NCBI GenBank assembly: GCA_029247365.1
Contig: JAQWLJ010000033.1
Span: 1-64,000, forward strand
Direction: 5' to 3'
DNA: 64,000 bases
Source of the DNA: Acidimicrobiales bacterium
Lineage (GTDB): Bacteria > Actinomycetota > Acidimicrobiia > Acidimicrobiales > Aldehydirespiratoraceae
Part shown: one piece after another, positions 1-64,000 of the stretch
Layout of the letters: each line of letters starts with the position of its first letter
How positions within the stretch are numbered: the first letter of the stretch is position 1
Notes under the pieces: generated by a model
The model's database searches: none
Seen by the model: only the letters and a program-made list of their open reading frames with translations
What the model was told of the DNA's origin: nothing
Program-made: the position numbers and the translations under genes

Positions 1-1
1 G

Positions 2-940
2 CATAGCCAGACCGGTATCGTCGGCGCGCTACTCGTCGACGGCTTCCACGACGGTCGGGTGCTCACCCACGAAAACGTTCGCCCAAATCGCGCCCATCAC
101 CTGGCCCGCCATCTCCAGTGGGTCGGTGCTACGTCATCGCCGATCGCCCTCACCCATCGCTCTCATCCCGAGATCAGCACGGTGCTCGATGCCGCCACCG
201 AACGCCCTCCCGATGTCCACCATGTAGTCGAGGAAGTGCTGCACGAGGTCTGGCCGCTCGACAACGACGAGGCCGCAATTGTGGCGACCGCGCTCGCCGA
301 CGAGACGGTGTTCGTGACCGACGGTCATCACCGGTCTGCTGCCGCGATCGCGGGCAGTAAGGCTCGCGACGAGCCGCAGTTTGCGCGGACGCTCGCCGTG
401 GTGTTCCCCGACGATGCCCTCCGGGTCGAGGCGTTCCACCGGCGGATCCCCGACCGGCACGGGCGTGGCCCCGACGACCTCGTCGCTGCTCTGGCGACGT
501 ACGGCCCAATACTCGAGGTCGGCACCTTGGAGGAGGCCCGGCCGCAACGCCCGCGCGAGGTCGGCATCTATCACCAGGGTCGCTGGTTTCGTTTCACGAT
601 CCCCGAGCCCGACACCGACAGCCCGGTCGGACTCCTCGACGTGGAATGCCTCCGAACCGATGTCGTCCTGCCGATCCTCGGCGTCGATGAACTCGAGCCG
701 GACAGCGGGGCTGACTACGTCCCCGCGCCGAACGGCATCGACGAAGTCGTGCGTCGCTGCGACCAGGACGGCATGGTCGGCTTCCTGCTGTACGCGTCGA
801 CTGTTGAGGACATCATGGCGGTGGCCGAGGCGAACGAGCTCATGCCTCCGAAGTCGAGCTATGTGGCGCCCAAGCCTCGATCCGGCATCTTTCTCCGAAT
901 CTTAGGCACCGGCGCCACGAGCGAACTCGCGCCCAGCTGA
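2..940 (+). CDS. DUF1015 family protein (5' end outside window)
   Basis: The frame is open from base 2 to the TGA at 938-940, so the N-terminus lies upstream of the window. The visible 312 codons match the DUF1015/COG4198 family: a GIVGALLVDG segment, then a HENV..NRAHHL segment, and the DGHHR signature at bases 320-334. These are the most conserved stretches of the family. The biochemical role of the family is unknown; the DGHHR motif resembles a small ligand- or nuclease-type active site but I cannot assign a reaction. A GTG at 59 would give a shorter ORF but cuts off conserved sequence, so it is not the start. It converges on folD with a gap of about 30 bases. Confidence 0.8.
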   Translation, partial: HSQTGIVGALLVDGFHDGRVLTHENVRPNRAHHLARHLQWVGATSSPIALTHRSHPEISTVLDAATERPPDVHHVVEEVLHEVWPLDNDEAAIVATALADETVFVTDGHHRSAAAIAGSKARDEPQFARTLAVVFPDDALRVEAFHRRIPDRHGRGPDDLVAALATYGPILEVGTLEEARPQRPREVGIYHQGRWFRFTIPEPDTDSPVGLLDVECLRTDVVLPILGVDELEPDSGADYVPAPNGIDEVVRRCDQDGMVGFLLYASTVEDIMAVAEANELMPPKSSYVAPKPRSGIFLRILGTGATSELAPS

Positions 941-973
941 CGAACCGACACCGGAACGCAGAAGCCGGTGTGC

Positions 974-1861
974 TCAGCCGATGAGGGCGCCGAGCATGCG
1001 GGCGGCGTTGAAGGTGTTCTCCATCAGGCAGCCAATGGTCATCGGTCCGGTGCCGCCAGGCATCGGGGTGACAGCCCCAGCGATCGACTCGACAGCGTCG
1101 AAATCCACGTCGCCCTGGATGCCATCGGCAGTGCGGCTGATGCCGACATCAAGAACGGCGGCACCCGGCTTCACAAACTCGGCAGTGACCAGGCCCGCGA
1201 CGCCGACCGCCGCCACGATGATGTCGGCTTCGCGGCAGAGCGCAGCGAGATCGCCCGATCGACTGTGGGCCAGCGTCGCCGTGGCGTCGCAGCCCTTGCG
1301 GCCGAGGAGCAGGACCTGGGGCAGGCCAACCAGCGTCGAGCGGCCGATGACGACCGCCCGTTTACCGCTGGTCTCAACCCCATAGCGCTCCATCAACCGC
1401 ATCACGCCGAGCGGCGTGCACGGCACGTGACCGTCGCGGCCACGAACAAGGCGGCCCATCGAGCGCTCGGTGAGGCCGTCGACGTCCTTTTCCGGCGGGA
1501 TCAGATCGAGCACCGGCTCAGCGTCGAGCCCCTCGGGCAGCGGGAGCTGCACGAGGATGCCGTGCACGTCGGGGTCGTTGGCGAGATCGCGGACGGCTTG
1601 TTCGACGTCGGCTTGCGTCGCATCGACACCGAGGCCGACGTGTTTGGAGACCATGCCAGCCTCTTCGGCCTTCTTCCGCTTGTTGCGGATGTAGATCTGG
1701 CTTGGCTTGTCCTCACCGACGAGCACCGTGGCGAGGCACACGTGCGGGTTACCGAGGTCGGTGATGCGACGGTTCAGGTCGGCGACGATTTCGTCGCGGA
1801 GCCGGTTGCCATCCATGAGCACGGCCCCACCGGGGGTGCGCTCGAAATCGAGTTCAGCCAT
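974..1861 (-). CDS. folD: Bifunctional methylenetetrahydrofolate dehydrogenase/cyclohydrolase
   Basis: FolD interconverts 5,10-methylene-THF, 5,10-methenyl-THF and 10-formyl-THF in the cytosol, linking one-carbon units to purine and fMet synthesis. The N-terminal catalytic domain has the Tyr57-xxx-Lys61 pair (YIRNK). It is followed by the conserved QLPLP and the PPEKDVDG segment, then the NADP-binding GRSTLVGLP and the closing MPGGTGPMT. The start is taken at 1861 (MAELDF), giving 295 residues, the normal length; the longer frame from 1903 overlaps the neighbouring gene. A TACATT -10 hexamer lies 6 bases before this ATG, suggesting a leaderless transcript separate from the nucleoside hydrolase gene upstream. 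Confidence 0.96.
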   Translation of the reverse strand: MAELDFERTPGGAVLMDGNRLRDEIVADLNRRITDLGNPHVCLATVLVGEDKPSQIYIRNKRKKAEEAGMVSKHVGLGVDATQADVEQAVRDLANDPDVHGILVQLPLPEGLDAEPVLDLIPPEKDVDGLTERSMGRLVRGRDGHVPCTPLGVMRLMERYGVETSGKRAVVIGRSTLVGLPQVLLLGRKGCDATATLAHSRSGDLAALCREADIIVAAVGVAGLVTAEFVKPGAAVLDVGISRTADGIQGDVDFDAVESIAGAVTPMPGGTGPMTIGCLMENTFNAARMLGALIG

Positions 1862-1867
1862 GGGAAA

Positions 1868-1873
1868 AATGTA
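1868..1873 (-). promoter_or_regulatory. -10 element of folD (leaderless)
   Basis: TACATT on the minus strand, 6 bases before the ATG at 1861. It fits the TAnnnT pattern seen before many genes here; transcription would start at or next to the start codon. Confidence 0.5.
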
Positions 1874-1899
1874 TCGGCGGATCGCCGTGGCGAGGGTTG

Positions 1900-2829
1900 T
1901 CAACCGTTGCGAAATGACGCAAAAAGCATGTCGAAAAAGTGATCGCTCGGATAGTGCGTCACGATGTCGACGTTGGGCTCGCCGCCGATGAATCCCATGC
2001 GGTCGATCTCGAGCACCCCGCGCTGGCCGCCGTCGCCGAACAGGACGTTGACGTGCAGTCGGCTGGCCTCACTTACGGACGGATCGATGGCGTGGGCCAT
2101 GGCGATTGGATCGGGCAGATCGTCGCCGTCCATGCCGTTCTCGTCGGCGAACCGCTTGACCGCCTTCGACACGTCGATTGCGAAGCGCGACAGCGGCGTG
2201 TCGATCTCCTCGAGCGCTGCGTAGCGGTCGGGCGTCTTGATCGCCGACGTGATCGAGATGTCCCAGCCCACAAACTCCAGCGGCGCACCCGAGCCGGTCA
2301 CGAGGCTGGCGGCTTCGGGGTCGGCCCAGAAGTTGTACTCCGCCAGCGCCGACACGTTGCCCGGCCCGTGGACCCCGGTGCCGCCCATGATCACAACCCG
2401 CTCGACCGCATCTGCGATCTCCGGTGCCCGCAGTAGTGCGGCCGCAATGTTCGTCAGCGGACCGAGGCAAACGAGCGTGATCTCGCCGGGCGACCCGAGG
2501 ATGGTGTCGACGATCACGTCGACAGCTCGGCCCTCAGCCGGCGTCCGTCCGGCGAGCGGAAGGCCACAGTCGCCCATCCCGTCCTCACCGTGGATGCCGG
2601 CTGCGTTTTCGAGGGGCCGCATGATCGGCTTGGCCAGCCCTCGGTACACCGGCACCGACGCTCCGCAGATCTCGACTGTGTAGAGCGCGTTCTGCACCGC
2701 TTGGTCGAGCGCCACGTTTCCGGCGACGACGGTCAGCGCCTCGACGTGCACATCCGGGGCTCGCAAGGCCATCACGATCGCAACCGCGTCGTCGCTTGCG
2801 GTGTCGGTATCGATCAGGAAGCGACGCAT
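1900..2829 (-). CDS. Inosine-uridine-preferring nucleoside hydrolase family protein
   Basis: This predicted enzyme hydrolyses the N-glycosidic bond of ribonucleosides, releasing base and ribose for salvage. The N-terminal calcium-binding motif is DTDTASDDA (residues 7-15) where the classical family has DTDPGxDD, so this is a divergent subgroup. Further family features are the LTVVAGN segment, the CLGPLTNIAAAL segment, VIMGG, and an EYNFWADPEAA stretch that carries the usual N/D ligands. Length of 309 residues is typical. Substrate preference cannot be told from sequence. A TACGGT hexamer 7 bases before the ATG supports this start. It lies head-to-head with ileS. Confidence 0.9.
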   Translation of the reverse strand: MRRFLIDTDTASDDAVAIVMALRAPDVHVEALTVVAGNVALDQAVQNALYTVEICGASVPVYRGLAKPIMRPLENAAGIHGEDGMGDCGLPLAGRTPAEGRAVDVIVDTILGSPGEITLVCLGPLTNIAAALLRAPEIADAVERVVIMGGTGVHGPGNVSALAEYNFWADPEAASLVTGSGAPLEFVGWDISITSAIKTPDRYAALEEIDTPLSRFAIDVSKAVKRFADENGMDGDDLPDPIAMAHAIDPSVSEASRLHVNVLFGDGGQRGVLEIDRMGFIGGEPNVDIVTHYPSDHFFDMLFASFRNG

Positions 2830-2836
2830 GTGCGAG

Positions 2837-2842
2837 ACCGTA
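2837..2842 (-). promoter_or_regulatory. -10 element of nucleoside hydrolase gene
   Basis: TACGGT on the minus strand, 7 bases before the ATG at 2829; leaderless-type promoter. Confidence 0.5.
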
Positions 2843-2986
2843 CTCGTCTCCGCGGTCGCCGAGCGCAGTCTGAGGCAACAGCCAGCCCAGCCGCCGCCAG
2901 CGACCCGTCCACGGTGGCATGATCGCCGGGAAACCGCTCACGACGAGATCGCCGCAGAGGCCGATCCGGTGGTCGAGGGCCGCCGG

Positions 2987-2992
2987 TAGTCT
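2987..2992 (+). promoter_or_regulatory. -10 element of ileS
   Basis: TAGTCT ends 8 bases before the ATG at 3001. No Shine-Dalgarno is visible. The arrangement supports a leaderless ileS mRNA and argues against the TTG at 2992 as start. Confidence 0.45.
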
Positions 2993-3000
2993 TGCCCTCT

Positions 3001-6000
3001 ATGAGCAACGCCGAGCATTCGGGGCCCGACAGCCCCTACCCGCACGTCGAGAGTCCGCATCTTCCGGCCCTTGAGCAGCGAATCCTCGCGCAGTGGAGCA
3101 CCGACGAAACCTTCGAAGCCAGCGTCGAGAATCGTCCGTTGGACGGCGAGTACGTTTTCTACGACGGCCCGCCGTTCGCCAACGGCCTCCCTCATCATGG
3201 GCATTTGCTCACCGGCTACGTGAAGGACGTCGTTCCGCGCTACCAGACGATGAAGGGCAAGCGGGTCGAGCGTCGCTTCGGGTGGGACTGCCACGGTCTG
3301 CCTGCCGAGATGGAGGCTGAGAAGGACCTGCCGGTCAGCGGTCGCGCCTCGATCATCGACTACGGCATCGAGCGCTTTAACGAGCACTGCCGAACATCGG
3401 TGCTCAAGTACACCCAGGAGTGGGAGAAGACGGTTACCCGGCAGGCCCGCTGGGTCGATTTCGACAACGATTACAAGACCATGGACCTCGACTACATGGA
3501 GTCGGTCATGTGGGCGTTCAAGCAGCTGTGGGACAAGGGGTTGATCTATCAATCCAACCGCGTGCTGCCGTACAGCTGGGGGGCTGAGACCCCACTGTCA
3601 AACCACGAGATCCGTCTCGACGACGCAACCCGACCTCGCCAGGACCCCGCTATCACCGTTGCGTTCGAACTCGACGATGCGTCCGGTATCCCGGGGGATG
3701 CGTCGGCACCAGCGAAGGTACTTGCGTGGACGACAACCCCTTGGACGCTGCCGTCGAACCTCGCACTCGCGGTCGGCCCCGACCTTGACTACGCCGTGAT
3801 GGCCGATGCTGACGGCTCGCGCTACATCCTCGGTGCTGCGACCGTCGACATGTACGCAAAGCAACTCGAGAACGCCGAGCCGGTCGGCTCCGTCAAGGGG
3901 TCCGACCTCGTGAACCGTACCTATGTGCCGATGTTTCCGTACTTCGCCGACATGGCCGAGGTCGACCCGACCAAGGACCATCACGGCACTGAGCGGGCCT
4001 TTCGGGTGCTCGCCGGCGACTTCATCGACACGACCGAAGGCACCGGTGTGGTGCACATGGCACCGGGCTTCGGTGAAGACGACCAGCGCGTCGTTGGCGA
4101 GGCTGGCATTGGCATGGTCGTCCCTGTCGACGACTCGGGCAACTTCACCGACGATGTCGTCGAATGGGCGGGCGAGAACGTGCTCGAAGCCAACAGCGGC
4201 ATCATTAAACACCTCCGCGAGACCGGCCAACTCGTTCGCCACGACAGCTACATGCACAATTACCCGCACTGCTGGCGAACCGACACGCCGATCATCTACA
4301 AGGCGATGCCGTCCTGGTACGTGAAGGTCACCGACATCCGCGACCGGATGCTCGAGACGAACCAGGAGATCAACTGGGTCCCCGGCCACATCCAAAACGG
4401 CCGCTTCGGCCAGTGGCTCGAAGGCGCGCGCGACTGGTCGATCAGCCGCAACCGCTTTTGGGGTTCACCGATCCCCGTCTGGGTCAGCGACAACCCCGAG
4501 TACCCCCGCACCGACTGCTACGGCAGCCTCGACGAGCTTAAGGCCGACTTCGGCGTGCGTCCCGACAACTTGCATCGTCCGTTCATCGATGAACTCACCC
4601 GGCCCAACCCCGACGATCCCACCGGCCAGTCGACGATGCGACGCGTGCCCGAGGTACTCGACTGCTGGTTCGAGTCGGGTTCGATGCCGTTCGCCCAAGT
4701 GCACTACCCGTTCGAGAACAAGGACTGGTTCGACGAACACTTCCCGGCCGACTTCATCGTCGAGTACATCAACCAGTCGCGCGGCTGGTTCTACACACTC
4801 CACGTGCTCGCGACGGCGATCTTCGACCGGCCTGCCTTCCAGAACGTCATCTGCCACGGCATCCTGCTCGCCGATGACGGTGCCAAGCTGTCGAAGAAGC
4901 TGCGCAACTACACCGAGCCGGAACTGATCTTCGAACAGCAGGGATCCGACGCGCTGCGCTGGTACTTCATGTCGACCAACATCGTGCGGGGTGGCGATGC
5001 GCGCATCTCCGACCAGGCGATCGACGACGTCGTGCGCCAGGTGATCCTCCCGATCTGGAATGCGTACTCGTTCTTCACTCTGTACGCGAATGTCGAGGGT
5101 CGCCGGGCGAGCTTCACACCGGACCCAGGCCCTAATGCGGACCTGCTCGACCGCTACATCCTCGCCAAGACCCGCGACCTCGTCGCAGCCGTCGAAGCGA
5201 GCATGGACGGCTACGACCTCCCCGGCGCAGCCATGGAGATCCAGTCGTTCATCGACGCGCTCAACAACTGGTACATCCGCCGCAGCCGTGACCGTTTCTG
5301 GGGCACCGGCGACGCATCGGGTGCCGACCTCGCCGGGCTCGACACGCTCTACACCGTGCTCGTCACGCTGGTGCAGGTGTCTGCACCGTTCCTGCCGATG
5401 ATCACCGAGGAGATCTGGACCGGCCTCACCGGCGGTGACGACGCGCTCCCGGCATCGGTGCACCTGTCCGACTGGCCGAACGCTGCCTCGTATCGCAGCA
5501 ACGACTCGCTCGTCGCCGCGATGGACCGGCTGCGAGATGTCGCGTCAACCGGTCTGCGACTTCGCGAAGACCAAGGCCTACGGGTGCGCCTACCGCTGGC
5601 CTCGGTCACGGTAGCCGGCCAAAACGCCAACACCCTCGAGCCGTTCGCAGAACTCCTGCGTGACGAACTCAACGTCAAAAACGTCCACGTCACCGAAGAG
5701 ATCGGCAACCTTGCGACCTTCGTCCTCCGACCCGATGGCAAGGCCCTCGGCCCCCGCTTGGGCAAGGATGTCCAGACCGTCTTCGGCGCGGCCCGCAACG
5801 GCGAGTGGACGGCCAACGACGACGGCACCGTCGACGTTGGAGGCCATGTGCTCCAGCCCGACGAGTACGGGCTGGCGCTTGAATCACCCGAGGGTGTGGC
5901 GGCCGCATCCCTTCGGTCCAACGACGCCGTCGTCACGCTCGACACCATCGTCACCCCCGAACTCGAGGCTGAAGGGCTGGCTCGCGACATCGTGCGTGAG

Positions 6001-6225
6001 ATCCAGAACGCTCGAAAAGCCGAGGACCTCGTCGTGACCGATCGGATCGCGGTGTCGATCGACGTCGCTTCCGACACGGCGTCGGCCGCCATCGCGGCGC
6101 ACGAGGGCTACATCGCCGAACAAGTCCTCGCCACGTCGATCACCATGAGCGCTGGTGCCGACACCCTCACCGGTCATGATGCCACGGTCGGCGGCGAGCC
6201 GTTCCACTTCCAGATCGAGCGGTAA
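3001..6225 (+). CDS. ileS: Isoleucyl-tRNA synthetase (long, type 2)
   Basis: This enzyme charges tRNA-Ile and edits mischarged valine. The class I HIGH motif is HHGH at residues 65-68, within PPFANGLPHHGHLLTG, and the KMSKS loop is KLSKK at about 629-633. Between them are the CP1 editing insert (TTTPWTLPSNLALAV), a DWSISRNRFWGSPIPVW segment and ESGSMPFAQ. The C-terminal half holds the anticodon-binding domain (NNWYIRRSRDRFW) and a long tail. With 1074 residues and these motifs it belongs to the eukaryote-like type 2 IleS group known for reduced mupirocin sensitivity. That group trait is family knowledge; resistance here is inference. Start at 3001 is set by the ATG and the -10 hexamer. Confidence 0.97.
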   Translation: MSNAEHSGPDSPYPHVESPHLPALEQRILAQWSTDETFEASVENRPLDGEYVFYDGPPFANGLPHHGHLLTGYVKDVVPRYQTMKGKRVERRFGWDCHGLPAEMEAEKDLPVSGRASIIDYGIERFNEHCRTSVLKYTQEWEKTVTRQARWVDFDNDYKTMDLDYMESVMWAFKQLWDKGLIYQSNRVLPYSWGAETPLSNHEIRLDDATRPRQDPAITVAFELDDASGIPGDASAPAKVLAWTTTPWTLPSNLALAVGPDLDYAVMADADGSRYILGAATVDMYAKQLENAEPVGSVKGSDLVNRTYVPMFPYFADMAEVDPTKDHHGTERAFRVLAGDFIDTTEGTGVVHMAPGFGEDDQRVVGEAGIGMVVPVDDSGNFTDDVVEWAGENVLEANSGIIKHLRETGQLVRHDSYMHNYPHCWRTDTPIIYKAMPSWYVKVTDIRDRMLETNQEINWVPGHIQNGRFGQWLEGARDWSISRNRFWGSPIPVWVSDNPEYPRTDCYGSLDELKADFGVRPDNLHRPFIDELTRPNPDDPTGQSTMRRVPEVLDCWFESGSMPFAQVHYPFENKDWFDEHFPADFIVEYINQSRGWFYTLHVLATAIFDRPAFQNVICHGILLADDGAKLSKKLRNYTEPELIFEQQGSDALRWYFMSTNIVRGGDARISDQAIDDVVRQVILPIWNAYSFFTLYANVEGRRASFTPDPGPNADLLDRYILAKTRDLVAAVEASMDGYDLPGAAMEIQSFIDALNNWYIRRSRDRFWGTGDASGADLAGLDTLYTVLVTLVQVSAPFLPMITEEIWTGLTGGDDALPASVHLSDWPNAASYRSNDSLVAAMDRLRDVASTGLRLREDQGLRVRLPLASVTVAGQNANTLEPFAELLRDELNVKNVHVTEEIGNLATFVLRPDGKALGPRLGKDVQTVFGAARNGEWTANDDGTVDVGGHVLQPDEYGLALESPEGVAAASLRSNDAVVTLDTIVTPELEAEGLARDIVREIQNARKAEDLVVTDRIAVSIDVASDTASAAIAAHEGYIAEQVLATSITMSAGADTLTGHDATVGGEPFHFQIER

Positions 6226-6280
6226 CGTCTCGCGCCCTGGCCCCAAGCGCGACCAACGACCACAGGGTGGCACCCCCACC

Positions 6281-6484
6281 CGACGCCGCATCTTCAGCTG
6301 GGATGAGGTCGACTGCGTCCGCTGGGACGACACGACCGAAGGGCAGATCCTGTCGGGACGTGAGATGCGTCTCATCCGCGCTGTCTACCCACCCGGCTCG
6401 ATCTACGAGATGCACAGCCATCCCCACGAACAATTCAGCCTGCTTCTCTCAGGCCGACTTCAACTCACCGTTGGCAACGAGTGA
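6281..6484 (+). pseudogene. Half cupin: N-terminal cupin fragment, truncated
   Basis: The frame reads RRRIFSWDEVDCVRW, then REMRLIRAVYPPGSIYEMH and SHPHEQFSLLLSGRLQLTV before a TGA at 6482-6484. This is a clear cupin motif 1 (G-x5-H-x-H-x4 followed by G). The second cupin motif and the rest of the barrel, about 45 residues, are missing; the 3' end of the convergent AIM24-type gene follows after 3 bases. Upstream, no ATG, GTG or TTG lies close to the conserved part; the next in-frame ATG is inside ileS. Loss of both ends suggests a gene remnant left by a deletion. Sec readthrough at the TGA is unlikely because the sequence after it is not cupin-like. Confidence 0.6.
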
Positions 6485-6487
6485 CGC

Positions 6488-7171
6488 TCAGTTGCGTTGC
6501 GACGGCAGGTTGGCGATCACGTAGTTGACGATGTCGTCGGGGTTGCGGGACTGCATCATCAGTTCGCCTGGCCCGGTGAACACGAACACGAGACCCTCAC
6601 CAGACTTCACCGACTTCCAGGCCGAATCGCTCGCCTTCTTGAGTTCCATCTGCACACTCTCAGCGAAGGCGACCATGTGGTTGGTGTCGACCACGACCTG
6701 CTGGCCGGGTTCGAGGGTGAAACGGTCAAGTGCTCCGTAGGTCGACAGCACGACCTTGCCCTGGCCGCTGGCGCGAAGCAGGAAGCCTCCCTCGCCACCG
6801 AACAGATTTTTCATACCGCCCCATTGGGTGTCGATCTCGACGCCCTGCTCGGCGCACAGGAACGAACCCCTCTGAATCATGAGCGGTTGGTCGGGGCGTA
6901 CGTCAAACACCGTCACATCGCCCGGAAGCGAGGGAGCAAAATCGATCCAGCCACCGTGGGCAGCGGCGGTCGCGGTGGTGATGAAGAGCGATTCGCCACC
7001 GAGCACGCTTCGCTTGAGCCCCTTCACGAGACCGCCCTCGATCTTGGCGTCGAGGCTCGTGTCAGCCGCCATCGCCATCATCGCACCGGATTCGGCGCGG
7101 ATCGCCTCCGATGGGCCAAGGATCGCGCGAGCGACCGAAAAGGAGGGATTGTGGCGAAGCTGGATGTCCAT
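6488..7171 (-). CDS. AIM24/TIGR00266 family protein
   Basis: This 227-residue protein of the AIM24 superfamily is a small all-beta protein of unknown biochemical role, widespread in bacteria and related to yeast mitochondrial Aim24. Typical features are the N-terminal PSEAIRAESGAMMAM segment, GGLVKGLKRSVLGGESLF, an FL(C)AEQGVEI segment and the glycine-rich LFGGEGGFLLRASGQGKV. There is no signal peptide or membrane segment. TATGAT lies 6 bases before the ATG. It is divergent from the SDR gene at 7225 and convergent with the half cupin. Confidence 0.85.
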   Translation of the reverse strand: MDIQLRHNPSFSVARAILGPSEAIRAESGAMMAMAADTSLDAKIEGGLVKGLKRSVLGGESLFITTATAAAHGGWIDFAPSLPGDVTVFDVRPDQPLMIQRGSFLCAEQGVEIDTQWGGMKNLFGGEGGFLLRASGQGKVVLSTYGALDRFTLEPGQQVVVDTNHMVAFAESVQMELKKASDSAWKSVKSGEGLVFVFTGPGELMMQSRNPDDIVNYVIANLPSQRN

Positions 7172-7177
7172 CTCCGG

Positions 7178-7183
7178 ATCATA
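7178..7183 (-). promoter_or_regulatory. -10 element of AIM24-type gene
   Basis: TATGAT on the minus strand, 6 bases before the ATG at 7171; near-consensus leaderless promoter. Confidence 0.5.
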
Positions 7184-7210
7184 GATGAGAGGCCGCTGCC
7201 CCTGTTCGCA

Positions 7211-7216
7211 TAGGGT
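7211..7216 (+). promoter_or_regulatory. -10 element of SDR gene at 7225
   Basis: TAGGGT ends 8 bases before the ATG at 7225; leaderless-type promoter. Confidence 0.5.
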
Positions 7217-7224
7217 CGCCGGCC

Positions 7225-7968
7225 ATGACCGAACAACGAGTTGCGTTGGTGACGGGCGGTGCTCGCGGAATCGGAGCCGACGTGTGCCGCCAACTCCATG
7301 CCCAGGGCCGCCGCGTCGCGATCGCTGACCTCTTGGCCGCCGATGCCGAAGCCTTGGCCGGCGAACTCGGCGGCAAGGGCTACGCCTGTGACGTCACCAA
7401 CAGCGAACGAGTCCGCGAGGTCGTCGCTGCGATCGAATCCGATCTGGGCCCTGTCGACATCCTGGTCAACTGCGCCGGATTCGACCGCTTCATCCGCTTC
7501 ATCGACACCGACGAAGCATTCTGGGACACGATTATCGACATTAACTACAAGGGCACGCTGCGAACCTGCCACGCCGTGCTGCCTGGGATGATGGAGCGCG
7601 GGTGGGGCCGCATCGTCAACTTCGCCAGCGACGCAGCCCGGGTCGGCAGCTCGCTCGAGTCGGTGTACGCCGGCGCGAAAGCCGGCGTGATCGGCTTCAC
7701 CAAGACGATCGCACGCGAGTCGGTCAAGAAGGGAGTCACGTGCAACGTGGTGTGCCCTGGCCCGACCGACACGGCCCTGATCCGCGAGATGGGCGAGCAA
7801 GGAGAGCTCCCGGCCAAGATCGTCGCCGGACTGGACCGCGCCATGCCGATTGGCCGGATGGCACAGCCCCACGAGATCGCCTACGGCGCCACCGTCTTCA
7901 CCCACGACGATGCTGCGCTCATCACCGGCCAGACGCTGTCGGTCAGCGGCGGCCTCACCATGGCGTAA
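7225..7968 (+). CDS. SDR family oxidoreductase (BadH-like)
   Basis: This is a classical short-chain dehydrogenase/reductase of 247 residues. The Rossmann motif is TGGARGIG near residue 10, followed by NCAG, a catalytic Ser in NFASD, and the YxxxK pair in YAGAK; the C-terminal region has CPGPTDT and ends in SVSGGLTMA. Overall pattern is closest to 2-hydroxycyclohexanecarboxyl-CoA dehydrogenase (BadH) type enzymes, which oxidise a hydroxyacyl-CoA with NAD. The real substrate is not known. It is a single gene with its own promoter. Confidence 0.88.
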   Translation: MTEQRVALVTGGARGIGADVCRQLHAQGRRVAIADLLAADAEALAGELGGKGYACDVTNSERVREVVAAIESDLGPVDILVNCAGFDRFIRFIDTDEAFWDTIIDINYKGTLRTCHAVLPGMMERGWGRIVNFASDAARVGSSLESVYAGAKAGVIGFTKTIARESVKKGVTCNVVCPGPTDTALIREMGEQGELPAKIVAGLDRAMPIGRMAQPHEIAYGATVFTHDDAALITGQTLSVSGGLTMA

Positions 7969-8050
7969 CCCGGCGCCACCGTCAGCCCTCACATGGTCCG
8001 GCCGCCAGCCGATGGATCATCGAACCACGAATCGGAGTCCTCCCACGCGT

Positions 8051-8395
8051 ATGCGCACCCTGTCCAGACTCACTCTCGTCGCCGTCATTGGCCTCGCAGG
8101 CTCCGCCTGCGGTGGCGGCTCCGATACCGAGGTGGCACAGGCTCCCTCTGAGATCGAGACCGCCCTCGCCGAGTACTTCGCCGACCCGGCAAACGGCACG
8201 TCCGTCACCAACCAGACCGATGCCGACTGTGTGGCCAAGGAGATCGTCGCGTTGTTCGGCGACGACACCCTGCGCGAACTCGGCGTCTCCGCCACGCTGG
8301 TCCCTGAACTCGACGACATGGGCATGACCGACGTGCAGGTCGGCTGGGTGCTCAGCGGCTTCAACAACTGCATTGACCCCGCCGCAGCGTTTTAG
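8051..8395 (+). CDS. Small lipoprotein, first half; ORF interrupted by TAG
   Basis: The protein has a short basic N-terminus and a hydrophobic stretch ending in the lipobox AGSAC, with the lipidated Cys at residue 20, so it is exported and membrane anchored. The mature part contains one helical two-cysteine repeat: TDADCVAKEI, about 38 residues, then NNCID. A TAG at 8393-8395 stops the frame. The same frame continues at once with a second copy of this repeat to 8566, which suggests that the ancestral protein was longer. I recognise no named domain. The same two-Cys pattern occurs twice in the lipoprotein at 59260-60339. Confidence 0.7.
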   Translation: MRTLSRLTLVAVIGLAGSACGGGSDTEVAQAPSEIETALAEYFADPANGTSVTNQTDADCVAKEIVALFGDDTLRELGVSATLVPELDDMGMTDVQVGWVLSGFNNCIDPAAAF

Positions 8396-8566
8396 GACCT
8401 GATGGCCGAAGACATCGGCGATGAAGCCGCTGCCTGCATGGTTGACGCGTTGGGTGGGACCGTCATCAACGAGAGCCTTCGCGCCAGCCTGGCGAACGAC
8501 ACCTCGCAGATCGAGGACACCAACGACGCCTTCGGCTTCGCCGCATCGTTCTGCGGGATCGACTGA
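8396..8566 (+). pseudogene. In-frame continuation of the lipoprotein after TAG (second repeat)
   Basis: Directly after the TAG the frame reads DLMAEDIGDEAAACMVDAL and ends ASFCGID at a TGA (8564-8566). It repeats the Cys-x(~33-38)-Cys-x-[IV]-D layout of the first half. An ATG at 8402 could restart translation 6 bases after the stop, but no Shine-Dalgarno of its own is seen and the product would lack a signal peptide. I read it as the severed C-terminal repeat, caused either by a recent nonsense mutation or by a sequence error. Translational readthrough is possible but unsupported. Confidence 0.6.
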
Positions 8567-8613
8567 TCACGCGGGCCTGACCACACCTTGCGTTCATCGC
8601 CTCGCCCGACCAC

Positions 8614-8619
8614 TACGGT
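8614..8619 (+). promoter_or_regulatory. -10 element of enoyl-CoA hydratase gene
   Basis: TACGGT ends 6 bases before the ATG at 8626 and 3 bases before the GTG at 8623, which favours the ATG. Confidence 0.45.
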
Positions 8620-8625
8620 CGGGTG

Positions 8626-9423
8626 ATGGCTGACGAATGGTTCAAAAAGTACGAGGGGCTGCGCTTCGAGCGTCGTGAGCACGGCATTCTCTGGATGACG
8701 ATCGACCGCCCCGAGGCGCTCAACGCGACGACCGCGTCGATGCACTACGCACTCAGCCGGGTGTGGGACGACATCGACGACGACCCGGACACCCGGGTCG
8801 TCGTCGTCACCGGCGAAGGCAAAGCCTTTTCCGCGGGCGGCGACATGGAGTGGATCGACAGCTTCATCGGTGACGCTTCGCAGGTGCATGGCGTACTGGA
8901 GGAGGCCGGCGATGTCGTCCACCGCATCCTCCGTTGCCGCAAGATCATCATTTCGGCGATTAACGGTGTCGCGGTCGGCGCGGGCCTGGCCGTTGCGCTC
9001 ATGGCCGACATCAGCCTCATCGACGAGGATGCCCGCTTCACCGACGGCCACCTCAGCATCGGCGTCGGGGCGGGGGACCACGCCGCCATCTGCTGGCCGC
9101 TGCTCTGCGGCCTCGCCAAGGCGAAGTATTACCTGCTGACAGCCGACTTCATCGACGGCAAGACGGCCGATCAGATCGGCCTCGTCAGCAAGTCGCTTCC
9201 TGGCGACGAACTGCTCGCCGAAGCCGAACGCGTAGCGACGAAGCTCGCCACGGGGCCTCAGCGAGCGCTCCAGTTGACGAAGCGATCGCTCAATCTCTGG
9301 ATGCAGCAGGCGTCGCCAGTCTTCGAGGCGAGCCTTGCCTTCGAGATGCTTGGCTTCCTCGGCAGTGAATCCGTCGAGGGCGTCGCTGCCATGAAGGAAC
9401 GCCGCAAACCGGACTTCGGTTGA
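8626..9423 (+). CDS. Enoyl-CoA hydratase/isomerase (crotonase) family protein
   Basis: This 265-residue crotonase-fold protein acts on acyl-CoA thioesters. The first oxyanion-hole segment is [10 protein letters not shown] and the second is [13 protein letters not shown], both typical. The position of the usual catalytic glutamates reads [15 protein letters not shown], with Asp-His in place of the classical Glu-containing motif. Hydration of a simple enoyl-CoA is therefore uncertain, and an isomerase, dehalogenase or ring-cleavage variant is possible. The C-terminal LTKRSLNLW and [14 protein letters not shown] segments are normal. It lies alone between two lipoprotein genes. Confidence 0.85.
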
Positions 9424-9497
9424 TCACGCAGAGAGTCCAGCCCCAACCAACCCATACCTTCACCGGTCGGCGAGGTCGCAACGAGCGACCGTCGATC

Positions 9498-9503
9498 TAA
9501 CGT
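9498..9503 (+). promoter_or_regulatory. -10 element of lipoprotein gene at 9511
   Basis: TAACGT, 7 bases before the ATG at 9511; leaderless-type promoter. Confidence 0.5.
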
Positions 9504-9510
9504 TTCAGCC

Positions 9511-10746
9511 ATGCGGACCCGAGCGCTGATCCCCGTCATCACCGTCGCCCTTCTCACCGCTGCATGCGGTGGGGGTGAAGCCGAGGAACCCGGCTCCGCC
9601 GGGTCCACCAGCACCGCACCCCCTACCACTGAAGCGGCATCGGCAGCAGATAGCTCCACAACCAGCACCACGACAAAAGCTGCAGTCGACGACGCCAACG
9701 ATCCCGAAAGCGATACCACAGCGAGCGAACCAGCCCGCGATGAGCCAACCAAGCCACTCGCCAAGTCGGCGCCGGTCCCGCTCATCTCTATCGCTGACAT
9801 CCCCAACCTCGTTGTGGCATGGGGTGCCGCCACCGGCGACCCGCTCGATGTCGCCCGTCGCCTCATTGGCTTCCCACTCGAGGTCAACGTCCCCGTCGCA
9901 AGCTCGCCGTATGGCGTACGCGTCGAACTCGACGGACGCGACGCAGCAGCGGACTGGCGCTGGGACTGGCGCTATGTTGCCAGCGCCGTCAGCGAGGTCG
10001 GCCAGGTCGACGCGGAGCTTCCTGAGGGTGGTCCCGGCACGATCGAGGGTCGGCTGCACTTCGAACCCCTCTTCGCGAGTTTCGGCTGGCGCAATGTCGC
10101 CCAAGTCATCAGCGACCCCAGCAATGGTGGCGGCGGCCCGCAGTCGGTGAACTGGGCGTACCAGAAGGACGATCCCATCTTTGTCCTCGGTGGGATCGCG
10201 GCCGAACCCATCAGCGCCCGGGCCTGGGTCGATGAGGACATCGACTTCCGAACCGGCGACGCCGTCGCCGGCTACACGGTCGAGATTGCCCTTCGGTCCC
10301 AACCCGGCGTCGTTGCGGTACCCCTCCTCGAGGCGCTCCTTCGTGAGGTGCCGGCTGTTCCCGGTTCGCGCCTGATCGAGCTCACGTTTGCATCGTACGA
10401 CCGCAACGCAGACAGCTTTCTCGCCGACGAGGGGCTCCGCTACCTCGACCTCACGGCTATCTGGGAGCTTGTACCCGGGTCCGAGACGGCCGCGCACGAG
10501 CGCTACTCCACCGCGCTTACCGGGACCGCATTCCAGATGGGTGAAGAAAGTTTTTTCGACGAAGGATTCACCCGATTCACCGAGGCCACCGTTGATGGCA
10601 ACGGCGTGTGGCGCCAGCCCGTGATCGTGCTTGACCGGTACCCCGGCTTCATCAGCGTGTGGGCCGACGACAACGGCGCGGCCATGAGCCGCATCGACAT
10701 CACGTTCGAGCCGAGCCGCGAGGTCCTTGAACCACTCCCCGAGTAG
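9511..10746 (+). CDS. Lipoprotein of unknown function with Ser/Thr-rich linker
   Basis: The signal peptide MRTRALIPVITVALLTAAC ends in a lipobox with Cys19, so the 411-residue protein should be anchored to the outer face of the cytoplasmic membrane. Residues about 20-85 are a low-complexity Ser/Thr/Ala/Asp linker (many ACC, GCA and AGC codons), typical of actinobacterial surface lipoproteins. The rest, about 90-411, is a folded domain of mixed strand character without Cys clusters or motifs I can name. No enzyme function is evident. Its promoter lies directly before the start codon. Confidence 0.8.
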   Translation: MRTRALIPVITVALLTAACGGGEAEEPGSAGSTSTAPPTTEAASAADSSTTSTTTKAAVDDANDPESDTTASEPARDEPTKPLAKSAPVPLISIADIPNLVVAWGAATGDPLDVARRLIGFPLEVNVPVASSPYGVRVELDGRDAAADWRWDWRYVASAVSEVGQVDAELPEGGPGTIEGRLHFEPLFASFGWRNVAQVISDPSNGGGGPQSVNWAYQKDDPIFVLGGIAAEPISARAWVDEDIDFRTGDAVAGYTVEIALRSQPGVVAVPLLEALLREVPAVPGSRLIELTFASYDRNADSFLADEGLRYLDLTAIWELVPGSETAAHERYSTALTGTAFQMGEESFFDEGFTRFTEATVDGNGVWRQPVIVLDRYPGFISVWADDNGAAMSRIDITFEPSREVLEPLPE

Positions 10747-10752
10747 GCGCCG

Positions 10753-11727
10753 TCAGCCTTTTGCGTCGAGCCGACGACCGCTATCAGTCAAGTTGATCTC
10801 CCACAACACCTTGTCAAGGGCATCGCTCGCTGCCATCGATGAGTAGCGCAGCGGGTTATCCGAAGTGACCGTCGACGCCATCGGTGAAAGAACCGTCCAC
10901 GGCGTTGGGTGCGCAAACTGCACAACGCTGTACCGATCGCCCTGCTGGCCCTCACCCGAAACCACCCGGTGGATGCCCGACGGGATCGTTCCATTGCTGA
11001 GCCGCTCAAGCATGAGGCCGGTGTTGATGATCGCCGAGTCTTCCGGGGGCGCAGCGTCGATCCAACCCCCGTCGGTCTTGACCTGCAGTCCCGCAGCGGA
11101 CGCCCGCGGTAGTGCGGTGATGAGGTTGATATCGGCGTGCTCACCGGCCCAGACGTGCTGCTCGCCGGGGGCTTGGTCCATCGCCGGATAGTGGATCGCT
11201 CGGGTGAGCGTCGCCCCATCGGTCAACATCTCATCGAAGAAGGTCTGGTGGGCGCCAAGGCCCTCCGCGATGATCCGCAGCACCCGGCGCTGCAGGTCGG
11301 CCACCGAATGATGGAACGCCATAAGTACGTCATGGACGCCGGGCAGGTCGCTTTCCGGCAGGGTTGGAGGCCCGTATCGCTGGGGGTACTTGGCGCGCAG
11401 TGGATGGCCTTCGCCGAGTGGAGCGCCCCAGTTGAGCATTTCCTTCCAATCGGGCACGTCGGCGATCGCTGCGGTCTCGACCAGCAGACCGGTATAGCCC
11501 GTCTGGCCGTTGCTCCCCGGCACCACGTAGGCGTCTTTGCGGTCCTGCGGCAGCGTGAAGAATGTCTCGAGTTGGGCGTAGGCCTCGTCGATCAAGTCGA
11601 TCGACAGGTCATGTTCGACGTAGACAAACCCGGTGACGAGGCTGCGGGCAACGCCGTCGACAACGGCGCGGCGGGCATCAGCCGACCCAGACTCGAAGGC
11701 CAACAGATCGACGTCGAGAATCTCCAT
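10753..11727 (-). CDS. Isopenicillin N synthase-like 2OG-Fe(II) oxygenase
   Basis: This 324-residue non-heme iron oxygenase has the IPNS/plant 2OG-dioxygenase layout. The N-terminal DIOX_N region runs over about residues 5-110. The double-stranded beta-helix holds the iron ligands HAD (in GEHADINLITALP) and a distal His (SGIHRVV), and the co-substrate Arg-x-Ser appears as RYS in DRYSVVQF. Such enzymes hydroxylate or desaturate small molecules, here unknown. It converges on the lipoprotein gene. TAGGGT lies 6 bases before the ATG. Confidence 0.9.
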   Translation of the reverse strand: MEILDVDLLAFESGSADARRAVVDGVARSLVTGFVYVEHDLSIDLIDEAYAQLETFFTLPQDRKDAYVVPGSNGQTGYTGLLVETAAIADVPDWKEMLNWGAPLGEGHPLRAKYPQRYGPPTLPESDLPGVHDVLMAFHHSVADLQRRVLRIIAEGLGAHQTFFDEMLTDGATLTRAIHYPAMDQAPGEQHVWAGEHADINLITALPRASAAGLQVKTDGGWIDAAPPEDSAIINTGLMLERLSNGTIPSGIHRVVSGEGQQGDRYSVVQFAHPTPWTVLSPMASTVTSDNPLRYSSMAASDALDKVLWEINLTDSGRRLDAKG

Positions 11728-11733
11728 CTCCGA

Positions 11734-11739
11734 ACCCTA
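11734..11739 (-). promoter_or_regulatory. -10 element of 2OG oxygenase gene
   Basis: TAGGGT on the minus strand, 6 bases before the ATG at 11727. Confidence 0.5.
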
Positions 11740-11786
11740 TCTCGGCGCTGTTTGCGCCTCGGCGGCGGAGAACGTCAGGCTGTGCC

Positions 11787-12266
11787 ATGGCCTACCGTCC
11801 AAAGCCACGCGCCACCGCTGACGACCGCATTGCGACGATCGTCACCAAGGACTGGTTTCGGGCTCTCGCGCCGAAGGTCATCCCCCGGATGCACCGTGCG
11901 ATGCGTGTCATCAGCCGGGGCAAGTTCGTGCCCGGGGCTGGACTGGTTTTGACCACAGTGGGCGCCAAGAGCGGAAAACTCCGCACGACGCCGCTCGAGG
12001 CGGTGCCGTGCTCCGACGGCACCTGGGTGATCGTCGGGAGCAACTTCGCCCAGGATCACCACCCGGCCTGGACGACCAACCTGATCGCAAACCCCAACAC
12101 CGAGATGCTGATCCGCGGCCGCACCATGGCGGTCAAGGCCGACCTCCTCGAGGGCAACGAGCGCGAGGAAGCCTGGCAGCAGGCTCTCGCCCACTTCGCG
12201 GGATGGCAGGCCTACACCGAGATCACCGATCGGGAGTTTCGGATCTTCCGGCTCAGCCCCATCTGA
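11787..12266 (+). CDS. Nitroreductase/deazaflavin(F420)-dependent oxidoreductase (Ddn-like, DUF385)
   Basis: This is a 159-residue member of the split-barrel Ddn/FDOR family that uses coenzyme F420H2. Recognisable pieces are GLVLTTVGAKSGKLRTTPL, where GxKSGxxRxxPL is the F420-phosphate binding signature, followed by VGSNFAQDHHPAWTTNLIA and NPNTEMLIRG. Family members reduce quinones, unsaturated rings or nitro compounds, often for redox protection. The substrate is unknown. It is divergent from the 2OG oxygenase gene with about 60 bases between. Confidence 0.9.
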   Translation: MAYRPKPRATADDRIATIVTKDWFRALAPKVIPRMHRAMRVISRGKFVPGAGLVLTTVGAKSGKLRTTPLEAVPCSDGTWVIVGSNFAQDHHPAWTTNLIANPNTEMLIRGRTMAVKADLLEGNEREEAWQQALAHFAGWQAYTEITDREFRIFRLSPI

Positions 12267-12375
12267 GCATCTCCTGTCGGAGCGCCACAGTTCCCCGCAC
12301 AACACACGCCACCGTCGCCAGCGTCATGATCGCTGTCCACACCGAGTTCATCTCGCTTCCGAAGCGACTGTCGAG

Positions 12376-12837
12376 TCAGTCGTCGGCGGCCAAGGAGTCG
12401 GCCAACCGTGGGAGAAGTGTGGCGAGTAGCTCGATCTCATCGGCACTGAGTCGGTCGATGAACAGTCGCCGGACCTCTTCGACATGGCCCGAAGCCGCCT
12501 CGCATAAGCGCTGGAACCCAGCGGCGGTCAGCACCACCCACAACACGCGGGCATCCACGTCGCAGCGTCCGCGTTCGACAACACCATCACGACTGAGGCG
12601 GTCGATGCGTTGCGAGAGCCGCGACGGTGAGTTGGTGACCGACTCGGCGAGGTCGGACATCCGCATTCGCCGATCGTCGGCCTCGCTCAGCCGCACCAGC
12701 ACTTCGTAGTCATCGGTGGTGAGACCGCTATCGGTCTTCAGTTGACGGTCGGATGCAGCCAAGACGCGGCGACTGGCGTCGACCCAGCCCCGCCATGCCT
12801 GCTGTTCGCGCTCGTTCAACCAGTTTGGTTCCGACAT
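12376..12837 (-). CDS. MarR family transcriptional regulator
   Basis: This 153-residue winged-helix protein has the MarR layout: an N-terminal dimerisation helix, a recognition region LAESVTNSPSRLSQRIDRLSRDG and a wing with RGRCDVDARVLWVVLT, then C-terminal helices rich in Leu. The D-x-R in the wing is the usual DNA-contacting pair. The start at 12837 (MSEPNW) is chosen because TAGAAT lies 8 bases upstream, and because the longer frame runs into the region upstream of nrdA. Its ligand and targets are unknown; no effector gene is in tight linkage. Confidence 0.88.
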   Translation of the reverse strand: MSEPNWLNEREQQAWRGWVDASRRVLAASDRQLKTDSGLTTDDYEVLVRLSEADDRRMRMSDLAESVTNSPSRLSQRIDRLSRDGVVERGRCDVDARVLWVVLTAAGFQRLCEAASGHVEEVRRLFIDRLSADEIELLATLLPRLADSLAADD

Positions 12838-12845
12838 CAGAGCAG

Positions 12846-12851
12846 ATTCTA
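12846..12851 (-). promoter_or_regulatory. -10 element of marR-type gene
   Basis: TAGAAT on the minus strand, 8 bases before the ATG at 12837; it is part of the longer AT-rich TATAGAAT. Confidence 0.45.
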
Positions 12852-12880
12852 TACGGGAAGGTTCAGTATTGAAATGAATG

Positions 12881-12889
12881 TTATCCACA
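12881..12889 (+). promoter_or_regulatory. DnaA box (perfect consensus)
   Basis: TTATCCACA equals the classical DnaA box consensus. Two weaker boxes follow on the other strand: TGTGGAAAC at 12948-12956 and TGTGGACGT at 12970-12978. The cluster lies about 220-320 bases upstream of nrdA. DnaA boxes upstream of nrdAB are known from E. coli, so a control role is plausible. Confidence 0.5.
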
Positions 12890-13099
12890 GAGAGCTGAAC
12901 CCCGATCGGGGGCAATCCTGGCGATCGAGCCAAATTACACACATCTTGTGGAAACACTGTGAAGCAATCTGTGGACGTGCATTGAGGCAGCGGTGCCCCG
13001 CCCGGATCTATGGTTCAGACCGTTGATATTGTAGGGAATTTGCAAAAAGGGGCATCTTCCCCTTGACGAATGTGTAATTACGCGGCTGTACTTACATTC

Positions 13100-13118
13100 C
13101 CCACCTCGATGAGGTGGG
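13100..13118 (+). other. Hairpin in nrdA leader
   Basis: CCCACCTC-GAT-GAGGTGGG forms a perfect 8-base-pair stem with a three-base loop, about 80 bases before the nrdA ATG. There is no T-run after it, so it is more likely a leader RNA element than a terminator. A shorter hairpin, AAGGGG-CATCTT-CCCCTT, lies at 13047-13064. Confidence 0.45.
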
Positions 13119-13198
13119 CGCGGGAGGGTGGTCAGACCGGAAGCCATCCACGGAGCCCGCCGGTGATTTCGGTGCGGGAAGAGGAAGAGGGGCGCCAT

Positions 13199-15655
13199 AT
13201 GGCGATCATTGAGGATCGGCTCTCAGCAGTCGATGATGCAGCGACGACGGTCGAGACCAGCACCACCATGCGGGTCAAGAAACGAAATGGATCGCTCGAA
13301 CCCGTCGATCTGAACAAGATTGTGAATGCGGTGGCGCGGGCATCGGAAGGCCTCATGGGCGTCGATCCCATGGTCGTGTCCACCCGCACGATCTCAGCCC
13401 TGGCCGACGGCTCAACCACCCAGGAGCTCGACGAACTGTCGATCCGCACCGCTGCCGGCCTGATCGTCGAAGAGCCCAACTACTCCAAACTCGCTGCCCG
13501 AATGCTGGCCACCTACATCGACAAGGAGGTTCGTAACCAGAACGTTCCGTGGTTCTCGGAGTCGGTGGCTCTAGGTCACAAGCTCGGCCTGATCGGCGAC
13601 GAGGTTCTCGAGTTCGTCACTACCCACGGCCCCGAACTCAACGCCGCAATCAACACCCAGCGTGACAAGAACTTTGAGTTCTTCGGCCTGCGCACGGTGT
13701 ATGACCGCTACCTGCTGCGTCACCCCACAACCCGCGACGTCATCGAGACCCCGCAGTATTTCTTCCTGCGGGTCGCCTGCGGTCTCGCGACCAACCCGGA
13801 AGAGGCCATCAAGTTCTACGACCTCATGTCGTCGCTCGCGTACCTCGCCTCGTCCCCCACCCTGTTCAACTCCGGCACCACCCACCCCCAGATGTCGAGC
13901 TGCTACCTGCTCGACTCGCCAGAAGACTCCCTCGAGGGCATTTACAAGCGCTACACCGACATCGCCCGGCTCTCAAAATTCGCCGGTGGCATCGGCGTCG
14001 CCTGGCACCGAATCCGCTCCAAGAACAGCCTGATCGTCGGCACCAACGGCCTGAGTAACGGCATCGTTCCTTGGCTGAAGACCCTCGACGCCTCCGTCTC
14101 TGCGGTCAACCAGGGGGGTCGTCGCAAGGGTGCTGCGTGCGTCTACCTCGAGAGCTGGCACGCCGACATCGACCAGTTCCTCGAGCTGCGCGACAACACC
14201 GGCGACCACGCCCGCCGCACCCACAACATCAACCTCGCCAACTGGATCCCCGACCTCTTCATGGAGCGCGTCGAGAAGGACTGGCAGTGGAGCCTCTTCG
14301 ACCCCAAGCAGGTCCCCGAGCTCATCGACACCTTCGGCGACGAGTTCCGCGCCATCTACGAGCAGGCTGAAGCCGACGGCCGCTACGAGAAACAGGTCCC
14401 GGCCCGGCAGCTCTACCAGCGCATGATGAAGACGCTGGCCGAGACGGGCAACGGCTGGATGACCTTCAAGGACTCCAGCAACGAGAAGTGCAATCAGACG
14501 GGTCCTGGCGCCGACGGTGAGGCCAACGCCCGTGACCGAGTCGTCCACCTCTCCAACCTCTGTACTGAGATTCTCGAGGTCACCTCCCAGGCCGAGACCG
14601 CCGTGTGCAACCTCGGCTCGGTCAACCTCGGCGAGTTCGTCGTGGATACCGACGGCGACATCGGCATCGACTACGAGCGCCTCGGCGAGGTCGTCCGCCA
14701 AGTCGTGCCGTTCCTCGACCGAGTGATCGACATCAACTTCTACCCGACCGACGAGTCCGGCGCCTCCAATGAGCGCTGGCGCCCTGTCGGCCTCGGCCTG
14801 ATGGGTCTGCAGGACGTCTTCTTCAAGATGGGCGTGCCGTTCGACTCCCCGATCGCTCGCGATGTCAGCCGTCGGATTTCCGAGGAGATCTACTTCAACG
14901 CCCTGTGGGCCTCGACCGAGCTTGCCGAGGCCAGCGGGCCCCACGCCGCCTTCAACGAGACTCGTGCGGCGCTTGGCGAACTGCAGTTCGACCTCTGGGG
15001 TGTCGAGCCATCAGACTCCGAGCGCTGGAGTGGGCTGCGTGAGCGAATCAGCCAGCACGGCCTGCGCAACTCGCTCATGATCGCCATCGCCCCGACTGCG
15101 ACGATCGCGTCGATCGCTGGCTGCTACGAATGCATTGAGCCGCAGGTCTCCAACCTCTTCAAGCGCGAGACCCTCTCGGGCGAGTTCATGCAGATCAACC
15201 GTTACCTAGTGAAGGAGCTCCAGGCCCGCGGTATGTGGGACGCCCAGATGATCGCCGACGTCAAGAAGAGCGAAGGCTCGATCCAAGACGTCGATCGCAT
15301 CCCCGAAGACCTGAAGGCGATCTACCGCACAGCGTGGGAGATCCCAATGAAGAGCCTCATTGAGATGGCGGCCGAGCGCGGTGCGTTCATCGACCAAAGC
15401 CAGTCGCTCAACCTGTTCATGGAGTCGCCCAGCATCGGCAAGCTCTCGTCAATGTACATGTACGCCTGGAAGGCCGGTCTCAAGACCACGTACTACCTGC
15501 GTTCCCGTCCCGCGACCCGAATCAACAAAACCACCACCCCCGGCGGCGGGCCGAATGGCGGTGGCCAACCAGTACCGGAAACAAAGATGTTCACCGAAGA
15601 AGAGGCCATCGCCTGCTCCCTGGAGAACCCCGAATCATGTGAGGCATGCGACTGA
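13199..15655 (+). CDS. nrdA: Ribonucleoside-diphosphate reductase, class I, alpha subunit
   Basis: NrdA reduces ribonucleotides to deoxyribonucleotides together with NrdB. The N-terminal ATP-cone (about residues 22-110) begins MRVKKRNGSLEPVDLNKI, so dATP feedback control is likely. The barrel contains the SSCYLLD segment with the first active-site Cys, NLCTEI with the radical-site Cys in its N-x-C-x-E context, and NLGSVNL, and the tail ends in C-E-A-C-D for reduction by a thioredoxin-type donor. The start at 13199 has a strong purine-rich ribosome site (GAGGAAGAGG) upstream; the longer frame from 13070 lacks one. nrdB follows with a one-base TGATG overlap. Confidence 0.97.
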   Translation: MAIIEDRLSAVDDAATTVETSTTMRVKKRNGSLEPVDLNKIVNAVARASEGLMGVDPMVVSTRTISALADGSTTQELDELSIRTAAGLIVEEPNYSKLAARMLATYIDKEVRNQNVPWFSESVALGHKLGLIGDEVLEFVTTHGPELNAAINTQRDKNFEFFGLRTVYDRYLLRHPTTRDVIETPQYFFLRVACGLATNPEEAIKFYDLMSSLAYLASSPTLFNSGTTHPQMSSCYLLDSPEDSLEGIYKRYTDIARLSKFAGGIGVAWHRIRSKNSLIVGTNGLSNGIVPWLKTLDASVSAVNQGGRRKGAACVYLESWHADIDQFLELRDNTGDHARRTHNINLANWIPDLFMERVEKDWQWSLFDPKQVPELIDTFGDEFRAIYEQAEADGRYEKQVPARQLYQRMMKTLAETGNGWMTFKDSSNEKCNQTGPGADGEANARDRVVHLSNLCTEILEVTSQAETAVCNLGSVNLGEFVVDTDGDIGIDYERLGEVVRQVVPFLDRVIDINFYPTDESGASNERWRPVGLGLMGLQDVFFKMGVPFDSPIARDVSRRISEEIYFNALWASTELAEASGPHAAFNETRAALGELQFDLWGVEPSDSERWSGLRERISQHGLRNSLMIAIAPTATIASIAGCYECIEPQVSNLFKRETLSGEFMQINRYLVKELQARGMWDAQMIADVKKSEGSIQDVDRIPEDLKAIYRTAWEIPMKSLIEMAAERGAFIDQSQSLNLFMESPSIGKLSSMYMYAWKAGLKTTYYLRSRPATRINKTTTPGGGPNGGGQPVPETKMFTEEEAIACSLENPESCEACD

Positions 15656-16746
15656 TGGCTCTGGCAGAAGATCCCACCTTCGGCGAGGCAGTAGCCCCCG
15701 CCTACGACGAGTCCACGCTCGGGCATTCGGCAAGGCGAGGTGCCCACACCAACATCCTTGATCCCGGCTTCGACCTCACGTTGCGGCCTATGCGGTACCC
15801 GCAGTTCTTCGAGATGTACAAGGACGCGATCAAGAACACCTGGACGGTCGAGGAGATCGACTTCTCCGACGACCTGACCGATCTCGATCGCAAGCTGATG
15901 CCGGCCGAGAAGCACCTGATCAGCCGACTCGTAGCGTTTTTCGCCACCGGCGACTCGATCGTGGCCAACAACCTGGTGCTCAACCTCTACCAGCACATCA
16001 ACTCGCCCGAAGCCCGGATGTACCTGAGCCGGCAGCTCTACGAAGAGGCGCTGCACGTCCAGTTCTATTTGAATCTGCTCGACAACTACATCCCCGACCA
16101 CGACGAGCGGGCCGAAGCCTTTGCCGCCATCGAGAACATCCCCTCGATCCGGGCCAAGGCCGAGTTCTGCTTCAAGTGGATGGGCGGAGTCCCCGACGGA
16201 CCGCTGCAGACCGAAGAGGACCGCAAGCGGTTCCTCATGAACCTCATCTGCTTTGCGACATGCATCGAAGGTCTGTTCTTCTTCGCCGCCTTCGCCTACG
16301 TGTACTTCCTGCGCAGCAAGGGGCTGCTCAACGGTCTCGCCGCCGGCACCAACTGGGTGTTCCGCGACGAGTCGATGCACATGAACTTCGCCCTTGAGGT
16401 CATCAACACGGTCCGGTCTGAGGAACCTGGCCTGTTCGATGACGACCTCGGGCAGCGCATCACCGCGATGATCGAGGAGGCGGTCGATGCCGAGTTCAAG
16501 TTCGCCGAGGACCTCCTTGGTGAAGGCGTGCCCGGCATGTCTACTGGCGACACCCGCACGTACCTCGAGTTCGTTGCCGATCAGCGCCTGAGCCAGCTCG
16601 GCCTTCCCAAGCGATTCAACGCGTCGAACCCGTTCTCCTTCATGGAACTGCAGGACGTGCAGGAGCTCTCGAACTTCTTCGAGCGCACCGTGTCGGCCTA
16701 CCAGGTCGGGATCGAGGGCGACGTCGCCTTCGACGAAGACTTCTAA
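15655..16746 (+). CDS. nrdB: Ribonucleoside-diphosphate reductase, class I, beta subunit
   Basis: This is the ferritin-like radical-generating subunit, 363 residues from the ATG that overlaps the nrdA stop (TGATG). Metal ligands can be placed as Asp in FFATGDSIV, then Glu and His in YEEALHVQFYLN. The residue at the tyrosyl-radical position (H-x-x-x-Y) is Tyr, so the classical diiron or dimanganese tyrosyl radical mechanism is likely. Later ligands are in the FFFAAFAYVYF and FRDESMHMNFAL segments. The C-terminal VAFDEDF is the peptide that docks into NrdA. An alternative ATG at 15646 lies inside nrdA and is less likely. Tandem hairpins follow the gene. Confidence 0.97.
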   Translation: MALAEDPTFGEAVAPAYDESTLGHSARRGAHTNILDPGFDLTLRPMRYPQFFEMYKDAIKNTWTVEEIDFSDDLTDLDRKLMPAEKHLISRLVAFFATGDSIVANNLVLNLYQHINSPEARMYLSRQLYEEALHVQFYLNLLDNYIPDHDERAEAFAAIENIPSIRAKAEFCFKWMGGVPDGPLQTEEDRKRFLMNLICFATCIEGLFFFAAFAYVYFLRSKGLLNGLAAGTNWVFRDESMHMNFALEVINTVRSEEPGLFDDDLGQRITAMIEEAVDAEFKFAEDLLGEGVPGMSTGDTRTYLEFVADQRLSQLGLPKRFNASNPFSFMELQDVQELSNFFERTVSAYQVGIEGDVAFDEDF

Positions 16747-16754
16747 CCAGGGTC

Positions 16755-16798
16755 TGGCTTCCCCAAGCCACCACTACGCCCGGTTTCACCAACCGGGC
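16755..16798 (+). terminator. Tandem hairpins after nrdB
   Basis: TGGCTT-CCCC-AAGCCA at 16755-16770 is followed by GCCCGGTT-TCACC-AACCGGGC at 16778-16798, with perfect 6- and 8-base-pair stems starting 8 bases after the nrdB stop. No U-tract is present, which is common for actinobacterial terminators. A third GC stem (CCGCCC with GGGCGG) lies further on, near 16815-16838. Confidence 0.6.
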
Positions 16799-16972
16799 AC
16801 TACCCCTCGACGGCCGCCCTGCACACCACGGGGCGGTCGTCCCGCGTCCGGGATCGGAAGGGGCGTGTCGCGCTGAGGCGCAGTGGATCGAGACGGGCGG
16901 TGCCGAAGGTGATGCTGACGAAGACCCGCTCCACCCGGACCGCGGGATACGAGTCTCGAGAGACTCAGCCGG

Positions 16973-17974
16973 TCAATAACCAGTCACGCCGTGATACGGC
17001 CGACCAGCCGCCTCGGCCTCCTCGTAGATCCGCATGAAGTTCTCACCGAAGGGATCCTGGCCCTGCAGCGGCATCGCCGCCCGCCGGATGGTCCAGTCGT
17101 GGGGCGCTAGGTCGTCGGCGATTGCATAGTTGCGGGCCGCGCCGGACTGGTCGTTGCGGTGACGCAGCTCGTTCGCGATCCGGAACCGAAGCCGGGCCTG
17201 CTCCTCGTCGGCGCTGAGGTCGCCGACAGACTCGCGAATCTCGTCGGCGGTCAGTTCGGTCGTGTCGTCACGCACCCAGGCCCGGACCCGATCATGCTGC
17301 TTGTCAGAGTCGATACCGGTGAACTCGCGGAACAAATCGGTCCCGAACGCACTCCAGTTTGGGTGCACGATGCGATCGTTTTCATCGATCATCACGACGG
17401 TCGGCACGTTCGAGATTGCGTACAGCTCGGTGAGCAGATGGTCAGGATCCATCAGGACCGGAAACGTGATGTCCTGAGCGAATTCGCGAACGGCATCGGT
17501 GTTCTCATCGATTGCCGCTGCGATGACGACAAAATCGGTGTGACCCTCGGCGTGAAGTTCGTTTTGCAGTGCCTGCCACCCGGGCAGGTCAAAGGCACAA
17601 CCTCACCAACTCGAGAAGGCGACAAGCAGCCGCTTCTTACTGCGGTGGTCGGACAGCGCCGTGAGTCCACCATCAAGATCAGGTAGTGCGAAATCGGGGG
17701 CGACGAGATCAATGAGCGCCGAGCGACGGCGTCCCCGGTCGGCCCCCATAGCCGAGAGCCCGGACTCGCTGTCGATCGCAACCGGCCGGTCGAGCAGCTC
17801 AGCAAGGATGACAAGATCGAAACCGGCGTCACCGACGAGCGCGCCTCGGTCGGGCACGATCACGCACGTGTCGTCTTGGCAGAGTCCCTCCGGCTTGAGC
17901 TCCCAGCCCAGGTCGGCAAGCTGCGCTCGGGTGAGCGTTCCCGTCGATTCGAGGATTGCCGTGTCGTTGGCCAT
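16973..17974 (-). CDS. ResA/TlpA-like thioredoxin-fold selenoprotein (UGA read as Sec)
   Basis: The frame from the ATG at 17974 runs to 16973 with a single in-frame TGA at 17603-17605 (codon 124). Just before it the protein reads LLVAFSSW and just after it GCAFDLPGWQALQNEL, so the UGA sits at the first position of a W-x-G-C redox site, where relatives have Cys or Sec. N-terminal residues 1-85 form a separate domain with GWELKPEGLCQDDTC; LVAPDFALPDLDG opens the thioredoxin fold; ISNVPTVVMIDENDRIV carries the cis-Pro; the C-terminus is a helical domain ending near AMPLQGQDPFGENF. I recall a family described as ResA-like with a WAxxUGC motif. The ATG overlaps the MFS stop by one base, so the two are probably cotranscribed. 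Sec insertion is inferred; no sel genes are in this window. Confidence 0.82.
17572..17588 (-). promoter_or_regulatory. Bacterial SECIS-like hairpin
   Basis: On the coding strand CCTGCC-CGGGT-GGCAGG forms a perfect 6-base-pair stem with a five-base loop containing three G. The stem starts 14 bases after the UGA and the loop lies about 20-24 bases after it. Bacterial SECIS elements follow the UGA directly and need G near the 5' side of the apical loop; spacing and loop fit. Confidence 0.6.
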
Positions 17975-19248
17975 TAGGCGATCGTAGCCCGATTGTCGTC
18001 GGGGGACGGAGGGGCGGCAAGGACCCAGAACACGACACCGAACGCTGCGGTTACACCGAGGATCGTGAAGCCGAGTTGGTAGTTGCCAGTCGAGTCGGCG
18101 AGCACGCCGGCGAGGACTGGACCAGCGATGGAGCCCATCGTGACAATGATCTGTGACCAGCCCATGATCGATGCGAAAGCGGTGGAGCCGAAGTAATCGG
18201 CTCGGATCGCCTGCATCTGGGGACCACGAACTCCCCAGGCGATGCCGTGCAGCACGACGAATACGCCAACTGCGGCGACGTGTTCGACCCACGCCAGAAT
18301 TATCAGCGCAGCACCGTGCATGAGCATGGCGATGCCTGCGATCAGGCGCTTGTTCATGCGGTCGCCCAGGTAGCCGCCGAGGGCGGTGCCGACGATCTGG
18401 AAGAGCGGCACGAGGCCAGCGATGAGCGCAGCCCGTCCGGCCGAGTAATCACGATCCTCGGTTAGGTACAGCGCAAGGTGCGCCATACTTGACGACACCA
18501 CCAGGAGTGCGGCTCCATGGCCAAGGGAGATCATCCAAAAGCCCCGGGTGCGCATCGCCTCACCTGCGGTGTAGTGACGGTCGGTGACGCCCTCGGCCTT
18601 GGGTTCGGCCGCCGTGTCGACCTCGAGGAGACCATCCATCGGTTCGCCGTAATCCTCCGGTGTGCGGTTCGCGATCGCGGCCGCCCACCACGCAGCGCAC
18701 GAGAGAATCGATCCCGCGATGATGATGGTGGGTCGCCAACCGATTCGAGCGAAGCCCCAGACCAGAATCGGGGCGCAGAGACCGCCGAAGGCGAAGCCCA
18801 TCGTCAGAATCGACATGGCTTGAGCTCGCCGCCGTTCGAACCAGCGGACTGTTGCTGACGTAATCGTGAGGAAGCCGATCAGGCTCATCGCCAGCGCAAG
18901 GATCAGCATCGCAACAACGAACTCGGCTTGTGTGTCAGCCCAGGCGATAGCGAGGAATCCGATCATGCCAATGACAGCGCCGGCCCGCATCACCTTCTTG
19001 ATGCCCTGGATGCCGATGGCTCGGCCTTGGATCGGACCGAAGACGGCGGTCTCGGCGCGGGTGCCCGCGTAGACGAACGACAGGAACGATTTCGACCAGC
19101 CGAACTGATCGCGTAGCTCCACAGCCATGTTGCCGTAGCCCTGTACCCAGATCATCGACTGAAGCGACCACACCACCGAGTTGGCGCCGACGACGCGCCA
19201 CCCGGTGTACGCGCGGCGTTTGGGTTGAGCAGGCACCGCGTCGGTCAT
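17974..19248 (-). CDS. MFS transporter (OFA/MCT-like)
   Basis: This 424-residue major facilitator has twelve predicted hydrophobic segments and the usual central loop (about residues 190-225, with PEDYGEPMDG). Loop 2-3 reads FGPIQGRAIGIQGIKKVMRAG, and GGYLGDRMNKR in the second half is the standard MFS loop motif. Similarity is to monocarboxylate or oxalate/formate-type carriers, so an organic anion is a fair guess for the substrate. Start at 19248 (MTDAVPAQ) puts the first helix close to the N-terminus; the longer frame is unsupported. It lies between the Rieske gene and the selenoprotein gene on the same strand. Confidence 0.88.
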   Translation of the reverse strand: MTDAVPAQPKRRAYTGWRVVGANSVVWSLQSMIWVQGYGNMAVELRDQFGWSKSFLSFVYAGTRAETAVFGPIQGRAIGIQGIKKVMRAGAVIGMIGFLAIAWADTQAEFVVAMLILALAMSLIGFLTITSATVRWFERRRAQAMSILTMGFAFGGLCAPILVWGFARIGWRPTIIIAGSILSCAAWWAAAIANRTPEDYGEPMDGLLEVDTAAEPKAEGVTDRHYTAGEAMRTRGFWMISLGHGAALLVVSSSMAHLALYLTEDRDYSAGRAALIAGLVPLFQIVGTALGGYLGDRMNKRLIAGIAMLMHGAALIILAWVEHVAAVGVFVVLHGIAWGVRGPQMQAIRADYFGSTAFASIMGWSQIIVTMGSIAGPVLAGVLADSTGNYQLGFTILGVTAAFGVVFWVLAAPPSPDDNRATIA

Positions 19249-19258
19249 CCATGCGACT

Positions 19259-19486
19259 CTAGAAGCCCACCCCCCGACGATCCTCACTCAACGCACGCTG
19301 GAATTCGGCGGGCACTTCAGCTGCTTCCCCGCCGTTGGCAATGACTCCTGTGAACACGTCCATGAGCAGTTCGGAGATGGAGCGTCGTTCGCTCTCGCTG
19401 CGATCGCATCCAACCAGTGGGTGGCGCGAGGACCGCAGCCCGACACCACCGCGCCACCGGAGCGACGACGGACTGCCCCATCGCAA
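19259..19486 (-). pseudogene. Unidentified ORF fragment between Rieske and MFS genes
   Basis: The 293-base gap holds a minus-strand frame whose last 45 codons look protein-like (SERRSISELLMDVFTGVIA, then AAEVPAEFQRALSEDRRGV) while its first part is arginine-rich shadow sequence. No clear start or ribosome site is seen. It may be the C-terminal remnant of a lost gene in this operon, or a small real protein. I cannot assign a family. Confidence 0.3.
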
Positions 19487-19541
19487 CGAGCCAATCGGCT
19501 CCGGTGGCAGCTCGTTGATGGAGCTGAGCGTTCGGCCTTGG

Positions 19542-20590
19542 TCAGTGACCTACTGCGCTCAGATAGCGATGAAAGTCCACGATCGTGCCTTCACGGTCGT
19601 CGTCAGCAAGTGGACCGGCATAGTCCTGCGCACTCGGTGCCACGAGATTGTGGTGGATGCGTTCGAGAACGGCCTGGTCCTCACCATTGATCTCCCGCCA
19701 GAGGTCAATCGTGGCGTCGATGATCTCGTCGGGGCAGTCGCGGAACGCCGAGACGCTCCATCGGATGAGCGTGCGATCGATCGACAGGGGCAACACGAGG
19801 AAGGAGGCACAGAACGTGGCGTTCTGACAGGCCACCTGAGTCGGGAACCGCTGCCACAGAAACGAACGACCCCGCTGCTCGTCGGTGAGCGCGGGCTCGC
19901 CGGGCGTCGTCGATCGCACGCCCGCAGGAAAGGTGGAGTAGTAGCTCGTGAACTCCGGGCCCGACGGGCCTTTCGAGGCAAGCCGTGATGGGGTAAGCGG
20001 ATGCAACGAGTCCCGGTGCACGACCGAGAGATGCGAGCCCTCCATGAAGTTTTCGACCATCGCCTTCCAGTTGCAGGCCCAGATCTCGGTCTCGGCGTGG
20101 CAGAAGCGCATCTCTGCCGTGTTGAACGGCGCAAGCTCGGTGTTGAACACCGAAATCGATGGCAGCGGCGCAGGATCGTCGGTGACAGCCACGGCCACGA
20201 AGCCGTGCTCATCAACCGCAAGGGGCCACGCGGGCAGCCGACAGTCGGCAACCGTTGCTGGATCCGTGAACGGGGCCACGCGCAGCTCGCCGTTCACCGC
20301 ATACGACCACGCGTGATACGGGCACGTGAATGTGCTGGCCGTACCTTCGCCGTCGGCGACCGGCGTCCCCCGATGCCGGCAAATATTCGAGAGTGCCCGC
20401 AGTTCACCATCGTCACCTCGGACCAGCAGCACCGGCTCGTCAAGGATCGTGATGGTCAAGAAGTCACCTGGCGCGGCAAGTTAATCGGCGCGGCCGACAC
20501 AATCCATCCGGGGCGCAGGATCGTCTCGATCTCGTGTTCGAGGCGCGCTGGGTCGGTTTACGCCCGACCGGGAAGCGTTCTGCGAGCCAC
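19542..20590 (-). pseudogene. Rieske-type aromatic/amine oxygenase alpha subunit, N-terminus disrupted
   Basis: The frame from 20459 to 19542 encodes a Rieske [2Fe-2S] domain (CRHRG ... CPYHAW) and a mononuclear iron domain (ENFMEGSHLSVVHRDSLHP) like those of GbcA/CntA-type oxygenases. The N-terminus is broken. Reading upstream, a plausible start GTG at 20590 gives ARRTLPGRA, then TAA at 20558-20560 where homologous proteins have Tyr before TDPA. The frame goes on as TDPARLEHEIETILRPGWI, and a one-base shift near 20480-20482 is needed to reach PGDFLTITILDEP. A TTG at 20459 could start a shortened protein with the cofactor sites intact. I treat the gene as probably inactive, or affected by sequence errors. 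It begins 8 bases after mmsA. Confidence 0.7.
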
Positions 20591-20597
20591 CGCTGGC

Positions 20598-22094
20598 TCA
20601 GTCGTTGCGAGGGAACCCGAGATCGACTGTCGAGGTCGACGGGTCGGGCCAGCGCGTGGTGATGGCTTGAGGCTTGGTGTAGAAGCGCACGCCCTCTGGG
20701 CCGTACATAGCCGTGTCGCTGAAGATCGAGTCCTTCCACCCACCGAACGAGTGGTAGGCGACTGGAACCGGGATCGGCACATTGATTCCCACCATGCCGA
20801 CCGGCGCCTCTTCGGTGAACCGGCGAGCAGCTCCGCCGTCGCGCGTGAAGATGGCTGTGCCGTTGCCGTATGGGTTGTCTTCGAGGAGCTTGATGGCGTC
20901 GTCGAACGTCGCCATGCGGACCACCCCGAGGAGCGGGCCGAACACCTCGTCTTGGTAGACGGTCATGTCGGGGGTGACGTCGTCGAGCAGTGTGCACCCG
21001 AGGAAGTAGCCGTCACCATCGAAGTGGGCGTCACGTCCGTCGAGCACGACGGTGGCCCCGGCATCGGCGCCAGCGCCAATGTAGGAGGCGACGCGGTCGC
21101 GAGCCTCCCGGGTAACGAGCGGACCCATTTCCGATGACGGTTCCATACCATCGCCGATGTTGAGCGCACGCGTTCGCTCGGCGATTGCGACGACCAACCG
21201 ATCGGCAGCATCGCCAACCGCCACAACGACCGAGATCGCCATGCACCGTTCGCCGGCCGATCCGAAGGCGGCGGACACCGCAGCGTCGGCTGCGAGACCA
21301 ATGTCGGCATCGGGTAGCACCAGCATGTGGTTTTTGGCACCGCCGAGCGCCTGGACCCGCTTGCCGTGCTCGCTGGCGGTTCGATGGATGTACTGAGCGA
21401 TTGGGGTCGACCCGACAAAGCTCACCGCCTTGACGTCGGGGTGTGTCAGGATGCGGTCGACGGCGGTCTTGTCACCGTTGACGACGTTGAACACACCGTC
21501 AGGGAAACCGGCCTCGTGGATGAGTTCGGCGAGGAAGAGGGCTGACGTTGGGTCCTTCTCGCTCGGCTTGAGGATGAACGTGTTCCCGCAGCCAAGCGCG
21601 TTGGGAATCATCCAAAGCGGCACCATCGCGGGAAAGTTGAAGGGCGTGATCCCGGCCACCACACCGAGCGGGCGCCGCACCGTAGTGACGTCAACGCCGG
21701 TCGAAACCTGGTTTGAGTGCATGCCTTTCAACATCTCGCCGATGTTGCAGGCGAACTCGATGTTTTCGAGGCCGCGAGCGACCTCACCCATCGCATCACT
21801 GTGCACCTTGCCGTGCTCGGCGGTGATCTTGGCGGCCAACTCGCTGGCGTGCTGATCGACGAGATTGCGCAGGTTAAACATTGCCTTGGTGCGGGTGGCG
21901 ACCGACGAGTGCCGCCAGTCCTGCCAGGCCGCGTGGGCGGTGGCGACGGCATGGTCGACCTCGTCGACCGATGCCAGGGCGATTGCGCCAGTCTGGGTAC
22001 CGGTGGCGGGGTTGAACACTGGCGCCGTATTTCCCGACGTGCCTGTGACGGCCTGGCCCCCCACGAAGTGTCCGAGTTCGGTGATCTCGTTCAT
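20598..22094 (-). CDS. mmsA: CoA-acylating methylmalonate-semialdehyde dehydrogenase
   Basis: MmsA oxidises malonate or methylmalonate semialdehyde with NAD and CoA, releasing CO2 and giving acetyl-CoA or propionyl-CoA. The 498-residue protein shows the family marks: GITPFNFPAMVPLWM, LKPSEKDPTSALFLAEL, FVGSTPIAQYIH, GAKNHMLVLPDA and the catalytic Cys in GSAGERCMAIS. That Cys context, with Arg before Cys, separates MmsA from ordinary aldehyde dehydrogenases. A Shine-Dalgarno (AGGAGA) precedes the ATG, and the aminotransferase gene ends 17 bases upstream, so they form an operon for transamination followed by oxidative decarboxylation. Confidence 0.95.
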   Translation of the reverse strand: MNEITELGHFVGGQAVTGTSGNTAPVFNPATGTQTGAIALASVDEVDHAVATAHAAWQDWRHSSVATRTKAMFNLRNLVDQHASELAAKITAEHGKVHSDAMGEVARGLENIEFACNIGEMLKGMHSNQVSTGVDVTTVRRPLGVVAGITPFNFPAMVPLWMIPNALGCGNTFILKPSEKDPTSALFLAELIHEAGFPDGVFNVVNGDKTAVDRILTHPDVKAVSFVGSTPIAQYIHRTASEHGKRVQALGGAKNHMLVLPDADIGLAADAAVSAAFGSAGERCMAISVVVAVGDAADRLVVAIAERTRALNIGDGMEPSSEMGPLVTREARDRVASYIGAGADAGATVVLDGRDAHFDGDGYFLGCTLLDDVTPDMTVYQDEVFGPLLGVVRMATFDDAIKLLEDNPYGNGTAIFTRDGGAARRFTEEAPVGMVGINVPIPVPVAYHSFGGWKDSIFSDTAMYGPEGVRFYTKPQAITTRWPDPSTSTVDLGFPRND

Positions 22095-22111
22095 GACTAG
22101 TTCTCCTCGAT

Positions 22112-23419
22112 TCAGCGGTTGGCGTTGATGTCGTCGATGGCCGCAAGCATCGCCCGGACGCCTTCGTCCATCTCTGCCTCAGTGACGTTAAGCATTGGGG
22201 CGATCCGAATCACGTTGCCGTACAGACCGCCCTTTCCAACGAGCAGGCCGTGGGCTCGGCAACGCTCAAGGAACGCACCCGCAGTGCCCGCATCGGCTTC
22301 GTTCGACCCGTCGTGGACGAACTCGATCGCCTGCATGAGGCCCTTGCCGCGGAGTTCGGCCATCCATTCGTTGGCCGCTACCGCTGCCTCCAGACCGGCG
22401 GCGAGCTGCCGACCGCGAGCCAACGCATTTGCCTGCATGTCCTCATCTTCGAGCGCCTGCAGCGTCGCGTTTCCAGCCGCAGCCGACAGCGGGTTGCCGC
22501 CGAATGTCGAGAACGAGGTGACCTCGATGGTGTCCATGATTTCGGCTCGGGCCACCACGCCAGCAAGCGCTGCCCCGTTGCCGACACCCTTCGCGAACGT
22601 GAGCATGTCGGGGACCGTGTCGTGGGCCTGATAGCCCCAGAAATGCTCGCCAGTGCGACCCCACCCGGTCTGAACCTCATCGGAGATCAGCAGGATGCCG
22701 CGGGCGTCGAGTTCCTTCTTGAACGCACCAAAGAAGCCGTCAGGCGGCGTGGCGAACCCACCGACACCCTGGATGGGCTCAGCGATCAGACATGACACAT
22801 CGCCGGCCGACATCATGTCGAGCACCTGGGCAAGGTCGTCGACACACGCGTCGGTGAAGGCAGCGTCGTCGAGATCGCGGAACGGGCTGCGAAGCCGGTA
22901 GCCGCCTTGAACAAAGTTTACGTCGAGCCCCGAGATCGAGGTCGAGGACCATGAGCTGTGCGAGGTGATTGCCTGCGAGGTGAACGAGCGGCCGTGGTAG
23001 CTGTTGCGCATCGCCAGGACTTGGTTGCTCTTGCGGAAACTGGTGGCGAGCAGCAGGGCCGTGTCGTTGGCCTCGGTGCCCGACGCGGTGAAAAAGACAC
23101 GGGCGTCAGGAATGCCTGAGAGCCCGGTAATTCGCTCGGCAAGCTCGATCATGGGCTCGTTGAGGTAGAGCGTCGACGTGTGCATCACCTTCTCGGCCTG
23201 CTGGGCGACCGCAGCGCAAACCTTCGGATGGTTGTGACCGATCATCGTGGTGAGCACGCCACCGAAGAAGTCGAGATAGCGGTCGCCGCCTGCAGTGAAG
23301 ACATAGCTGCCCTCACCCCGATCGATCGAGATCGGCTCGGCGAACATCGGCTTGACGAACGACGGAAGGACGGCCCGGTATCGCTCGAGCAGTTGCGCAT
23401 CGACAGAAGAGTTCTCCAT
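22112..23419 (-). CDS. Class III (omega) aminotransferase
   Basis: This PLP-dependent fold type I aminotransferase of 435 residues removes an amino group from an omega-amino acid or amine. Motifs are FFTASGTEANDTALLLA (cofactor phosphate region), the SYHGRS segment, ISDEVQTGWGRTG (Asp contacting the PLP ring) and TFAKGVGNGAALAG with the Schiff-base Lys. STFGGNPLSAAA completes the site. Given the linked mmsA, beta-alanine or 3-aminoisobutyrate is the likeliest substrate; 4-aminobutyrate or an alanine-glyoxylate type is also possible. The start at 23419 (MENSSVDAQ) is chosen because the longer frame runs into the regulator operator region. Confidence 0.92.
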   Translation of the reverse strand: MENSSVDAQLLERYRAVLPSFVKPMFAEPISIDRGEGSYVFTAGGDRYLDFFGGVLTTMIGHNHPKVCAAVAQQAEKVMHTSTLYLNEPMIELAERITGLSGIPDARVFFTASGTEANDTALLLATSFRKSNQVLAMRNSYHGRSFTSQAITSHSSWSSTSISGLDVNFVQGGYRLRSPFRDLDDAAFTDACVDDLAQVLDMMSAGDVSCLIAEPIQGVGGFATPPDGFFGAFKKELDARGILLISDEVQTGWGRTGEHFWGYQAHDTVPDMLTFAKGVGNGAALAGVVARAEIMDTIEVTSFSTFGGNPLSAAAGNATLQALEDEDMQANALARGRQLAAGLEAAVAANEWMAELRGKGLMQAIEFVHDGSNEADAGTAGAFLERCRAHGLLVGKGGLYGNVIRIAPMLNVTEAEMDEGVRAMLAAIDDINANR

Positions 23420-23440
23420 GCCGGAATCATCGCCCGTATT

Positions 23441-23481
23441 TTGATTGCATACAACCACATCTTTGTTCTATACAAAGGTCT
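23441..23481. promoter_or_regulatory. Operator/promoter of the MocR-type regulator and divergent aminotransferase operon
   Basis: The 62-base divergent gap holds two direct ATACAA repeats at 23449-23454 and 23470-23475, exactly 21 bases apart (two helical turns). The second lies in an inverted repeat CTTTGT-TCTAT-ACAAAG (23461-23477). Direct repeats are typical of MocR/GabR sites. TATACA at 23469-23474 could also be the -10 of a leaderless regulator mRNA. Confidence 0.5.
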
Positions 23482-24840
23482 GTGAGCGTGAACCTGCAGA
23501 CGATTGCAGCCCAGATCGGCGGCCGTACCGCAGCCGATATCGCGGCATCCATCGCTCGAGCGATCCGTGCCGGCGAGATCGCTTCCGGCAGCTCTCTCCC
23601 CACGGTTCGGAACCTTGCTGACGCACTCGATATCAGCCCGAGCACCGTGTCTGACGCTTGGCGCACGCTCCGCCACTACGGGCTGATCGAGACCGATCGA
23701 CGACGAGGTACCACCGTGCGCGCCAATCGGCCGTTCGGTAGTGAGCGCTGGTGGCACGTCCCCGTCGCCCCGGGAACGCTCGACCTCGACCTCAGCACTG
23801 GCACACCCGACCCCGCCCTGCTTCCCGACCTCAGCGCGGCACTCGGCCGCGTGCGGCTCGACCACCAGGTGACGAGCTATCTCGATCGGCCATTGCTCCC
23901 CGCGCTCGAGGAAGAACTCCGAAGTCGCTGGCCCTTCGATGCCGCGGCCATCACGATGCTCGACGGAGCCCAAGACGCTCTCGACCGCATCATCGCCATC
24001 ACGATCGGGCTGGGCGACCGAGTCATCGTTGAGACGCCAACCTTCCCGCCTCTGCTCGACATGCTCGAGTTAGCCGGTGCCGCGATCATCGGTGTGCCGG
24101 TCGATGCCGAGGGGCTCGATCCCACCGACCTCGCGACCGCCCTCGCCGAGCCAGCCCGAGCGATCTTCCTGCAACCCCGGGCCCATAACCCAACCGGCGT
24201 AGCACTCACGACCACCCGAGCGTCAGCCATCGCCACACTCCTCGAGCCAACCACGACACTCATCGTCGAGGATGACCACTCCGGTGACGTCGCCGGCATC
24301 CCGCTTGTGAGCCTCGGCCGGTGGCTGCCGGATCGCACGATCCACATCCACAGTTTCTCCAAGAGCCATGGCCCCGATCTTCGCCTCGCAGCCGTCGGCG
24401 GTGCAGCTGACTCGATCAGCGCCATCGTGCGGCGCCGACAGCTTGGGCCGTCGTGGACCAGCCGCCTGCTCCAGCAGGTCCTTCTCGCATTGCTCACCGA
24501 TCCGCATGCACAGGCATCCGTGGCGGCGGCAGCCGACGTGTACCTCGACCGTCGCCGGGCCCTCGGGGCCGCACTGGAGGATCGCTACCTCGGAATCGGC
24601 CCGCTCGGGACCGGCCTCAACCTCTGGGTCCCCGTCGCCGACGAGCAGTCGACAGTCGTCGCGCTTGCCGCCCTTGGTGTGGGCGTTGCGCCAGGAAGGC
24701 CGTTCGACGTCACGCCGTCGGCCTCCGGTCATGTTCGGGTAACCATCTCAACGCTGGATGAACCAACCCAACTCGCCGATGCGATTGCTGCTGCGGCAAC
24801 TGCCACTGATGCAGGCTACGGACCCACGAGTCCCCGATAG
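23482..24840 (+). CDS. MocR-type GntR/aminotransferase fusion regulator
   Basis: This is a 452-residue two-domain transcription factor. Residues about 5-75 are a GntR winged helix (GSSLPTVRNLADALDISPST, then DRRRGTTVRAN). Residues about 95-440 are a PLP fold type I domain with HNPTG, a VEDDHSGD aspartate and the PLP lysine in FSKSHGPDLR. MocR proteins sense PLP plus an amino compound. The divergent aminotransferase-mmsA operon is the probable target, and the shared gap carries direct repeats. The start is GTG at 23482 or GTG at 23488; there is no ribosome site, which suggests leaderless translation. Confidence 0.92.
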   Translation: MSVNLQTIAAQIGGRTAADIAASIARAIRAGEIASGSSLPTVRNLADALDISPSTVSDAWRTLRHYGLIETDRRRGTTVRANRPFGSERWWHVPVAPGTLDLDLSTGTPDPALLPDLSAALGRVRLDHQVTSYLDRPLLPALEEELRSRWPFDAAAITMLDGAQDALDRIIAITIGLGDRVIVETPTFPPLLDMLELAGAAIIGVPVDAEGLDPTDLATALAEPARAIFLQPRAHNPTGVALTTTRASAIATLLEPTTTLIVEDDHSGDVAGIPLVSLGRWLPDRTIHIHSFSKSHGPDLRLAAVGGAADSISAIVRRRQLGPSWTSRLLQQVLLALLTDPHAQASVAAAADVYLDRRRALGAALEDRYLGIGPLGTGLNLWVPVADEQSTVVALAALGVGVAPGRPFDVTPSASGHVRVTISTLDEPTQLADAIAAAATATDAGYGPTSPR

Positions 24841-24841
24841 C

Positions 24842-24861
24842 GGCTGCAGCGAACCGCAGCC
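24842..24861. terminator. Hairpin after MocR-type gene
   Basis: GGCTGC-AGCGAACC-GCAGCC, a perfect 6-base-pair stem two bases after the stop codon, lies between the convergent regulator and aldehyde dehydrogenase genes. It could serve both directions. Confidence 0.4.
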
Positions 24862-24936
24862 ATCTGCTCACTGGTGACCGATGGCTCCGACCGGTACGGC
24901 GTCATCGACGGACCGTCCCAACCCACGGGCCGCCCG

Positions 24937-26358
24937 CTACCAACTCGCTGCGATGTACTGCGTCTCACAGAACTCGAAGATGCCCTCATGCGCACCTTCG
25001 CGACCCAAGCCCGACTGCTTCATGCCACCAAATGGCGCGGCCGGATCCGACATTGCACCGCGGTTGATCCCGACCATGCCGGCGTGGATCCGCTCCCCCA
25101 CGCCCATCGCCCGGGCAACATCACCCGAGTAGACATATGCGGCGAGACCCATCTCGGTGTCGTTCGCCCAATCGATCACCTGATCGGTGTCGGTGAACGG
25201 GATGACCGGAGCGACCGGACCAAAGATCTCCTCGCGGGTGATGGGCGACGCCATCGTGACATCACCCAACACCGTCGGGGCATAAAAAAAGCCTGGGCCG
25301 TCGAGGCGGGCTCCACCGACCGCGGCGGTGGCACCCGCCGCGAGCGCACCTTGCACGAGGCCATCGATCGTCTCGATGGCACCAGCGTTGATCATCGGGC
25401 CGCACGTGACACCGTCGTCCATGCCGTTGCCGACCTTCACCGCCCCCATGGCGGCGGCCAGCTTCTCGGTGAACTCGGCTGCGATGTTGCCGTGCGCGAA
25501 CATCCGGTTGGCAGCAGTACACACCTCTGCGGAATGCCGCATCTTGGCGACCATGGCGCCCTCGACCGCCGCGTCAAGATCGGCATCGTCAAACACGACG
25601 AAAGGCGCATTGCCACCAAGCTCCATGCCGACCTTCAGAACCCGGTCGGCACATCGCTTGAGCAGGACCCGCCCGACCTCGGTCGAACCGGTGAACGACA
25701 CCATGCGGGTCGCGCTGTGTTCGGTGGCCGCGTCGAACCACGAGCCCGACGAGGCGGTCGGCACCACGTTGACCAGCCCAGCCGGCACGCCGGCCTCCTC
25801 GAGCAGCTCGGCGATCCGCAACGCAGTCAGTGGGGTCTCCTTGGGCGGCTTGATGACGCATGCGTTGCCAGCTGCCAGGGCGGGCGCGACCTTGCGCGTG
25901 ATCATTGCGGCCGGGAAGTTCCATGGCGTCACCATCACCACAACGCCGACTGGCGGATGGTGGACGATGATCTTGTTGGCCCCACCCGGCGCTGTCTTGA
26001 TCGTGCCGTCGATGCGCACCGCCTCTTCGCTGTTCCAACGGAAGAACTCGGCTGCGTACGCGATTTCACCCTTGGCATCACCGAGTGGCTTGCCGTGCTC
26101 GAGGGTGATCAGGGTGGCGAGTTCGTCGGTGTGGTCGATAAGTGTTTGCCAACACGACCGCAGGACCTCGGCTCGGACCCGAGGCGCAGTCTGCGCCCAC
26201 GAGCGCTGCGCCTGGTCGGCCGCCTCGACCGCCGCGGTTGCCTCGGTTGGGCCTCCGGCCGCAACGCGGGCGATTTCGTCGCCGGTCGCCGGGTTGGTCA
26301 CCGCTACGCGGTCTGGCCCGTCGGACCACACACCGCCGATCAACATCTGCGTCTGCAT
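24937..26358 (-). CDS. NAD(P)-dependent aldehyde dehydrogenase (succinate-semialdehyde type)
   Basis: This 473-residue aldehyde dehydrogenase has TPWNFPAAMITRKVAPALAAG, the coenzyme-binding FTGSTEVGRVLL, the catalytic Glu in MELGGNAPFVVFDDADLD and the catalytic Cys in SAEVCTAANRMF. The motif order and FGGMKQSGLGREG ending are those of the GabD-like subgroup that oxidises succinate or other semialdehydes. Compared with the usual GQ-x-C, the SAEVC context is unusual but the Cys is present. Start at 26358 (MQTQ) or 26346 (MLIGGVW). Together with the nearby aminotransferase operon it may clear aldehydes from amine degradation. Confidence 0.88.
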   Translation of the reverse strand: MQTQMLIGGVWSDGPDRVAVTNPATGDEIARVAAGGPTEATAAVEAADQAQRSWAQTAPRVRAEVLRSCWQTLIDHTDELATLITLEHGKPLGDAKGEIAYAAEFFRWNSEEAVRIDGTIKTAPGGANKIIVHHPPVGVVVMVTPWNFPAAMITRKVAPALAAGNACVIKPPKETPLTALRIAELLEEAGVPAGLVNVVPTASSGSWFDAATEHSATRMVSFTGSTEVGRVLLKRCADRVLKVGMELGGNAPFVVFDDADLDAAVEGAMVAKMRHSAEVCTAANRMFAHGNIAAEFTEKLAAAMGAVKVGNGMDDGVTCGPMINAGAIETIDGLVQGALAAGATAAVGGARLDGPGFFYAPTVLGDVTMASPITREEIFGPVAPVIPFTDTDQVIDWANDTEMGLAAYVYSGDVARAMGVGERIHAGMVGINRGAMSDPAAPFGGMKQSGLGREGAHEGIFEFCETQYIAASW

Positions 26359-26422
26359 GGCAGAACGATGGCACGGACCGCTCCAATTACCAACCGTCAC
26401 AACGACGACCTAGTTGGTGAAC

Positions 26423-27025
26423 TCAGCCGTGGGTTGTCGCCATGACAGGCGCTCGGTCAAACCATGGCAACATCCACTGAACCGCTGGCCCGATCGCCAC
26501 GAGCGACCAGACCGTTCCCCAGCCGATCGTGCCACCGAGAGCGAATCCGGCAGTGAATGCCATCGCTTCGACCCCAAAGCGACCGGATCGGATCGAAACA
26601 CCGCGCTCGTTCAGGCCAAGCATCAGCCCGTCGCGAGGCCCTGGGCCCCAGTGAACGCCGAGGTACATCGACGAGCCGAGGGCGACCACGAGCGGCCCTG
26701 ACAGCGTGAATGCGGCACGGGCCGCCCAGTGCTCGGGTGACTCGATGAGCCAGAGGGTGAGGTCCGTCGCCGGACCGATCAGCAGGACATTCATGATGGT
26801 CCCACGACCGACCCTGACCCGCATGGTGAGCACGACGACGAAAACGCACACGCCTGTCAGGACGGTCGCACCACCGATCGAGAGCGGGGTGCGGTCAGCA
26901 ATGCCGTCGTGGAAGACGGTCCACGCGCCCTGCCCGAAACCACCGATGACGGTGAATGCCAGACCCGCACCAAAGACGTAGAGCCCGACGACGATCTGGA
27001 CGAGCCGTCTACCGGCTTCGCTCAC
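26423..27025 (-). CDS. YczE/YitT-like integral membrane protein
   Basis: This 200-residue hydrophobic protein has five or six membrane spans. Conserved stretches GLYVFGAGLAFTV, GVHWGPGPRDGLMLGL and FTAGFALGGTIGWGTVWS match the YczE-like family (COG2364). Its role is unclear; the name YczE comes from a Bacillus gene near surfactin synthesis. The GTG at 27025 overlaps the stop of the P450 gene (GTGA, four bases), so translation is coupled. An upstream extension of the frame to 27340 is arginine-rich shadow of the P450. Confidence 0.8.
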   Translation of the reverse strand: MSEAGRRLVQIVVGLYVFGAGLAFTVIGGFGQGAWTVFHDGIADRTPLSIGGATVLTGVCVFVVVLTMRVRVGRGTIMNVLLIGPATDLTLWLIESPEHWAARAAFTLSGPLVVALGSSMYLGVHWGPGPRDGLMLGLNERGVSIRSGRFGVEAMAFTAGFALGGTIGWGTVWSLVAIGPAVQWMLPWFDRAPVMATTHG

Positions 27026-28341
27026 TCTGTACGCTCGACATCGCCCCCGAAGCCCTCGGTGCCGGAGGCGCCTGCGGCGGAGCCGAGTCGCTCCAGCGAA
27101 ACCGTGCCCAGCGAGGGCGATGGCGTGAACGTCACGGGCAGCTTTTTCACGCCACCGATGAAGTTCGACCGCAGGTAAGAGATCTCGCCGTCGAGACCAA
27201 TGTCGGGGAGTCGCGTCGCGATCTCGCGGAACATGAGCTTGATCTCCATGCGGGCGAGGTTGGCTCCGAGGCAGAAGTGTGGGCCGCCGCCACCGAACCC
27301 GACATGGTCGTTGGGCGTCCGTTCGATGTCGAAGGACCACGGGTCCTCAAACGCTCGGGGGTCTCGGTTGGCTGCGACGTGCCACATCACGACCTTGTCG
27401 CCAGCTTTCATCTGCACGCCGTTGAGTTCGTAGTCTCGGGTGCACTGACGCCGAAAGTGCATGACCGGTGAGGCCCAGCGCACGACCTCGTCCACCATCG
27501 TGTCCTCATAGCGAGCCGGGTCGCTAACGTACATGTCCCACTGGTCGGGGAAGTCAAAGAACGCCATCATCCCGCGAGTGATCGAGTTTCGCGTCGTCTC
27601 GTTACCGGCGACCGACAGGAGGAGAAAGAACATGTCGAACTCGTCCTCGGTGAGCCTCTCGCCGTCGAGATCCACCGAGAGCAGGGTGGTGATGATGTCG
27701 TCGGCTGGTTGATCGCGTCGTTCAGTCTGCAGTGCCCGGCTGTACATGAAGAGTTCGGTAGCAGCGCTTGTTGCGTCGTCGGGATCGGCCGCGAAGTCGG
27801 GATCGTTTCCCCCGATCATGCGGTTGGTCCAGTCGAAGATCTTGGAGCGGTCTTCAATGGGGATGCCCACCATCTCGGCGATCGCCTGCAGCGGCAACTC
27901 GGCCGAGAGCTCCTCGACGAACTCGGCGTCGCCGCGCTCCGAGACGCGATCGATGATGCTGTCGGTCCGGTTCTGGAGATAGTCCTCGAGTAGCTGGATC
28001 ATCCGCGGGGTGAAACCGCGCGACACGATGCGCCGGAACCGTGTGTGCTTGGGGGCATCGAGCTCGATCATCAGACCGTCATTCATGGCCTGGGTCATCG
28101 GGTGCGAGAAGTCGGGCTCGGTCATCTGCGTACCTGCCGCATTCGACGAGAAGATGTCGGCCTGCCGGTTGACTTCTTTGAGATGGGCAAGGCGGGTGAT
28201 TGCCCAGTACCCCGGACCGGCGTCGCCCTCGTCAATCCAATGGATGCCCGGGTCGGTCTCTCGCAGACGAGCGAGGAGCTCGTGGTGCTCCTGACGCTGG
28301 AACGCATCGTGATCCCAGAGATCGATGTTGAGGTCAGTCAT
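27022..28341 (-). CDS. Cytochrome P450 (steroid/acyl-chain hydroxylase type)
   Basis: This is a soluble bacterial P450 of 439 residues. The I-helix oxygen-binding motif is SVAGNETTRNS, the K-helix ExxR is in DEVVRWASPVMHFRR, and the heme loop is FGGGGPHFCLGANLARME with the thiolate Cys. The MHFRRQCTRDYELNG segment resembles CYP125/CYP142-type enzymes that hydroxylate steroid side chains. The thiolase at 41485 and several acyl-CoA ligases in this window would fit such a use, but the substrate is inference. The start at 28341 (MTDLNIDLWD) gives a normal N-terminus. Confidence 0.93.
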   Translation of the reverse strand: MTDLNIDLWDHDAFQRQEHHELLARLRETDPGIHWIDEGDAGPGYWAITRLAHLKEVNRQADIFSSNAAGTQMTEPDFSHPMTQAMNDGLMIELDAPKHTRFRRIVSRGFTPRMIQLLEDYLQNRTDSIIDRVSERGDAEFVEELSAELPLQAIAEMVGIPIEDRSKIFDWTNRMIGGNDPDFAADPDDATSAATELFMYSRALQTERRDQPADDIITTLLSVDLDGERLTEDEFDMFFLLLSVAGNETTRNSITRGMMAFFDFPDQWDMYVSDPARYEDTMVDEVVRWASPVMHFRRQCTRDYELNGVQMKAGDKVVMWHVAANRDPRAFEDPWSFDIERTPNDHVGFGGGGPHFCLGANLARMEIKLMFREIATRLPDIGLDGEISYLRSNFIGGVKKLPVTFTPSPSLGTVSLERLGSAAGASGTEGFGGDVERTE

Positions 28342-28453
28342 GGCCACTCCGAAGGTCGTTTCGCGGGGAGGAGAGTTCGCTTCCTGGGAAGGAAACCGTA
28401 GCGGTATTCGCCAGCGGGCGCCTGCCACCAACCGAGCGTCGGGGCCTCGAACC

Positions 28454-29440
28454 TCAGCCAACCAGATCGCGCATCAATCGGTCGACGGCAACCGATGGCG
28501 TCAGTGTGCCCGCCACAACCGCTGCCTCAGCCACAGCCCGAGCCGACGAGAACGACTCGTCGAGCTCGTAGTGAGCGAGCAGTCGCTCCTGCAACATCGT
28601 TTGCATCCAGTCGAGCTTCTGTGCCCGGCGCCGGGCATCTCGTTCCCCATTTGCGCTCGACTGTGCCCGGTGGCGTTCGACCTCGGCCCACAGCTCACCG
28701 AGTCCGGTACCTTCCAGGGCCGAACACGTCAGCACGGGCGGCTCCCATGCCTGCCCAGGTGGCTGTACGAGATGCAGCGCTCGGCGGTAGTCGAGCGCTG
28801 CTTGTTGCGCCTTCTCGACATTGGCGCCGTCAGCCTTATTAACGGCAAGGAGGTCGGCGAGTTCGAGCACGCCTTTCTTGATGCCCTGAAGCTCGTCACC
28901 GGCGCCGCTGAGCATCAGCACGACGAAGACGTCGACCATCGCGTGCACGACCGTCTCACTTTGGCCAACACCAACCGTCTCGACGAGGACAACGTCGTAT
29001 CCGGCCGCTTCGAGCACAACCATCGCCTCGCGTGTCGCCCGGGTTACCCCGCCGAGCGTGCCCGCTGACGGCGACGGCCGAATAAAGGCGTTCGGGTCGA
29101 CTGCGAGGTCTTGCATCCGCGTCTTGTCGCCGAGGATCGAACCACCCGAGCGCGAACTCGACGGGTCGACCGCCAAGACCGCGACCTTGTGACCGGCCGT
29201 GGTCAGCTGCAGGCCGAGCGCCTCGATGAACGTCGACTTGCCAACACCGGGCACCCCGGTGATCCCCACCCGGTGGGCGTTGCCACTGTGCGGTAGCAAC
29301 TCGTCGAGCAGGGCGGCTGCATTGGCCCGATGCGCGGGCAGGGTCGACTCGACGAGCGTGATTGCCTGGCCAATGGCGGTTCGATCCCCGGCCAGGACTC
29401 CAGCGGCGAGGTCAGAAGCCGCACGTGCACCAGAAGCCAT
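28454..29440 (-). CDS. meaB: Methylmalonyl-CoA mutase-associated GTPase
   Basis: MeaB is a G3E-family P-loop GTPase that loads and protects the B12 cofactor of methylmalonyl-CoA mutase. The 328-residue protein has Walker A GITGVPGVGKSTF, then VLAVDPSSSRSGGSILGDK, the switch region VETVGVGQSET and the NKAD guanine motif. All diagnostic residues are present. Its client subunits MutA and MutB are encoded 2-6 kb further on in this window. TAGCGT lies 6 bases before the ATG. Only 27 bases separate it from the divergent Dabb gene. Confidence 0.96.
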   Translation of the reverse strand: MASGARAASDLAAGVLAGDRTAIGQAITLVESTLPAHRANAAALLDELLPHSGNAHRVGITGVPGVGKSTFIEALGLQLTTAGHKVAVLAVDPSSSRSGGSILGDKTRMQDLAVDPNAFIRPSPSAGTLGGVTRATREAMVVLEAAGYDVVLVETVGVGQSETVVHAMVDVFVVLMLSGAGDELQGIKKGVLELADLLAVNKADGANVEKAQQAALDYRRALHLVQPPGQAWEPPVLTCSALEGTGLGELWAEVERHRAQSSANGERDARRRAQKLDWMQTMLQERLLAHYELDESFSSARAVAEAAVVAGTLTPSVAVDRLMRDLVG

Positions 29441-29446
29441 GGCGCG

Positions 29447-29452
29447 ACGCTA
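29447..29452 (-). promoter_or_regulatory. -10 element of meaB
   Basis: TAGCGT on the minus strand, 6 bases before the meaB ATG; it sits back to back with the -10 of the divergent gene. Confidence 0.45.
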
Positions 29453-29454
29453 CC

Positions 29455-29460
29455 TATGAT
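29455..29460 (+). promoter_or_regulatory. -10 element of Dabb gene
   Basis: TATGAT, 7 bases before the ATG at 29468, which supports that ATG over the earlier ATGs at 29456 and 29459. Confidence 0.5.
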
Positions 29461-29467
29461 GCGGCCC

Positions 29468-29758
29468 ATGATCCGTCATCACGTCCTCATCACGCTCAAC
29501 AACGACGCGAAACACGTCGCTGACCAGATCGTCACCGAACTCGCCGCCTACGCGCCGACATGTGCGACCGTGCGCGCCTACCAGGTTGGCCGCGACATCG
29601 GTTTGGCCGACAACACCGCCGACGTTGCGGTCGTCGCCGAGTTTGACGACGTCGAGGGCTACCAGTTCTACGCAACCGACGAAGGCCACGTTGACATCAT
29701 CCAACGCCTGATCCTCCCCAATGCGGCCGGCCTCGTCCGCGCCCAGACGGAGTTCTGA
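29468..29758 (+). CDS. Dabb (stress-responsive A/B barrel) domain protein
   Basis: This 96-residue protein starts MIRHHVLITLNNDA, the usual opening of the dimeric alpha/beta barrel (Dabb) family. VAVVAEFDDVEGYQFYA and VDIIQRLILPNA complete the ferredoxin-like fold. Members have no single function; some are cyclases or oxygenases, others stress proteins. The SDR gene starts 2 bases after its stop, so the two are one transcript and may share a pathway. Confidence 0.85.
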   Translation: MIRHHVLITLNNDAKHVADQIVTELAAYAPTCATVRAYQVGRDIGLADNTADVAVVAEFDDVEGYQFYATDEGHVDIIQRLILPNAAGLVRAQTEF

Positions 29759-29759
29759 G

Positions 29760-30503
29760 ATGGATCTCGGCCTGAACGGCAAGCGAGTCCTCGTTACCGG
29801 CGGCAGCCGCGGCATCGGTAAGGCGATCGTCGCCGGCTTCCTCGATGAAGGAGCACAGGTAGCGACCTGCGCGCGCGGGACCGAGTCACTGCTCGCTATG
29901 GCCGGAGAACTCGGGGCGCGAGGTGAACTCCACGACCACGTCTGCGATATGGCGGACCCCGACGCCGTCGAGGGGCTTGTTGGGTGGACTGCAGAAACGC
30001 TCGGTGGGCTCGACATCGTCGTGTCGAACGTCAGCGCCATGAACGCCCGCGACTTCCAGGTGGGATACGAGGTCGACATCCGCGGCATGCACACGCTGAT
30101 CGAGGCCGCCACACCGCACTTCAGCCACCACGCTGGCTGCAACGTGATCGCAATCGGCAGTCGCGCTGGCTCGGCAGGCACGGTGCTTCCCGCCTACTCG
30201 GCGTACAAGGCTGCGACCGCTAGCTATATGAAGTCGCTTGGGATCCGTCACGCCAAACGCGGCATCCGGTTCAACTGTGTGTCACCGGGCGACATCCTTT
30301 TCGAGGGCGGCACCTGGGCTGACTCGCGCGACAACCGACCCGATTTCTACAACGCCGTACTCGCCCAGAATCCGACGGGCCGCATGGGCACACCCGAGGA
30401 GATCGCGAATGTCGTCGTCTTCCTCGCAAGCAATCGGGCCAGTTTCGTCACCGGCGCCAACATTCTTGTTGATGGTGCCGCCACCGAGGGCATCCAACTC
30501 TGA
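29760..30503 (+). CDS. SDR family oxidoreductase
   Basis: This 247-residue short-chain dehydrogenase has the NAD(P) motif TGGSRGIG near residue 13. At the usual NNAG position it has SNVSAMN, and its catalytic region reads IAIGSRAGSAG then YSAYK, so Tyr and Lys are present. The tail reads TGANILVDGAATEG. The altered NNAG motif sets it apart from the other SDR genes in the window. Substrate is unknown. The ATG at 29760 follows the Dabb stop by one base. Confidence 0.87.
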   Translation: MDLGLNGKRVLVTGGSRGIGKAIVAGFLDEGAQVATCARGTESLLAMAGELGARGELHDHVCDMADPDAVEGLVGWTAETLGGLDIVVSNVSAMNARDFQVGYEVDIRGMHTLIEAATPHFSHHAGCNVIAIGSRAGSAGTVLPAYSAYKAATASYMKSLGIRHAKRGIRFNCVSPGDILFEGGTWADSRDNRPDFYNAVLAQNPTGRMGTPEEIANVVVFLASNRASFVTGANILVDGAATEGIQL

Positions 30504-30526
30504 CGTTGCTCCCCGGTCAGCAACGT
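30503..30526. terminator. Hairpin between SDR and mutB
   Basis: ACGTTGCT-CCCCGGTC-AGCAACGT is a perfect 8-base-pair stem that overlaps the last base of the SDR stop. It lies between convergent genes and probably ends the Dabb-SDR transcript. Confidence 0.55.
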
Positions 30527-30578
30527 GGGGGCAGCAACGACGACCGGCCACGCTGCTTTCGCTGCGGGGTCACATGGC

Positions 30579-32711
30579 TCAGCCCAGAAGGTCGAGCAAC
30601 TCGAGGGCAGCGTCGGGGATAACCGTGCCCGGCGGGTAGACCGCCACCGCGCCCATGTCGAGCAGCGTGGGGATGTCGTCAGGCGGAATCACGCCGCCGA
30701 CAGTGACCTTGATATCGGGACGGCCGAGGCCGGTAAGCGCGTCTCGTAACGCTGGTATGAGCGTGAGATGGCCGGCTGCAAGGGACGAGGCACCAACGAC
30801 ATGGACGTCGGCTTCGACCGCTTGGCGAGCGACCTCGTCGGGCGTCTGGAAGAGCGGCCCGATATCGACATCGAAACCCAGATCAGCGAACGCCGTGGCG
30901 ATGACTTTCTGACCGCGGTCGTGCCCGTCTTGCCCCATCTTGGCGATCAGGATCCGGGGGCGCCTCCCGTTAGCCGCGGCGAATTCGTCGACGCGAGACC
31001 GGACGGCCATGACAGAATCGGCTTCTGCTCCCACTTCGGCTCGGTACACCCCTTCGATCGTTCGGATAGTGGCGACATGACGACCGTAGACCTTCTCGAG
31101 CGCATCGCTGATCTCTCCCACCGTCGCCTTGGCCCGTGCTGCATCAATGGAGAGCGCGAGCAGATTGCCATCACCCCGGTCGGCAGCGTTGGTGAGGGCT
31201 TCGAGCGCAACGTCAACATCGACCTGGGATCGCTCGGCGCGGAGTTGGTCGAGCTTCGCGAACTGTGCGGCTCGGACCTCCGCGTTATCGATCCTGAGCA
31301 CCTCGACGGGGTCTTCTTCACCGGGTTCGAGGCGGTACTTGTTGACCCCGATCACCGCCTGCTGCCCCGAGTCGATGCGGGCTTGCGTACGCGCAGCCGC
31401 TTCCTCGATCCGAAGCTTCGGAATGCCAGCCTCGATGGCAGCGGCCATGCCACCCATATCCTCGACCTCGGCGATGTGGGCCATCGCCTTGTGGGCAAGT
31501 TCGTTGGTGAGCCACTCGACGTGATGCGACCCACCCCACGGGTCGACGGTCTTGGTCGTACCGCTTTCCTGCTGCAGGAATAACTGCGTGTTGCGTGCAA
31601 TGCGCGCCGAGAAGTCGGTCGGCAAGGCGAGGGCCTCGTCGAGAGCATTGGTATGCAGCGACTGGGTGTGTCCCTGGGTCGCCGCCATCGCCTCGACACA
31701 GGTGCGAGTGACATTGTTGAAGACGTCCTGGGCGGTGAGCGACCAACCCGACGTCTGGCTGTGGGTCCGCAGTGACGACGACTTGGGGTTCTGGGGCTCG
31801 AACTGGGCCATGAGGTTCGACCACAGCAGGCGTGCGGCACGGAGCTTGGCAACCTCCATAAAAAAGTTCATGCCGATTGCCCAGAAGAAGCTGAGCCGGG
31901 GGGCGAAGGCGTCGATGTCGAGGCCAGCGGCCACGCCGGCCCGCACGTACTCGACACCGTCGGCCAGGGTGTACGCCAGCTCAAGATCAGCCGTCGCGCC
32001 AGCCTCTTGCATGTGGTAACCCGAGATGGAGATCGAGTTGAACCGAGGCATCTCCTGACTGGTGAACGCAAAGATGTCGGAGATGATCCGCATACTCGGC
32101 GTCGGCGGGTAGATGTAGGTGTTGCGGACCATGAACTCCTTGAGAATGTCGTTCTGGATGGTCCCGGCGAGCTGCTTCGGCGCGACACCTTGTTCTTCGG
32201 CCGCTACGACGTAGAGCGCAAGGATCGGGAGCACTGCGCCGTTCATAGTCATCGAAACGGTCATCTGGTCGAGCGGGATGCCCTCGAACAGTTGACGCAT
32301 GTCGAGGATCGAGTCGATCGCTACCCCCGCCATGCCGACGTCGCCGGTAACCCGCGGGTTGTCGGAGTCATAGCCCCGGTGGGTGGCGAGGTCGAACGCG
32401 ATCGAAAGGCCCTTCTGGCCCGCTGCGAGGTTGCGGCGATAGAAGGCGTTCGACTCCTCAGCGGTCGAGAAGCCGGCGTACTGGCGGATCGTCCACGGCT
32501 GGTTGACGTACATGGTCGGATATGGGCCGCGGACAAACGGCGACAGGCCCGGGAACGTGGAGGGAAACCCGAGGTCGGCGATGGCGGCAGCATCCAGTGA
32601 CGGCGGGATGTCGATGCCTTCGGGTGTCGCCCACACTGCGAGCGGGTCGACGTCGGGTGCCGTAGGCACGGCCGGACGCTCCAGGTTCGAGAAATCCGGG
32701 ATCGAACTCAC
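30579..32711 (-). CDS. mutB: Methylmalonyl-CoA mutase, large (alpha) subunit
   Basis: MutB carries the coenzyme B12 site that interconverts (R)-methylmalonyl-CoA and succinyl-CoA. Over its 710 residues the N-terminal barrel contains [37 protein letters not shown] and [10 protein letters not shown], plus [20 protein letters not shown]. The C-terminal cobalamin domain has DGHDRG, with the lower-ligand His, then GASSLAAGH and [10 protein letters not shown]. All core motifs are intact. The GTG start at 32711 overlaps the stop of the small membrane protein gene by four bases. It catalyses the last step of propionyl-CoA use with MutA and MeaB. Confidence 0.97.
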
Positions 32712-32875
32712 GTGTCACTCCCCTGAATTGCACCCTTCAACAGCGCCGCACATCCGATCAGGTACAGGGCGCCACCAAAGGCGACCCACCCATCGTCGGT
32801 GGTGATGCCAACGACGGTGAAGACCAACGAACCAGCGACGAAGAACGTCCAGCCGATCTTCTCGCTCGCGCCCAT
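32708..32875 (-). CDS. 55-residue two-span membrane protein between mutA and mutB
   Basis: This small ORF fills the gap between mutA and mutB exactly: its ATG overlaps the mutA stop by one base (TGATG) and its TGA overlaps the mutB GTG by four. The product has two hydrophobic segments, about residues 8-23 ([17 protein letters not shown]) and 29-47 ([18 protein letters not shown]), with a short acidic turn (TTDDG), so a membrane hairpin. Tight coupling and lack of stops imply real translation. I recognise no family. It may be a membrane anchor or simply a coupling element for the mutase subunits. Confidence 0.65.
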
Positions 32876-34653
32876 CAGCTGAGTCCCAGCTGTTGGTGGA
32901 GCTCACCGAGCATGCTGAGCACGTCGACACCGACATGGAAGAAGGCATCGACGCCGGCTGCTTCGAGATCGGCCCGAAGCTCACCAGGATGACCGGCGAG
33001 CGCCACGAACGAGGCACCGGCGTCCTTGAGCGCAGTGACGGTGGCGACCGCTCGCTCGTCGTACACCGCGTCAGACGAGCAGATGACCGCGACGGTGGTA
33101 GCTGTCGAATCGAAGCGCGCTGCGGCCTCGACCGGCGAGGCGGCACCGTCGCTATCGCCGCCGTCGACCATCAGCCCGCCAACACCCAGAAAGTTGGAGA
33201 TCCACGTCGAGCGAGCGGTGTGATCGGTCAACGTTCCGAGCGTTGCCAGGTGCACGATCGGGTCCGAACCAGCCGAGCGAGCTCGGTCGGCAGCATCGCG
33301 AAGGGCTTCGAACGGCGCAGCAGCGCGGCGCATCGGGAGCGCACCCTGGTCGCCAACGTTAACGCCCGCGGCCCGGAGAGCGTTATCAGGAAACTCCGAC
33401 ACGCCAGTGAGCGGCTCGCGTCGGGTTGCCAGCTCGCCGAGACGGGATTTCCACGATGCCAATACCTCGTCGGCCGCAGCACCCGACTCGAGAATCGCCG
33501 CCATGCCGCCGGCGGCCTCGACGTGCTGGAACGCGGCCCAACCCGCGTCGACCAGTCGCTGCGTGAGCGACTCGACGAACCCCGATCCCGCAGCCGGATC
33601 GATCAAGCGGTTGATGCCGGACTCGTCGATCAGCAGGTGCTGGATATTGCGGGCGTTACGGCGAGCGAGTGCGGAGTCCGAACCGTCAAAGGGCAGGACG
33701 GTCACCGCATCGGCGCCACCGACGCCCGCCGCGAAGGCGGCCGAGGTTGACCGCAACATGTTCACGGCCGCGTCACGTTCGGAGAACATCGCGGCCGAGG
33801 TGACGGCGTGGAAGCTCGGCGTTGCGTCGGAAGCACCCGACGCAGTGAGAACAGCCGCCCACAGCGTTCGGGCGGCGCGCAGGCGGGCAATGGTGAGGAA
33901 CTGATCGGCATCGGCACTCACTCGAAAGCCGATCGTTGCTGCTGCACGCTCGACCGACAGCCCGGCACGCTCTCCAGCCCGCAACATGGCAACACCAGTC
34001 GCCAACATCCAGCCCAGCTCTTGGACTTCATCGGCGCCGGCGTCGACATAGCGGGTCGTGTCGACGGTGCAGGCAACGAGGTACGGGTGTGATTCGGCGA
34101 TCGAGGCCGCGTAGGCTGCGCAGCCGTCAACGTCAGCCAGCGGTTCGCTGCGAGCGAATGCACCCACCGGGTCGAGCCCGAGCCAACTGCGCGATGTGGT
34201 CGCGTTATCGCGCTCGTCAATCAACGCAACCAGTGCCTTCGCAGCGTCGAGATCGGCGTGCGGGGCGAGGGCCACCGGCGCGATGTCGAGGAGCACGCCA
34301 TCGAGGGCCTTCCGCAACGTATCGAGCGTCCACGGGGCCCCAGGCGGACCCAGTTCGATCGATGTAACACCATGTTCGAGGTCGTCGAGTACCCCCGCTG
34401 CGCTGTCCGCAGGGACGGTGGCTTCGTGGCGCTGACGGATGTCCCACCCGAAGGCCACGCGGTGAGGGTCGACCGGGAGCAGGGTGACTCCCGACGCCGG
34501 TTCGTAGAGCGGCTGGATGTCGAGGCCACCGCGGGTCTCGCCGACAAGTACCTTCTCGAACGACTTCCCCTTGAGCACACTATCGACCGCGTCGCGCCAG
34601 TCGACGGCGGAGGCCGGCGGTTGGTCGAGGCGGAAACGGTCGTCGCTCGTCAT
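32875..34653 (-). CDS. mutA: Methylmalonyl-CoA mutase, small (beta) subunit
   Basis: This 592-residue non-catalytic partner of MutB starts MTSDDRFRLDQPPASAVDWR. It follows the mutase barrel pattern (QPLYEPASGVTLLP, ATIGFRVSADADQFLTIARLR, NIQHLLIDESGINRLIDPAAGSGF) but lacks the DGHDRG cobalamin motif, as expected for the small subunit. Its C-terminal flavodoxin-like domain ends in DAFFHVGVDVLSML. TAGATT lies 8 bases before the ATG, making it the first gene of a mutA - small membrane protein - mutB operon. Confidence 0.95.
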   Translation of the reverse strand: MTSDDRFRLDQPPASAVDWRDAVDSVLKGKSFEKVLVGETRGGLDIQPLYEPASGVTLLPVDPHRVAFGWDIRQRHEATVPADSAAGVLDDLEHGVTSIELGPPGAPWTLDTLRKALDGVLLDIAPVALAPHADLDAAKALVALIDERDNATTSRSWLGLDPVGAFARSEPLADVDGCAAYAASIAESHPYLVACTVDTTRYVDAGADEVQELGWMLATGVAMLRAGERAGLSVERAAATIGFRVSADADQFLTIARLRAARTLWAAVLTASGASDATPSFHAVTSAAMFSERDAAVNMLRSTSAAFAAGVGGADAVTVLPFDGSDSALARRNARNIQHLLIDESGINRLIDPAAGSGFVESLTQRLVDAGWAAFQHVEAAGGMAAILESGAAADEVLASWKSRLGELATRREPLTGVSEFPDNALRAAGVNVGDQGALPMRRAAAPFEALRDAADRARSAGSDPIVHLATLGTLTDHTARSTWISNFLGVGGLMVDGGDSDGAASPVEAAARFDSTATTVAVICSSDAVYDERAVATVTALKDAGASFVALAGHPGELRADLEAAGVDAFFHVGVDVLSMLGELHQQLGLS

Positions 34654-34661
34654 CGCTACTC

Positions 34662-34667
34662 AATCTA
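34662..34667 (-). promoter_or_regulatory. -10 element of mutA operon
   Basis: TAGATT on the minus strand, 8 bases before the ATG at 34653. Confidence 0.45.
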
Positions 34668-34764
34668 GGGGCCTCGGCGGTCGGTCCCGAACTCTGAACG
34701 GCCCAACCCGGGTGCGGGCCCCGGGAGCTGGAGGCGGCATTCGCAGCACCGAGCGTCGGCCAGG

Positions 34765-34770
34765 TACCGT
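34765..34770 (+). promoter_or_regulatory. -10 element of amidohydrolase gene
   Basis: TACCGT, 7 bases before the ATG at 34778; it fixes this start over the far longer upstream frame. Confidence 0.5.
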
Positions 34771-34777
34771 CGCCGCC

Positions 34778-35641
34778 ATGGCCATGCCTTCCGGAATCGG
34801 CATCATCGACACGATGATCGGCTTCCCCGATCAGGATTTCGCCGTCTACGACTTCATCCGCACTCAGCTCAAAGACCAGGAGTCGACCGACTACGAGTTC
34901 CCGGTCGAGTACATGTTTACAAACGTGCCGAAGGAGCTCTACGGCACAGACGCCGATCCTGTTGACGTCACACTGGGCGAGATGGACCGATTCGGGATCG
35001 AGATCGGACTCATCGGGTGTGAAGGCGAGAAATCACGGCGGGCGCTCACCGAACACCCCGATCGTTTCGTTGCGATGACCAACGCCGACCCGAACGACGT
35101 GGTGGGCGAGGTGCGCAAGATCCAACGACTCAAGGACGAGTGGGATATACGCGCGGTCGGTACCTTCCCGGTCGGATGCACGCCGCAGGTCGATCTCAGT
35201 GATCCGAAGTACTACCCGATCTACTCCACCTGCTGTGAGCTCGACATCCCGATCTTCGTATGCGCCGGTGTGCCCGGCCCCCGACTTCCGATGAAGCCTC
35301 AGCTGGTCGAACAGATCGACCAGGTGATGTACGACTTCCCCGAACTCGTCTTCGTCACCCGACATGGATGTGAGCCATGGGACGACCTGATGGTCAAACT
35401 CATGCTCAAGTGGCCCGGTCTGCACTACTCGACATCGGCGTTCGCGCCGAAGTACTACCCCGAGTCGATCATCGACTACGCCAACACTCGCGGCGCCGAC
35501 AAGATCATCTATGCGGGCTACTTTCCGATGGGTTTGTCACTCGAACGGATCATGGCCGACATGCAACACGTTCCGTTCCATGACGATGTGTGGCCGAAAT
35601 TTCTTCGCGAAAACGCAGCTCGCGTCCTGAAGATCGACTGA
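34778..35641 (+). CDS. Amidohydrolase (ACMSD-like, COG2159)
   Basis: This 287-residue metal-dependent hydrolase-fold protein is similar to 2-amino-3-carboxymuconate semialdehyde decarboxylases. It opens GIGIIDTMIGFPD, so the usual HxH metal site of the first strand is replaced by IDTMIGF. Later marks include EHPDRFVAMTNADPND, ELDIPIFVCAGVPGPRLP, TRHGCEPWDD and ADKIIYAGYFPMGLSLER. Because the first-strand His pair is missing, metal binding may be altered. A clear paralogue starts at 63448 with the same IDTM opening and CAGIPGPR segment. Function is unknown. Confidence 0.82.
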   Translation: MAMPSGIGIIDTMIGFPDQDFAVYDFIRTQLKDQESTDYEFPVEYMFTNVPKELYGTDADPVDVTLGEMDRFGIEIGLIGCEGEKSRRALTEHPDRFVAMTNADPNDVVGEVRKIQRLKDEWDIRAVGTFPVGCTPQVDLSDPKYYPIYSTCCELDIPIFVCAGVPGPRLPMKPQLVEQIDQVMYDFPELVFVTRHGCEPWDDLMVKLMLKWPGLHYSTSAFAPKYYPESIIDYANTRGADKIIYAGYFPMGLSLERIMADMQHVPFHDDVWPKFLRENAARVLKID

Positions 35642-35645
35642 GCAA

Positions 35646-37196
35646 TCAGATCGAGCGACCAGCGGCCGCCCAGTACTCGTCCTTCAGTAGGCGCTTGTAG
35701 AGCTTGCCGGTGGGGTGACGCGGCAGTTCCTCGAGGAAGTCGACCGACCGCGGGCACTTCACGTCGGCGAGGTGCTCCTTGGCATAGGCGATGAGTTCGC
35801 GAGACAGCGCCGCCGCCGCAGCGTCGTCAGCTGGCATCTCCACCGGTTGAACGACAGCTTTCACTTCTTCGCCGAAGTCGTCGTTCGGCACGCCGAACAC
35901 GGCAACGTCGGTGACCTTGGGATGCATGGTGAGCACATCTTCGGTCTCCTGCGGATACACATTCACCCCACCCGTGATGATCATGTACGCCTTGCGATCG
36001 GTCAGATAGAGGAACCCGTCGTCGTCGACTCGGCCAACGTCGCCGAGCGTCGACCATCCATTCGCAAGGCGCGACGACGCCGTCTTTTCCGGATCGCCGT
36101 GGTACTCGAACTGGACGTCCGACTCGAAGTAGATAGTCCCCTCTGCACCGACGGGGAGTTCTTCGCCTTCCTCGCTCATGATGTGGATGATGCCGGTCAC
36201 CGCAACACCTACGGTGCCGGGGTGGGCGAGCCACTGCTCGCTATTGCAGTAGACGAACCCGTTGCCCTCCGTGCCGGCGTAGTACTCGTGGATAACGGGG
36301 CCCCACCAATCGATCATCTTGTGCTTGACGTCGACCGGGCACGGCGCGGCTGCGTGGACGCACGCCCGCAACGACGACACGTCGTAGCGCTCACGGACCG
36401 AGTCGTCGAGCTTGAGCATGCGGACGAACATCGTGGGAACGACCTGCGAGACCGTGATCTGGTGCTCCTCGATGAGCCGGAGGTACGCCTCCGGATCGAA
36501 CTTCTCCATGACGTACGTCGTGCCACCGGTAACGTGAATGCCGAGATTGAAGCGGAGCGGAGCAGCGTGGTACAGCGGTGCCGGCGAGAGATAGCGACTG
36601 TCTTCGCTGAAGCCGAAGAGCATCGCGCCGAGCGTTGCAACGCTGGTGTCGCCCTCTTCGAGCGGCGTTGGTTCTGTTGCCGGGAGCACGCCCTTGGGGC
36701 GTCCGGTGGTACCGGAGCTGTACAGCATGTCGCGGCCAGCGATGCGGTTCTCGAGCGGCTCCGGTGATGCGTTGGCGATGGCGTCCTCGTAGCTGTCATA
36801 CCCGTCGAGGGGGCCACCCATCGACAGACGCAGCTCGACGTTCGGCATCTGGTCGAGGAGTTCCCCAGCCTGGTCGGCCTTGTAGGGACTCGTGATGAAG
36901 ACTTTCGCGCCGCAGTTGTCGATGATGTAGGCCATCTCCTCGGTCGTGAGGCGGCTGCTCATCGCGGTGTAGATCAGGCCTGCGTAGATGGCGCCCCAGC
37001 ACAAGGCGAGGAAGTTGGCATTGTTCTCGAGGCAGAACGCAATGTGGTCGCCAGGTTGCAAGCCAATGTCGCGCAAGACGTTGGACACGCGGTTCGCGTG
37101 TTCGTCGAGCTGGGCGTAGGTGATGGTCTCGCCCGTCTCCGCCACGACGATGGCGGGATGGTCAGGGCGCGTGGCGGCGTGTGTTCCGGGATACAT
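35646..37196 (-). CDS. Acyl-CoA synthetase (AMP-binding, FadD-like)
   Basis: This 516-residue ANL-superfamily ligase activates a carboxylic acid with ATP and CoA. The P-loop is YSSGTTGRPKGVLP, motif II reads HEYYAGTEGNGF, motif III includes STLGDVGRVDDDGFLYLTDR, and the C-terminal catalytic Lys is in HPTGKLYKR. VPTMFVRMLKLDDSVRERYD is shared almost exactly with the second synthetase at 53537, so the two are close paralogues. Chain-length preference is not evident. TACGTT lies 7 bases before the ATG at 37196. Confidence 0.93.
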   Translation of the reverse strand: MYPGTHAATRPDHPAIVVAETGETITYAQLDEHANRVSNVLRDIGLQPGDHIAFCLENNANFLALCWGAIYAGLIYTAMSSRLTTEEMAYIIDNCGAKVFITSPYKADQAGELLDQMPNVELRLSMGGPLDGYDSYEDAIANASPEPLENRIAGRDMLYSSGTTGRPKGVLPATEPTPLEEGDTSVATLGAMLFGFSEDSRYLSPAPLYHAAPLRFNLGIHVTGGTTYVMEKFDPEAYLRLIEEHQITVSQVVPTMFVRMLKLDDSVRERYDVSSLRACVHAAAPCPVDVKHKMIDWWGPVIHEYYAGTEGNGFVYCNSEQWLAHPGTVGVAVTGIIHIMSEEGEELPVGAEGTIYFESDVQFEYHGDPEKTASSRLANGWSTLGDVGRVDDDGFLYLTDRKAYMIITGGVNVYPQETEDVLTMHPKVTDVAVFGVPNDDFGEEVKAVVQPVEMPADDAAAAALSRELIAYAKEHLADVKCPRSVDFLEELPRHPTGKLYKRLLKDEYWAAAGRSI

Positions 37197-37203
37197 GGCG
37201 AGC

Positions 37204-37209
37204 AACGTA
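37204..37209 (-). promoter_or_regulatory. -10 element of acyl-CoA synthetase gene
   Basis: TACGTT on the minus strand, 7 bases before the ATG at 37196; it lies inside the window just before the 3' end of the SDR gene at 37222. Confidence 0.45.
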
Positions 37210-37221
37210 CTCGCCGCGGCC

Positions 37222-38016
37222 TCACACCGTGAAGCCACCGTCGACGTCGAGGTGCTGACCAGTGATGAAACGGGCGCGAGAGGACGCGAGGAAACACACC
37301 GCCTCCGCGATGTCGGTCGCCGATCCGAACCGACGCATTGCGATGTTTGCCCGGGCCGCGTCGAGAGCGGCTTCGTCGAGGTCGCCGTTCGTCATCAACC
37401 GCTCAGCCATGCCGTCGAGCAACATGCCGGGCCCGACGGTGTTAGCCCGCACGCCGAACCGGCCTTCCTCGGCGGCAATGCCGCGCACAGCGGCTTCGAC
37501 GGCCGCTTTGGGAACCGACGACAGGCCGTCGCGCACGGGATAGCGGCGGGTGGCCGCGGTGGTGACGGCGACGATCGACCCCTCGGTCTGGCGAAGATGG
37601 GGCAGCGCTGGGGCGGCGACGGCAAAGAAGCCGGCAGCGTCGATATCGAGTTGCTCCTGCATCTCCGCTGGCGTCACCTTCGACAGATGTTTCTGGGGCA
37701 CGTGGGGACCTGCTGCGTACACGAGGGTGTGGATCCCGTCGGCAGCATCGGTGATTGCATCGATGGCTTGCACGCATCCGTCGTGGTTGCGGAGATCAAG
37801 GCCGATCGTCCACGCCTGCCGACCGAGGTCGGAAACCGCAGTTGCCAGGTCGGCCGCCGCCCCCTCGTTCTGCCGGTAGGTGAACGCGACGTGGCTCCCT
37901 CGGGCCGCAAGCTCTCGGACAATGGCGACGCCGAGTCCGCCACTGCCACCGACGACGAACGCGGTCCCTGGTCGGCTGGTGAAGTCGTCGGAGAGGTCGA
38001 GGCCGTGCTCGGTCAT
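37222..38016 (-). CDS. SDR family protein lacking the catalytic Tyr
   Basis: This is a 264-residue Rossmann protein of the SDR family. The dinucleotide motif is VGGSGGLG. At the active site the sequence is TTAATRRYPVRDGLSSVPKAAVE: Lys is present but the residue four before it is Ser, not Tyr. The family C-terminal TVGPGMLLDG and ITGQHLDVDGGFTV are normal. Without the Tyr a standard hydride-transfer role is doubtful; the enzyme may use another residue, for example the Tyr before PVRDG, or act differently. Substrate is unknown. It is followed by the acyl-CoA synthetase gene. Confidence 0.82.
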   Translation of the reverse strand: MTEHGLDLSDDFTSRPGTAFVVGGSGGLGVAIVRELAARGSHVAFTYRQNEGAAADLATAVSDLGRQAWTIGLDLRNHDGCVQAIDAITDAADGIHTLVYAAGPHVPQKHLSKVTPAEMQEQLDIDAAGFFAVAAPALPHLRQTEGSIVAVTTAATRRYPVRDGLSSVPKAAVEAAVRGIAAEEGRFGVRANTVGPGMLLDGMAERLMTNGDLDEAALDAARANIAMRRFGSATDIAEAVCFLASSRARFITGQHLDVDGGFTV

Positions 38017-38174
38017 GACCTAAGCGTGGCGCATACGACCGACCCATGCGAGTCGGCGTGTCCTTGACCACCAAACTTGCGGCATCCGGTGCTCGTGGCG
38101 AAGCACTTCGGCACGCTCGCTGCGCTCACGTCTTGGCCATTCATCGTTCCGACAGGGATCGGCCGTTGCGCTCG

Positions 38175-38783
38175 TCAGCGATTCAGGAAGCCGGTAAGAC
38201 GACGTCTCCAGGTCCGGCGCGCGGAGAAAACAAGCTCGGTGATCACCTCAACCCCGATTTCGCCCGGGTTGTCGATCTCCACGTCGCGACGCTCGATCTC
38301 AACCGCCCCGAGCCTTGCCGCGACCCGCGCGCTGGCCGCGTTCGCCGCATCGAAGCGGATCTCGACCCGCTCGATATCAGCGAGCAACTCCGCCGCCCCC
38401 AGCAGGACGCGCGCAGCTTCGGTGGCGTACCCGCGTCCAACTCGATCGCTGCGAATCCAGTAGCCAACCTCGATCGCGCCCGGCCCGACCCGTCGCATCA
38501 ACCCGCAGTTGCCGACCAACTCGCCGGTCTCAATCTCGATCACGTGGAAGTTGTGGCTCTCGCCCGACGCCCACTCCTGCAGCGACCGCACGATGAACTC
38601 GTCGAAATGGGGCTCGGTCGAGCGCTCGGGACGAGCCCAGTCCATGAATTGCTCAAGCTCGGGCAGGCTGGCAACAACCGCTGCGGTTAGGTCAGCGGCG
38701 CGGTCAACGGTGATCTTCTCGAGCCGCAGTCGCGGCGCCACAAGCCGCTCGGCGGGGCGATGAATCTCAGCCAGGAGCGACAT
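38175..38783 (-). CDS. GNAT family N-acetyltransferase (RimJ/RimL-like)
   Basis: This 202-residue acetyl-CoA-dependent acetyltransferase has the opening RLVAPRLRLEKIT, the GNCGLMRRV beta strand, the acetyl-CoA P-loop RSDRVGRGYATEA and RVEIRFDAANAASARVAARLG with the Asn-x-x-Ser of the RimJ/RimL type. The acceptor could be a ribosomal protein N-terminus or a small molecule. The ATG at 38783 lies 17 bases inside the 3' end of the molybdopterin oxidoreductase gene, so the two are translationally linked. Confidence 0.88.
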   Translation of the reverse strand: MSLLAEIHRPAERLVAPRLRLEKITVDRAADLTAAVVASLPELEQFMDWARPERSTEPHFDEFIVRSLQEWASGESHNFHVIEIETGELVGNCGLMRRVGPGAIEVGYWIRSDRVGRGYATEAARVLLGAAELLADIERVEIRFDAANAASARVAARLGAVEIERRDVEIDNPGEIGVEVITELVFSARRTWRRRLTGFLNR

Positions 38784-41010
38784 CGACAGGAATCCCGTTG
38801 AGCACACTCGTGCCCGAAAGCGGGTCGAGCGCACTCGGGTCGGTCAAGACATTCGAGTTCACACCGGCGTTGGCGGCCGCCACCTCCATACGCGTGCCGG
38901 CTTGTCCATGTCCCCAGCCGTGCGGTAGCGAGACAACCCCCGGCATGACGATGTCGGTGACCTCGACGTCGACGGTGAGCTGACCAACCCGACTCGTGAT
39001 CGCTGCCCTGCCACCGTTGCGAATTCCGAGTTCGGCCGCGTCTGCGGGGTTGACCTGCAGCGTGCACCGCGGCCTGCCCTTCACCAGCACGTGGACGTTG
39101 TGCATCCACGAGTTGTTAGATCGCAGATGGCGTCGTCCGATCAGACGAAGTCGCCCGTCATCCAACCATTCGACGGCCCGCGCTTGGAGGCGGATGAGTT
39201 CGTCGAGGAAGGGACCGGCCCACAGATCGATCCGCTTGTCTTCGGTGTCGAGTGCGGCCGGGAGCCGGGGCTTCAGCGGGCCGAGATCGATGCCGTGGGG
39301 GTTTTCCCGGAGTTTCTCGACTGACAGACCGTCGGGGTTCGTGCCGAAGGCGTCGCCGTATGGGCCGGTGCGAATCAGCGCGTCGAGCACTCGCTCAGCT
39401 CCACTCTCACCCGTGACCATGGCGGACAGTTCGTCGGCGTCGCGTCCCTCGACGGGGCTCCCCTCGGTCCGCGCTTCGTTGCCGAGGATCTGGCCGACGA
39501 GCTGGTCATGCACGATGTTTGGGTCGTCGTCGCCTACGCCCATCACGATCATCGAGAGACGGGCGATGATGTCGTCCTCGCCTGGCTGGTCCGTTTCGAA
39601 CACGACGGGCGAGAAGTTCGCAATGTTGCGGATCGACAGGTTGTAGAAGCCAATGTCGAAGTGGTCCTTCTCGAGCGGTGAGCCGGGCGGAAGGATCACA
39701 TCAGCGTGGCGGGTCGTCTCGTTCAGGTAGATGTCGACGCTGACCATCGCTTCGAGCGACGCGAACGCTTCGTCCATGCGATCGCCGTCCGGGCATGACA
39801 GGACCGGGTTACCCGCAACGGTGAACATCATCTTGAGCTGCCCGTCCCCCGATTCGAGGATCTCGTCGGGCAGATCGCCGACGGGAAGTTCGCCTTGGAC
39901 TTCGGGGTTGCCGTTGACCCGACTACTCCACCGGCCGACGCGATAGGGGCGACTGCTTCGGCTGGGGCGGACGCGCTCGACCGCCGAGTGCGGGAACATC
40001 GACCCTCCTGGCTGGTCGAGGTTGCCGGTGAGGATTGCGATGATGTCGATCAACCAGGTGGTGAGGGTGCCGAACTCGACGGTGGTGGTGCCGATGCGGC
40101 CATGCACCGCTGCGGTCGACGCTGCGGCGAGCTCATCGGCCAAGGCCCGGATCGTCTCGGCATCAATGCCGGTGATTGCCGCCGCATCGTCGGGTGAGAA
40201 CGGTTCAACCGCAACGCGAAGCTCGTCGAGTCCATCGATGAGCGCCGCGACCCGCCCCACCGAGACCTGATCGGTGGCGATCAGATGGTGTGCGATCGCA
40301 GCAAGCAAAACCGCGTCGGTGCCAGGACGGATGCGGATGTGTTGGTCGGCGGCCTCGGCAGTGCGTGTCCGAACGGGGTCGATCACAATCACACGGCCGC
40401 CGCGTTCGCTCACCGCCTCGATGCGATCGGGGTAGCCCGGGGCGGTGCAGATACTGCCGTTTGAGACAAACGGGTTGGTCCCGAGCAGGACCAAAAGATC
40501 AGTGCGATCCATATCGGGGACCGGCATGCGGAGCCCGTTGCCGTACAGGTAGCCAGACGCGACGTGTCTGGGCATCTGGTCGACCGTGCTCGCCGAGAAC
40601 ATCGACCGGGTGCTGATCGACTTCAGAAACGCACGCGAGTGCGTGTTCCAACCGAGATTATGGGCGTTGGGATTGCCGAGGTAAACGCCGACTGCGTCGT
40701 TGCCGTGGGACGCGCGAACGGCGGCGAGCTTCTCGGCGACGACGGCGAATGCTTCATCCCACTCGACCTCGACGAAGATCGGCGCACCATCGGCATCGAA
40801 CCCTCGCCGCACCACTGGCTTGCGGAGGCGATCCGGATCCTCGTAAAGCTGCGTAAGCGTCGACCCTTTCGGGCAGATGAAGCCCGTTGAAAAAACATCG
40901 TCCTGGTCGCCGCGGATGCGCTTGACCGCGCCGTCCTTGATCTCGATCTGCAGGCCGCACGTGGCCTCGCAGAGCGGGCAGGTTCGAAACACTGTGCGGT
41001 CGTCGCTCAT
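38767..41010 (-). CDS. Molybdopterin (bis-MGD) oxidoreductase
   Basis: This is a 747-residue member of the DMSO reductase superfamily. The N-terminal CPLCEATC ... FICPKG cluster binds a [4Fe-4S] centre. VYLGNPNAHNLGW, LLVLLGTNPFVSNGS and GGRVIVIDPVRTRTAEAAD bind the pterin cofactor, and the C-terminal MHNVHVLVKGRPRCTLQVNP is the Moco cap domain. No twin-arginine signal is present, so it is cytoplasmic. At the usual Cys/Sec molybdenum ligand position the sequence is RSMFSASTVDQMPRHVASG, without Cys, so classical formate dehydrogenase chemistry is unlikely. The start at 41010 is the ATG just before FRTCPLC. Confidence 0.88.
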   Translation of the reverse strand: MSDDRTVFRTCPLCEATCGLQIEIKDGAVKRIRGDQDDVFSTGFICPKGSTLTQLYEDPDRLRKPVVRRGFDADGAPIFVEVEWDEAFAVVAEKLAAVRASHGNDAVGVYLGNPNAHNLGWNTHSRAFLKSISTRSMFSASTVDQMPRHVASGYLYGNGLRMPVPDMDRTDLLVLLGTNPFVSNGSICTAPGYPDRIEAVSERGGRVIVIDPVRTRTAEAADQHIRIRPGTDAVLLAAIAHHLIATDQVSVGRVAALIDGLDELRVAVEPFSPDDAAAITGIDAETIRALADELAAASTAAVHGRIGTTTVEFGTLTTWLIDIIAILTGNLDQPGGSMFPHSAVERVRPSRSSRPYRVGRWSSRVNGNPEVQGELPVGDLPDEILESGDGQLKMMFTVAGNPVLSCPDGDRMDEAFASLEAMVSVDIYLNETTRHADVILPPGSPLEKDHFDIGFYNLSIRNIANFSPVVFETDQPGEDDIIARLSMIVMGVGDDDPNIVHDQLVGQILGNEARTEGSPVEGRDADELSAMVTGESGAERVLDALIRTGPYGDAFGTNPDGLSVEKLRENPHGIDLGPLKPRLPAALDTEDKRIDLWAGPFLDELIRLQARAVEWLDDGRLRLIGRRHLRSNNSWMHNVHVLVKGRPRCTLQVNPADAAELGIRNGGRAAITSRVGQLTVDVEVTDIVMPGVVSLPHGWGHGQAGTRMEVAAANAGVNSNVLTDPSALDPLSGTSVLNGIPVDVAPG

Positions 41011-41033
41011 GGTGCCCATCGTTGCAGGTGAAG

Positions 41034-41039
41034 TACCCT
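41034..41039 (+). promoter_or_regulatory. -10 element of DUF3237 gene
   Basis: TACCCT ends 8 bases before the ATG at 41048. Confidence 0.45.
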
Positions 41040-41047
41040 CCTGCCGC

Positions 41048-41464
41048 ATGGAATTGATTCCCCTTTGCACACTCGAGGCCTCTTTGTCGGAGGTCCATGT
41101 CATTGGGGCCGGTCCTGCAGGGATGCGGACCGTCGCCGACGTCTCTGGGGGCACCGTCTCAGGTGAGCGTCTCAACGGCTTGGTAAAGGGGTCGAGCGCG
41201 GCCGACTGGATGCTCACCGATGCCGACGGCGTCGCCACCCTCGATGTTCGAGTTGTGATTGAAACCGTCGACGGGGCACTTGTCTACGTGACGTATGGCG
41301 GGCGCGCCGAGTGGTCGGCCGGGCCCGGCTCGAACCCGATCTACATTGCGCCGCGGTTCGAGACCGGTGACGAGCGCTACACCTGGCTCAACACCGTTCA
41401 GGCCGTCGGCAAGGGCCAACTCGGCCGCAACACCGTTACCTATGAGATCGCCGAGGTTCGCTGA
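41048..41464 (+). CDS. DUF3237 family protein
   Basis: This 138-residue single-domain protein of the DUF3237/COG family has conserved pieces VIGAGPAGMRTVADVSGGTV, GADW-like SSAADWMLTDADGVATLDVR and YVTYGGRAEW with APRFETGDERYTWLN. The fold is a beta barrel; the function is unknown. It is divergent from the molybdopterin oxidoreductase gene (37 bases apart) and 20 bases upstream of the thiolase gene, which nevertheless has its own -10 element. Confidence 0.85.
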   Translation: MELIPLCTLEASLSEVHVIGAGPAGMRTVADVSGGTVSGERLNGLVKGSSAADWMLTDADGVATLDVRVVIETVDGALVYVTYGGRAEWSAGPGSNPIYIAPRFETGDERYTWLNTVQAVGKGQLGRNTVTYEIAEVR

Positions 41465-41471
41465 CCTCACC

Positions 41472-41477
41472 TACGCT
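41472..41477 (+). promoter_or_regulatory. -10 element of thiolase gene
   Basis: TACGCT, 7 bases before the ATG at 41485. Confidence 0.5.
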
Positions 41478-41484
41478 CACGACC

Positions 41485-42666
41485 ATGAGTGAACGCGAGG
41501 TCGTGATTGTTGATGCCGTGCGCAGCCCAGTCGGGCGACGCAACGGCGAACTCTCTACCGGGCACGCCATCAATGTGCTCGGCGATGTCCAGAAGGCCCT
41601 CTTCGATCGCTCCGGCATGGACCCTGGCCAGGTCGGGCAGGTCGTGGGCGGCTGCGTCGACCAGGTCGGTATGCAGACCATGAACGTTGCCCGCAATGCG
41701 TGGCTCGCCGCTGGGCTACCTCTCGAGGTCGCCGCTACCACCGTCGACGCCCAGTGTGGCTCGTCGCAGCAGGCCACCAACCTTGCGTACTCACTGGTGA
41801 AGTCGGGCGTTGTCGATTCGGCGGTGTCGTGCGGCGTCGAACTGATGAGTCGGGTTCCGATGTTTGCGACGACCGCCAACAAGGACTTCGGCCGGCCCGT
41901 CAACAAGCGATACTGGGAGCACTACGAGTTCACAACCCAGTTCGAAGGCGCCGAGCGCATCGCCGAGAAGTGGGACATCTCCCGCGACGACGCTGATGCT
42001 TACGGTGCTCGAAGCCAGCACCTTGCCGCGAAGGCGTGGGACGAGGATGCTTTCGGCCCCCAGATCGTTCCAATCACCGTCCCCGTGCTTGACGACGATG
42101 GCAAGGAGACCGGCGACACGATCACGGTCGACCGTGACGGCGGCCTTCGTGAGACCACTGTTGAGGGGCTCGCCAACCTCAAGCCTGTCGCCCGAGAGGA
42201 CGGCGTTCATACCGCCGGCACGTCGAGCCAGATGTCCGACGGGGCCGGTGCCGTGCTCATGATGACCGCCGACAAGGCTCGCGAACTGGGCCTCACTCCG
42301 CTTGCGAAAATCGTCGACGTCTGCCTTGTTGGTACCGATCCGATTCTCATGCTCACCGGCCCAATCGACGCCACCAAAAAGCTGCTCGCCGATAACGATC
42401 TGTCGATCGACGACATCGATGTTTTCGAGATCAATGAGGCGTTTGCCTCGGTGGTGCTCGCCTGGGAGAAAGAAGTCGGCGCCGAGCGCAGGAAGGTCAA
42501 CCCGCTCGGTGGTGCTATCGCCCTCGGCCACCCGCTTGGAGGCACCGGCGCGATCCTGACAACGAAGGCCGTGCACGAACTGCATCGTGGCGACGGCACG
42601 TACGCCATTGTGTCGATGTGTTGCGGCGGGGGCCTCGGTACCGGAACCCTGCTCCAAAAGGTCTGA
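41485..42666 (+). CDS. Acetyl-CoA acetyltransferase / 3-ketoacyl-CoA thiolase
   Basis: This 393-residue thiolase releases acetyl-CoA or propionyl-CoA from a 3-ketoacyl-CoA. The acyl-accepting Cys is in TTVDAQCGSSQQA, the loop His-containing motif is INEAFASVV, then NPLGGAIALGHPLGGTGAI carries the catalytic His, and SMCCGGGLGTG holds the second Cys. The pattern resembles the steroid-side-chain thiolase group (FadA5-like) more than the biosynthetic acetoacetyl-CoA type. Together with the P450 and acyl-CoA synthetases it suits degradation of branched or sterol-like acyl chains, which is inference. Confidence 0.93.
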   Translation: MSEREVVIVDAVRSPVGRRNGELSTGHAINVLGDVQKALFDRSGMDPGQVGQVVGGCVDQVGMQTMNVARNAWLAAGLPLEVAATTVDAQCGSSQQATNLAYSLVKSGVVDSAVSCGVELMSRVPMFATTANKDFGRPVNKRYWEHYEFTTQFEGAERIAEKWDISRDDADAYGARSQHLAAKAWDEDAFGPQIVPITVPVLDDDGKETGDTITVDRDGGLRETTVEGLANLKPVAREDGVHTAGTSSQMSDGAGAVLMMTADKARELGLTPLAKIVDVCLVGTDPILMLTGPIDATKKLLADNDLSIDDIDVFEINEAFASVVLAWEKEVGAERRKVNPLGGAIALGHPLGGTGAILTTKAVHELHRGDGTYAIVSMCCGGGLGTGTLLQKV

Positions 42667-42690
42667 TCAACCCCGTCGGTCGCCCTGCGA

Positions 42691-43953
42691 TCAGCCGTAG
42701 CTGGTAGCGCCGGCCGGCGCGAGCTCGACCCAGGTCTGACCCGGCGTAAGCGGGACTGGAACGCCGTCGGCTGTGGTCCAGGTTGGAACCGATGCCAACG
42801 ACGGCTTGGTCCACGTGACCTCGATGACCTGGCCATCGGTGAACACCCAGCCGCGCCCAGAACCGATGAACTGCTGTTCGCCAACACTGCTACCGGCGGT
42901 GTCGGTCATGCCGGTGTTGATCGAGCCGACCTCAGCCACCACGACGTTCACAGGGCGCACCTCGAGATCGTCGGCGTCGACGTGGGGCGTGCCGTTCTGG
43001 CTCCGTCGGTAGACGCCGATTTCTATATCCCAGAAATACTCGACGGTTGCAGCCGGGTACTCGATACGGATTTCGCCTGCCGGAACTGCGGTTGCCGGAT
43101 GGGCAATGGTCTCGTCTCGGTACTCGAACTGCACAGGTGGGGCACCACCGTCCTCGAGCGACTCGGCGATTTCCCACATCACGGTGGGGTCGGTCATCAA
43201 GTCATAGCTGCCAGGACGGTCGGGGTGGCGCCGGTACTCGGAGCGCGTTCCCGCACCGAGGTCGACCATGAGGTACGGCCGGATGATTCGGGCGGTGACG
43301 ACATTGGCGCCCGACCACACGAAGATCGGGTTGTTGTAACCGCGAAAGATCGCGATATCGGTGGTGCGCCCCGAGCGCACTGGGCCGATCTCTTCGGGTG
43401 TCTGCGAATGAAATACCGCCACGAGACGCGTCGAGCCACCTTCGATTTGGGTGACGTAGACAATGTCGGCCTGGGTCAGCGCGGCTTGCGGACGCCCCTT
43501 GTCGGTGTTGTCGATCTTCGCAACGACTGCGGGGCGCTCTGCAATCGACAGGTCGGTCAGCGGCAAGCCGGTCAACGGGGCAACGCCGGGCGCGGCGGCA
43601 GCAGGGGGCAGAGCGGCGGCCTGCACGATGTTTCGTTGGGGGTCGAGTTGACCCAGTAATCCTCGGTAGGCGGGCTCTCCGCTGATGATCGTGACTGCAT
43701 TGATCGACGTGACGGGTTCGACATCGAGAATTGGCGCAGGACCGCGGGTGGTGGGCGGGACGAGGGGCGCCTCGGTTGTGGTGGTGGCAACGTCGTCGGT
43801 GTCGTCCGAGGAGCCAGCATCGTCCTGAGCGACCACATCGGAGGTCTCGGTGTCATCGCTCGGCGCAACGTCGGCGGCTTCGTCGCCACCCCCGCACGCG
43901 GTTGCGAGCAGTGCGAACACGATGAAGAGGATGAGCAGCAGACGGCAGCGCAT
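42691..43953 (-). CDS. DUF3048 domain lipoprotein (YerB-like)
   Basis: The signal peptide MRCRLLLILFIVFALLATAC ends in a lipobox at Cys20, followed by an Asp/Ser/Thr-rich linker (about residues 24-70). The mature domain begins PLTGLPLTDLSIAERPAVV and has AALTQADIVYVTQIEGGSTR, PEEIGPVRSGRTTDI and FVWSGANVVTARI, hallmarks of DUF3048, and ends with the trailing domain that carries the GRGWVFTDGQVIEVTW segment. It is located on the cell surface; the biochemical role is unknown. It is 420 residues from the ATG at 43953. It converges on the thiolase gene. Confidence 0.92.
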   Translation of the reverse strand: MRCRLLLILFIVFALLATACGGGDEAADVAPSDDTETSDVVAQDDAGSSDDTDDVATTTTEAPLVPPTTRGPAPILDVEPVTSINAVTIISGEPAYRGLLGQLDPQRNIVQAAALPPAAAAPGVAPLTGLPLTDLSIAERPAVVAKIDNTDKGRPQAALTQADIVYVTQIEGGSTRLVAVFHSQTPEEIGPVRSGRTTDIAIFRGYNNPIFVWSGANVVTARIIRPYLMVDLGAGTRSEYRRHPDRPGSYDLMTDPTVMWEIAESLEDGGAPPVQFEYRDETIAHPATAVPAGEIRIEYPAATVEYFWDIEIGVYRRSQNGTPHVDADDLEVRPVNVVVAEVGSINTGMTDTAGSSVGEQQFIGSGRGWVFTDGQVIEVTWTKPSLASVPTWTTADGVPVPLTPGQTWVELAPAGATSYG

Positions 43954-44056
43954 GGCGGGCGAGGTTGCGACCTGTGTTCGGGGCTCGGACCCGAGCGACC
44001 CCTGCTCGTGCCCGCATGGTCGTGTGCCACAACGCGACTGGTCCACATCTCGGCGT

Positions 44057-44410
44057 TCAGCCACCAGGCAGCTCGCAGAGCCTGGCGGACATATCGGCGA
44101 GGATCTCATCAACCTCGGCCAACACTGCGTCTGACGACACTGCGTCGGGCGACACCGGATCGAACACCAGGCCAAAGGCGACATGGCACTCGGCGCCGTC
44201 ATCGCGGACGAGAAACGTGCCCTGCCAGAACTCGAGCTCAGAGTCGGCTGTGTCCATCTCGAACGCCAGCCGCCACGGGGGCTCGACCGATAGCCGCTCT
44301 CGGGGTGACAGCTCCTCGACAAGCGAGACGATCTCCGGCCACACCTCGGCTCGGGGCACGCGAAGGTGGTGCTCGACCGAGCGGGACTGGTGCTTTACCT
44401 TCGCCAGCAT
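44057..44410 (-). CDS. Small SRPBCC/START-like protein of unknown function
   Basis: The 117-residue protein opens MLAKVKHQSRSVEHHLRVPR, followed by AEVWPEIVSLVEELSPRERL, a pattern of beta strand then long helix like START-type lipid-binding folds. The strands EFWQGTFLVRDDGAECHVAF follow. No active-site motif is visible, and the family call is weak. TACACT lies 7 bases before the ATG. It is downstream of the phosphatase gene on the same strand. Confidence 0.6.
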   Translation of the reverse strand: MLAKVKHQSRSVEHHLRVPRAEVWPEIVSLVEELSPRERLSVEPPWRLAFEMDTADSELEFWQGTFLVRDDGAECHVAFGLVFDPVSPDAVSSDAVLAEVDEILADMSARLCELPGG

Positions 44411-44417
44411 CGACGTG

Positions 44418-44423
44418 AGTGTA
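44418..44423 (-). promoter_or_regulatory. -10 element of the small START-like gene
   Basis: TACACT on the minus strand, 7 bases before the ATG at 44410. Confidence 0.45.
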
Positions 44424-44427
44424 GACC

Positions 44428-45201
44428 TCAGTACTGGCGGTCGAACATCACCGAGACGATGTCCTCGACGAGTCCAGGCCGGGCGATGATCAAACCCGGA
44501 GACCAGGGGTCGGACTTGTTGAACTCGAGCGTCGACCCGTCGAGGTGGCAACACACGAGACCGGCTGCCCGTGCGACCGCCACCGGCGCACACGAGTCCC
44601 ACTCGTACAGACCGCCTCCGTGGACATATGCGTCCATCTCACCGCGCACCACCGACATCGCCTTCACCCCCGCCGAGCCGACGGCATACACGTCGGCACC
44701 CAATGCCTGGCTCAGCCGCATGCCGTCGTAGCGGCTCCGCGATCGGGAGACGACAATGCGGGGATCTGCTCCGGATTCGACATCGCGCGGTACCAGATCG
44801 GGCGCAGGGTCGGTGGCCCAGGTGGTGCCCCAGCCCGGAACTGCGACTGCGCCAACAGACGGCTCGCCGCCCACGACAAGGGCGACGTGGACCGACCAGT
44901 TAGCCGAGTAGCCGAAGTCGGACGACCCGTCGAGTGGATCGACGATCCAGACCCGCTCAGCACCGAGACGCCGGGGATCATCGCGTCCTTCCTCGGACAA
45001 AACGATGTCGTCTGGGCGTTCCGCAGCAAGCGCGTCGACGATCTGCAGATGGGCCCGCCGGTCGCCCTCGTACTCGAGTCCGCTCCAGCGCCGGTCGACC
45101 GCAGAGGAACGGGTCAACCCGACCAGCATCGCGCCGGTCTCGGTTGCGAGACGAGCGGCGAGGGCGTGGTCGTCGGCTGTGGCCGCAGTGGAGCCGGTCA
45201 C
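44428..45201 (-). CDS. cysQ: Inositol monophosphatase superfamily phosphatase (CysQ-like)
   Basis: This 257-residue Mg-dependent phosphatase has the metal site split as SEEGRDD and WIVDPLDGSSDFGYSANWSVHVAL, and the third site YEWDSCAPVAVARAAG. The sequence order and length fit 3'(2'),5'-bisphosphate nucleotidase (CysQ), which removes PAP made during sulfate assimilation; an inositol or fructose bisphosphatase role cannot be excluded. The GTG start at 45201 overlaps the methyltransferase stop (GTGA), so they are coupled. Confidence 0.85.
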   Translation of the reverse strand: MTGSTAATADDHALAARLATETGAMLVGLTRSSAVDRRWSGLEYEGDRRAHLQIVDALAAERPDDIVLSEEGRDDPRRLGAERVWIVDPLDGSSDFGYSANWSVHVALVVGGEPSVGAVAVPGWGTTWATDPAPDLVPRDVESGADPRIVVSRSRSRYDGMRLSQALGADVYAVGSAGVKAMSVVRGEMDAYVHGGGLYEWDSCAPVAVARAAGLVCCHLDGSTLEFNKSDPWSPGLIIARPGLVEDIVSVMFDRQY

Positions 45202-45776
45202 GAGCGCCGATGAACCGAGACCGCGTAGTCGGCGCCGTCGACGACGAACGGCTCGCGGCCCCACGTTGCCCAGCGTTCGAGAAGCGAAAGCCCGGCGCTC
45301 GCCGCGAGCATGTCGTAGTCCGCAAGGCCGAGCTTGTCGGGACCCAACTGGAACCCTGCAACGACCAGGCCACCCTTCTCCGCGTGGCGGGCGAGGTTGG
45401 TGAGAACAGCGGCCTCGGTGCCGGGGGCAACGAAGATCATAACGTTGCCTGGCATTGCGACGAGGTCAAAAGTCCGGCCGAGATCGATATCGACTAGGTC
45501 GCCCAGCACCCACTCGACAGCTGGTTCTTTGCGTTGCGCGGTGTCGAGCATTCCGGGGTCGAGGTCGGCGCCGACGACGTCATAACCGCGGCCGTGGAGT
45601 TCGATCGCAACTCGTCCGGTACCGCAGCCTGCATCGAGGATCGATCCCGATGCGAGGAGATGGCAGAGAAAGTCGGCCTCGCCGTGGATCGATTCACCTC
45701 TCGCTTCGAGCGCTCGCCACCGTGCGTCATAGTCGTCCCCCCGTAAGACGTCGTCGCGTTCGTTCCAGCGGCTCAT
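45198..45776 (-). CDS. Class I SAM-dependent methyltransferase
   Basis: This 192-residue Rossmann methyltransferase has motif I ILDAGCGTGRVAIEL, the acidic residue at the end of strand 2 in VVGADLDPGML, VLGDLVDIDLG for motif II and FDLVAMPGNVMIF for motif III. It contains no extra domain. The acceptor is unknown; Asn-x-Met in PGNVMIF is not diagnostic. It overlaps the phosphatase gene by four bases and sits 4 bases from the regulator gene upstream. Confidence 0.88.
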   Translation of the reverse strand: MSRWNERDDVLRGDDYDARWRALEARGESIHGEADFLCHLLASGSILDAGCGTGRVAIELHGRGYDVVGADLDPGMLDTAQRKEPAVEWVLGDLVDIDLGRTFDLVAMPGNVMIFVAPGTEAAVLTNLARHAEKGGLVVAGFQLGPDKLGLADYDMLAASAGLSLLERWATWGREPFVVDGADYAVSVHRRS

Positions 45777-45780
45777 CGGC

Positions 45781-46428
45781 TCAGCCTCGCGTGCGGATCC
45801 GGTACACGCAGCGATCGCTGTTGGAAAGCAGATGTTGCGTCCGCTCGACGGTGGCGTCGGCGCCGATGACGTGGCGGAAAAGGTCGAGCTCGTTGTCGCA
45901 CAACTCGCGACACGATGTTGCCGCTGCGCAGACGGGACAGTGGTGTTCGATCAGGAGCAGGTCGTCGCCGTCGGCGCGTACCTCGGCCATGTACCCCTGC
46001 TCGATGCGCACCGATGCCAGCGTGTCGACGCGAGCGGCGACCTCGGCATCAACGGGAAGACGATCCTTGATCGATACGTGTAACTGTCGATCGCGTTCGG
46101 CGAGGACCCGAGCGAACCCGTCGTCGCCGAGCACCGACCGCATGGCGTCGATCAATTCGACCGTGAGGTCGACGTGCCGATCGGGAAACAGCGCCATCGC
46201 CCTCGGCGCGAGCGCCCACCCGAGCGGCGGTCGGCCCCGCACCCCGGTCACGACCGGCTCGGCGACCACGAGCCCTCGTGCTTCGAGTTCGGCGAGCGGT
46301 GGCCGCACTGCCTGCGTTGTGACGTCGAGCGAATCGGCCAGATCCGCCGTGGTACACGGGCCCGACCGCTTCAGATGATCGACGATTCGGCGCTGCGCCG
46401 GACCGATCGAGGTCTCCACCGTGGACAT
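45781..46428 (-). CDS. SufR-like winged-helix regulator with Cys cluster
   Basis: This 215-residue DNA-binding protein has an N-terminal winged helix (about 15-75: CTTADLADSLDVTTQAVRPP, then RGRPPLGWAL) and a C-terminal ligand domain. The cluster HHCPVCAAATSCRELCDNEL contains four Cys in the pattern used by SufR-type repressors to hold an Fe-S cluster, so redox or iron sensing is likely. No suf genes are nearby; it heads the methyltransferase-phosphatase run, which may be its target. Start at 46428 is supported by TACGGT 7 bases upstream. Confidence 0.85.
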   Translation of the reverse strand: MSTVETSIGPAQRRIVDHLKRSGPCTTADLADSLDVTTQAVRPPLAELEARGLVVAEPVVTGVRGRPPLGWALAPRAMALFPDRHVDLTVELIDAMRSVLGDDGFARVLAERDRQLHVSIKDRLPVDAEVAARVDTLASVRIEQGYMAEVRADGDDLLLIEHHCPVCAAATSCRELCDNELDLFRHVIGADATVERTQHLLSNSDRCVYRIRTRG

Positions 46429-46435
46429 CCCTCTT

Positions 46436-46441
46436 ACCGTA
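46436..46441 (-). promoter_or_regulatory. -10 element of SufR-like regulator gene
   Basis: TACGGT on the minus strand, 7 bases before the ATG at 46428. Confidence 0.45.
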
Positions 46442-46477
46442 CCAGGATTTGGCAACAGCATCCTTGTAGAAAAGCGG

Positions 46478-47485
46478 TCATCCCTTGACCAGTTCCGCAA
46501 CGACGCGGAGCTCGTCGACCGTACGGGGAGCGACGTTGATCATTGTGACTGCGCTCTCCTCCCAAGCCTGGAGACGGTCTTTGATGCGCTCGACCGAACC
46601 GACGATCGAGATCTCGTCGGCGAACTCGGTTGGGACCTCCATGACCGCCTCTTCGCGGCGCCCCTCCATGAAGAGATCCTGGATCTTGTACGCCTGCTCT
46701 TCGAACCCCATCCGGGCCATGAGCTTGGTGTGGTAGTTCTGCCCCTTGGCGCCCATGCCGCCGATGTAAAACGCCAGCATCCCTTTCGTGGGCAGCAGCG
46801 CTGCTTCGACATCGTCATGGACCTTAAACGTCACGTTGACGCCGATCTCGAACCCGATCTTCCGGTCCTTTATCTGCTCGTGGTACACCTCGGGCCGCCA
46901 CGGCGAGTAGTAGAGCGGCAGCCAGCCATCGGCGATCTCGGTCGTTTGCACCACGTTCTTGGGACCCTCGGCGCCAATCCAGATCGGGATCTGACGAAGT
47001 GGGTGCGTCATGATCTTGAGCGGCTTCCCCAGCCCTTCTGCCCCCTCGCCGGTGTAGGGCAGTTGGTAGTGCTTACCCTGGAACTCGAGCGGCCCTTCGC
47101 GCTCGAACGCTCGCCGAAGGATCTCCACGTATTCGCGCGTGCGGGCGAGGGGTTTGCGCGACGGCATGCCGTACCACCCCTCGACCACCTGCGGCCCAGA
47201 CACGCCGAGTCCGAGGATCACACGGCCGTTGGAGATGTGGTCGAGGGTCACAGCGTGCATCGCCGTCGCCGACGGTGTGCGGGCGCTGAGCTGCACCACC
47301 CCCGTGCCAAGCTTTATGTTCTCGGTGTGGGCCGCGGCCAGCACCAGGGGCGAGAACGCGTCGGAGCCCCACGACTCAGCGGTCCAGACGGCGTCGTAGC
47401 CCAGTTGATCGGCAGCCTTGAAGAGACCAACGAGGTCGGCGGGCATTGCCCGATTCCAATAGCCCAGTGTCAGTCCGAGATCCAT
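46478..47485 (-). CDS. LLM class F420-dependent oxidoreductase
   Basis: This 335-residue luciferase-like barrel protein opens MDLGLTLGYWNRAMPADLVG, with AADQLGYDAVWTAESWGSDAF and the non-proline cis-peptide region. Next are LGTGVVQLSARTPSATAMHAVTLD, where GTGV..lsaRtP is typical of F420 users, and GRVILGLGVSGPQVVEGWYG. It probably uses F420 to oxidise or reduce a small molecule; the closest described types act on alcohols, glucose 6-phosphate or methylene-THMPT. Substrate is unknown. TACCGT lies 6 bases before the ATG. Confidence 0.9.
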   Translation of the reverse strand: MDLGLTLGYWNRAMPADLVGLFKAADQLGYDAVWTAESWGSDAFSPLVLAAAHTENIKLGTGVVQLSARTPSATAMHAVTLDHISNGRVILGLGVSGPQVVEGWYGMPSRKPLARTREYVEILRRAFEREGPLEFQGKHYQLPYTGEGAEGLGKPLKIMTHPLRQIPIWIGAEGPKNVVQTTEIADGWLPLYYSPWRPEVYHEQIKDRKIGFEIGVNVTFKVHDDVEAALLPTKGMLAFYIGGMGAKGQNYHTKLMARMGFEEQAYKIQDLFMEGRREEAVMEVPTEFADEISIVGSVERIKDRLQAWEESAVTMINVAPRTVDELRVVAELVKG

Positions 47486-47491
47486 GAGGCG

Positions 47492-47497
47492 ACGGTA
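47492..47497 (-). promoter_or_regulatory. -10 element of LLM oxidoreductase gene
   Basis: TACCGT on the minus strand, 6 bases before the ATG at 47485. Confidence 0.45.
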
Positions 47498-47678
47498 GTA
47501 GGCGCAGTTCCACATGGCCGAATACCGGCAGCGGTATTGCTACGACCTTCGCGAACCGGCCCAGTGCAGTCCGGCGCCCAATCCGGTCGTGGGGCGAGGT
47601 ACTGAGTGCTGTGGTCGCGGCCGCGGAGACGTACCGTCATGATCTGGCGTTCCACATCACCACCGACGGAGGTCGGCC

Positions 47679-48458
47679 ATGACCCGCATCACGACTCGAA
47701 GCCGCTCGGTTCAAAGCAAGGTCGCCCTCATCACCGGCGCAGCATCGGGAATGGGTAGAGCCACTGCGTTCCTGTTCGCCGACGAGGGGGCCAAGGTGGC
47801 GGTCACCGATCTCGACGCCGATCGCGTCGCGGCGGTCGTCGACCGCATCCGCAACGCGGGAGGAACTTCGCACGGGATCGCACTCGACGTCACTGATGCC
47901 GACGCGATTGATGCGGCGATCACTGAGATCCGATCCGAGCTCGGCCCGATCGACATCGTGGTGAATAACGCCGGCGTCGGTGCTGGCTCCCCAGTCGACA
48001 ACCCGAGCTTCGAGGACGAGTGGTTCAAGGCCTTCGACGTCATGTTGACGCCGCATCAACGGGTCATCCGAGCCTGCCTCGACGACCTGAAAGCCAGCGG
48101 CGAGGGGCGGATCATCAATATCGCGTCGACCGAAGGCATCGGTGCGCAACGCAACATGGCGCCTTACACCGCGGCGAAACACGGCGTGGTCGGGCTCACG
48201 AGGGCGCTGGCGGTCGATCTCGGCGCGCACGGCATCACCGTCAACGCGATCTGCCCTGGCCCGATCGTCACCGGCATGACTGAGGCGATCCCTGACGACA
48301 TGCGCGAGACGTTTGCGCGCCGCCGCACCGCACTGCGGCGCTATGGCGACCCCGAGGAGGTTGCCCACATGACGCTCAGCCTGGCCCTGCCTGCGGCGTC
48401 GTTCATCACGGGCGCGATCATCCCAGTTGACGGCGGCCTCACGGCCAAAAACGACTGA
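47679..48458 (+). CDS. SDR family oxidoreductase
   Basis: This 259-residue classical SDR has TGAASGMG for NAD binding, VNNAG, Ser in NIASTEG and the catalytic YTAAK. The ending FITGAIIPVDGGL is normal. An extra 13-residue N-terminal tail precedes the first strand. It is the first gene of a plus-strand run with Fe-alcohol dehydrogenase (start 5 bases later), glutamine-synthetase-like ligase and FAD monooxygenase, which suggests a shared catabolic pathway for an alcohol or amine. A GGAGG ribosome site precedes the ATG. Confidence 0.88.
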   Translation: MTRITTRSRSVQSKVALITGAASGMGRATAFLFADEGAKVAVTDLDADRVAAVVDRIRNAGGTSHGIALDVTDADAIDAAITEIRSELGPIDIVVNNAGVGAGSPVDNPSFEDEWFKAFDVMLTPHQRVIRACLDDLKASGEGRIINIASTEGIGAQRNMAPYTAAKHGVVGLTRALAVDLGAHGITVNAICPGPIVTGMTEAIPDDMRETFARRRTALRRYGDPEEVAHMTLSLALPAASFITGAIIPVDGGLTAKND

Positions 48459-48463
48459 CGATC

Positions 48464-49618
48464 ATGCACGCAACGTGGAGCTACCCCACACAGATCCGCA
48501 GCGGTGTCGGTCGCGTGGCCGAAATCGCCGACGCGTGTACTGAGGCGTCTATCACCAAGCCGTTGATCGTCACCGACCCCGGTATGGTCGACCTGCCGCC
48601 TATCCGGTCGGTCGTGTCGCTGCTGAACGAGGCCGGCATCGAGCACAGGCTCTTCAGTGACCTTCGCCCGAACCCCGTTGGCCGCGATGTCGCTGCGGGC
48701 GCCGAACGGTTTCAACGTGGCGGGCACGACGGCGTGATTGCGATCGGCGGTGGCAGTGCGCTCGACGTCGGCAAGGTTGTTGCCTTTCACGCCGGACAGA
48801 CCCGAGCGCTCTGGGACTTCGAGGACGTCGACGACTGGTGGACCCGGGCCAACCCATCGGCGATTGCGCCCATCATCGCCATCCCGACCACCGCCGGAAC
48901 CGGCAGCGAGGTCGGCCGAGCGGGCTTGATCATCGATGAAGCTCGCCAACGGAAGGTTGTCGTCTTCCATCCGCAGATGCTGCCGACCGTCGTTCTTGCC
49001 GACCCTGAACTCACCGTCGGTCTGCCCCGTATGCTGACGGTCGGCACCGGCATCGATGCCCTTTCTCACTCGCTCGAAGCGATCTGCTCGCCGGCCTACC
49101 ACCCGATGTCGCACGGGATTGGCATGGAGGGCTGCCGTCTCGTGCTCGAACATCTGCCGACCGCGGTTGACTCGCCCACCAATCTCGAGGCCCGGGCCCG
49201 GATGCTGACCGCAGCGGGCATGGGGGCCGTTGCGTTCCAAAAGGGACTCGGTGCGATGCACGCTCTCGCCCACCCGGTCGGCGCAATGTTCGATACCCAT
49301 CACGGAATGACGAACGCGACGCTCATGCCGTATGTGCTGATCGCCAACCGCAGGGCGATCGAGTCGACCGTTGGGCGGCTCGCTGCGTACGCAGGTATTG
49401 CTGGCGGTTTTGAGGGCTTTGTCGACCACATCGTGACGATGCGTTCGTCGATGGACGTCCCCCACACGCTCGTCGACCTCGGCGTCGACCCAGCGTCAGT
49501 CGATTTCATCGCAACCGCCGCGGTAAATGACCCCTCCGCCACGACCAATCCCATCCCGGTGGATGCCGACTTCGCCGCATCGATCTTCGAGGCGGCCTGC
49601 ACAGGTCGGCTCGACTGA
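48464..49618 (+). CDS. Iron-containing alcohol dehydrogenase
   Basis: This 384-residue group III alcohol dehydrogenase has the NAD-binding GGGSALDVGKV and the TTAGTGSEVG loop. The iron ligands lie in GTGIDALSHSLEA (Asp, His) and AMHALAHPVGAMFDTHHG (two His). Such enzymes oxidise or form short alcohols, 1,3-propanediol, lactaldehyde or hydroxy acids. The order SDR - Fe-ADH - GS-like ligase suggests that the aldehyde product is handled further downstream. It starts 5 bases after the SDR stop. Confidence 0.92.
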   Translation: MHATWSYPTQIRSGVGRVAEIADACTEASITKPLIVTDPGMVDLPPIRSVVSLLNEAGIEHRLFSDLRPNPVGRDVAAGAERFQRGGHDGVIAIGGGSALDVGKVVAFHAGQTRALWDFEDVDDWWTRANPSAIAPIIAIPTTAGTGSEVGRAGLIIDEARQRKVVVFHPQMLPTVVLADPELTVGLPRMLTVGTGIDALSHSLEAICSPAYHPMSHGIGMEGCRLVLEHLPTAVDSPTNLEARARMLTAAGMGAVAFQKGLGAMHALAHPVGAMFDTHHGMTNATLMPYVLIANRRAIESTVGRLAAYAGIAGGFEGFVDHIVTMRSSMDVPHTLVDLGVDPASVDFIATAAVNDPSATTNPIPVDADFAASIFEAACTGRLD

Positions 49619-49633
49619 GCAAGGATCTTCACC

Positions 49634-50977
49634 ATGGATCTTGCTGAACTCCGCGTCCGCGTCGCCGAGCGGTCGATTGAAACGGTGGTGGTCGGCTTCA
49701 CCGACCACTACGGCCGAACGATGGGCAAGCGTTTCGACGCCGACTTCTTTCTCGACTCGTGTGCCGTTGACGGCACGCACGGCTGCGACTACCTCCTCAC
49801 CGTCGACATGGAGATGGAGCCAGTCGGTGGTTACGCCTACGCCAACTGGGAAAAAGGGTACGGCGACTTCCACCTCGTTCCCGACCTTGCGACCCTTCGT
49901 GAAGCCGCCTGGACTACTGGCACGGCGCTTGTCCTCTGTGACGTTTTCGACAATGCCAACCACGAGCCGGTCGCGGTCGCGCCCCGCTCGATTCTCAAAG
50001 CCCAGCTTGACGCACTCACCGCCACCGGACTCAGCGCCGCCGCGGCAAGCGAACTCGAGTTCTTCCTCTTCCGAGACTCCTACCGCGATGCGCATGCCAA
50101 GGGGTACCGCGATCTTGAGGCGGCAGGTTGGTATGTCGAGGACTACCACCTGCTGCAGGCGAGCCGGGTCGAAGACTACGTTGGCGCGGCGCGCCGGGCG
50201 CTCCGCGACAGCGATGTGCCGGTCGAGAACTCCAAGGGTGAAGCTGCCGTGGGTCAGCACGAGCTCAACATCCGCTACGCCGATGCCCTCACGATGGCCG
50301 ACCGCCACGTTGTGATGAAGCAGGCGATGAAGGAACTCGCCGACTCCATGGGGGTGTCCGTCACGTTCATGGCGAAGCCCGACGCAGCCCAGCCCGGCAA
50401 TAGCTGCCACATCCACTTGTCGCTCTGGGACGGTGACCGCAACGCCTTCGCTGCCGAAAACGGTCGCTCCGACGTCTTCCGGTGGTTCCTTGGTGGTTGG
50501 ATGCATCACGCCGCCGATCTCATGCCGTTCGTGGCCGGCACGATCAACTCCTACAAGCGCTACCAGGATCAGTCCTGGGCACCGACAAAGATCGCCTGGT
50601 CCACGGACAACCGCACCGCTGGCTTCCGTGTGGTCGGAACGGGCCCGAGCCTGCGAATCGAGAACCGCATTCCCGGTGGCGACACAAACCCGTACCTAGC
50701 GTACGCGGCCGCGATCGCCAGTGGCCTTGACGGCATACGCAATCAAATTGAGCCGCCCGCCGAATTCTCCGGCGATATCTACGCGGCCGCCGAGCTCAAG
50801 ATGGTTCCGTCGACATTGCGCGATGCGGTCGATCGCTTCGAGGTGAGCAGCGCCGCGCGTGGCTTCTTTGGTGACCTGGTAGTCGACCACTACACCCACC
50901 ACCTCCGGACCGAGATCGCAGCCGCTGACGCCGCCGTCACAGACTGGGAGATGCAGCGCTATTTCGAGAGGATCTGA
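49634..50977 (+). CDS. Glutamine synthetase-like gamma-glutamyl ligase
   Basis: This 447-residue glutamine-synthetase-fold enzyme has the active-site strands ELEFFLF, VGQHELNIRYADALTMADR, NSCHIHLSLWD and RTAGFRVVG, and ENRIPGGDTNPYLAYAA completes the site. Its length and the missing adenylylation loop place it with PuuA/GlnA3-type gamma-glutamylamine or polyamine synthetases rather than ammonia-assimilating GlnA. The oxidative neighbours suggest that it activates an amine as its gamma-glutamyl amide for degradation. An AAGGA ribosome site precedes the ATG. Confidence 0.88.
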   Translation: MDLAELRVRVAERSIETVVVGFTDHYGRTMGKRFDADFFLDSCAVDGTHGCDYLLTVDMEMEPVGGYAYANWEKGYGDFHLVPDLATLREAAWTTGTALVLCDVFDNANHEPVAVAPRSILKAQLDALTATGLSAAAASELEFFLFRDSYRDAHAKGYRDLEAAGWYVEDYHLLQASRVEDYVGAARRALRDSDVPVENSKGEAAVGQHELNIRYADALTMADRHVVMKQAMKELADSMGVSVTFMAKPDAAQPGNSCHIHLSLWDGDRNAFAAENGRSDVFRWFLGGWMHHAADLMPFVAGTINSYKRYQDQSWAPTKIAWSTDNRTAGFRVVGTGPSLRIENRIPGGDTNPYLAYAAAIASGLDGIRNQIEPPAEFSGDIYAAAELKMVPSTLRDAVDRFEVSSAARGFFGDLVVDHYTHHLRTEIAAADAAVTDWEMQRYFERI

Positions 50978-50984
50978 CCCAGCG

Positions 50985-52268
50985 ATGAGTGTCGTCATCG
51001 CAGGAGGCGGTATCGCCGGACTCACCATGGCGCTCACCTGTCACGAGATCGGCGTGCCCGTCCAGGTGTTCGAGTCGTCACGTCGGATTCTGCCGCTCGG
51101 CGTCGGGATCAACCTGCAACCCAACGCGGTCCGAGAGTTGACCGATCTTGGCTTGGCCCATCGCCTGCCTGAGGTCGGGATCGCTACCCAGGAGTGGGCG
51201 CTGGTTGGCCGTGGTGGCAACGATATCTGGGCTGAACCTCGCGGTCTGCTCGCGGGCTACCAGTGGCCCCAGTGGTCGGTTCATCGGGGCGAACTCCAGC
51301 TCATGCTGTTGGATGAGGTCCGGCGACGCTGCGGCCCCGGTGCGGTTATCGAGGCGCACCGCCTCGTGGGGTATCGAAATACCACCGGTGGCATCACGGC
51401 CACCTTCGAGGACCGCACCGGGGGTGGAACGGTTGACGTCGAAGCCGGTCTCCTCGTCGCAGCGGACGGTCTGAACTCAGCGGCACGTCGCCAACTTCTG
51501 CCCGACGAGGGCGATGCCAAGTGGGGTGGCGCGATGCTCTGGCGGGGCACGGCCTCCGGTCCACCGATCCGATCTGGGGCCTCGTTCACGCTCGTCGGCA
51601 ATCTTGACCAGCGATTCGTTCACTATCCGATCGGTCCGGTCGACCCCACCACCGGCCTACAACCGCAGAACTGGCTCCTGGAGATGACACTCGAAACCGA
51701 TGTGGGGTGGGACTCGGTAGCGGGCTGGAATCGCGAGATCGACAAGGCCGCCTTTCTCCCCCACTTCGCCGATTGGGTGTGGGACTGGTTCGACGTTCCT
51801 GCGTTCGTCGAGCGCGCCGAGACCGTGTGGGAGTTTCCTATGGTCGACCGCGATCCGGCCCCCACATGGCTTGACGGCCGCATGGCGCTCATCGGTGACG
51901 CGGCCCATGTCATGTATCCAGTGGGCTCCAACGGCGCGAGCCAGGCGATCGTTGACGCTCGCGTGCTCGGCGCGCAGCTGGTGGAACATGGTGTGACCCC
52001 CGATGCGCTCGCAGGCTTCGAGGACCAGCTACACGATGAGATCTCCGCACTCGTCTTGCGCAATCGCGGTCACGGTCCGATCGCGATCCTCGGCGAGATC
52101 GACGACCGGTGCGGCGGCTACTTCGACGACATTGACGATGTCATGCCCCGCCACGAGATTGAACTGTTCATGTCGCGTTACAAGGAGGCGGCCGGCTTCG
52201 CCATGGAGGCACTCAACGCCGCTCCCCGCACGATCCCCCAGGGCGCACGGGTAGATCGGCCCGCCTGA
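50985..52268 (+). CDS. FAD-dependent monooxygenase (flavin-dependent hydroxylase)
   Basis: This 427-residue class A flavin monooxygenase has the N-terminal GGGIAGLTMAL dinucleotide fold, LLVAADGLNSAARRQLL with the DG motif and the second FAD motif ALIGDAAHVMYPVGSNGAS. It belongs to the salicylate-hydroxylase/PHBH superfamily, and similar actinobacterial enzymes are called flavin-dependent oxidoreductases. The substrate is unknown, but the position right behind the GS-like ligase (7 bases) suggests the same pathway. Confidence 0.9.
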   Translation: MSVVIAGGGIAGLTMALTCHEIGVPVQVFESSRRILPLGVGINLQPNAVRELTDLGLAHRLPEVGIATQEWALVGRGGNDIWAEPRGLLAGYQWPQWSVHRGELQLMLLDEVRRRCGPGAVIEAHRLVGYRNTTGGITATFEDRTGGGTVDVEAGLLVAADGLNSAARRQLLPDEGDAKWGGAMLWRGTASGPPIRSGASFTLVGNLDQRFVHYPIGPVDPTTGLQPQNWLLEMTLETDVGWDSVAGWNREIDKAAFLPHFADWVWDWFDVPAFVERAETVWEFPMVDRDPAPTWLDGRMALIGDAAHVMYPVGSNGASQAIVDARVLGAQLVEHGVTPDALAGFEDQLHDEISALVLRNRGHGPIAILGEIDDRCGGYFDDIDDVMPRHEIELFMSRYKEAAGFAMEALNAAPRTIPQGARVDRPA

Positions 52269-52319
52269 GCTGCGGGGAGTGACGCGCGGGGAAGCGGCGC
52301 AGTATTCTCAATCGCTGTC

Positions 52320-53537
52320 TTGCGGTCCACGTCGATACCTCCGTCCCGGTCATCCGGGTACCCGAAACGCCGGGTCGTTGTCTTCACCGCGTCCATCCTT
52401 GGGCTCGCCTGTATCGCTACGGTCGTATCTGCCGCCACCCCTGACGAACTTCGCGAAGAGCGAAAGAACGTCCAGGGAGAAGCGGCAGAGCTTGCCCTCG
52501 CGATCGAGGTTGAGGTGGCTGAAGTTGAAGAGCTCGAAGCGGCACTTGCCGCGGCGAAGGCCAATGTCGACGGACAACAGGCAGCGGTTGACGCATCGGT
52601 GCGGGCAGTTCTCGATGCGGAGGCCGCCACCGTCGAGGCCGATCGTGCCATCGCCGAGCTCGAAGAACGTCAGGAACGCACCCGCATCGAACTCCGCGAC
52701 GCGGTGATCGACTCCTACGTGTCGTTTCAGGGCTTCGATGACCTCGATGCCCTCGGCGAAGATCCGTGGCAGTCGAGCCGAGCCGAGACACTCGCCGACA
52801 TTGGGACTGGCAACAGCTTCGAAGTCCTCGACGAGCTTCGTACCATCGCCGCCGAACTGGATTTCCAGCGTGAGGTCGCCCAACAAGCCCGGATCGACGC
52901 GGCCGCGAATCGTGATGCGATGGAGGAGCGCCTCAGGGAACTAGCGGCCGCAAGCGCCCTAGAAGAGACCCTGCTGCTCGGCGCGCTCGCCCGCCAGGAG
53001 CGACGCCTCGGCGAAGCCGCAGCGCTTGCCCAGTTGGAAGCATCGCTGTCCGAAGAGATTCGCGTTGAAGAGCAGCGCATCGCCGATGCAATCGCAAGTC
53101 GGCTGCCGCCGGGCGGAGGCAGCGTGACGATTCCCGACGGGGCCGACGTCGAGCTGGTGTCGGTCAACGGCATCGTCGTCAATGCCCTCGTCGAAGAAAA
53201 TGTCCGCGGCATCCTCGCCACAATGTCGGCCCGCGGCTTCAACCTGTCCGGTGGCGGCTACCGAAGCATCGAGAGCCAAATCCGGCTGCGCCGAGCCAAC
53301 TGTGGGACGTCTGACTACGCGATCTGGCAGATGCCCGCCAGCCAATGCCGCCCACCCACGGCTCGCCCGGGCCTGAGCCAGCATGAGCTCGGGTTGGCAA
53401 TCGACTTCACGGTCAACAACCGAGTCATCCGCTGCCGCGACTGCGACGTCTTTCGCGCTCTCTCCGAGGTCGCCCCCGAGTTTGGCTTTTTCAACCTGCC
53501 TAGCGAGCCCTGGCACTGGTCGACAACGGGCGGCTGA
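52320..53537 (+). CDS. VanY/M15-type D-Ala-D-Ala carboxypeptidase with coiled-coil stalk
   Basis: A hydrophobic segment (about residues 18-38) acts as signal or anchor, then residues 40-250 form a long Glu/Ala-rich coiled coil. The C-terminal LAS peptidase domain has SQHELGLAIDFTV, which is the SxHxxGxAxD zinc motif, and EPWHWSTTGG, which supplies the last His. Four Cys (NCGTSDY, SQCR, RCRDCD) probably form disulfides. It trims peptidoglycan stem peptides outside the membrane; the stalk recalls FtsEX-linked hydrolases. No ATG is available; TTG at 52320 is used, with the start uncertain. The acyl-CoA synthetase ATG overlaps its stop. Confidence 0.85.
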   Translation: MRSTSIPPSRSSGYPKRRVVVFTASILGLACIATVVSAATPDELREERKNVQGEAAELALAIEVEVAEVEELEAALAAAKANVDGQQAAVDASVRAVLDAEAATVEADRAIAELEERQERTRIELRDAVIDSYVSFQGFDDLDALGEDPWQSSRAETLADIGTGNSFEVLDELRTIAAELDFQREVAQQARIDAAANRDAMEERLRELAAASALEETLLLGALARQERRLGEAAALAQLEASLSEEIRVEEQRIADAIASRLPPGGGSVTIPDGADVELVSVNGIVVNALVEENVRGILATMSARGFNLSGGGYRSIESQIRLRRANCGTSDYAIWQMPASQCRPPTARPGLSQHELGLAIDFTVNNRVIRCRDCDVFRALSEVAPEFGFFNLPSEPWHWSTTGG

Positions 53538-55030
53538 TGTTCCTCGACATCGCCATCGACGATCCGCACCGCCTCGCGCTCATTGACGACCTCGGAACAG
53601 TCCGGGCCTTCGGGGAACTCTTGGAACGGGCCACTCGGCTTGGGCACGCCATGCGCGACGCCGGTGTGCCGATCGGCGGTCACATCGGGACACTTACCGA
53701 GAACCGGGCCGAGTACTTCGAGCTCTACCTCGCAGCGATCCTGTCGGGCGTGTGGCTGGTGCCGATCAACGGGCTGCTGTCGTCGACGGAGGTCGACTAT
53801 GTCGTGGCCGACGCTGACCTCGCCCTCGTGTTTGCCGAGGACGAACTTGCGCATCTCGTGTCAGACAGCCGACCGGTCGTTCGATTCGGTGACGAGTTCG
53901 AAGCGATGGTGGCGGCCGGCGGCACCACACCCTTCCCCGCCGACGGCCCTCCTGGATCCCGGTTCTCCTACACCTCCGGCACCACCGGCCATCCCAAGGG
54001 TGTCAAGCGGGCGATTCCAGCAACGGTGGCTGAGATGCTGCGAGTTCAAGCCCGGGCCGGAGCCGACGTCGCACTCGACGGCGATGGCGTTCACCTGGTC
54101 ACTGGCCCCGCCTACCATGCCGCGGTCGGCGGGTTCGCCCTCTTCGACTTGTGCAACGGCGCAACCCTGCGCATCATGCGCCGCTTCGATGCTGCCCGAA
54201 CGTTGGAGCTGATCGAGACGGAACGGGTCCGCCGCACCCACCTCGTCCCGACGATGATGGTCCGCATGCTCCGCCTTGACGATGAGGAACAGGGCCGGGA
54301 CCTCTCGTCCCTCGACGTCGTGCTTCACGGCGCTGCGCCGATCGCGCCGACCATCAAGCAGCGCATGATCGACTGGCTCGGACCGATCCTGATCGAGTAC
54401 TGGGGCACGTCGGAAGCTGGCGTGTTCACACGGGTCGACAGCGCCGACTGGCTTACCCGTCCCGGCACGGTCGGTCGTCCCGTACCAGGCTTTGAGGTCT
54501 TCGCAGTCGATGACAGTGGCGAGCGGCTGCCTCCCGACAAGGTCGGCCGCCTGTTCTGCCATACGCCCGGCCGTAACGAACCGTTCGTCTACTGGAATGC
54601 GCCCGAGAAAACCGCGGCCGCCTATCTCCGCCCAGGAGTGTTCACAATGGGCGACATGGGTCGGGTCGACGACAACGGCTGGATCTTTCTTGCCGACCGA
54701 GCGACCAACATGATCATCACCGGCGGTGTCAATGTGTACCCGGCCGAGGTCGAACAGGCATTACTCGAGCACCCTGCAGTGGTTGATGTTGCGGTCTTTG
54801 GTATCCCCGACGAGGAATGGGGCGAGCAGGTGAAGGCGGCAGTCGAGTTCGCCACCGGCCAATCGGCCGACGACGCTGCATTGATCGCCTTTGCTCGCGA
54901 TCGACTCGGCCGCCACAAGGTGCCGCGGTCGATCGACGTGCACGATCGGCTGCCCCGCCAACCCAACGGCAAGCTGTACCTCAGCACGCTCAAGGATCCG
55001 TACTGGGAGGGGCACGAGAGGCGGATCTGA
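53537..55030 (+). CDS. Acyl-CoA synthetase (AMP-binding)
   Basis: This 497-residue ANL ligase has P-loop YTSGTTGHPKGVKR, motif II IEYWGTSEAGVF, then FTMGDMGRVDDNGWIFLADR and the hinge after it, and the catalytic Lys in RQPNGKLYL. It is a paralogue of the enzyme at 35646 with the same VPTMMVRMLRLDDEEQGRD core. The acyl-CoA dehydrogenase gene follows 105 bases later, so activation then alpha-beta dehydrogenation of a carboxylic acid is likely. The ATG overlaps the peptidase stop (TGATG). Confidence 0.93.
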   Translation: MFLDIAIDDPHRLALIDDLGTVRAFGELLERATRLGHAMRDAGVPIGGHIGTLTENRAEYFELYLAAILSGVWLVPINGLLSSTEVDYVVADADLALVFAEDELAHLVSDSRPVVRFGDEFEAMVAAGGTTPFPADGPPGSRFSYTSGTTGHPKGVKRAIPATVAEMLRVQARAGADVALDGDGVHLVTGPAYHAAVGGFALFDLCNGATLRIMRRFDAARTLELIETERVRRTHLVPTMMVRMLRLDDEEQGRDLSSLDVVLHGAAPIAPTIKQRMIDWLGPILIEYWGTSEAGVFTRVDSADWLTRPGTVGRPVPGFEVFAVDDSGERLPPDKVGRLFCHTPGRNEPFVYWNAPEKTAAAYLRPGVFTMGDMGRVDDNGWIFLADRATNMIITGGVNVYPAEVEQALLEHPAVVDVAVFGIPDEEWGEQVKAAVEFATGQSADDAALIAFARDRLGRHKVPRSIDVHDRLPRQPNGKLYLSTLKDPYWEGHERRI

Positions 55031-55135
55031 CCGGTCATTCGAGTGGGATCGAAGGCCGCAAAGGCGCACGACATGTACCGTCTCATCACCGCGCCGACCG
55101 GTAGCGAGCCAACCTCACCCCAACGAGGAGTCTCC

Positions 55136-56278
55136 ATGCCCACCTCGATCTACGACGAGACCCACGGACTGTTCCGCGCTGCGGTCCGCAACTTCGTCGC
55201 CAACGAGATGACGCCTCGCTTCGACGAGTGGGAGAAAGCCGGGATCATGGACCGAGAGATCTATGCGAACGCCGGACGGCACGGCTTCGTTGGGTTCAAC
55301 ATGCCGGAATCCCACGGTGGGGGCGGTAGCAACGACTTTCGGTTCAACGCAGTCGTCAGCGAAGAACTCGCCTATGCCGGCATGGGAGGAGCGGGCAACG
55401 GCATCGGCCTGCAGAACGACATCGTTTCGCCCTACTTCATCGCGTATTGCACTGACGAGCAGAAGGATCGCTGGTGGCCCGGCATCGCGTCCGGCGAGAA
55501 GATCTTGGCGATCGCCATGACCGAACCGGGCACGGGTTCCGACCTCGCCTCTATCGCCACTACCGCTGATCCTGATGGTGACGAATATGTCGTCAACGGC
55601 GCCAAGACGTTCATCACCAATGGGATCAACGCTGATCTCGTCGTGGCCGTGGCGCGAACCGGCGAGGGACGCGACGGGCTGTCGTTACTCGTTGTCGAGC
55701 GGGGTATGCCCGGTTTCGAACGGGGTCGCAACCTCGACAAGATTGGCCAAAAATCAGCCGATACCGCCGAGCTGTTCTTCACCGACGTTCGGGTACCAAA
55801 GGCCAATCTGCTCGGCGAGGAGGGCAAGGCGATGAAGTACCTCAGCTTCAACCTTGCCCAGGAACGACTTTCGCTCGCCATCAACGGTGTTGCGGTGGCC
55901 GAGGCGGCAGTGCAGTGGACCGTCGACTACGTCAAGGAACGCACCGCGTTCGGGCAGCCGATCGCGGCATTCCAGAACACCAAATTCGTCCTCGCTGAGG
56001 TCGACACCGAGGTCACCGTCGCCCGGGCCTACATGGACCAGTGCATCCTCGATCACGTGCATGGCGAGCTCTCACCAGCGGGAGCGGCGAAGGCCAAGCT
56101 GTACGGTTCCGAGTTGCAGAACCGCGTCACCGACAAGTGCCTGCAGCTCTTCGGTGGCTATGGCTACATGTCGGAGTATCCGATTGGGGTCGCGTACACC
56201 GATGCTCGCGTCGCCACGATCTACGGTGGCACCAGCGAGATCATGAAGACGATCATTTCCCAGGACATCTTGGCGTGA
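55136..56278 (+). CDS. Acyl-CoA dehydrogenase
   Basis: This 380-residue flavoprotein introduces an alpha-beta double bond in acyl-CoA and passes electrons to ETF. Family motifs are AIAMTEPGTGSDLASIATTA (FAD contact), NGAKTFITNG, FNLAQERLSLAI, ERTAFGQPIAAFQN and LQLFGGYGYMSEYPIGVAYTDARV. In the last segment the usual base Glu before the closing loop would sit in YGGTSEIMKTII, where Glu is present. A good ribosome site (CGAGGAG) sets the start at 55136. It overlaps the downstream alcohol dehydrogenase gene by four bases. Confidence 0.95.
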   Translation: MPTSIYDETHGLFRAAVRNFVANEMTPRFDEWEKAGIMDREIYANAGRHGFVGFNMPESHGGGGSNDFRFNAVVSEELAYAGMGGAGNGIGLQNDIVSPYFIAYCTDEQKDRWWPGIASGEKILAIAMTEPGTGSDLASIATTADPDGDEYVVNGAKTFITNGINADLVVAVARTGEGRDGLSLLVVERGMPGFERGRNLDKIGQKSADTAELFFTDVRVPKANLLGEEGKAMKYLSFNLAQERLSLAINGVAVAEAAVQWTVDYVKERTAFGQPIAAFQNTKFVLAEVDTEVTVARAYMDQCILDHVHGELSPAGAAKAKLYGSELQNRVTDKCLQLFGGYGYMSEYPIGVAYTDARVATIYGGTSEIMKTIISQDILA

Positions 56279-57336
56279 GCGTGCGAGCGGTGGTGTTCAG
56301 TGGTGACGGTAGGTGGGAGGCCCGCGACTTCCCCGACCCCACTCCCCCACCTGGAGGTGCCGTGCTGCGTGTCGATGCCGTCGGCCTGTGCCACAGCGAT
56401 GTCAGCCAGTTCCACGGCCACCATCACGTGCCCGGTGAGGTTTCGCCGGTGGTACCCGGCCACGAGATTGTCGGAACGGTGCACGAGTTGGCGACCGACG
56501 CCCAACTCGGGGTCGATGTCGGCGACCGGGTGGCGGTCGACCTGGTGCGGTTCGGTGAACCGACCGACGACAACCCGTTCGGACTTCACATTTACGGCTA
56601 CACCCGCTCCCCCGACGATGAGGGTGGGTTGTGGGGCGGCTACGCGGAGTACATGACCATCGCGGCCGGCACCCACCTTGCCCAGCTCGACACGAACGCC
56701 ACACCCGAGGAACAGACCATCTTCGAGGCCCTGTCGAGCTGCATCAACTGGCTCGATCAATGCGGGTTCGGTGCCGGTCAGAGCATCGTCATCCAGGGGC
56801 CCGGCCATATGGGGCTGGCGTGCACCGCTGCAGCCGCGGCCCGAGGCGCTCGGCTGATCGTCGTGACCGGTACCGCCGATGATGCACTCCGGCTCGAGAC
56901 CGCACGGCACGTCGGCGCGCACGTGGTTGTCAACGTGGACGAAGCCGACCCCGTCGCTGCCGTTCACGAGGCCACCGGTGGTGCGATGGCAGATCTCGCC
57001 GTCGATCTCGCCAATGCCACCGTCACGCCAGGGCTTTGCTTCGATCTCGTTCGGTTTGGCGGCACCGTGCTCTGGGCCGGACTCAAAGACCGCGCCACCG
57101 TTCCGGTGGTCAGCGACGACGTGGTCACGCGTTCGCTCACGATCCGCGGCGGGAGTGGGGGCACCGCCGCATCGGTCGATGCAGCGGTCGAACTCCTCAA
57201 CAGTGGCGACTTCCCGATGCAGGAACTCCTTGGGAAGGTCGTCAACCTCGATCGGCTCGACGACGCAATGGCAATTCTTGAACGTTGCGGCGACCACGAC
57301 GCGGTCCGGGTTGTGCTGCGCCACGACCACGACTGA
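56275..57336 (+). CDS. Zinc-type alcohol dehydrogenase (MDR)
   Basis: This 353-residue medium-chain dehydrogenase has catalytic zinc ligands in GLCHSDVSQFHGHH (Cys, His) and VVPGHEIVG (His-Glu). The structural-zinc Cys loop seems absent. The Rossmann region is VIQGPGHMGLACTAAAAARGA, where NAD normally meets GxGxxG. Substrate is unknown. GTG at 56275 overlaps the acyl-CoA dehydrogenase stop (GTGA), so it belongs to the synthetase-dehydrogenase operon. Confidence 0.88.
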   Translation: MSVRAVVFSGDGRWEARDFPDPTPPPGGAVLRVDAVGLCHSDVSQFHGHHHVPGEVSPVVPGHEIVGTVHELATDAQLGVDVGDRVAVDLVRFGEPTDDNPFGLHIYGYTRSPDDEGGLWGGYAEYMTIAAGTHLAQLDTNATPEEQTIFEALSSCINWLDQCGFGAGQSIVIQGPGHMGLACTAAAAARGARLIVVTGTADDALRLETARHVGAHVVVNVDEADPVAAVHEATGGAMADLAVDLANATVTPGLCFDLVRFGGTVLWAGLKDRATVPVVSDDVVTRSLTIRGGSGGTAASVDAAVELLNSGDFPMQELLGKVVNLDRLDDAMAILERCGDHDAVRVVLRHDHD

Positions 57337-57360
57337 GTCCGACCTGGCAGCCTGCGTGTT

Positions 57361-58245
57361 CTAGACCGGCCTCGGGCCGCGCACCGCTGGCATCCATCGA
57401 GGTCCTGCCGTCGCGTCGATTCGAGCGACGAAGGCATCGTGGTGGGGCTCAACGAGGTCGAGGAACCGGACGGAGGTCGGCTCACCGATCTCCTCCCACA
57501 CCTGGGAGGTCAACTCGTCGGTGCGGCGTTCGATCTCGAGTCGGAAGCTCCGGCCCGCGTCCGTGAGGCGACGTCCAGAGGCAAGCCCTCGGGCCTCAAG
57601 TGCATCCCAGGCGCGCTCGACGCATGCGTCTTCGCCGCCACGGCTTCGAGCGATCCACTCCTCGTCGCCGTATTCGTCGACATCGATCATCGCTGAGTGA
57701 AGCAGGCCGGCCTGTATGTCATCGATGCCCTCTGAGGCCGGGATCGCCCAGTGGTTGTCCCCGCGAAACTCACGAATGCAGTTGATTGCGTGCCAGCCCG
57801 AGAGAGCAGGCTTGCGGCCACGCCGCGACAGGGCGCGAGACGCCGCGAACATCGGGCGCGTGCCTGCAAACATCGCATCGACGCCTTGCCATAGGTTGTC
57901 GGCCAAATCACCGAGCTCGGCTGCGACCCTGGGCGCGATCGACTCGATTCCTGGCAAGACAGCGTCGTCGAGCGCGCCGATGACCTGCTCGGGGGTCATC
58001 ACTGAGCGAACGGCCGCCGCCACCGTGTCGATGATCAGCGGACTGATCGAATACGTCATGGCGGCGATCACGTGAGGCGGGGTGTCGCCGAGCGTTGCGA
58101 GCCGCCAGGCGACGATCCACGAGTTGGTATTGGGCATGCCGAGCTCGCCAAAACTGGCCTTAGCGCGCTTGTCCCACATCATCCAGCCGAGGAGGTCGTG
58201 ACACGCAAGCCCGCCACGGGCGCTGAGCGACGTCCAGTCGGTCAA
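57361..58245 (-). CDS. SCO6745-like helical protein
   Basis: This 294-residue all-helical protein has GGLACHDLLGWMMWDKRAKA, GMPNTNSWIVAWRLATLGDTP and YSISPLIIDT early on and a winged-helix-like tail (CVERAWDALEARGLASGRRL, TDAGRSFRLEIERRTDEL). The layout resembles the actinobacterial SCO6745 family, whose function is unknown; the tail suggests nucleic acid or protein contact. The TTG start at 58245 overlaps the stop of the LLM gene by four bases (TTGA); no ATG is available. Confidence 0.65.
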   Translation of the reverse strand: MTDWTSLSARGGLACHDLLGWMMWDKRAKASFGELGMPNTNSWIVAWRLATLGDTPPHVIAAMTYSISPLIIDTVAAAVRSVMTPEQVIGALDDAVLPGIESIAPRVAAELGDLADNLWQGVDAMFAGTRPMFAASRALSRRGRKPALSGWHAINCIREFRGDNHWAIPASEGIDDIQAGLLHSAMIDVDEYGDEEWIARSRGGEDACVERAWDALEARGLASGRRLTDAGRSFRLEIERRTDELTSQVWEEIGEPTSVRFLDLVEPHHDAFVARIDATAGPRWMPAVRGPRPV

Positions 58246-59216
58246 CCGTCGGCCTTCACGACCGAATCGGCTGCGAGTTCGGCACAGCGCCACGCCACAT
58301 CGACCGGCATGCCGCCACAGAGTGGATGCAGCGACAGCGAACCCTTTTCCTTGGCGTGCTCGATCGCCTGATCAGGCGTGTAGAAGCGGTAGATGCCTTC
58401 ATCCCGTAGCTCGGCGACGGTCGAGGCGTGGGAGTGAACGACCGACTTCTGATGCGGCTGCTGCCATCCGTGATACGTCTGCGCCTCAAGCAGGAAGTGC
58501 TGCCCGTGTTCGGCCCACGCTTGGTCAGGGTCGTCGACGATCACGATCTGTGGCGCTTCCTCGGGACAGATGACGAACGGGGCGACCCCTGCCTCGGCAC
58601 AGAGCTCCTCGTAATAGGTCTTGACCTCCGGCTTGTTGCCACCCATCGAGAATGGCAACCCGAGCCGCACAGCCCGTTGGGCCGAGACCTTCGCCGACCC
58701 ACCGATCATCAGGTTGGGGTGAGGTTGGCTGAACGGCTTGGGCAGCACCTGCACCGTCTCGCCATGGTGTTCGAACGGCTCACCAGTCCACGCCTTGAGC
58801 ATGACGTCGAGGCTCTCGTCGAGGATCCGCCCCCGCTCATCCCACTCCTTGGCCATTGCGGCGTACTCAACTGGTCGGTAACCGAGTCCGACCGTGACGA
58901 CGATGCGTCCCTTGCTCACGAGGTCGAGGACCGCGAGGTCCTCTGCAACCCGGATCGGGTCGTGCAACGGCAGCAGGAGGGCACCGATCATGCAGAGCAC
59001 GTTGTCGGTCCGAGACAGAATCATGCCGGCGGTCAGCATCGGTGTTGGCGACCAGCCGGTACTGCTGACGTGATGCTCGTCGAGTTGCACCGCGTTGAGG
59101 CCTCGCTCGTCGAGGAACTCGGCAATGTCGAGGGCGGCGCGGTACCGATCACTCATCTCGGCGCCATCGGTGGGGTTGGGGTGAACGTGGTTGATCCGGA
59201 TCAGCGTGAAGGCCAT
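58242..59216 (-). CDS. LLM class flavin-dependent oxidoreductase
   Basis: This 324-residue luciferase-like protein has ALDIAEFLDERGLNAVQLDE then HHVSSTGWSPTPMLTAGMI, and DPIRVAEDLAVLDLVSKGRI. GLGYRPVEYAAMAKEWDERG and VLPKPFSQPHPNLMIGGSAK follow. It is of the FMN/F420 LLM type with the EHHxxxx..P pattern of alkanal-monooxygenase relatives. The C-terminal part has additional Cys residues of unknown purpose. The start at 59216 matches the FTLIRINH first strand. It is coupled to the SCO6745-like gene. Confidence 0.88.
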   Translation of the reverse strand: MAFTLIRINHVHPNPTDGAEMSDRYRAALDIAEFLDERGLNAVQLDEHHVSSTGWSPTPMLTAGMILSRTDNVLCMIGALLLPLHDPIRVAEDLAVLDLVSKGRIVVTVGLGYRPVEYAAMAKEWDERGRILDESLDVMLKAWTGEPFEHHGETVQVLPKPFSQPHPNLMIGGSAKVSAQRAVRLGLPFSMGGNKPEVKTYYEELCAEAGVAPFVICPEEAPQIVIVDDPDQAWAEHGQHFLLEAQTYHGWQQPHQKSVVHSHASTVAELRDEGIYRFYTPDQAIEHAKEKGSLSLHPLCGGMPVDVAWRCAELAADSVVKADG

Positions 59217-59259
59217 ACCCTCTACCCTCTCCCACCGACTCGGGGTTCGACCAGTCGAC

Positions 59260-60339
59260 TCAGTCGGAGAAGAACTCGGTGCCCAGGTCGCAGGTGTCGG
59301 CGACTTCGAGCAGGTCGATGAAGACCTCGGGGTCAAGTTCCCCTCCGTCAAACATCGCGACGAGAGCCACGACGTCGAGGTTGTCGAGCATGCACTCGGC
59401 CTGGTCGGCGGTGAGTTCACCGTCTTCGGTCATGCCCTCGATCATCATTGCCCGCCCCGACTCGGTTAAGAGCATCGCCTCAAGCATCTCGGCATCGAGC
59501 GACATGCCGGCATCGTCGGCATCGTCGGCATCGTCGGCATCGTCCATGTCCTCAAACCCGAACATGTCCTCAAGGCCGCAGCGCGCGGCAATCTCAAAGA
59601 TCAGGGCAACTACCTCGGGGCTGGGTTCAGCTTCGGTGGAGAGGGCCGACAGAGCCTCGAAGCCGAGATTGTCGAGCATGCACTCGGCCTGGTCAACGGT
59701 GAGTTCACCGTCTTCGGTCATGCCCTCGATCATCATTGCCCGACCTGCGTCAGACGAAAGCATCGCCTCGAACGCCTCCGGGGTCGAGAAGGGGTCCTCG
59801 TCGACTACATCTTCATCTTCGGAGAAATCACAGTTGGCGTCTTCCCAGTTCTCGATCCGGCTTTCGGCAGCCTCAAATTCGGGTCGGGCACTGACCTCCT
59901 CGAGCCCCGGCGTGGCGGCGAAAAAGTCCCAGGCGTTGTCCTCAAGCACGGTGATGAACTCGTCGAATCCCTGCCGTAGGGTGCGGAGATCGTCACGGAT
60001 CTCGTCGGGAGCGATATCGATCGCAGCGTCGATGAGTTCGACGTTTCCCCGAACCGCCGCCTCAACCGACTCAGGATCGAAGAGGTCGGCTTCATCGAAG
60101 AGACCATCAACCTCGGCCTTCACGCGACAGTAGGTCTCAATGGAGCCCGTGCCGTCGTCGGGTTCAGCGGCGGTGTCACCGTCGGGTTCAGCGGCGATGT
60201 CATCGTCATTGGAGGCAGCGTCATTCGACGATGCATTCGCCACAGGCGCTACGTCGTCGGCACCGCCACACGAGGCAACAATCAGCGCAATCAGCGCAAT
60301 CAGGAGCGGAACGCGGATACGGACGGGTTGTGTTGTCAC
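59260..60339 (-). CDS. Acidic lipoprotein with duplicated two-Cys repeat
   Basis: The signal peptide ends in a lipobox at Cys24 (ALIVASC), then an Asp/Ala/Glu-rich linker. The first domain (about residues 70-165) is helical with YCRVKAEVDGLFDEADLF. Two copies of a repeat follow: EGMTEDGELTVDQAECMLDNL with AARCGLED, then an acidic DDADDADDADDA spacer, then EGMTEDGELTADQAECMLDNL with ADTCDLG. Each repeat has Cys-x(about 37)-Cys, like the lipoprotein at 8051. I recognise no named domain. Start GTG at 60339 is supported by TAGTGT 7 bases upstream. Confidence 0.8.
   Translation of the reverse strand: MTTQPVRIRVPLLIALIALIVASCGGADDVAPVANASSNDAASNDDDIAAEPDGDTAAEPDDGTGSIETYCRVKAEVDGLFDEADLFDPESVEAAVRGNVELIDAAIDIAPDEIRDDLRTLRQGFDEFITVLEDNAWDFFAATPGLEEVSARPEFEAAESRIENWEDANCDFSEDEDVVDEDPFSTPEAFEAMLSSDAGRAMMIEGMTEDGELTVDQAECMLDNLGFEALSALSTEAEPSPEVVALIFEIAARCGLEDMFGFEDMDDADDADDADDAGMSLDAEMLEAMLLTESGRAMMIEGMTEDGELTADQAECMLDNLDVVALVAMFDGGELDPEVFIDLLEVADTCDLGTEFFSD
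59381..59454 (-). repeat. 74-base intragenic direct repeat, copy 1
   Basis: It matches 59669-59742 at 72 of 74 bases by eye, 288 bases apart, and encodes the conserved core of the two lipoprotein repeats (MIEGMTEDGELT and DQAECMLDN). The high DNA identity indicates a recent duplication or gene conversion. Confidence 0.75.
59509..59544 (+). repeat. Four tandem copies of a 9-base unit
   Basis: GGCATCGTC occurs four times without change, encoding the Asp-Asp-Ala spacer of the lipoprotein on the other strand. The unit is a multiple of three, so slippage would change spacer length without breaking the frame. Confidence 0.85.
59669..59742 (-). repeat. 74-base intragenic direct repeat, copy 2
   Basis: Partner of 59381-59454; the two differences lie in the Val/Ala codon of LT(V/A)DQAEC and next to it. 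Confidence 0.75.
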
Positions 60340-60346
60340 AACCTGA

Positions 60347-60352
60347 ACACTA
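60347..60352 (-). promoter_or_regulatory. -10 element of acidic lipoprotein gene
   Basis: TAGTGT on the minus strand, 7 bases before the GTG at 60339; it supports the GTG start. Confidence 0.45.
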
Positions 60353-60379
60353 GCTAAATCTCTTAAAAAATCTCCGACG

Positions 60380-62098
60380 TCAACGGTGGAGGTTGTTGAC
60401 CGCCGAGACGATTGCGCGAAGTGAGGCCGACACGATCGACTCGTGGAGACCGACACCCCACGTCGTATCCCGCGCCCCTGTGTCGATCTCTACGTAGGCG
60501 ACGGCGGTGGCGTCGGAGCCGGTGCCCATGGTGTGCTCGGTGTAGTCGACTATCTTGCCGCCAAACAGCTCTGCAGCATGCAGCGCGTGGACGAAGGCAT
60601 CGATCGGCCCGTTTCCCTCACCGGTCACCATCCGCTCCGCGCCATCGACGATCAGCTTGGCCTCAAGCGTGGTGGTGCCCGACTCGAGCGTGTCGCTCGA
60701 CGATCGGTGCCCGATGATCTCGACCTTGGGGCTGTTGGGCTCAACGTACTCGGCCATAAACCGCCGCTGGATCTCATAGGACGTGATCTCGGTACCGGTG
60801 TCCTCGGTGACCGCCTGGATCTTCTTCGCGAAATTGACCTGCAGTTGTCGGGGCAGATCGAGGCCGTACTCGTGCAGCAGGACATAGGCGACGCCACCCT
60901 TGCCCGACTGGCTGTTGACCCGGATCACCGCCTCGTAGCTGCGTCCGAGATGCCGCGGGTCGATCGGCAGATAGGGCACGTCCCAGGCGTCATACTCGCC
61001 CTCCAGCGGCTCCCCAGGCTGCACGTCGTAGATATCGGCCATTCCCTTCTTGATGGCGTCCTGATGCGAACCGGAGAAGGCGGTGAACACAAGGTCGCCA
61101 ACGTAGGGCTGTCGTTCTGGCACGGTCATCCGGTTGGAGAACTCGAAGACTCGGCGCGCTTCCTCGATGTCTGAAAAGTCGAGTTCCGGGTCGACACCTT
61201 GGGTGAACATGTTGAGCGCAATCGTGACAACGTCGACGTTCCCGGTGCGCTCACCGTTGCCGAACAGGGTCCCCTCGACCCGGTCTGCCCCGGCCATCAT
61301 GCCAAGTTCTGCGGCGGCGACTCCGGTACCACGATCGTTGTGCGGGTGCAATGAGAGGATGATCGAGTCGCGGTTCTTCACGTCGCGCAGGAAGCGCTCG
61401 ATCATGTCGGCATAGAGGTTCGGTGTCGACATCTCGACGGTGGCCGGCAGATTGAAGATCAATGGATTCTCGGGCGTGGGCTCGATGACATCCATGACCG
61501 CCTCGCACACCTCGACTGCGAAGTCAGGCTCGGTGCCGGTGTAGGACTCCGGCGAATACTCGAAGCGGATGCGCTCGGGATTCGGGTCGGTATCGCGCAG
61601 TTCGCGGCAGAGCTTGGCGCCGCCGACGGCGATGTCGATGATGCCGGCCCGATCAGAACGGAAGACGACCCGCCGCTGGGTGGTCGACGTCGAGTTGTAG
61701 AAGTGCACGATGGCACTTTTGGCGCCTTTGATCGACTCGAACGTCCGGGTGATCAGGTCTTCACGACACTGGGTGAGCACCTGAACCGTGACGTCATCGG
61801 GGATCAGGTCGTTCTCGATCAGCTCACGCACGAAGTCAAAGTCGGTCTGCGATGCGGCCGGGAAACCGACCTCGATCTCCTTGAAGCCGATTGCCACGAG
61901 GCGATCCCACATGCGGCGCTTACGGGTGCTGTCCATGGGGTCGACGAGTGCCTGGTTGCCGTCGCGAAGGTCGACTGAGCACCACATCGGAGCGGTCTCG
62001 AGTCGGTTGTCCGGCCAGGTGCGATCGAGGAGTTCCACAGCCGGGTAGGGCCGGTACTTCTCGAACGGCATTGCGCTGTTGGAAGGCGCTGGCGTCAT
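60380..62098 (-). CDS. leuA: 2-isopropylmalate synthase
   Basis: LeuA condenses acetyl-CoA with 2-ketoisovalerate, the first committed step to leucine. This 572-residue protein is of the actinobacterial LeuA type. The catalytic barrel has APMWCSVDLRDGNQALVDPM (metal Asp, catalytic Arg), the ILSLHPHNDRGTGVAAAELG His pair and EGTLFGNGERTGNVDVV. The C-terminal LeuA dimer domain (after about residue 440) binds leucine for feedback inhibition. SD GAGGGAGAG precedes the ATG at 62098 by 4 bases. The upstream region holds a Leu-rich leader peptide and an RBS-sequestering hairpin, so leucine controls it at the RNA level. Confidence 0.97.
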   Translation of the reverse strand: MTPAPSNSAMPFEKYRPYPAVELLDRTWPDNRLETAPMWCSVDLRDGNQALVDPMDSTRKRRMWDRLVAIGFKEIEVGFPAASQTDFDFVRELIENDLIPDDVTVQVLTQCREDLITRTFESIKGAKSAIVHFYNSTSTTQRRVVFRSDRAGIIDIAVGGAKLCRELRDTDPNPERIRFEYSPESYTGTEPDFAVEVCEAVMDVIEPTPENPLIFNLPATVEMSTPNLYADMIERFLRDVKNRDSIILSLHPHNDRGTGVAAAELGMMAGADRVEGTLFGNGERTGNVDVVTIALNMFTQGVDPELDFSDIEEARRVFEFSNRMTVPERQPYVGDLVFTAFSGSHQDAIKKGMADIYDVQPGEPLEGEYDAWDVPYLPIDPRHLGRSYEAVIRVNSQSGKGGVAYVLLHEYGLDLPRQLQVNFAKKIQAVTEDTGTEITSYEIQRRFMAEYVEPNSPKVEIIGHRSSSDTLESGTTTLEAKLIVDGAERMVTGEGNGPIDAFVHALHAAELFGGKIVDYTEHTMGTGSDATAVAYVEIDTGARDTTWGVGLHESIVSASLRAIVSAVNNLHR

Positions 62099-62108
62099 GG
62101 ATCTCTCC

Positions 62109-62159
62109 CTCGGGGGGTTGGCTGGCAAAAGGGTACTGAAAAGCGCAGAACCCCCCGAG
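62109..62159 (-). promoter_or_regulatory. RBS-sequestering hairpin of leuA leader
   Basis: CTCGGGGGGTT (62159-62149) pairs perfectly over 11 bases with AACCCCCCGAG (62119-62109); the 3' arm includes the first three bases of the leuA Shine-Dalgarno. AACCCC at 62179-62174 can pair instead with GGGGTT of the 5' arm, a mutually exclusive structure that would free the RBS. Confidence 0.65.
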
Positions 62160-62180
62160 CCACGAGGGCACGAGGGGTTT

Positions 62181-62206
62181 GGCGGGCGCCGTTATGGGCG
62201 CTCGCC
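62181..62206 (-). promoter_or_regulatory. Leader hairpin directly after leuL stop
   Basis: GGCGAGCGCC-CATAAC-GGCGCCCGCC, a 10-base-pair stem with one mismatch, begins on the last base of the leader-peptide stop. A ribosome stalled on the Leu codons would cover its 5' arm. Confidence 0.6.
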
Positions 62207-62244
62207 TACACGAGAAGAAGCAGGAACGAACGATGGTGCTCCAC
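62206..62244 (-). CDS. leuL: Leucine leader peptide (attenuation)
   Basis: GTG at 62244 opens a 12-residue peptide V-E-H-H-R-S-F-L-L-L-L-V ending at TAG, with four consecutive Leu codons (CTG CTT CTT CTC). It lies 108 bases upstream of leuA and is followed at once by a strong hairpin. This is the classical layout of an amino-acid attenuator; Leu scarcity would stall the ribosome here. It has its own promoter (TTGACA, 16 bases, TAGCGT) placed so that the mRNA would start at or near the GTG. Confidence 0.8.
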   Translation of the reverse strand: MEHHRSFLLLLV

Positions 62245-62252
62245 GAGGTAAC

Positions 62253-62280
62253 ACGCTAATCCCACCCTGGCGATTGTCAA
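62253..62280 (-). promoter_or_regulatory. leuL-leuA promoter
   Basis: TTGACA (perfect -35, 62280-62275) is separated by 16 bases from TAGCGT (62258-62253), which ends 8 bases before the GTG of the leader peptide. Confidence 0.6.
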
Positions 62281-62320
62281 CCGCGGCACGACATCGACCC
62301 TCCGGCGACGTCGCCGCCGC

Positions 62321-62506
62321 TCAAGGCTCGACGACGAGTCCGTCGGCGAGCAACGCCGAAGTCCCGTCGGGATTCGTCACCACCACGTCCCAGCGTCGAA
62401 CCTTCCCAAGCCCGCCGGCCTTGACCCGTATGGCAGCCGTGCTCATCTCACCGTGACACCAGATCCGGTCAGAGTCATCGACCCAGCCACGCTCCGAGGC
62501 GGACAT
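62321..62506 (-). pseudogene. IPT/TIG-domain-like fragment
   Basis: A 61-codon minus-strand frame from ATG 62506 reads STAAIRVKAGGLGKVRRWD then VVVTNPDGTSALLADGLVV. The VTNPDGTSA..L.DG..V ending is the typical last strand of an IPT/TIG immunoglobulin-like domain. The first half of such a domain and any host protein are missing; the frame begins 33 bases after the hydrolase stop. It is probably a remnant, or a very small secreted-type domain protein without signal peptide. Confidence 0.4.
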
Positions 62507-62539
62507 CGTCGGGCTGGGCGCGAACAGGCTCGAGACGTC

Positions 62540-63388
62540 TTAGTTGAGGCCAGCCAAGAAGTCGGTGACGGCGGCACGGAAAACGTCATTCTTGTCGCCC
62601 GCCACCATGTGAGCGGCGTCGGCAACATCGACGTAGCTCACATCGGGAACCTGGGCAAGGAAGCGACGCGCCCCCTCTTCGGAGACGACGTCACTCATGC
62701 GGCCGCGTACCAGGAGCTTGGGCACGTCAATCCGGTGCATGCATTCGGTCAACATGACTGGGTCGAACATTTTCGCCGGGTCGCCTTGAGGATCCGGCAT
62801 CAGAAAGGCCGGATCCCAGTGCCAATACCAGCGGCCGTTTCGCTCTCGCAGGTTCTTTCGCAGCCCGGCAGGGTCGATGGCGCGGTCGGCGCGCGGGGCG
62901 TACGCCGCCACCACTTCAGCAGCCTCTTCCAGGGATCCGAAACCCGTCTCGACGTGGGCCCGGAGGAAGTCGCCGATGCGATTGGTTCCAGTGCGTTCCA
63001 TTTCTGGAACGATGTCGACCAAAATCAGCCCACGGCCGCTGCCCGGCCGCAGGCCACCCATGGCGCGGATGGCGGTGAGTCCACCGAGTGATGCTCCGAC
63101 CACTACCGGGTCGTGCCCGAGTTGATCGAACACCGCAACCAGGTCACCGGCGTAGTCATCGAGACCGTAGGAACCCGTCGGGTCCCAGGCACTTTCACCG
63201 TGACCCCGTAGGTCGACTGTGATCGCACACCAGCCGGTCTCGGCGACGACAGCGGCGGCCCGACCCCACGAATGCCGGGTCTGGCCGCCACCATGCAGGA
63301 ACACCACCGGCGGATCTGTCGAGTCGCCGTACCGGTCGGCCGTCAACGACAGCGCACCCGCGGAGAAGGTGATCGTCTCCGATTCCAT
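62540..63388 (-). CDS. Alpha/beta hydrolase
   Basis: This 282-residue alpha/beta hydrolase has VVFLHGGGQTRHSWG with the oxyanion His-Gly, DLRGHGESAW, the nucleophile elbow VVGASLGGLTAI (Ser), an Asp candidate in LLVRGRMSDVVS and the catalytic His in ADAAHMVAGD. The lid region is rich in Trp. An esterase, epoxide hydrolase or C-C hydrolase role is possible; there is no haloalkane signature. TACGGT lies 8 bases before the ATG at 63388, which fixes the start. Confidence 0.9.
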   Translation of the reverse strand: MESETITFSAGALSLTADRYGDSTDPPVVFLHGGGQTRHSWGRAAAVVAETGWCAITVDLRGHGESAWDPTGSYGLDDYAGDLVAVFDQLGHDPVVVGASLGGLTAIRAMGGLRPGSGRGLILVDIVPEMERTGTNRIGDFLRAHVETGFGSLEEAAEVVAAYAPRADRAIDPAGLRKNLRERNGRWYWHWDPAFLMPDPQGDPAKMFDPVMLTECMHRIDVPKLLVRGRMSDVVSEEGARRFLAQVPDVSYVDVADAAHMVAGDKNDVFRAAVTDFLAGLN

Positions 63389-63396
63389 GCAGGCCG

Positions 63397-63402
63397 ACCG
63401 TA
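63397..63402 (-). promoter_or_regulatory. -10 element of alpha/beta hydrolase gene
   Basis: TACGGT on the minus strand, 8 bases before the ATG at 63388. Confidence 0.45.
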
Positions 63403-63447
63403 CCGGTGACGATATGGTCACCCACCACTGGGCTCCAGGGAGGATCT

Positions 63448-64000
63448 ATGGCCTTTCCCGAAGACATCGGCGTCATCGACACGATGATGGGCACGACCGC
63501 CGGAACCACCGGCAAGAACCGCTACGCGTTCCTCGACCGGGCCCTGAAGGACGCAGAGTCGGCGAACATGAACTTCCCGGCGCAGTACATGTTCAAGGAT
63601 GTTCCGTTCTCCGACCAGGCCCGCGATACCGATGGAAACCTCCAGGAGCCGCCCCAGGGACCCGACCTGCTCCTGCCGTTCATGGACCGCAGCAATGTCG
63701 AGCTCGCCATGGTGGGCCTCAGAGCCGATGGCACAGGCGAGGGTGTTCGGTGCGTGACCGAGCACCCTGACCGATTCATTCCTTGCTTCGAGCCCGACCC
63801 CAACGATGGCGTCGAGGCGATCCGTCAGATCCGGCGCCTTCACGACGAGTTCGGGCTGAAAGCCATTACTGCGTTTCCCTCGGGGCGCATGCCGCAGGTC
63901 CCGATCGATGCGCCGCTGATGTACCCGCTCTACGCATTGTGCTGTGAGCTCGACATCCCAATCTTCTGCTGCGCCGGAATTCCCGGCCCGCGAGTGCCGG
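63448..64000 (+). CDS. Amidohydrolase (COG2159), 3' end outside window
   Basis: This frame is open from the ATG at 63448 to the end of the window (184 codons). A GGGAGGA ribosome site precedes it. The opening GVIDTMMGTTAG, then NFPAQYMFKDVP, EHPDRFIPCFEPDPNDG, and CCELDIPIFCCAGIPGPR align with the amidohydrolase at 34778, so it is a paralogue. Like that gene it lacks the HxH metal motif at the N-terminus, and it has an insert around DTDGNLQEPPQGPD. Function is unknown. Confidence 0.82.
   Translation, partial: MAFPEDIGVIDTMMGTTAGTTGKNRYAFLDRALKDAESANMNFPAQYMFKDVPFSDQARDTDGNLQEPPQGPDLLLPFMDRSNVELAMVGLRADGTGEGVRCVTEHPDRFIPCFEPDPNDGVEAIRQIRRLHDEFGLKAITAFPSGRMPQVPIDAPLMYPLYALCCELDIPIFCCAGIPGPRVP

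Follow-up and report, generated by a model that had tools for sequence, protein, structure and literature searches.

Two open reading frames (ORFs) on the minus strand of the window (the whole 64,000-nucleotide stretch of Acidimicrobiales DNA analysed here) lie in one frame and are parted by a single TGA. The locus thus raises the question of whether these are the two parts of one intact gene whose internal UGA codes for selenocysteine (Sec), or the pieces of a gene interrupted by a true stop. The original prediction had chosen the first possibility, and the coordinates, the motif and the 333-residue length that it gave were all correct (Table 1). Codon 124 was the sole internal stop of the gene, the only other one being the terminal TGA at codon 334. 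As had been anticipated for standard gene callers, the table-11 ORF list contained the gene as two same-frame pieces, ending at 17603 and 16973, and a single frame without further stop ran between them. The start methionine was found at the same place in seven of the eight aligned proteins of the genus. Relatives keep the UGA, a hairpin of the recoding type follows it and the genome holds the genes for selenium insertion; for these reasons we consider that the two pieces very probably make up one intact gene encoding a soluble, thioredoxin-like selenoprotein, and that UGA 124 is almost certainly decoded as Sec. Other split frames were searched for in the window by retaining TGA codons flanked on both sides by open frames with high third-position GC. 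By eye, none of the 21 codons retained looked selenoprotein-like, but this filter was insensitive, as the gene described here was itself absent from its 21 listings.

Table 1. Location of the features of the putative selenoprotein locus (positions in the window).
Feature	Position	Strand	Remarks
Putative selenoprotein gene	17974..16973	minus	333 aa + stop (334 codons); ATG 17974-17972, terminal TGA 16975-16973
UGA codon 124, probable Sec	17605-17603	minus	context LLVAFSSW-UGA-GCAFDLPGWQ
Cys126 codon, UGC-motif partner of Sec124	17597..17599	minus	invariant in 50/50 aligned relatives
SECIS-type hairpin CCUGCC-CGGGU-GGCAGG	17588-17572	minus	nt 15-31 after the UGA
N-terminal domain, residues about 1-82	17729..17974	minus	Cys32 + Cys37 (CxxxxC); alignment, model
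Thioredoxin/ResA-fold domain, residues about 83-240	17255..17728	minus	Sec124-Gly-Cys126; PF08534/PF00578, PDB matches
C-terminal helical part, TPR-like, residues about 243-322	17009..17248	minus	model helices, TPR profile matches
Upstream MFS carrier gene	17974..19287	minus	stop overlaps the ATG of the putative selenoprotein gene (TAATG)

The distribution of the internal TGA among relatives was examined at several distances. Within the genus (nine genomes, that of the window included), eight genomes held a match over the full length, interrupted by a single internal TGA that fell on the same aligned codon in every case, and the other seven proteins were 64–83% identical to the window protein. 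The copy of genus member G007 (L030, L029 and L027) was split across two contig ends and contained a run of Ns; its UGA stretch was not found and the sequence was unrelated after about residue 93, so that this genome is uninformative on the UGA. A second copy with one internal TGA was present in genus genome G001, which is 7% contaminated. In a sample of 296 genomes of the class, 76 gave a match at E <= 1e-30 and 50 had a full-length relative, of which 41 showed one internal TGA, nine an open frame and none any other stop. The remaining 26 genomes had weaker or partial matches. Thirteen stretches of this weaker type were fetched, at least five of them from genomes also counted among the 50, and they read as UGC-type paralogs. 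A scan of named genomes for relatives of the part downstream of the UGA matched at least 594 stretches, at least 559 of them encoding a relative. The best 80 were kept; judged by their titles, they came mostly from metagenome assemblies of Acidimicrobiia, Acidimicrobiales or Actinomycetota. Two of the loci, L163 and L166, are titled Acidobacteria and Euryarchaeota, yet their proteins fell among Acidimicrobiia in the tree, possibly through mislabelled bins or transfer.

Codon 124 could be read in 79 of the 80 named loci (L093 was cut off). Adding 35 loci taken from whole genomes (8 of the genus and 27 of the class sample) gave a set of 114 loci, in which the codon was TGA 97 times and TGC or TGT 17 times. 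Some genomes were present in both collections, and the distinct proteins numbered 105 (88 TGA and 17 Cys). The gene thus has the mark of a selenoprotein, an in-frame UGA where relatives have Cys. Further away, a sample of 296 genomes of the phylum gave 16 matches at E <= 1e-40, seven of them outside the class. Two of these seven relatives, G426 and G583, had further stops. The TAA of G426 lay upstream of the likely start, as did one TAG of G583. A second TAG of G583 (L197, G583:C1:422882-423952) was inside the gene, which also has the UGA; it stood in place of the Trp24 of most relatives (codon 35 in the matched stretch) and may correspond to a decaying gene, an error or something else.

A recent nonsense mutation, which would have left a pseudogene or allowed only a 123-residue N-terminal piece to be made, would also look like a single in-frame stop, and a stray in-gene TAG is present in the distant G583. 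The conservation described above nevertheless argues strongly against it. The TGA was at the same codon in eight genus genomes, down to 64% identity, it was the one internal TGA in 41 of the 50 full-length class relatives, with the downstream part conserved, and the codon was nothing else than TGA, TGC or TGT in the 114 loci. An unrelated codon or further stops in close relatives, which would have counted against a selenoprotein, were not seen, G583 being far from the window. We consider a nonsense mutation extremely improbable.

The sequence after the UGA was inspected for a recoding signal. The hairpin of Table 1 has 6 bp, a 5-nt loop (CGGGU) with a G at loop position 2, and a distance of 20 nt from the UGA to the apical loop; its energy was -10.6 kcal/mol when nt 13–33, a 21-nt piece, were folded alone. 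These values lie within the bSECIS criteria given in a 2026 review, namely a loop of 3–9 nt, an upper stem of 4–16 bp, 16–37 nt from the UGA, a G at one of the first two positions of the loop and an MFE of at most -7.5 (PMC13188914). When all 51 nt following the window UGA were folded, the minimum-energy structure was an overlapping alternative hairpin. The five inner pairs were all Watson–Crick in 72 of the 74 distinct Sec sequences, compared to a mean of 17.5 and a maximum of 28 in 500 synonymous recodings made with the genes' own codon usage, a null which overstates independence because the sequences are related. Among the Cys forms the five pairs were all present in 10 of 17 (null mean 4.7, maximum 10), and part of the hairpin signal is consequently ancestry or protein conservation. 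Codon choice inside the hairpin was biased. The codon that encodes glycine in 70 of the 74 Sec forms was GGG in 49, as compared to 17% of the glycine codons elsewhere in the genes; CTG was used in 70 of the 74 (31% elsewhere) and CCG in only two (42% of the proline codons elsewhere). Pair changes on both sides of the stem were observed in single Sec sequences: L085 (18/28), L148 (16/30) and, for the outer pair 15/31, L079. In register, 99% of the cells were paired in the Sec forms, versus 92% when the 3' arm was slid by -3 and at most 58% for the other five shifts.

These observations bear on a sequencing or assembly error in the place of a TGC or a TGG. The draft assembly of the window genome consists of 75 contigs (3.11 Mb, 98.2% complete), and some relatives do have TGC or TGT at the site. 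Assemblies of many different isolates and bins nevertheless agree on this TGA, and a hairpin-like constraint, weaker in the Cys forms, acts on the codons that follow. The probability of an error appears negligible.

The original prediction hinged on selB and selC being present in the genome. Both were over the cut-off, as were selA and selD, so that all four genes were found. On contig C51, selB scored 289 bits (cut-off 242), with a SelB beta-barrel domain matching Pfam, and adjoined selA (374 bits, cut-off 268); the same contig carried a tRNA-Sec with anticodon UCA (TCA) at 64 bits (cut-off 47). The selD gene was on contig C4 (360 bits, cut-off 125). Matches to selB at E <= 0.001 existed in every genome searched, because elongation factors match the model. 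Among 14 control genomes, the cut-off was exceeded by selB in two, selA in one, tRNA-Sec in five and selD in two. Within the genus, selB, selA and tRNA-Sec were over the cut-off in all nine genomes and selD in eight. The selD gene of the window genome (L188, G000:C4:70000-71400) has itself an in-frame TGA (TEFSHGAG-U-GCKLAPGEL), and one TGA was seen in the selD of the eight genus genomes where this gene was over the cut-off; SelD is therefore probably a selenoprotein too.

The presence of selA was then compared with the form of the codon. All 50 genomes of the class sample with a full-length relative were tested. A selA was present in 39 of the 41 UGA genomes, the two others being incomplete (G239, 79% and G226, 70%), and absent from eight of the nine open-frame genomes. 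Cys was read at the codon in five of these nine, those other than G254, G199, G266 and G038. The one open-frame genome with a selA was G214 (L182, G214:C418), whose relative is a Cys form. This selA was only 43–48% identical to three selA of the taxonomic family to which G214 belongs, themselves 68–80% mutually identical, and for this reason it looks foreign and probably results from contamination or transfer. In the 26 genomes with weaker matches, selA was present in 22 and the four without it were three open-frame genomes and G337, a genome 96% complete which has a UGA-bearing paralog. A second set consisted of 26 named genomes chosen from the best 80 (all 12 Cys and 14 of the 67 UGA loci). 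Here selA matched in none of the 12 Cys genomes and in all 14 UGA genomes, two of the 14 matches being split or partial and below the cut-off. In the 61 rows for which both the codon and selA were known, two of which repeat a genome (by coordinates, G365 is G009 and G356 is G151), 42 were Sec with selA, two Sec without, 16 Cys without and one Cys with selA. The Fisher test gave p 1e-11 with relatedness ignored, a value which overstates independence because the sequences are related. On a quick tree there were six changes between Sec and Cys, at least four of them forced by well-supported branches. Three independent pairs on well-supported branches were usable for selA and the codon; they mostly agreed and were too few for significance.

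A second residue varied with the form of the protein. Position 119 (codon 17618-17620), five residues before the site, was Ala in 84 and Val in three of the 87 distinct Sec forms, and Thr in none. In the 17 distinct Cys forms it was Thr in 13 and Ala in four, and the Cys forms with Thr belonged to several lineages. On the tree, Thr required five changes, and no independent pair went in the opposite direction, the pairs being too few for significance.

It might be thought that suppression or a changed code leads to the insertion of Trp, Cys or some other residue at the UGA, since the inserted residue is not visible from sequence alone. Such a reading is very improbable. The window genome has selA, selB, selC and selD, and selA was found in 42 of the 44 UGA rows and was missing from 16 of the 17 Cys rows. 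UGA also terminates the putative selenoprotein gene, and is therefore not reassigned throughout. Decoding as Sec agrees with the conserved UGA, the Cys relatives, the hairpin, the four sel genes and the way selA follows the UGA form, and the initial wording of "probable selenoprotein" can be kept.

The predicted protein is composed of three parts. The thioredoxin domain matched PF00578 (AhpC-TSA) at 43.6 bits (cut-off 26) and also Redoxin PF08534, and its PDB profile matches were of the ResA/TlpA/DsbE type. A structure model built with 50 sequences had a mean pLDDT of 95.4 and a pTM of 0.92; among the first 11 matches listed, it superimposed on DsbE-like and ResA structures with Z of 15.9–17.6 and rmsd of 2.2–2.7. 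In the alignment of 50 relatives, where column 124 is Cys by construction, the residues Cys32, Cys37, Trp123, Gly125, Cys126 and Pro191 were invariant. Pro191, within N(V/I)P, holds the place of the cis-proline of thioredoxins. In the comparison with the CEPC site of ResA, its first and second Cys were matched by Sec124 and Cys126, respectively, one residue being deleted to give UxC. The proposed location of the UGA at the first redox Cys was therefore right, but the second Cys comes two residues further and not three. The name "ResA-like" likewise suits the middle domain in its fold, as seen in PDB profile and structure matches, and less so the protein as a whole, with its UxC in place of CxxC and no anchor by hydropathy. 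No membrane anchor was detected in a scan limited to hydropathy: the highest mean over 19 residues was 1.31 for the window protein, as against 1.82 among the 50 relatives and 2.68 for the MFS neighbour. A cytoplasmic redox enzyme is most likely.

The N-terminal domain modelled alone had a mean pLDDT of 89.8. A structure search with this model gave no PDB match at E <= 0.001 and 741 weak matches up to E 10, which is no demonstration of a new fold. The C-terminal part gave TPR matches at the profile level and in up to 18 of the 50 relatives, and none with the window protein itself. The N-terminal domain could be imagined to have a life of its own, the 123-residue product being released at low selenium in a regulated dual output and having its own function. 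This domain is modelled confidently alone and has its own invariant pair of Cys. On the other hand there is no stop at the site in the 17 Cys-form loci, and both parts are therefore made together there; moreover, residues 83–123, which belong to the thioredoxin domain, would be expected to hang unfolded in the short product. We regard dual output as quite unlikely, and a full-length product containing Sec as the preferred reading.

We propose the following mechanism for this full-length product. SelB, loaded with Sec-tRNA, would bind the hairpin and UGA 124 would be decoded as Sec. The product is likely a thiol/selenol oxidoreductase, in which, by analogy with thioredoxin-fold enzymes, Sec124 would be the attacking group on a disulfide, a peroxide or another oxidised substrate. 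The intermediate would be resolved by Cys126, or by the invariant pair Cys32/Cys37. A redox pair with only one residue between its members makes a strained ring. Cys32/Cys37 is a plausible alternative resolver because the UxC pair would form such a ring. The idea that these two residues act as a relay is speculation from their invariance, and we put it forward tentatively. The TPR-like C-terminus could serve as a binding site for a partner. Still more tentatively, the proteins could be taken as an unnamed subfamily of three-part cytoplasmic enzymes, in which a UxC site would be served by an undescribed N-terminal CxxxxC domain acting as an internal relay, and in which several switches between Sec and Cys would have accompanied the Sec machinery, in part together with the replacement of Ala119 by Thr. 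The relatives form a natural series in which one enzyme occurs in Sec and in Cys versions. The form tracks the Sec machinery, and the series would be useful for asking what Sec brings to a UxC site.

The genomic neighbourhood had been put forward as a clue to the role of the protein, in view of the MFS carrier and of an amine-catabolism run. Next to the MFS gene, also on the minus strand, lies a catabolic run (19542-26400) with genes for a Rieske ring-hydroxylating oxygenase, two aldehyde dehydrogenases and a class III aminotransferase. An MFS gene adjoined the putative selenoprotein gene in 12 of the 114 loci, corresponding to only seven genomes, all of the genus (some present twice), and genus member G008 was without it. 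The nrdB gene was nearby in 14 of the 114 loci, in genus members and near relatives, many loci having short flanks. Clustering of crude neighbouring ORFs over 81 loci (the window and the 80 named loci) produced no cluster present in more than 18. The largest one (18 of 81) was enoyl-CoA-hydratase-like by sequence reading and in mixed orientation; enoyl-CoA-hydratase-like genes are common. Since the MFS pairing was seen only in the genus and no neighbour is common to the loci, the amine-catabolism context was dropped as an indication of function. The gene was not seen on mobile elements in the collections searched. By tblastn against plasmids and phages, no close relative was found: 28 plasmid records and one phage record matched, all below 60% identity, and in no record did a single place cover 80% of the query. 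In a scan of viral contigs, none of 33 pattern matches was confirmed.

Proteins of this general kind have been catalogued before. "Prx-like (UGC-containing)" selenoproteins were listed from ocean metagenomes in 2008 (PMC2398784) and again in a 2022 review (PMC9312934), and a "UGC-containing TlpA disulfide reductase family protein" appears in the 2026 review (PMC13188914). MDE0950781.1 and MBL6689828.1 are among the examples tabulated in the reviews; the likeness is one of description. In the passages available from these three sources, thioredoxin-fold selenoproteins of the UGC type are given no function. In the open-licence literature searched, neither "WAxxUGC" nor the combination of selenocysteine, selenoprotein and Acidimicrobi was found, and a term search in the accessible text of PMC5029168 and PMC12013277 returned nothing on the family of the window protein. 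As in the published UGC TlpA/Prx-like selenoproteins, a UGC motif is associated in the window protein with an AhpC-TSA (pfam00578) or TlpA-type thioredoxin domain. It has in addition the N-terminal CxxxxC domain and the TPR-like C-terminus, which the available descriptions do not name. The kind is thus already known and the window protein is new within it. Its genes may be misannotated in what is a widespread redox enzyme of Acidimicrobiia, because an ordinary ORF list cuts the gene in two.

The closest modelled family is NCBIfam NF041054 (WAxxUGC_long, "ResA-like WAxxUGC motif-containing protein"), the comparison with which had been suggested from the start. The window protein matched it over residues 16–216, at 176.3 bits, below the cut-off of 300. 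The alignment includes the thioredoxin domain and also the N-terminal CxxxxC domain (17729-17974), and stops before the C-terminal part. Four further members of the subfamily scored 181–254 bits and all 50 aligned members matched (best E 3e-75). Five of six paralogs scored 401–557 bits, the sixth 261. The motif W-A-x-x-U-G-C, as read from the family name, is replaced in the window protein by F-S-S-W-U-G-C; the first position was F in 38 of the 50 relatives and W in the other 12. The scanned members of NF041054 were UGA-containing and from the same class. The paralogs L169-L181, which belong to NF041054 or are near it, contain a UGA within the motifs WASWUGC, WSSWUGC or WAPYUGC and come from Acidimicrobiia; several of the genomes also carry a gene of the window type. 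As window-type proteins match below the cut-off and paralogs of this kind co-occur with them in several genomes, the sequences place the window protein in a sister subfamily of this modelled selenoprotein family. The likeness to SelD of the window genome is limited to an in-frame UGA followed by Gly-Cys, SelD being a selenophosphate synthetase of an unrelated family. ResA/TlpA thiol-disulfide oxidoreductases have a membrane anchor or an export signal. With ResA, TlpA and DsbE the window protein has in common the thioredoxin fold of residues 83–240 (Z up to 17.6), whereas it differs by a UxC in place of their CxxC (or a UxxC), by the lack of an anchor or export signal as judged by hydropathy, and by its extra N- and C-terminal parts.
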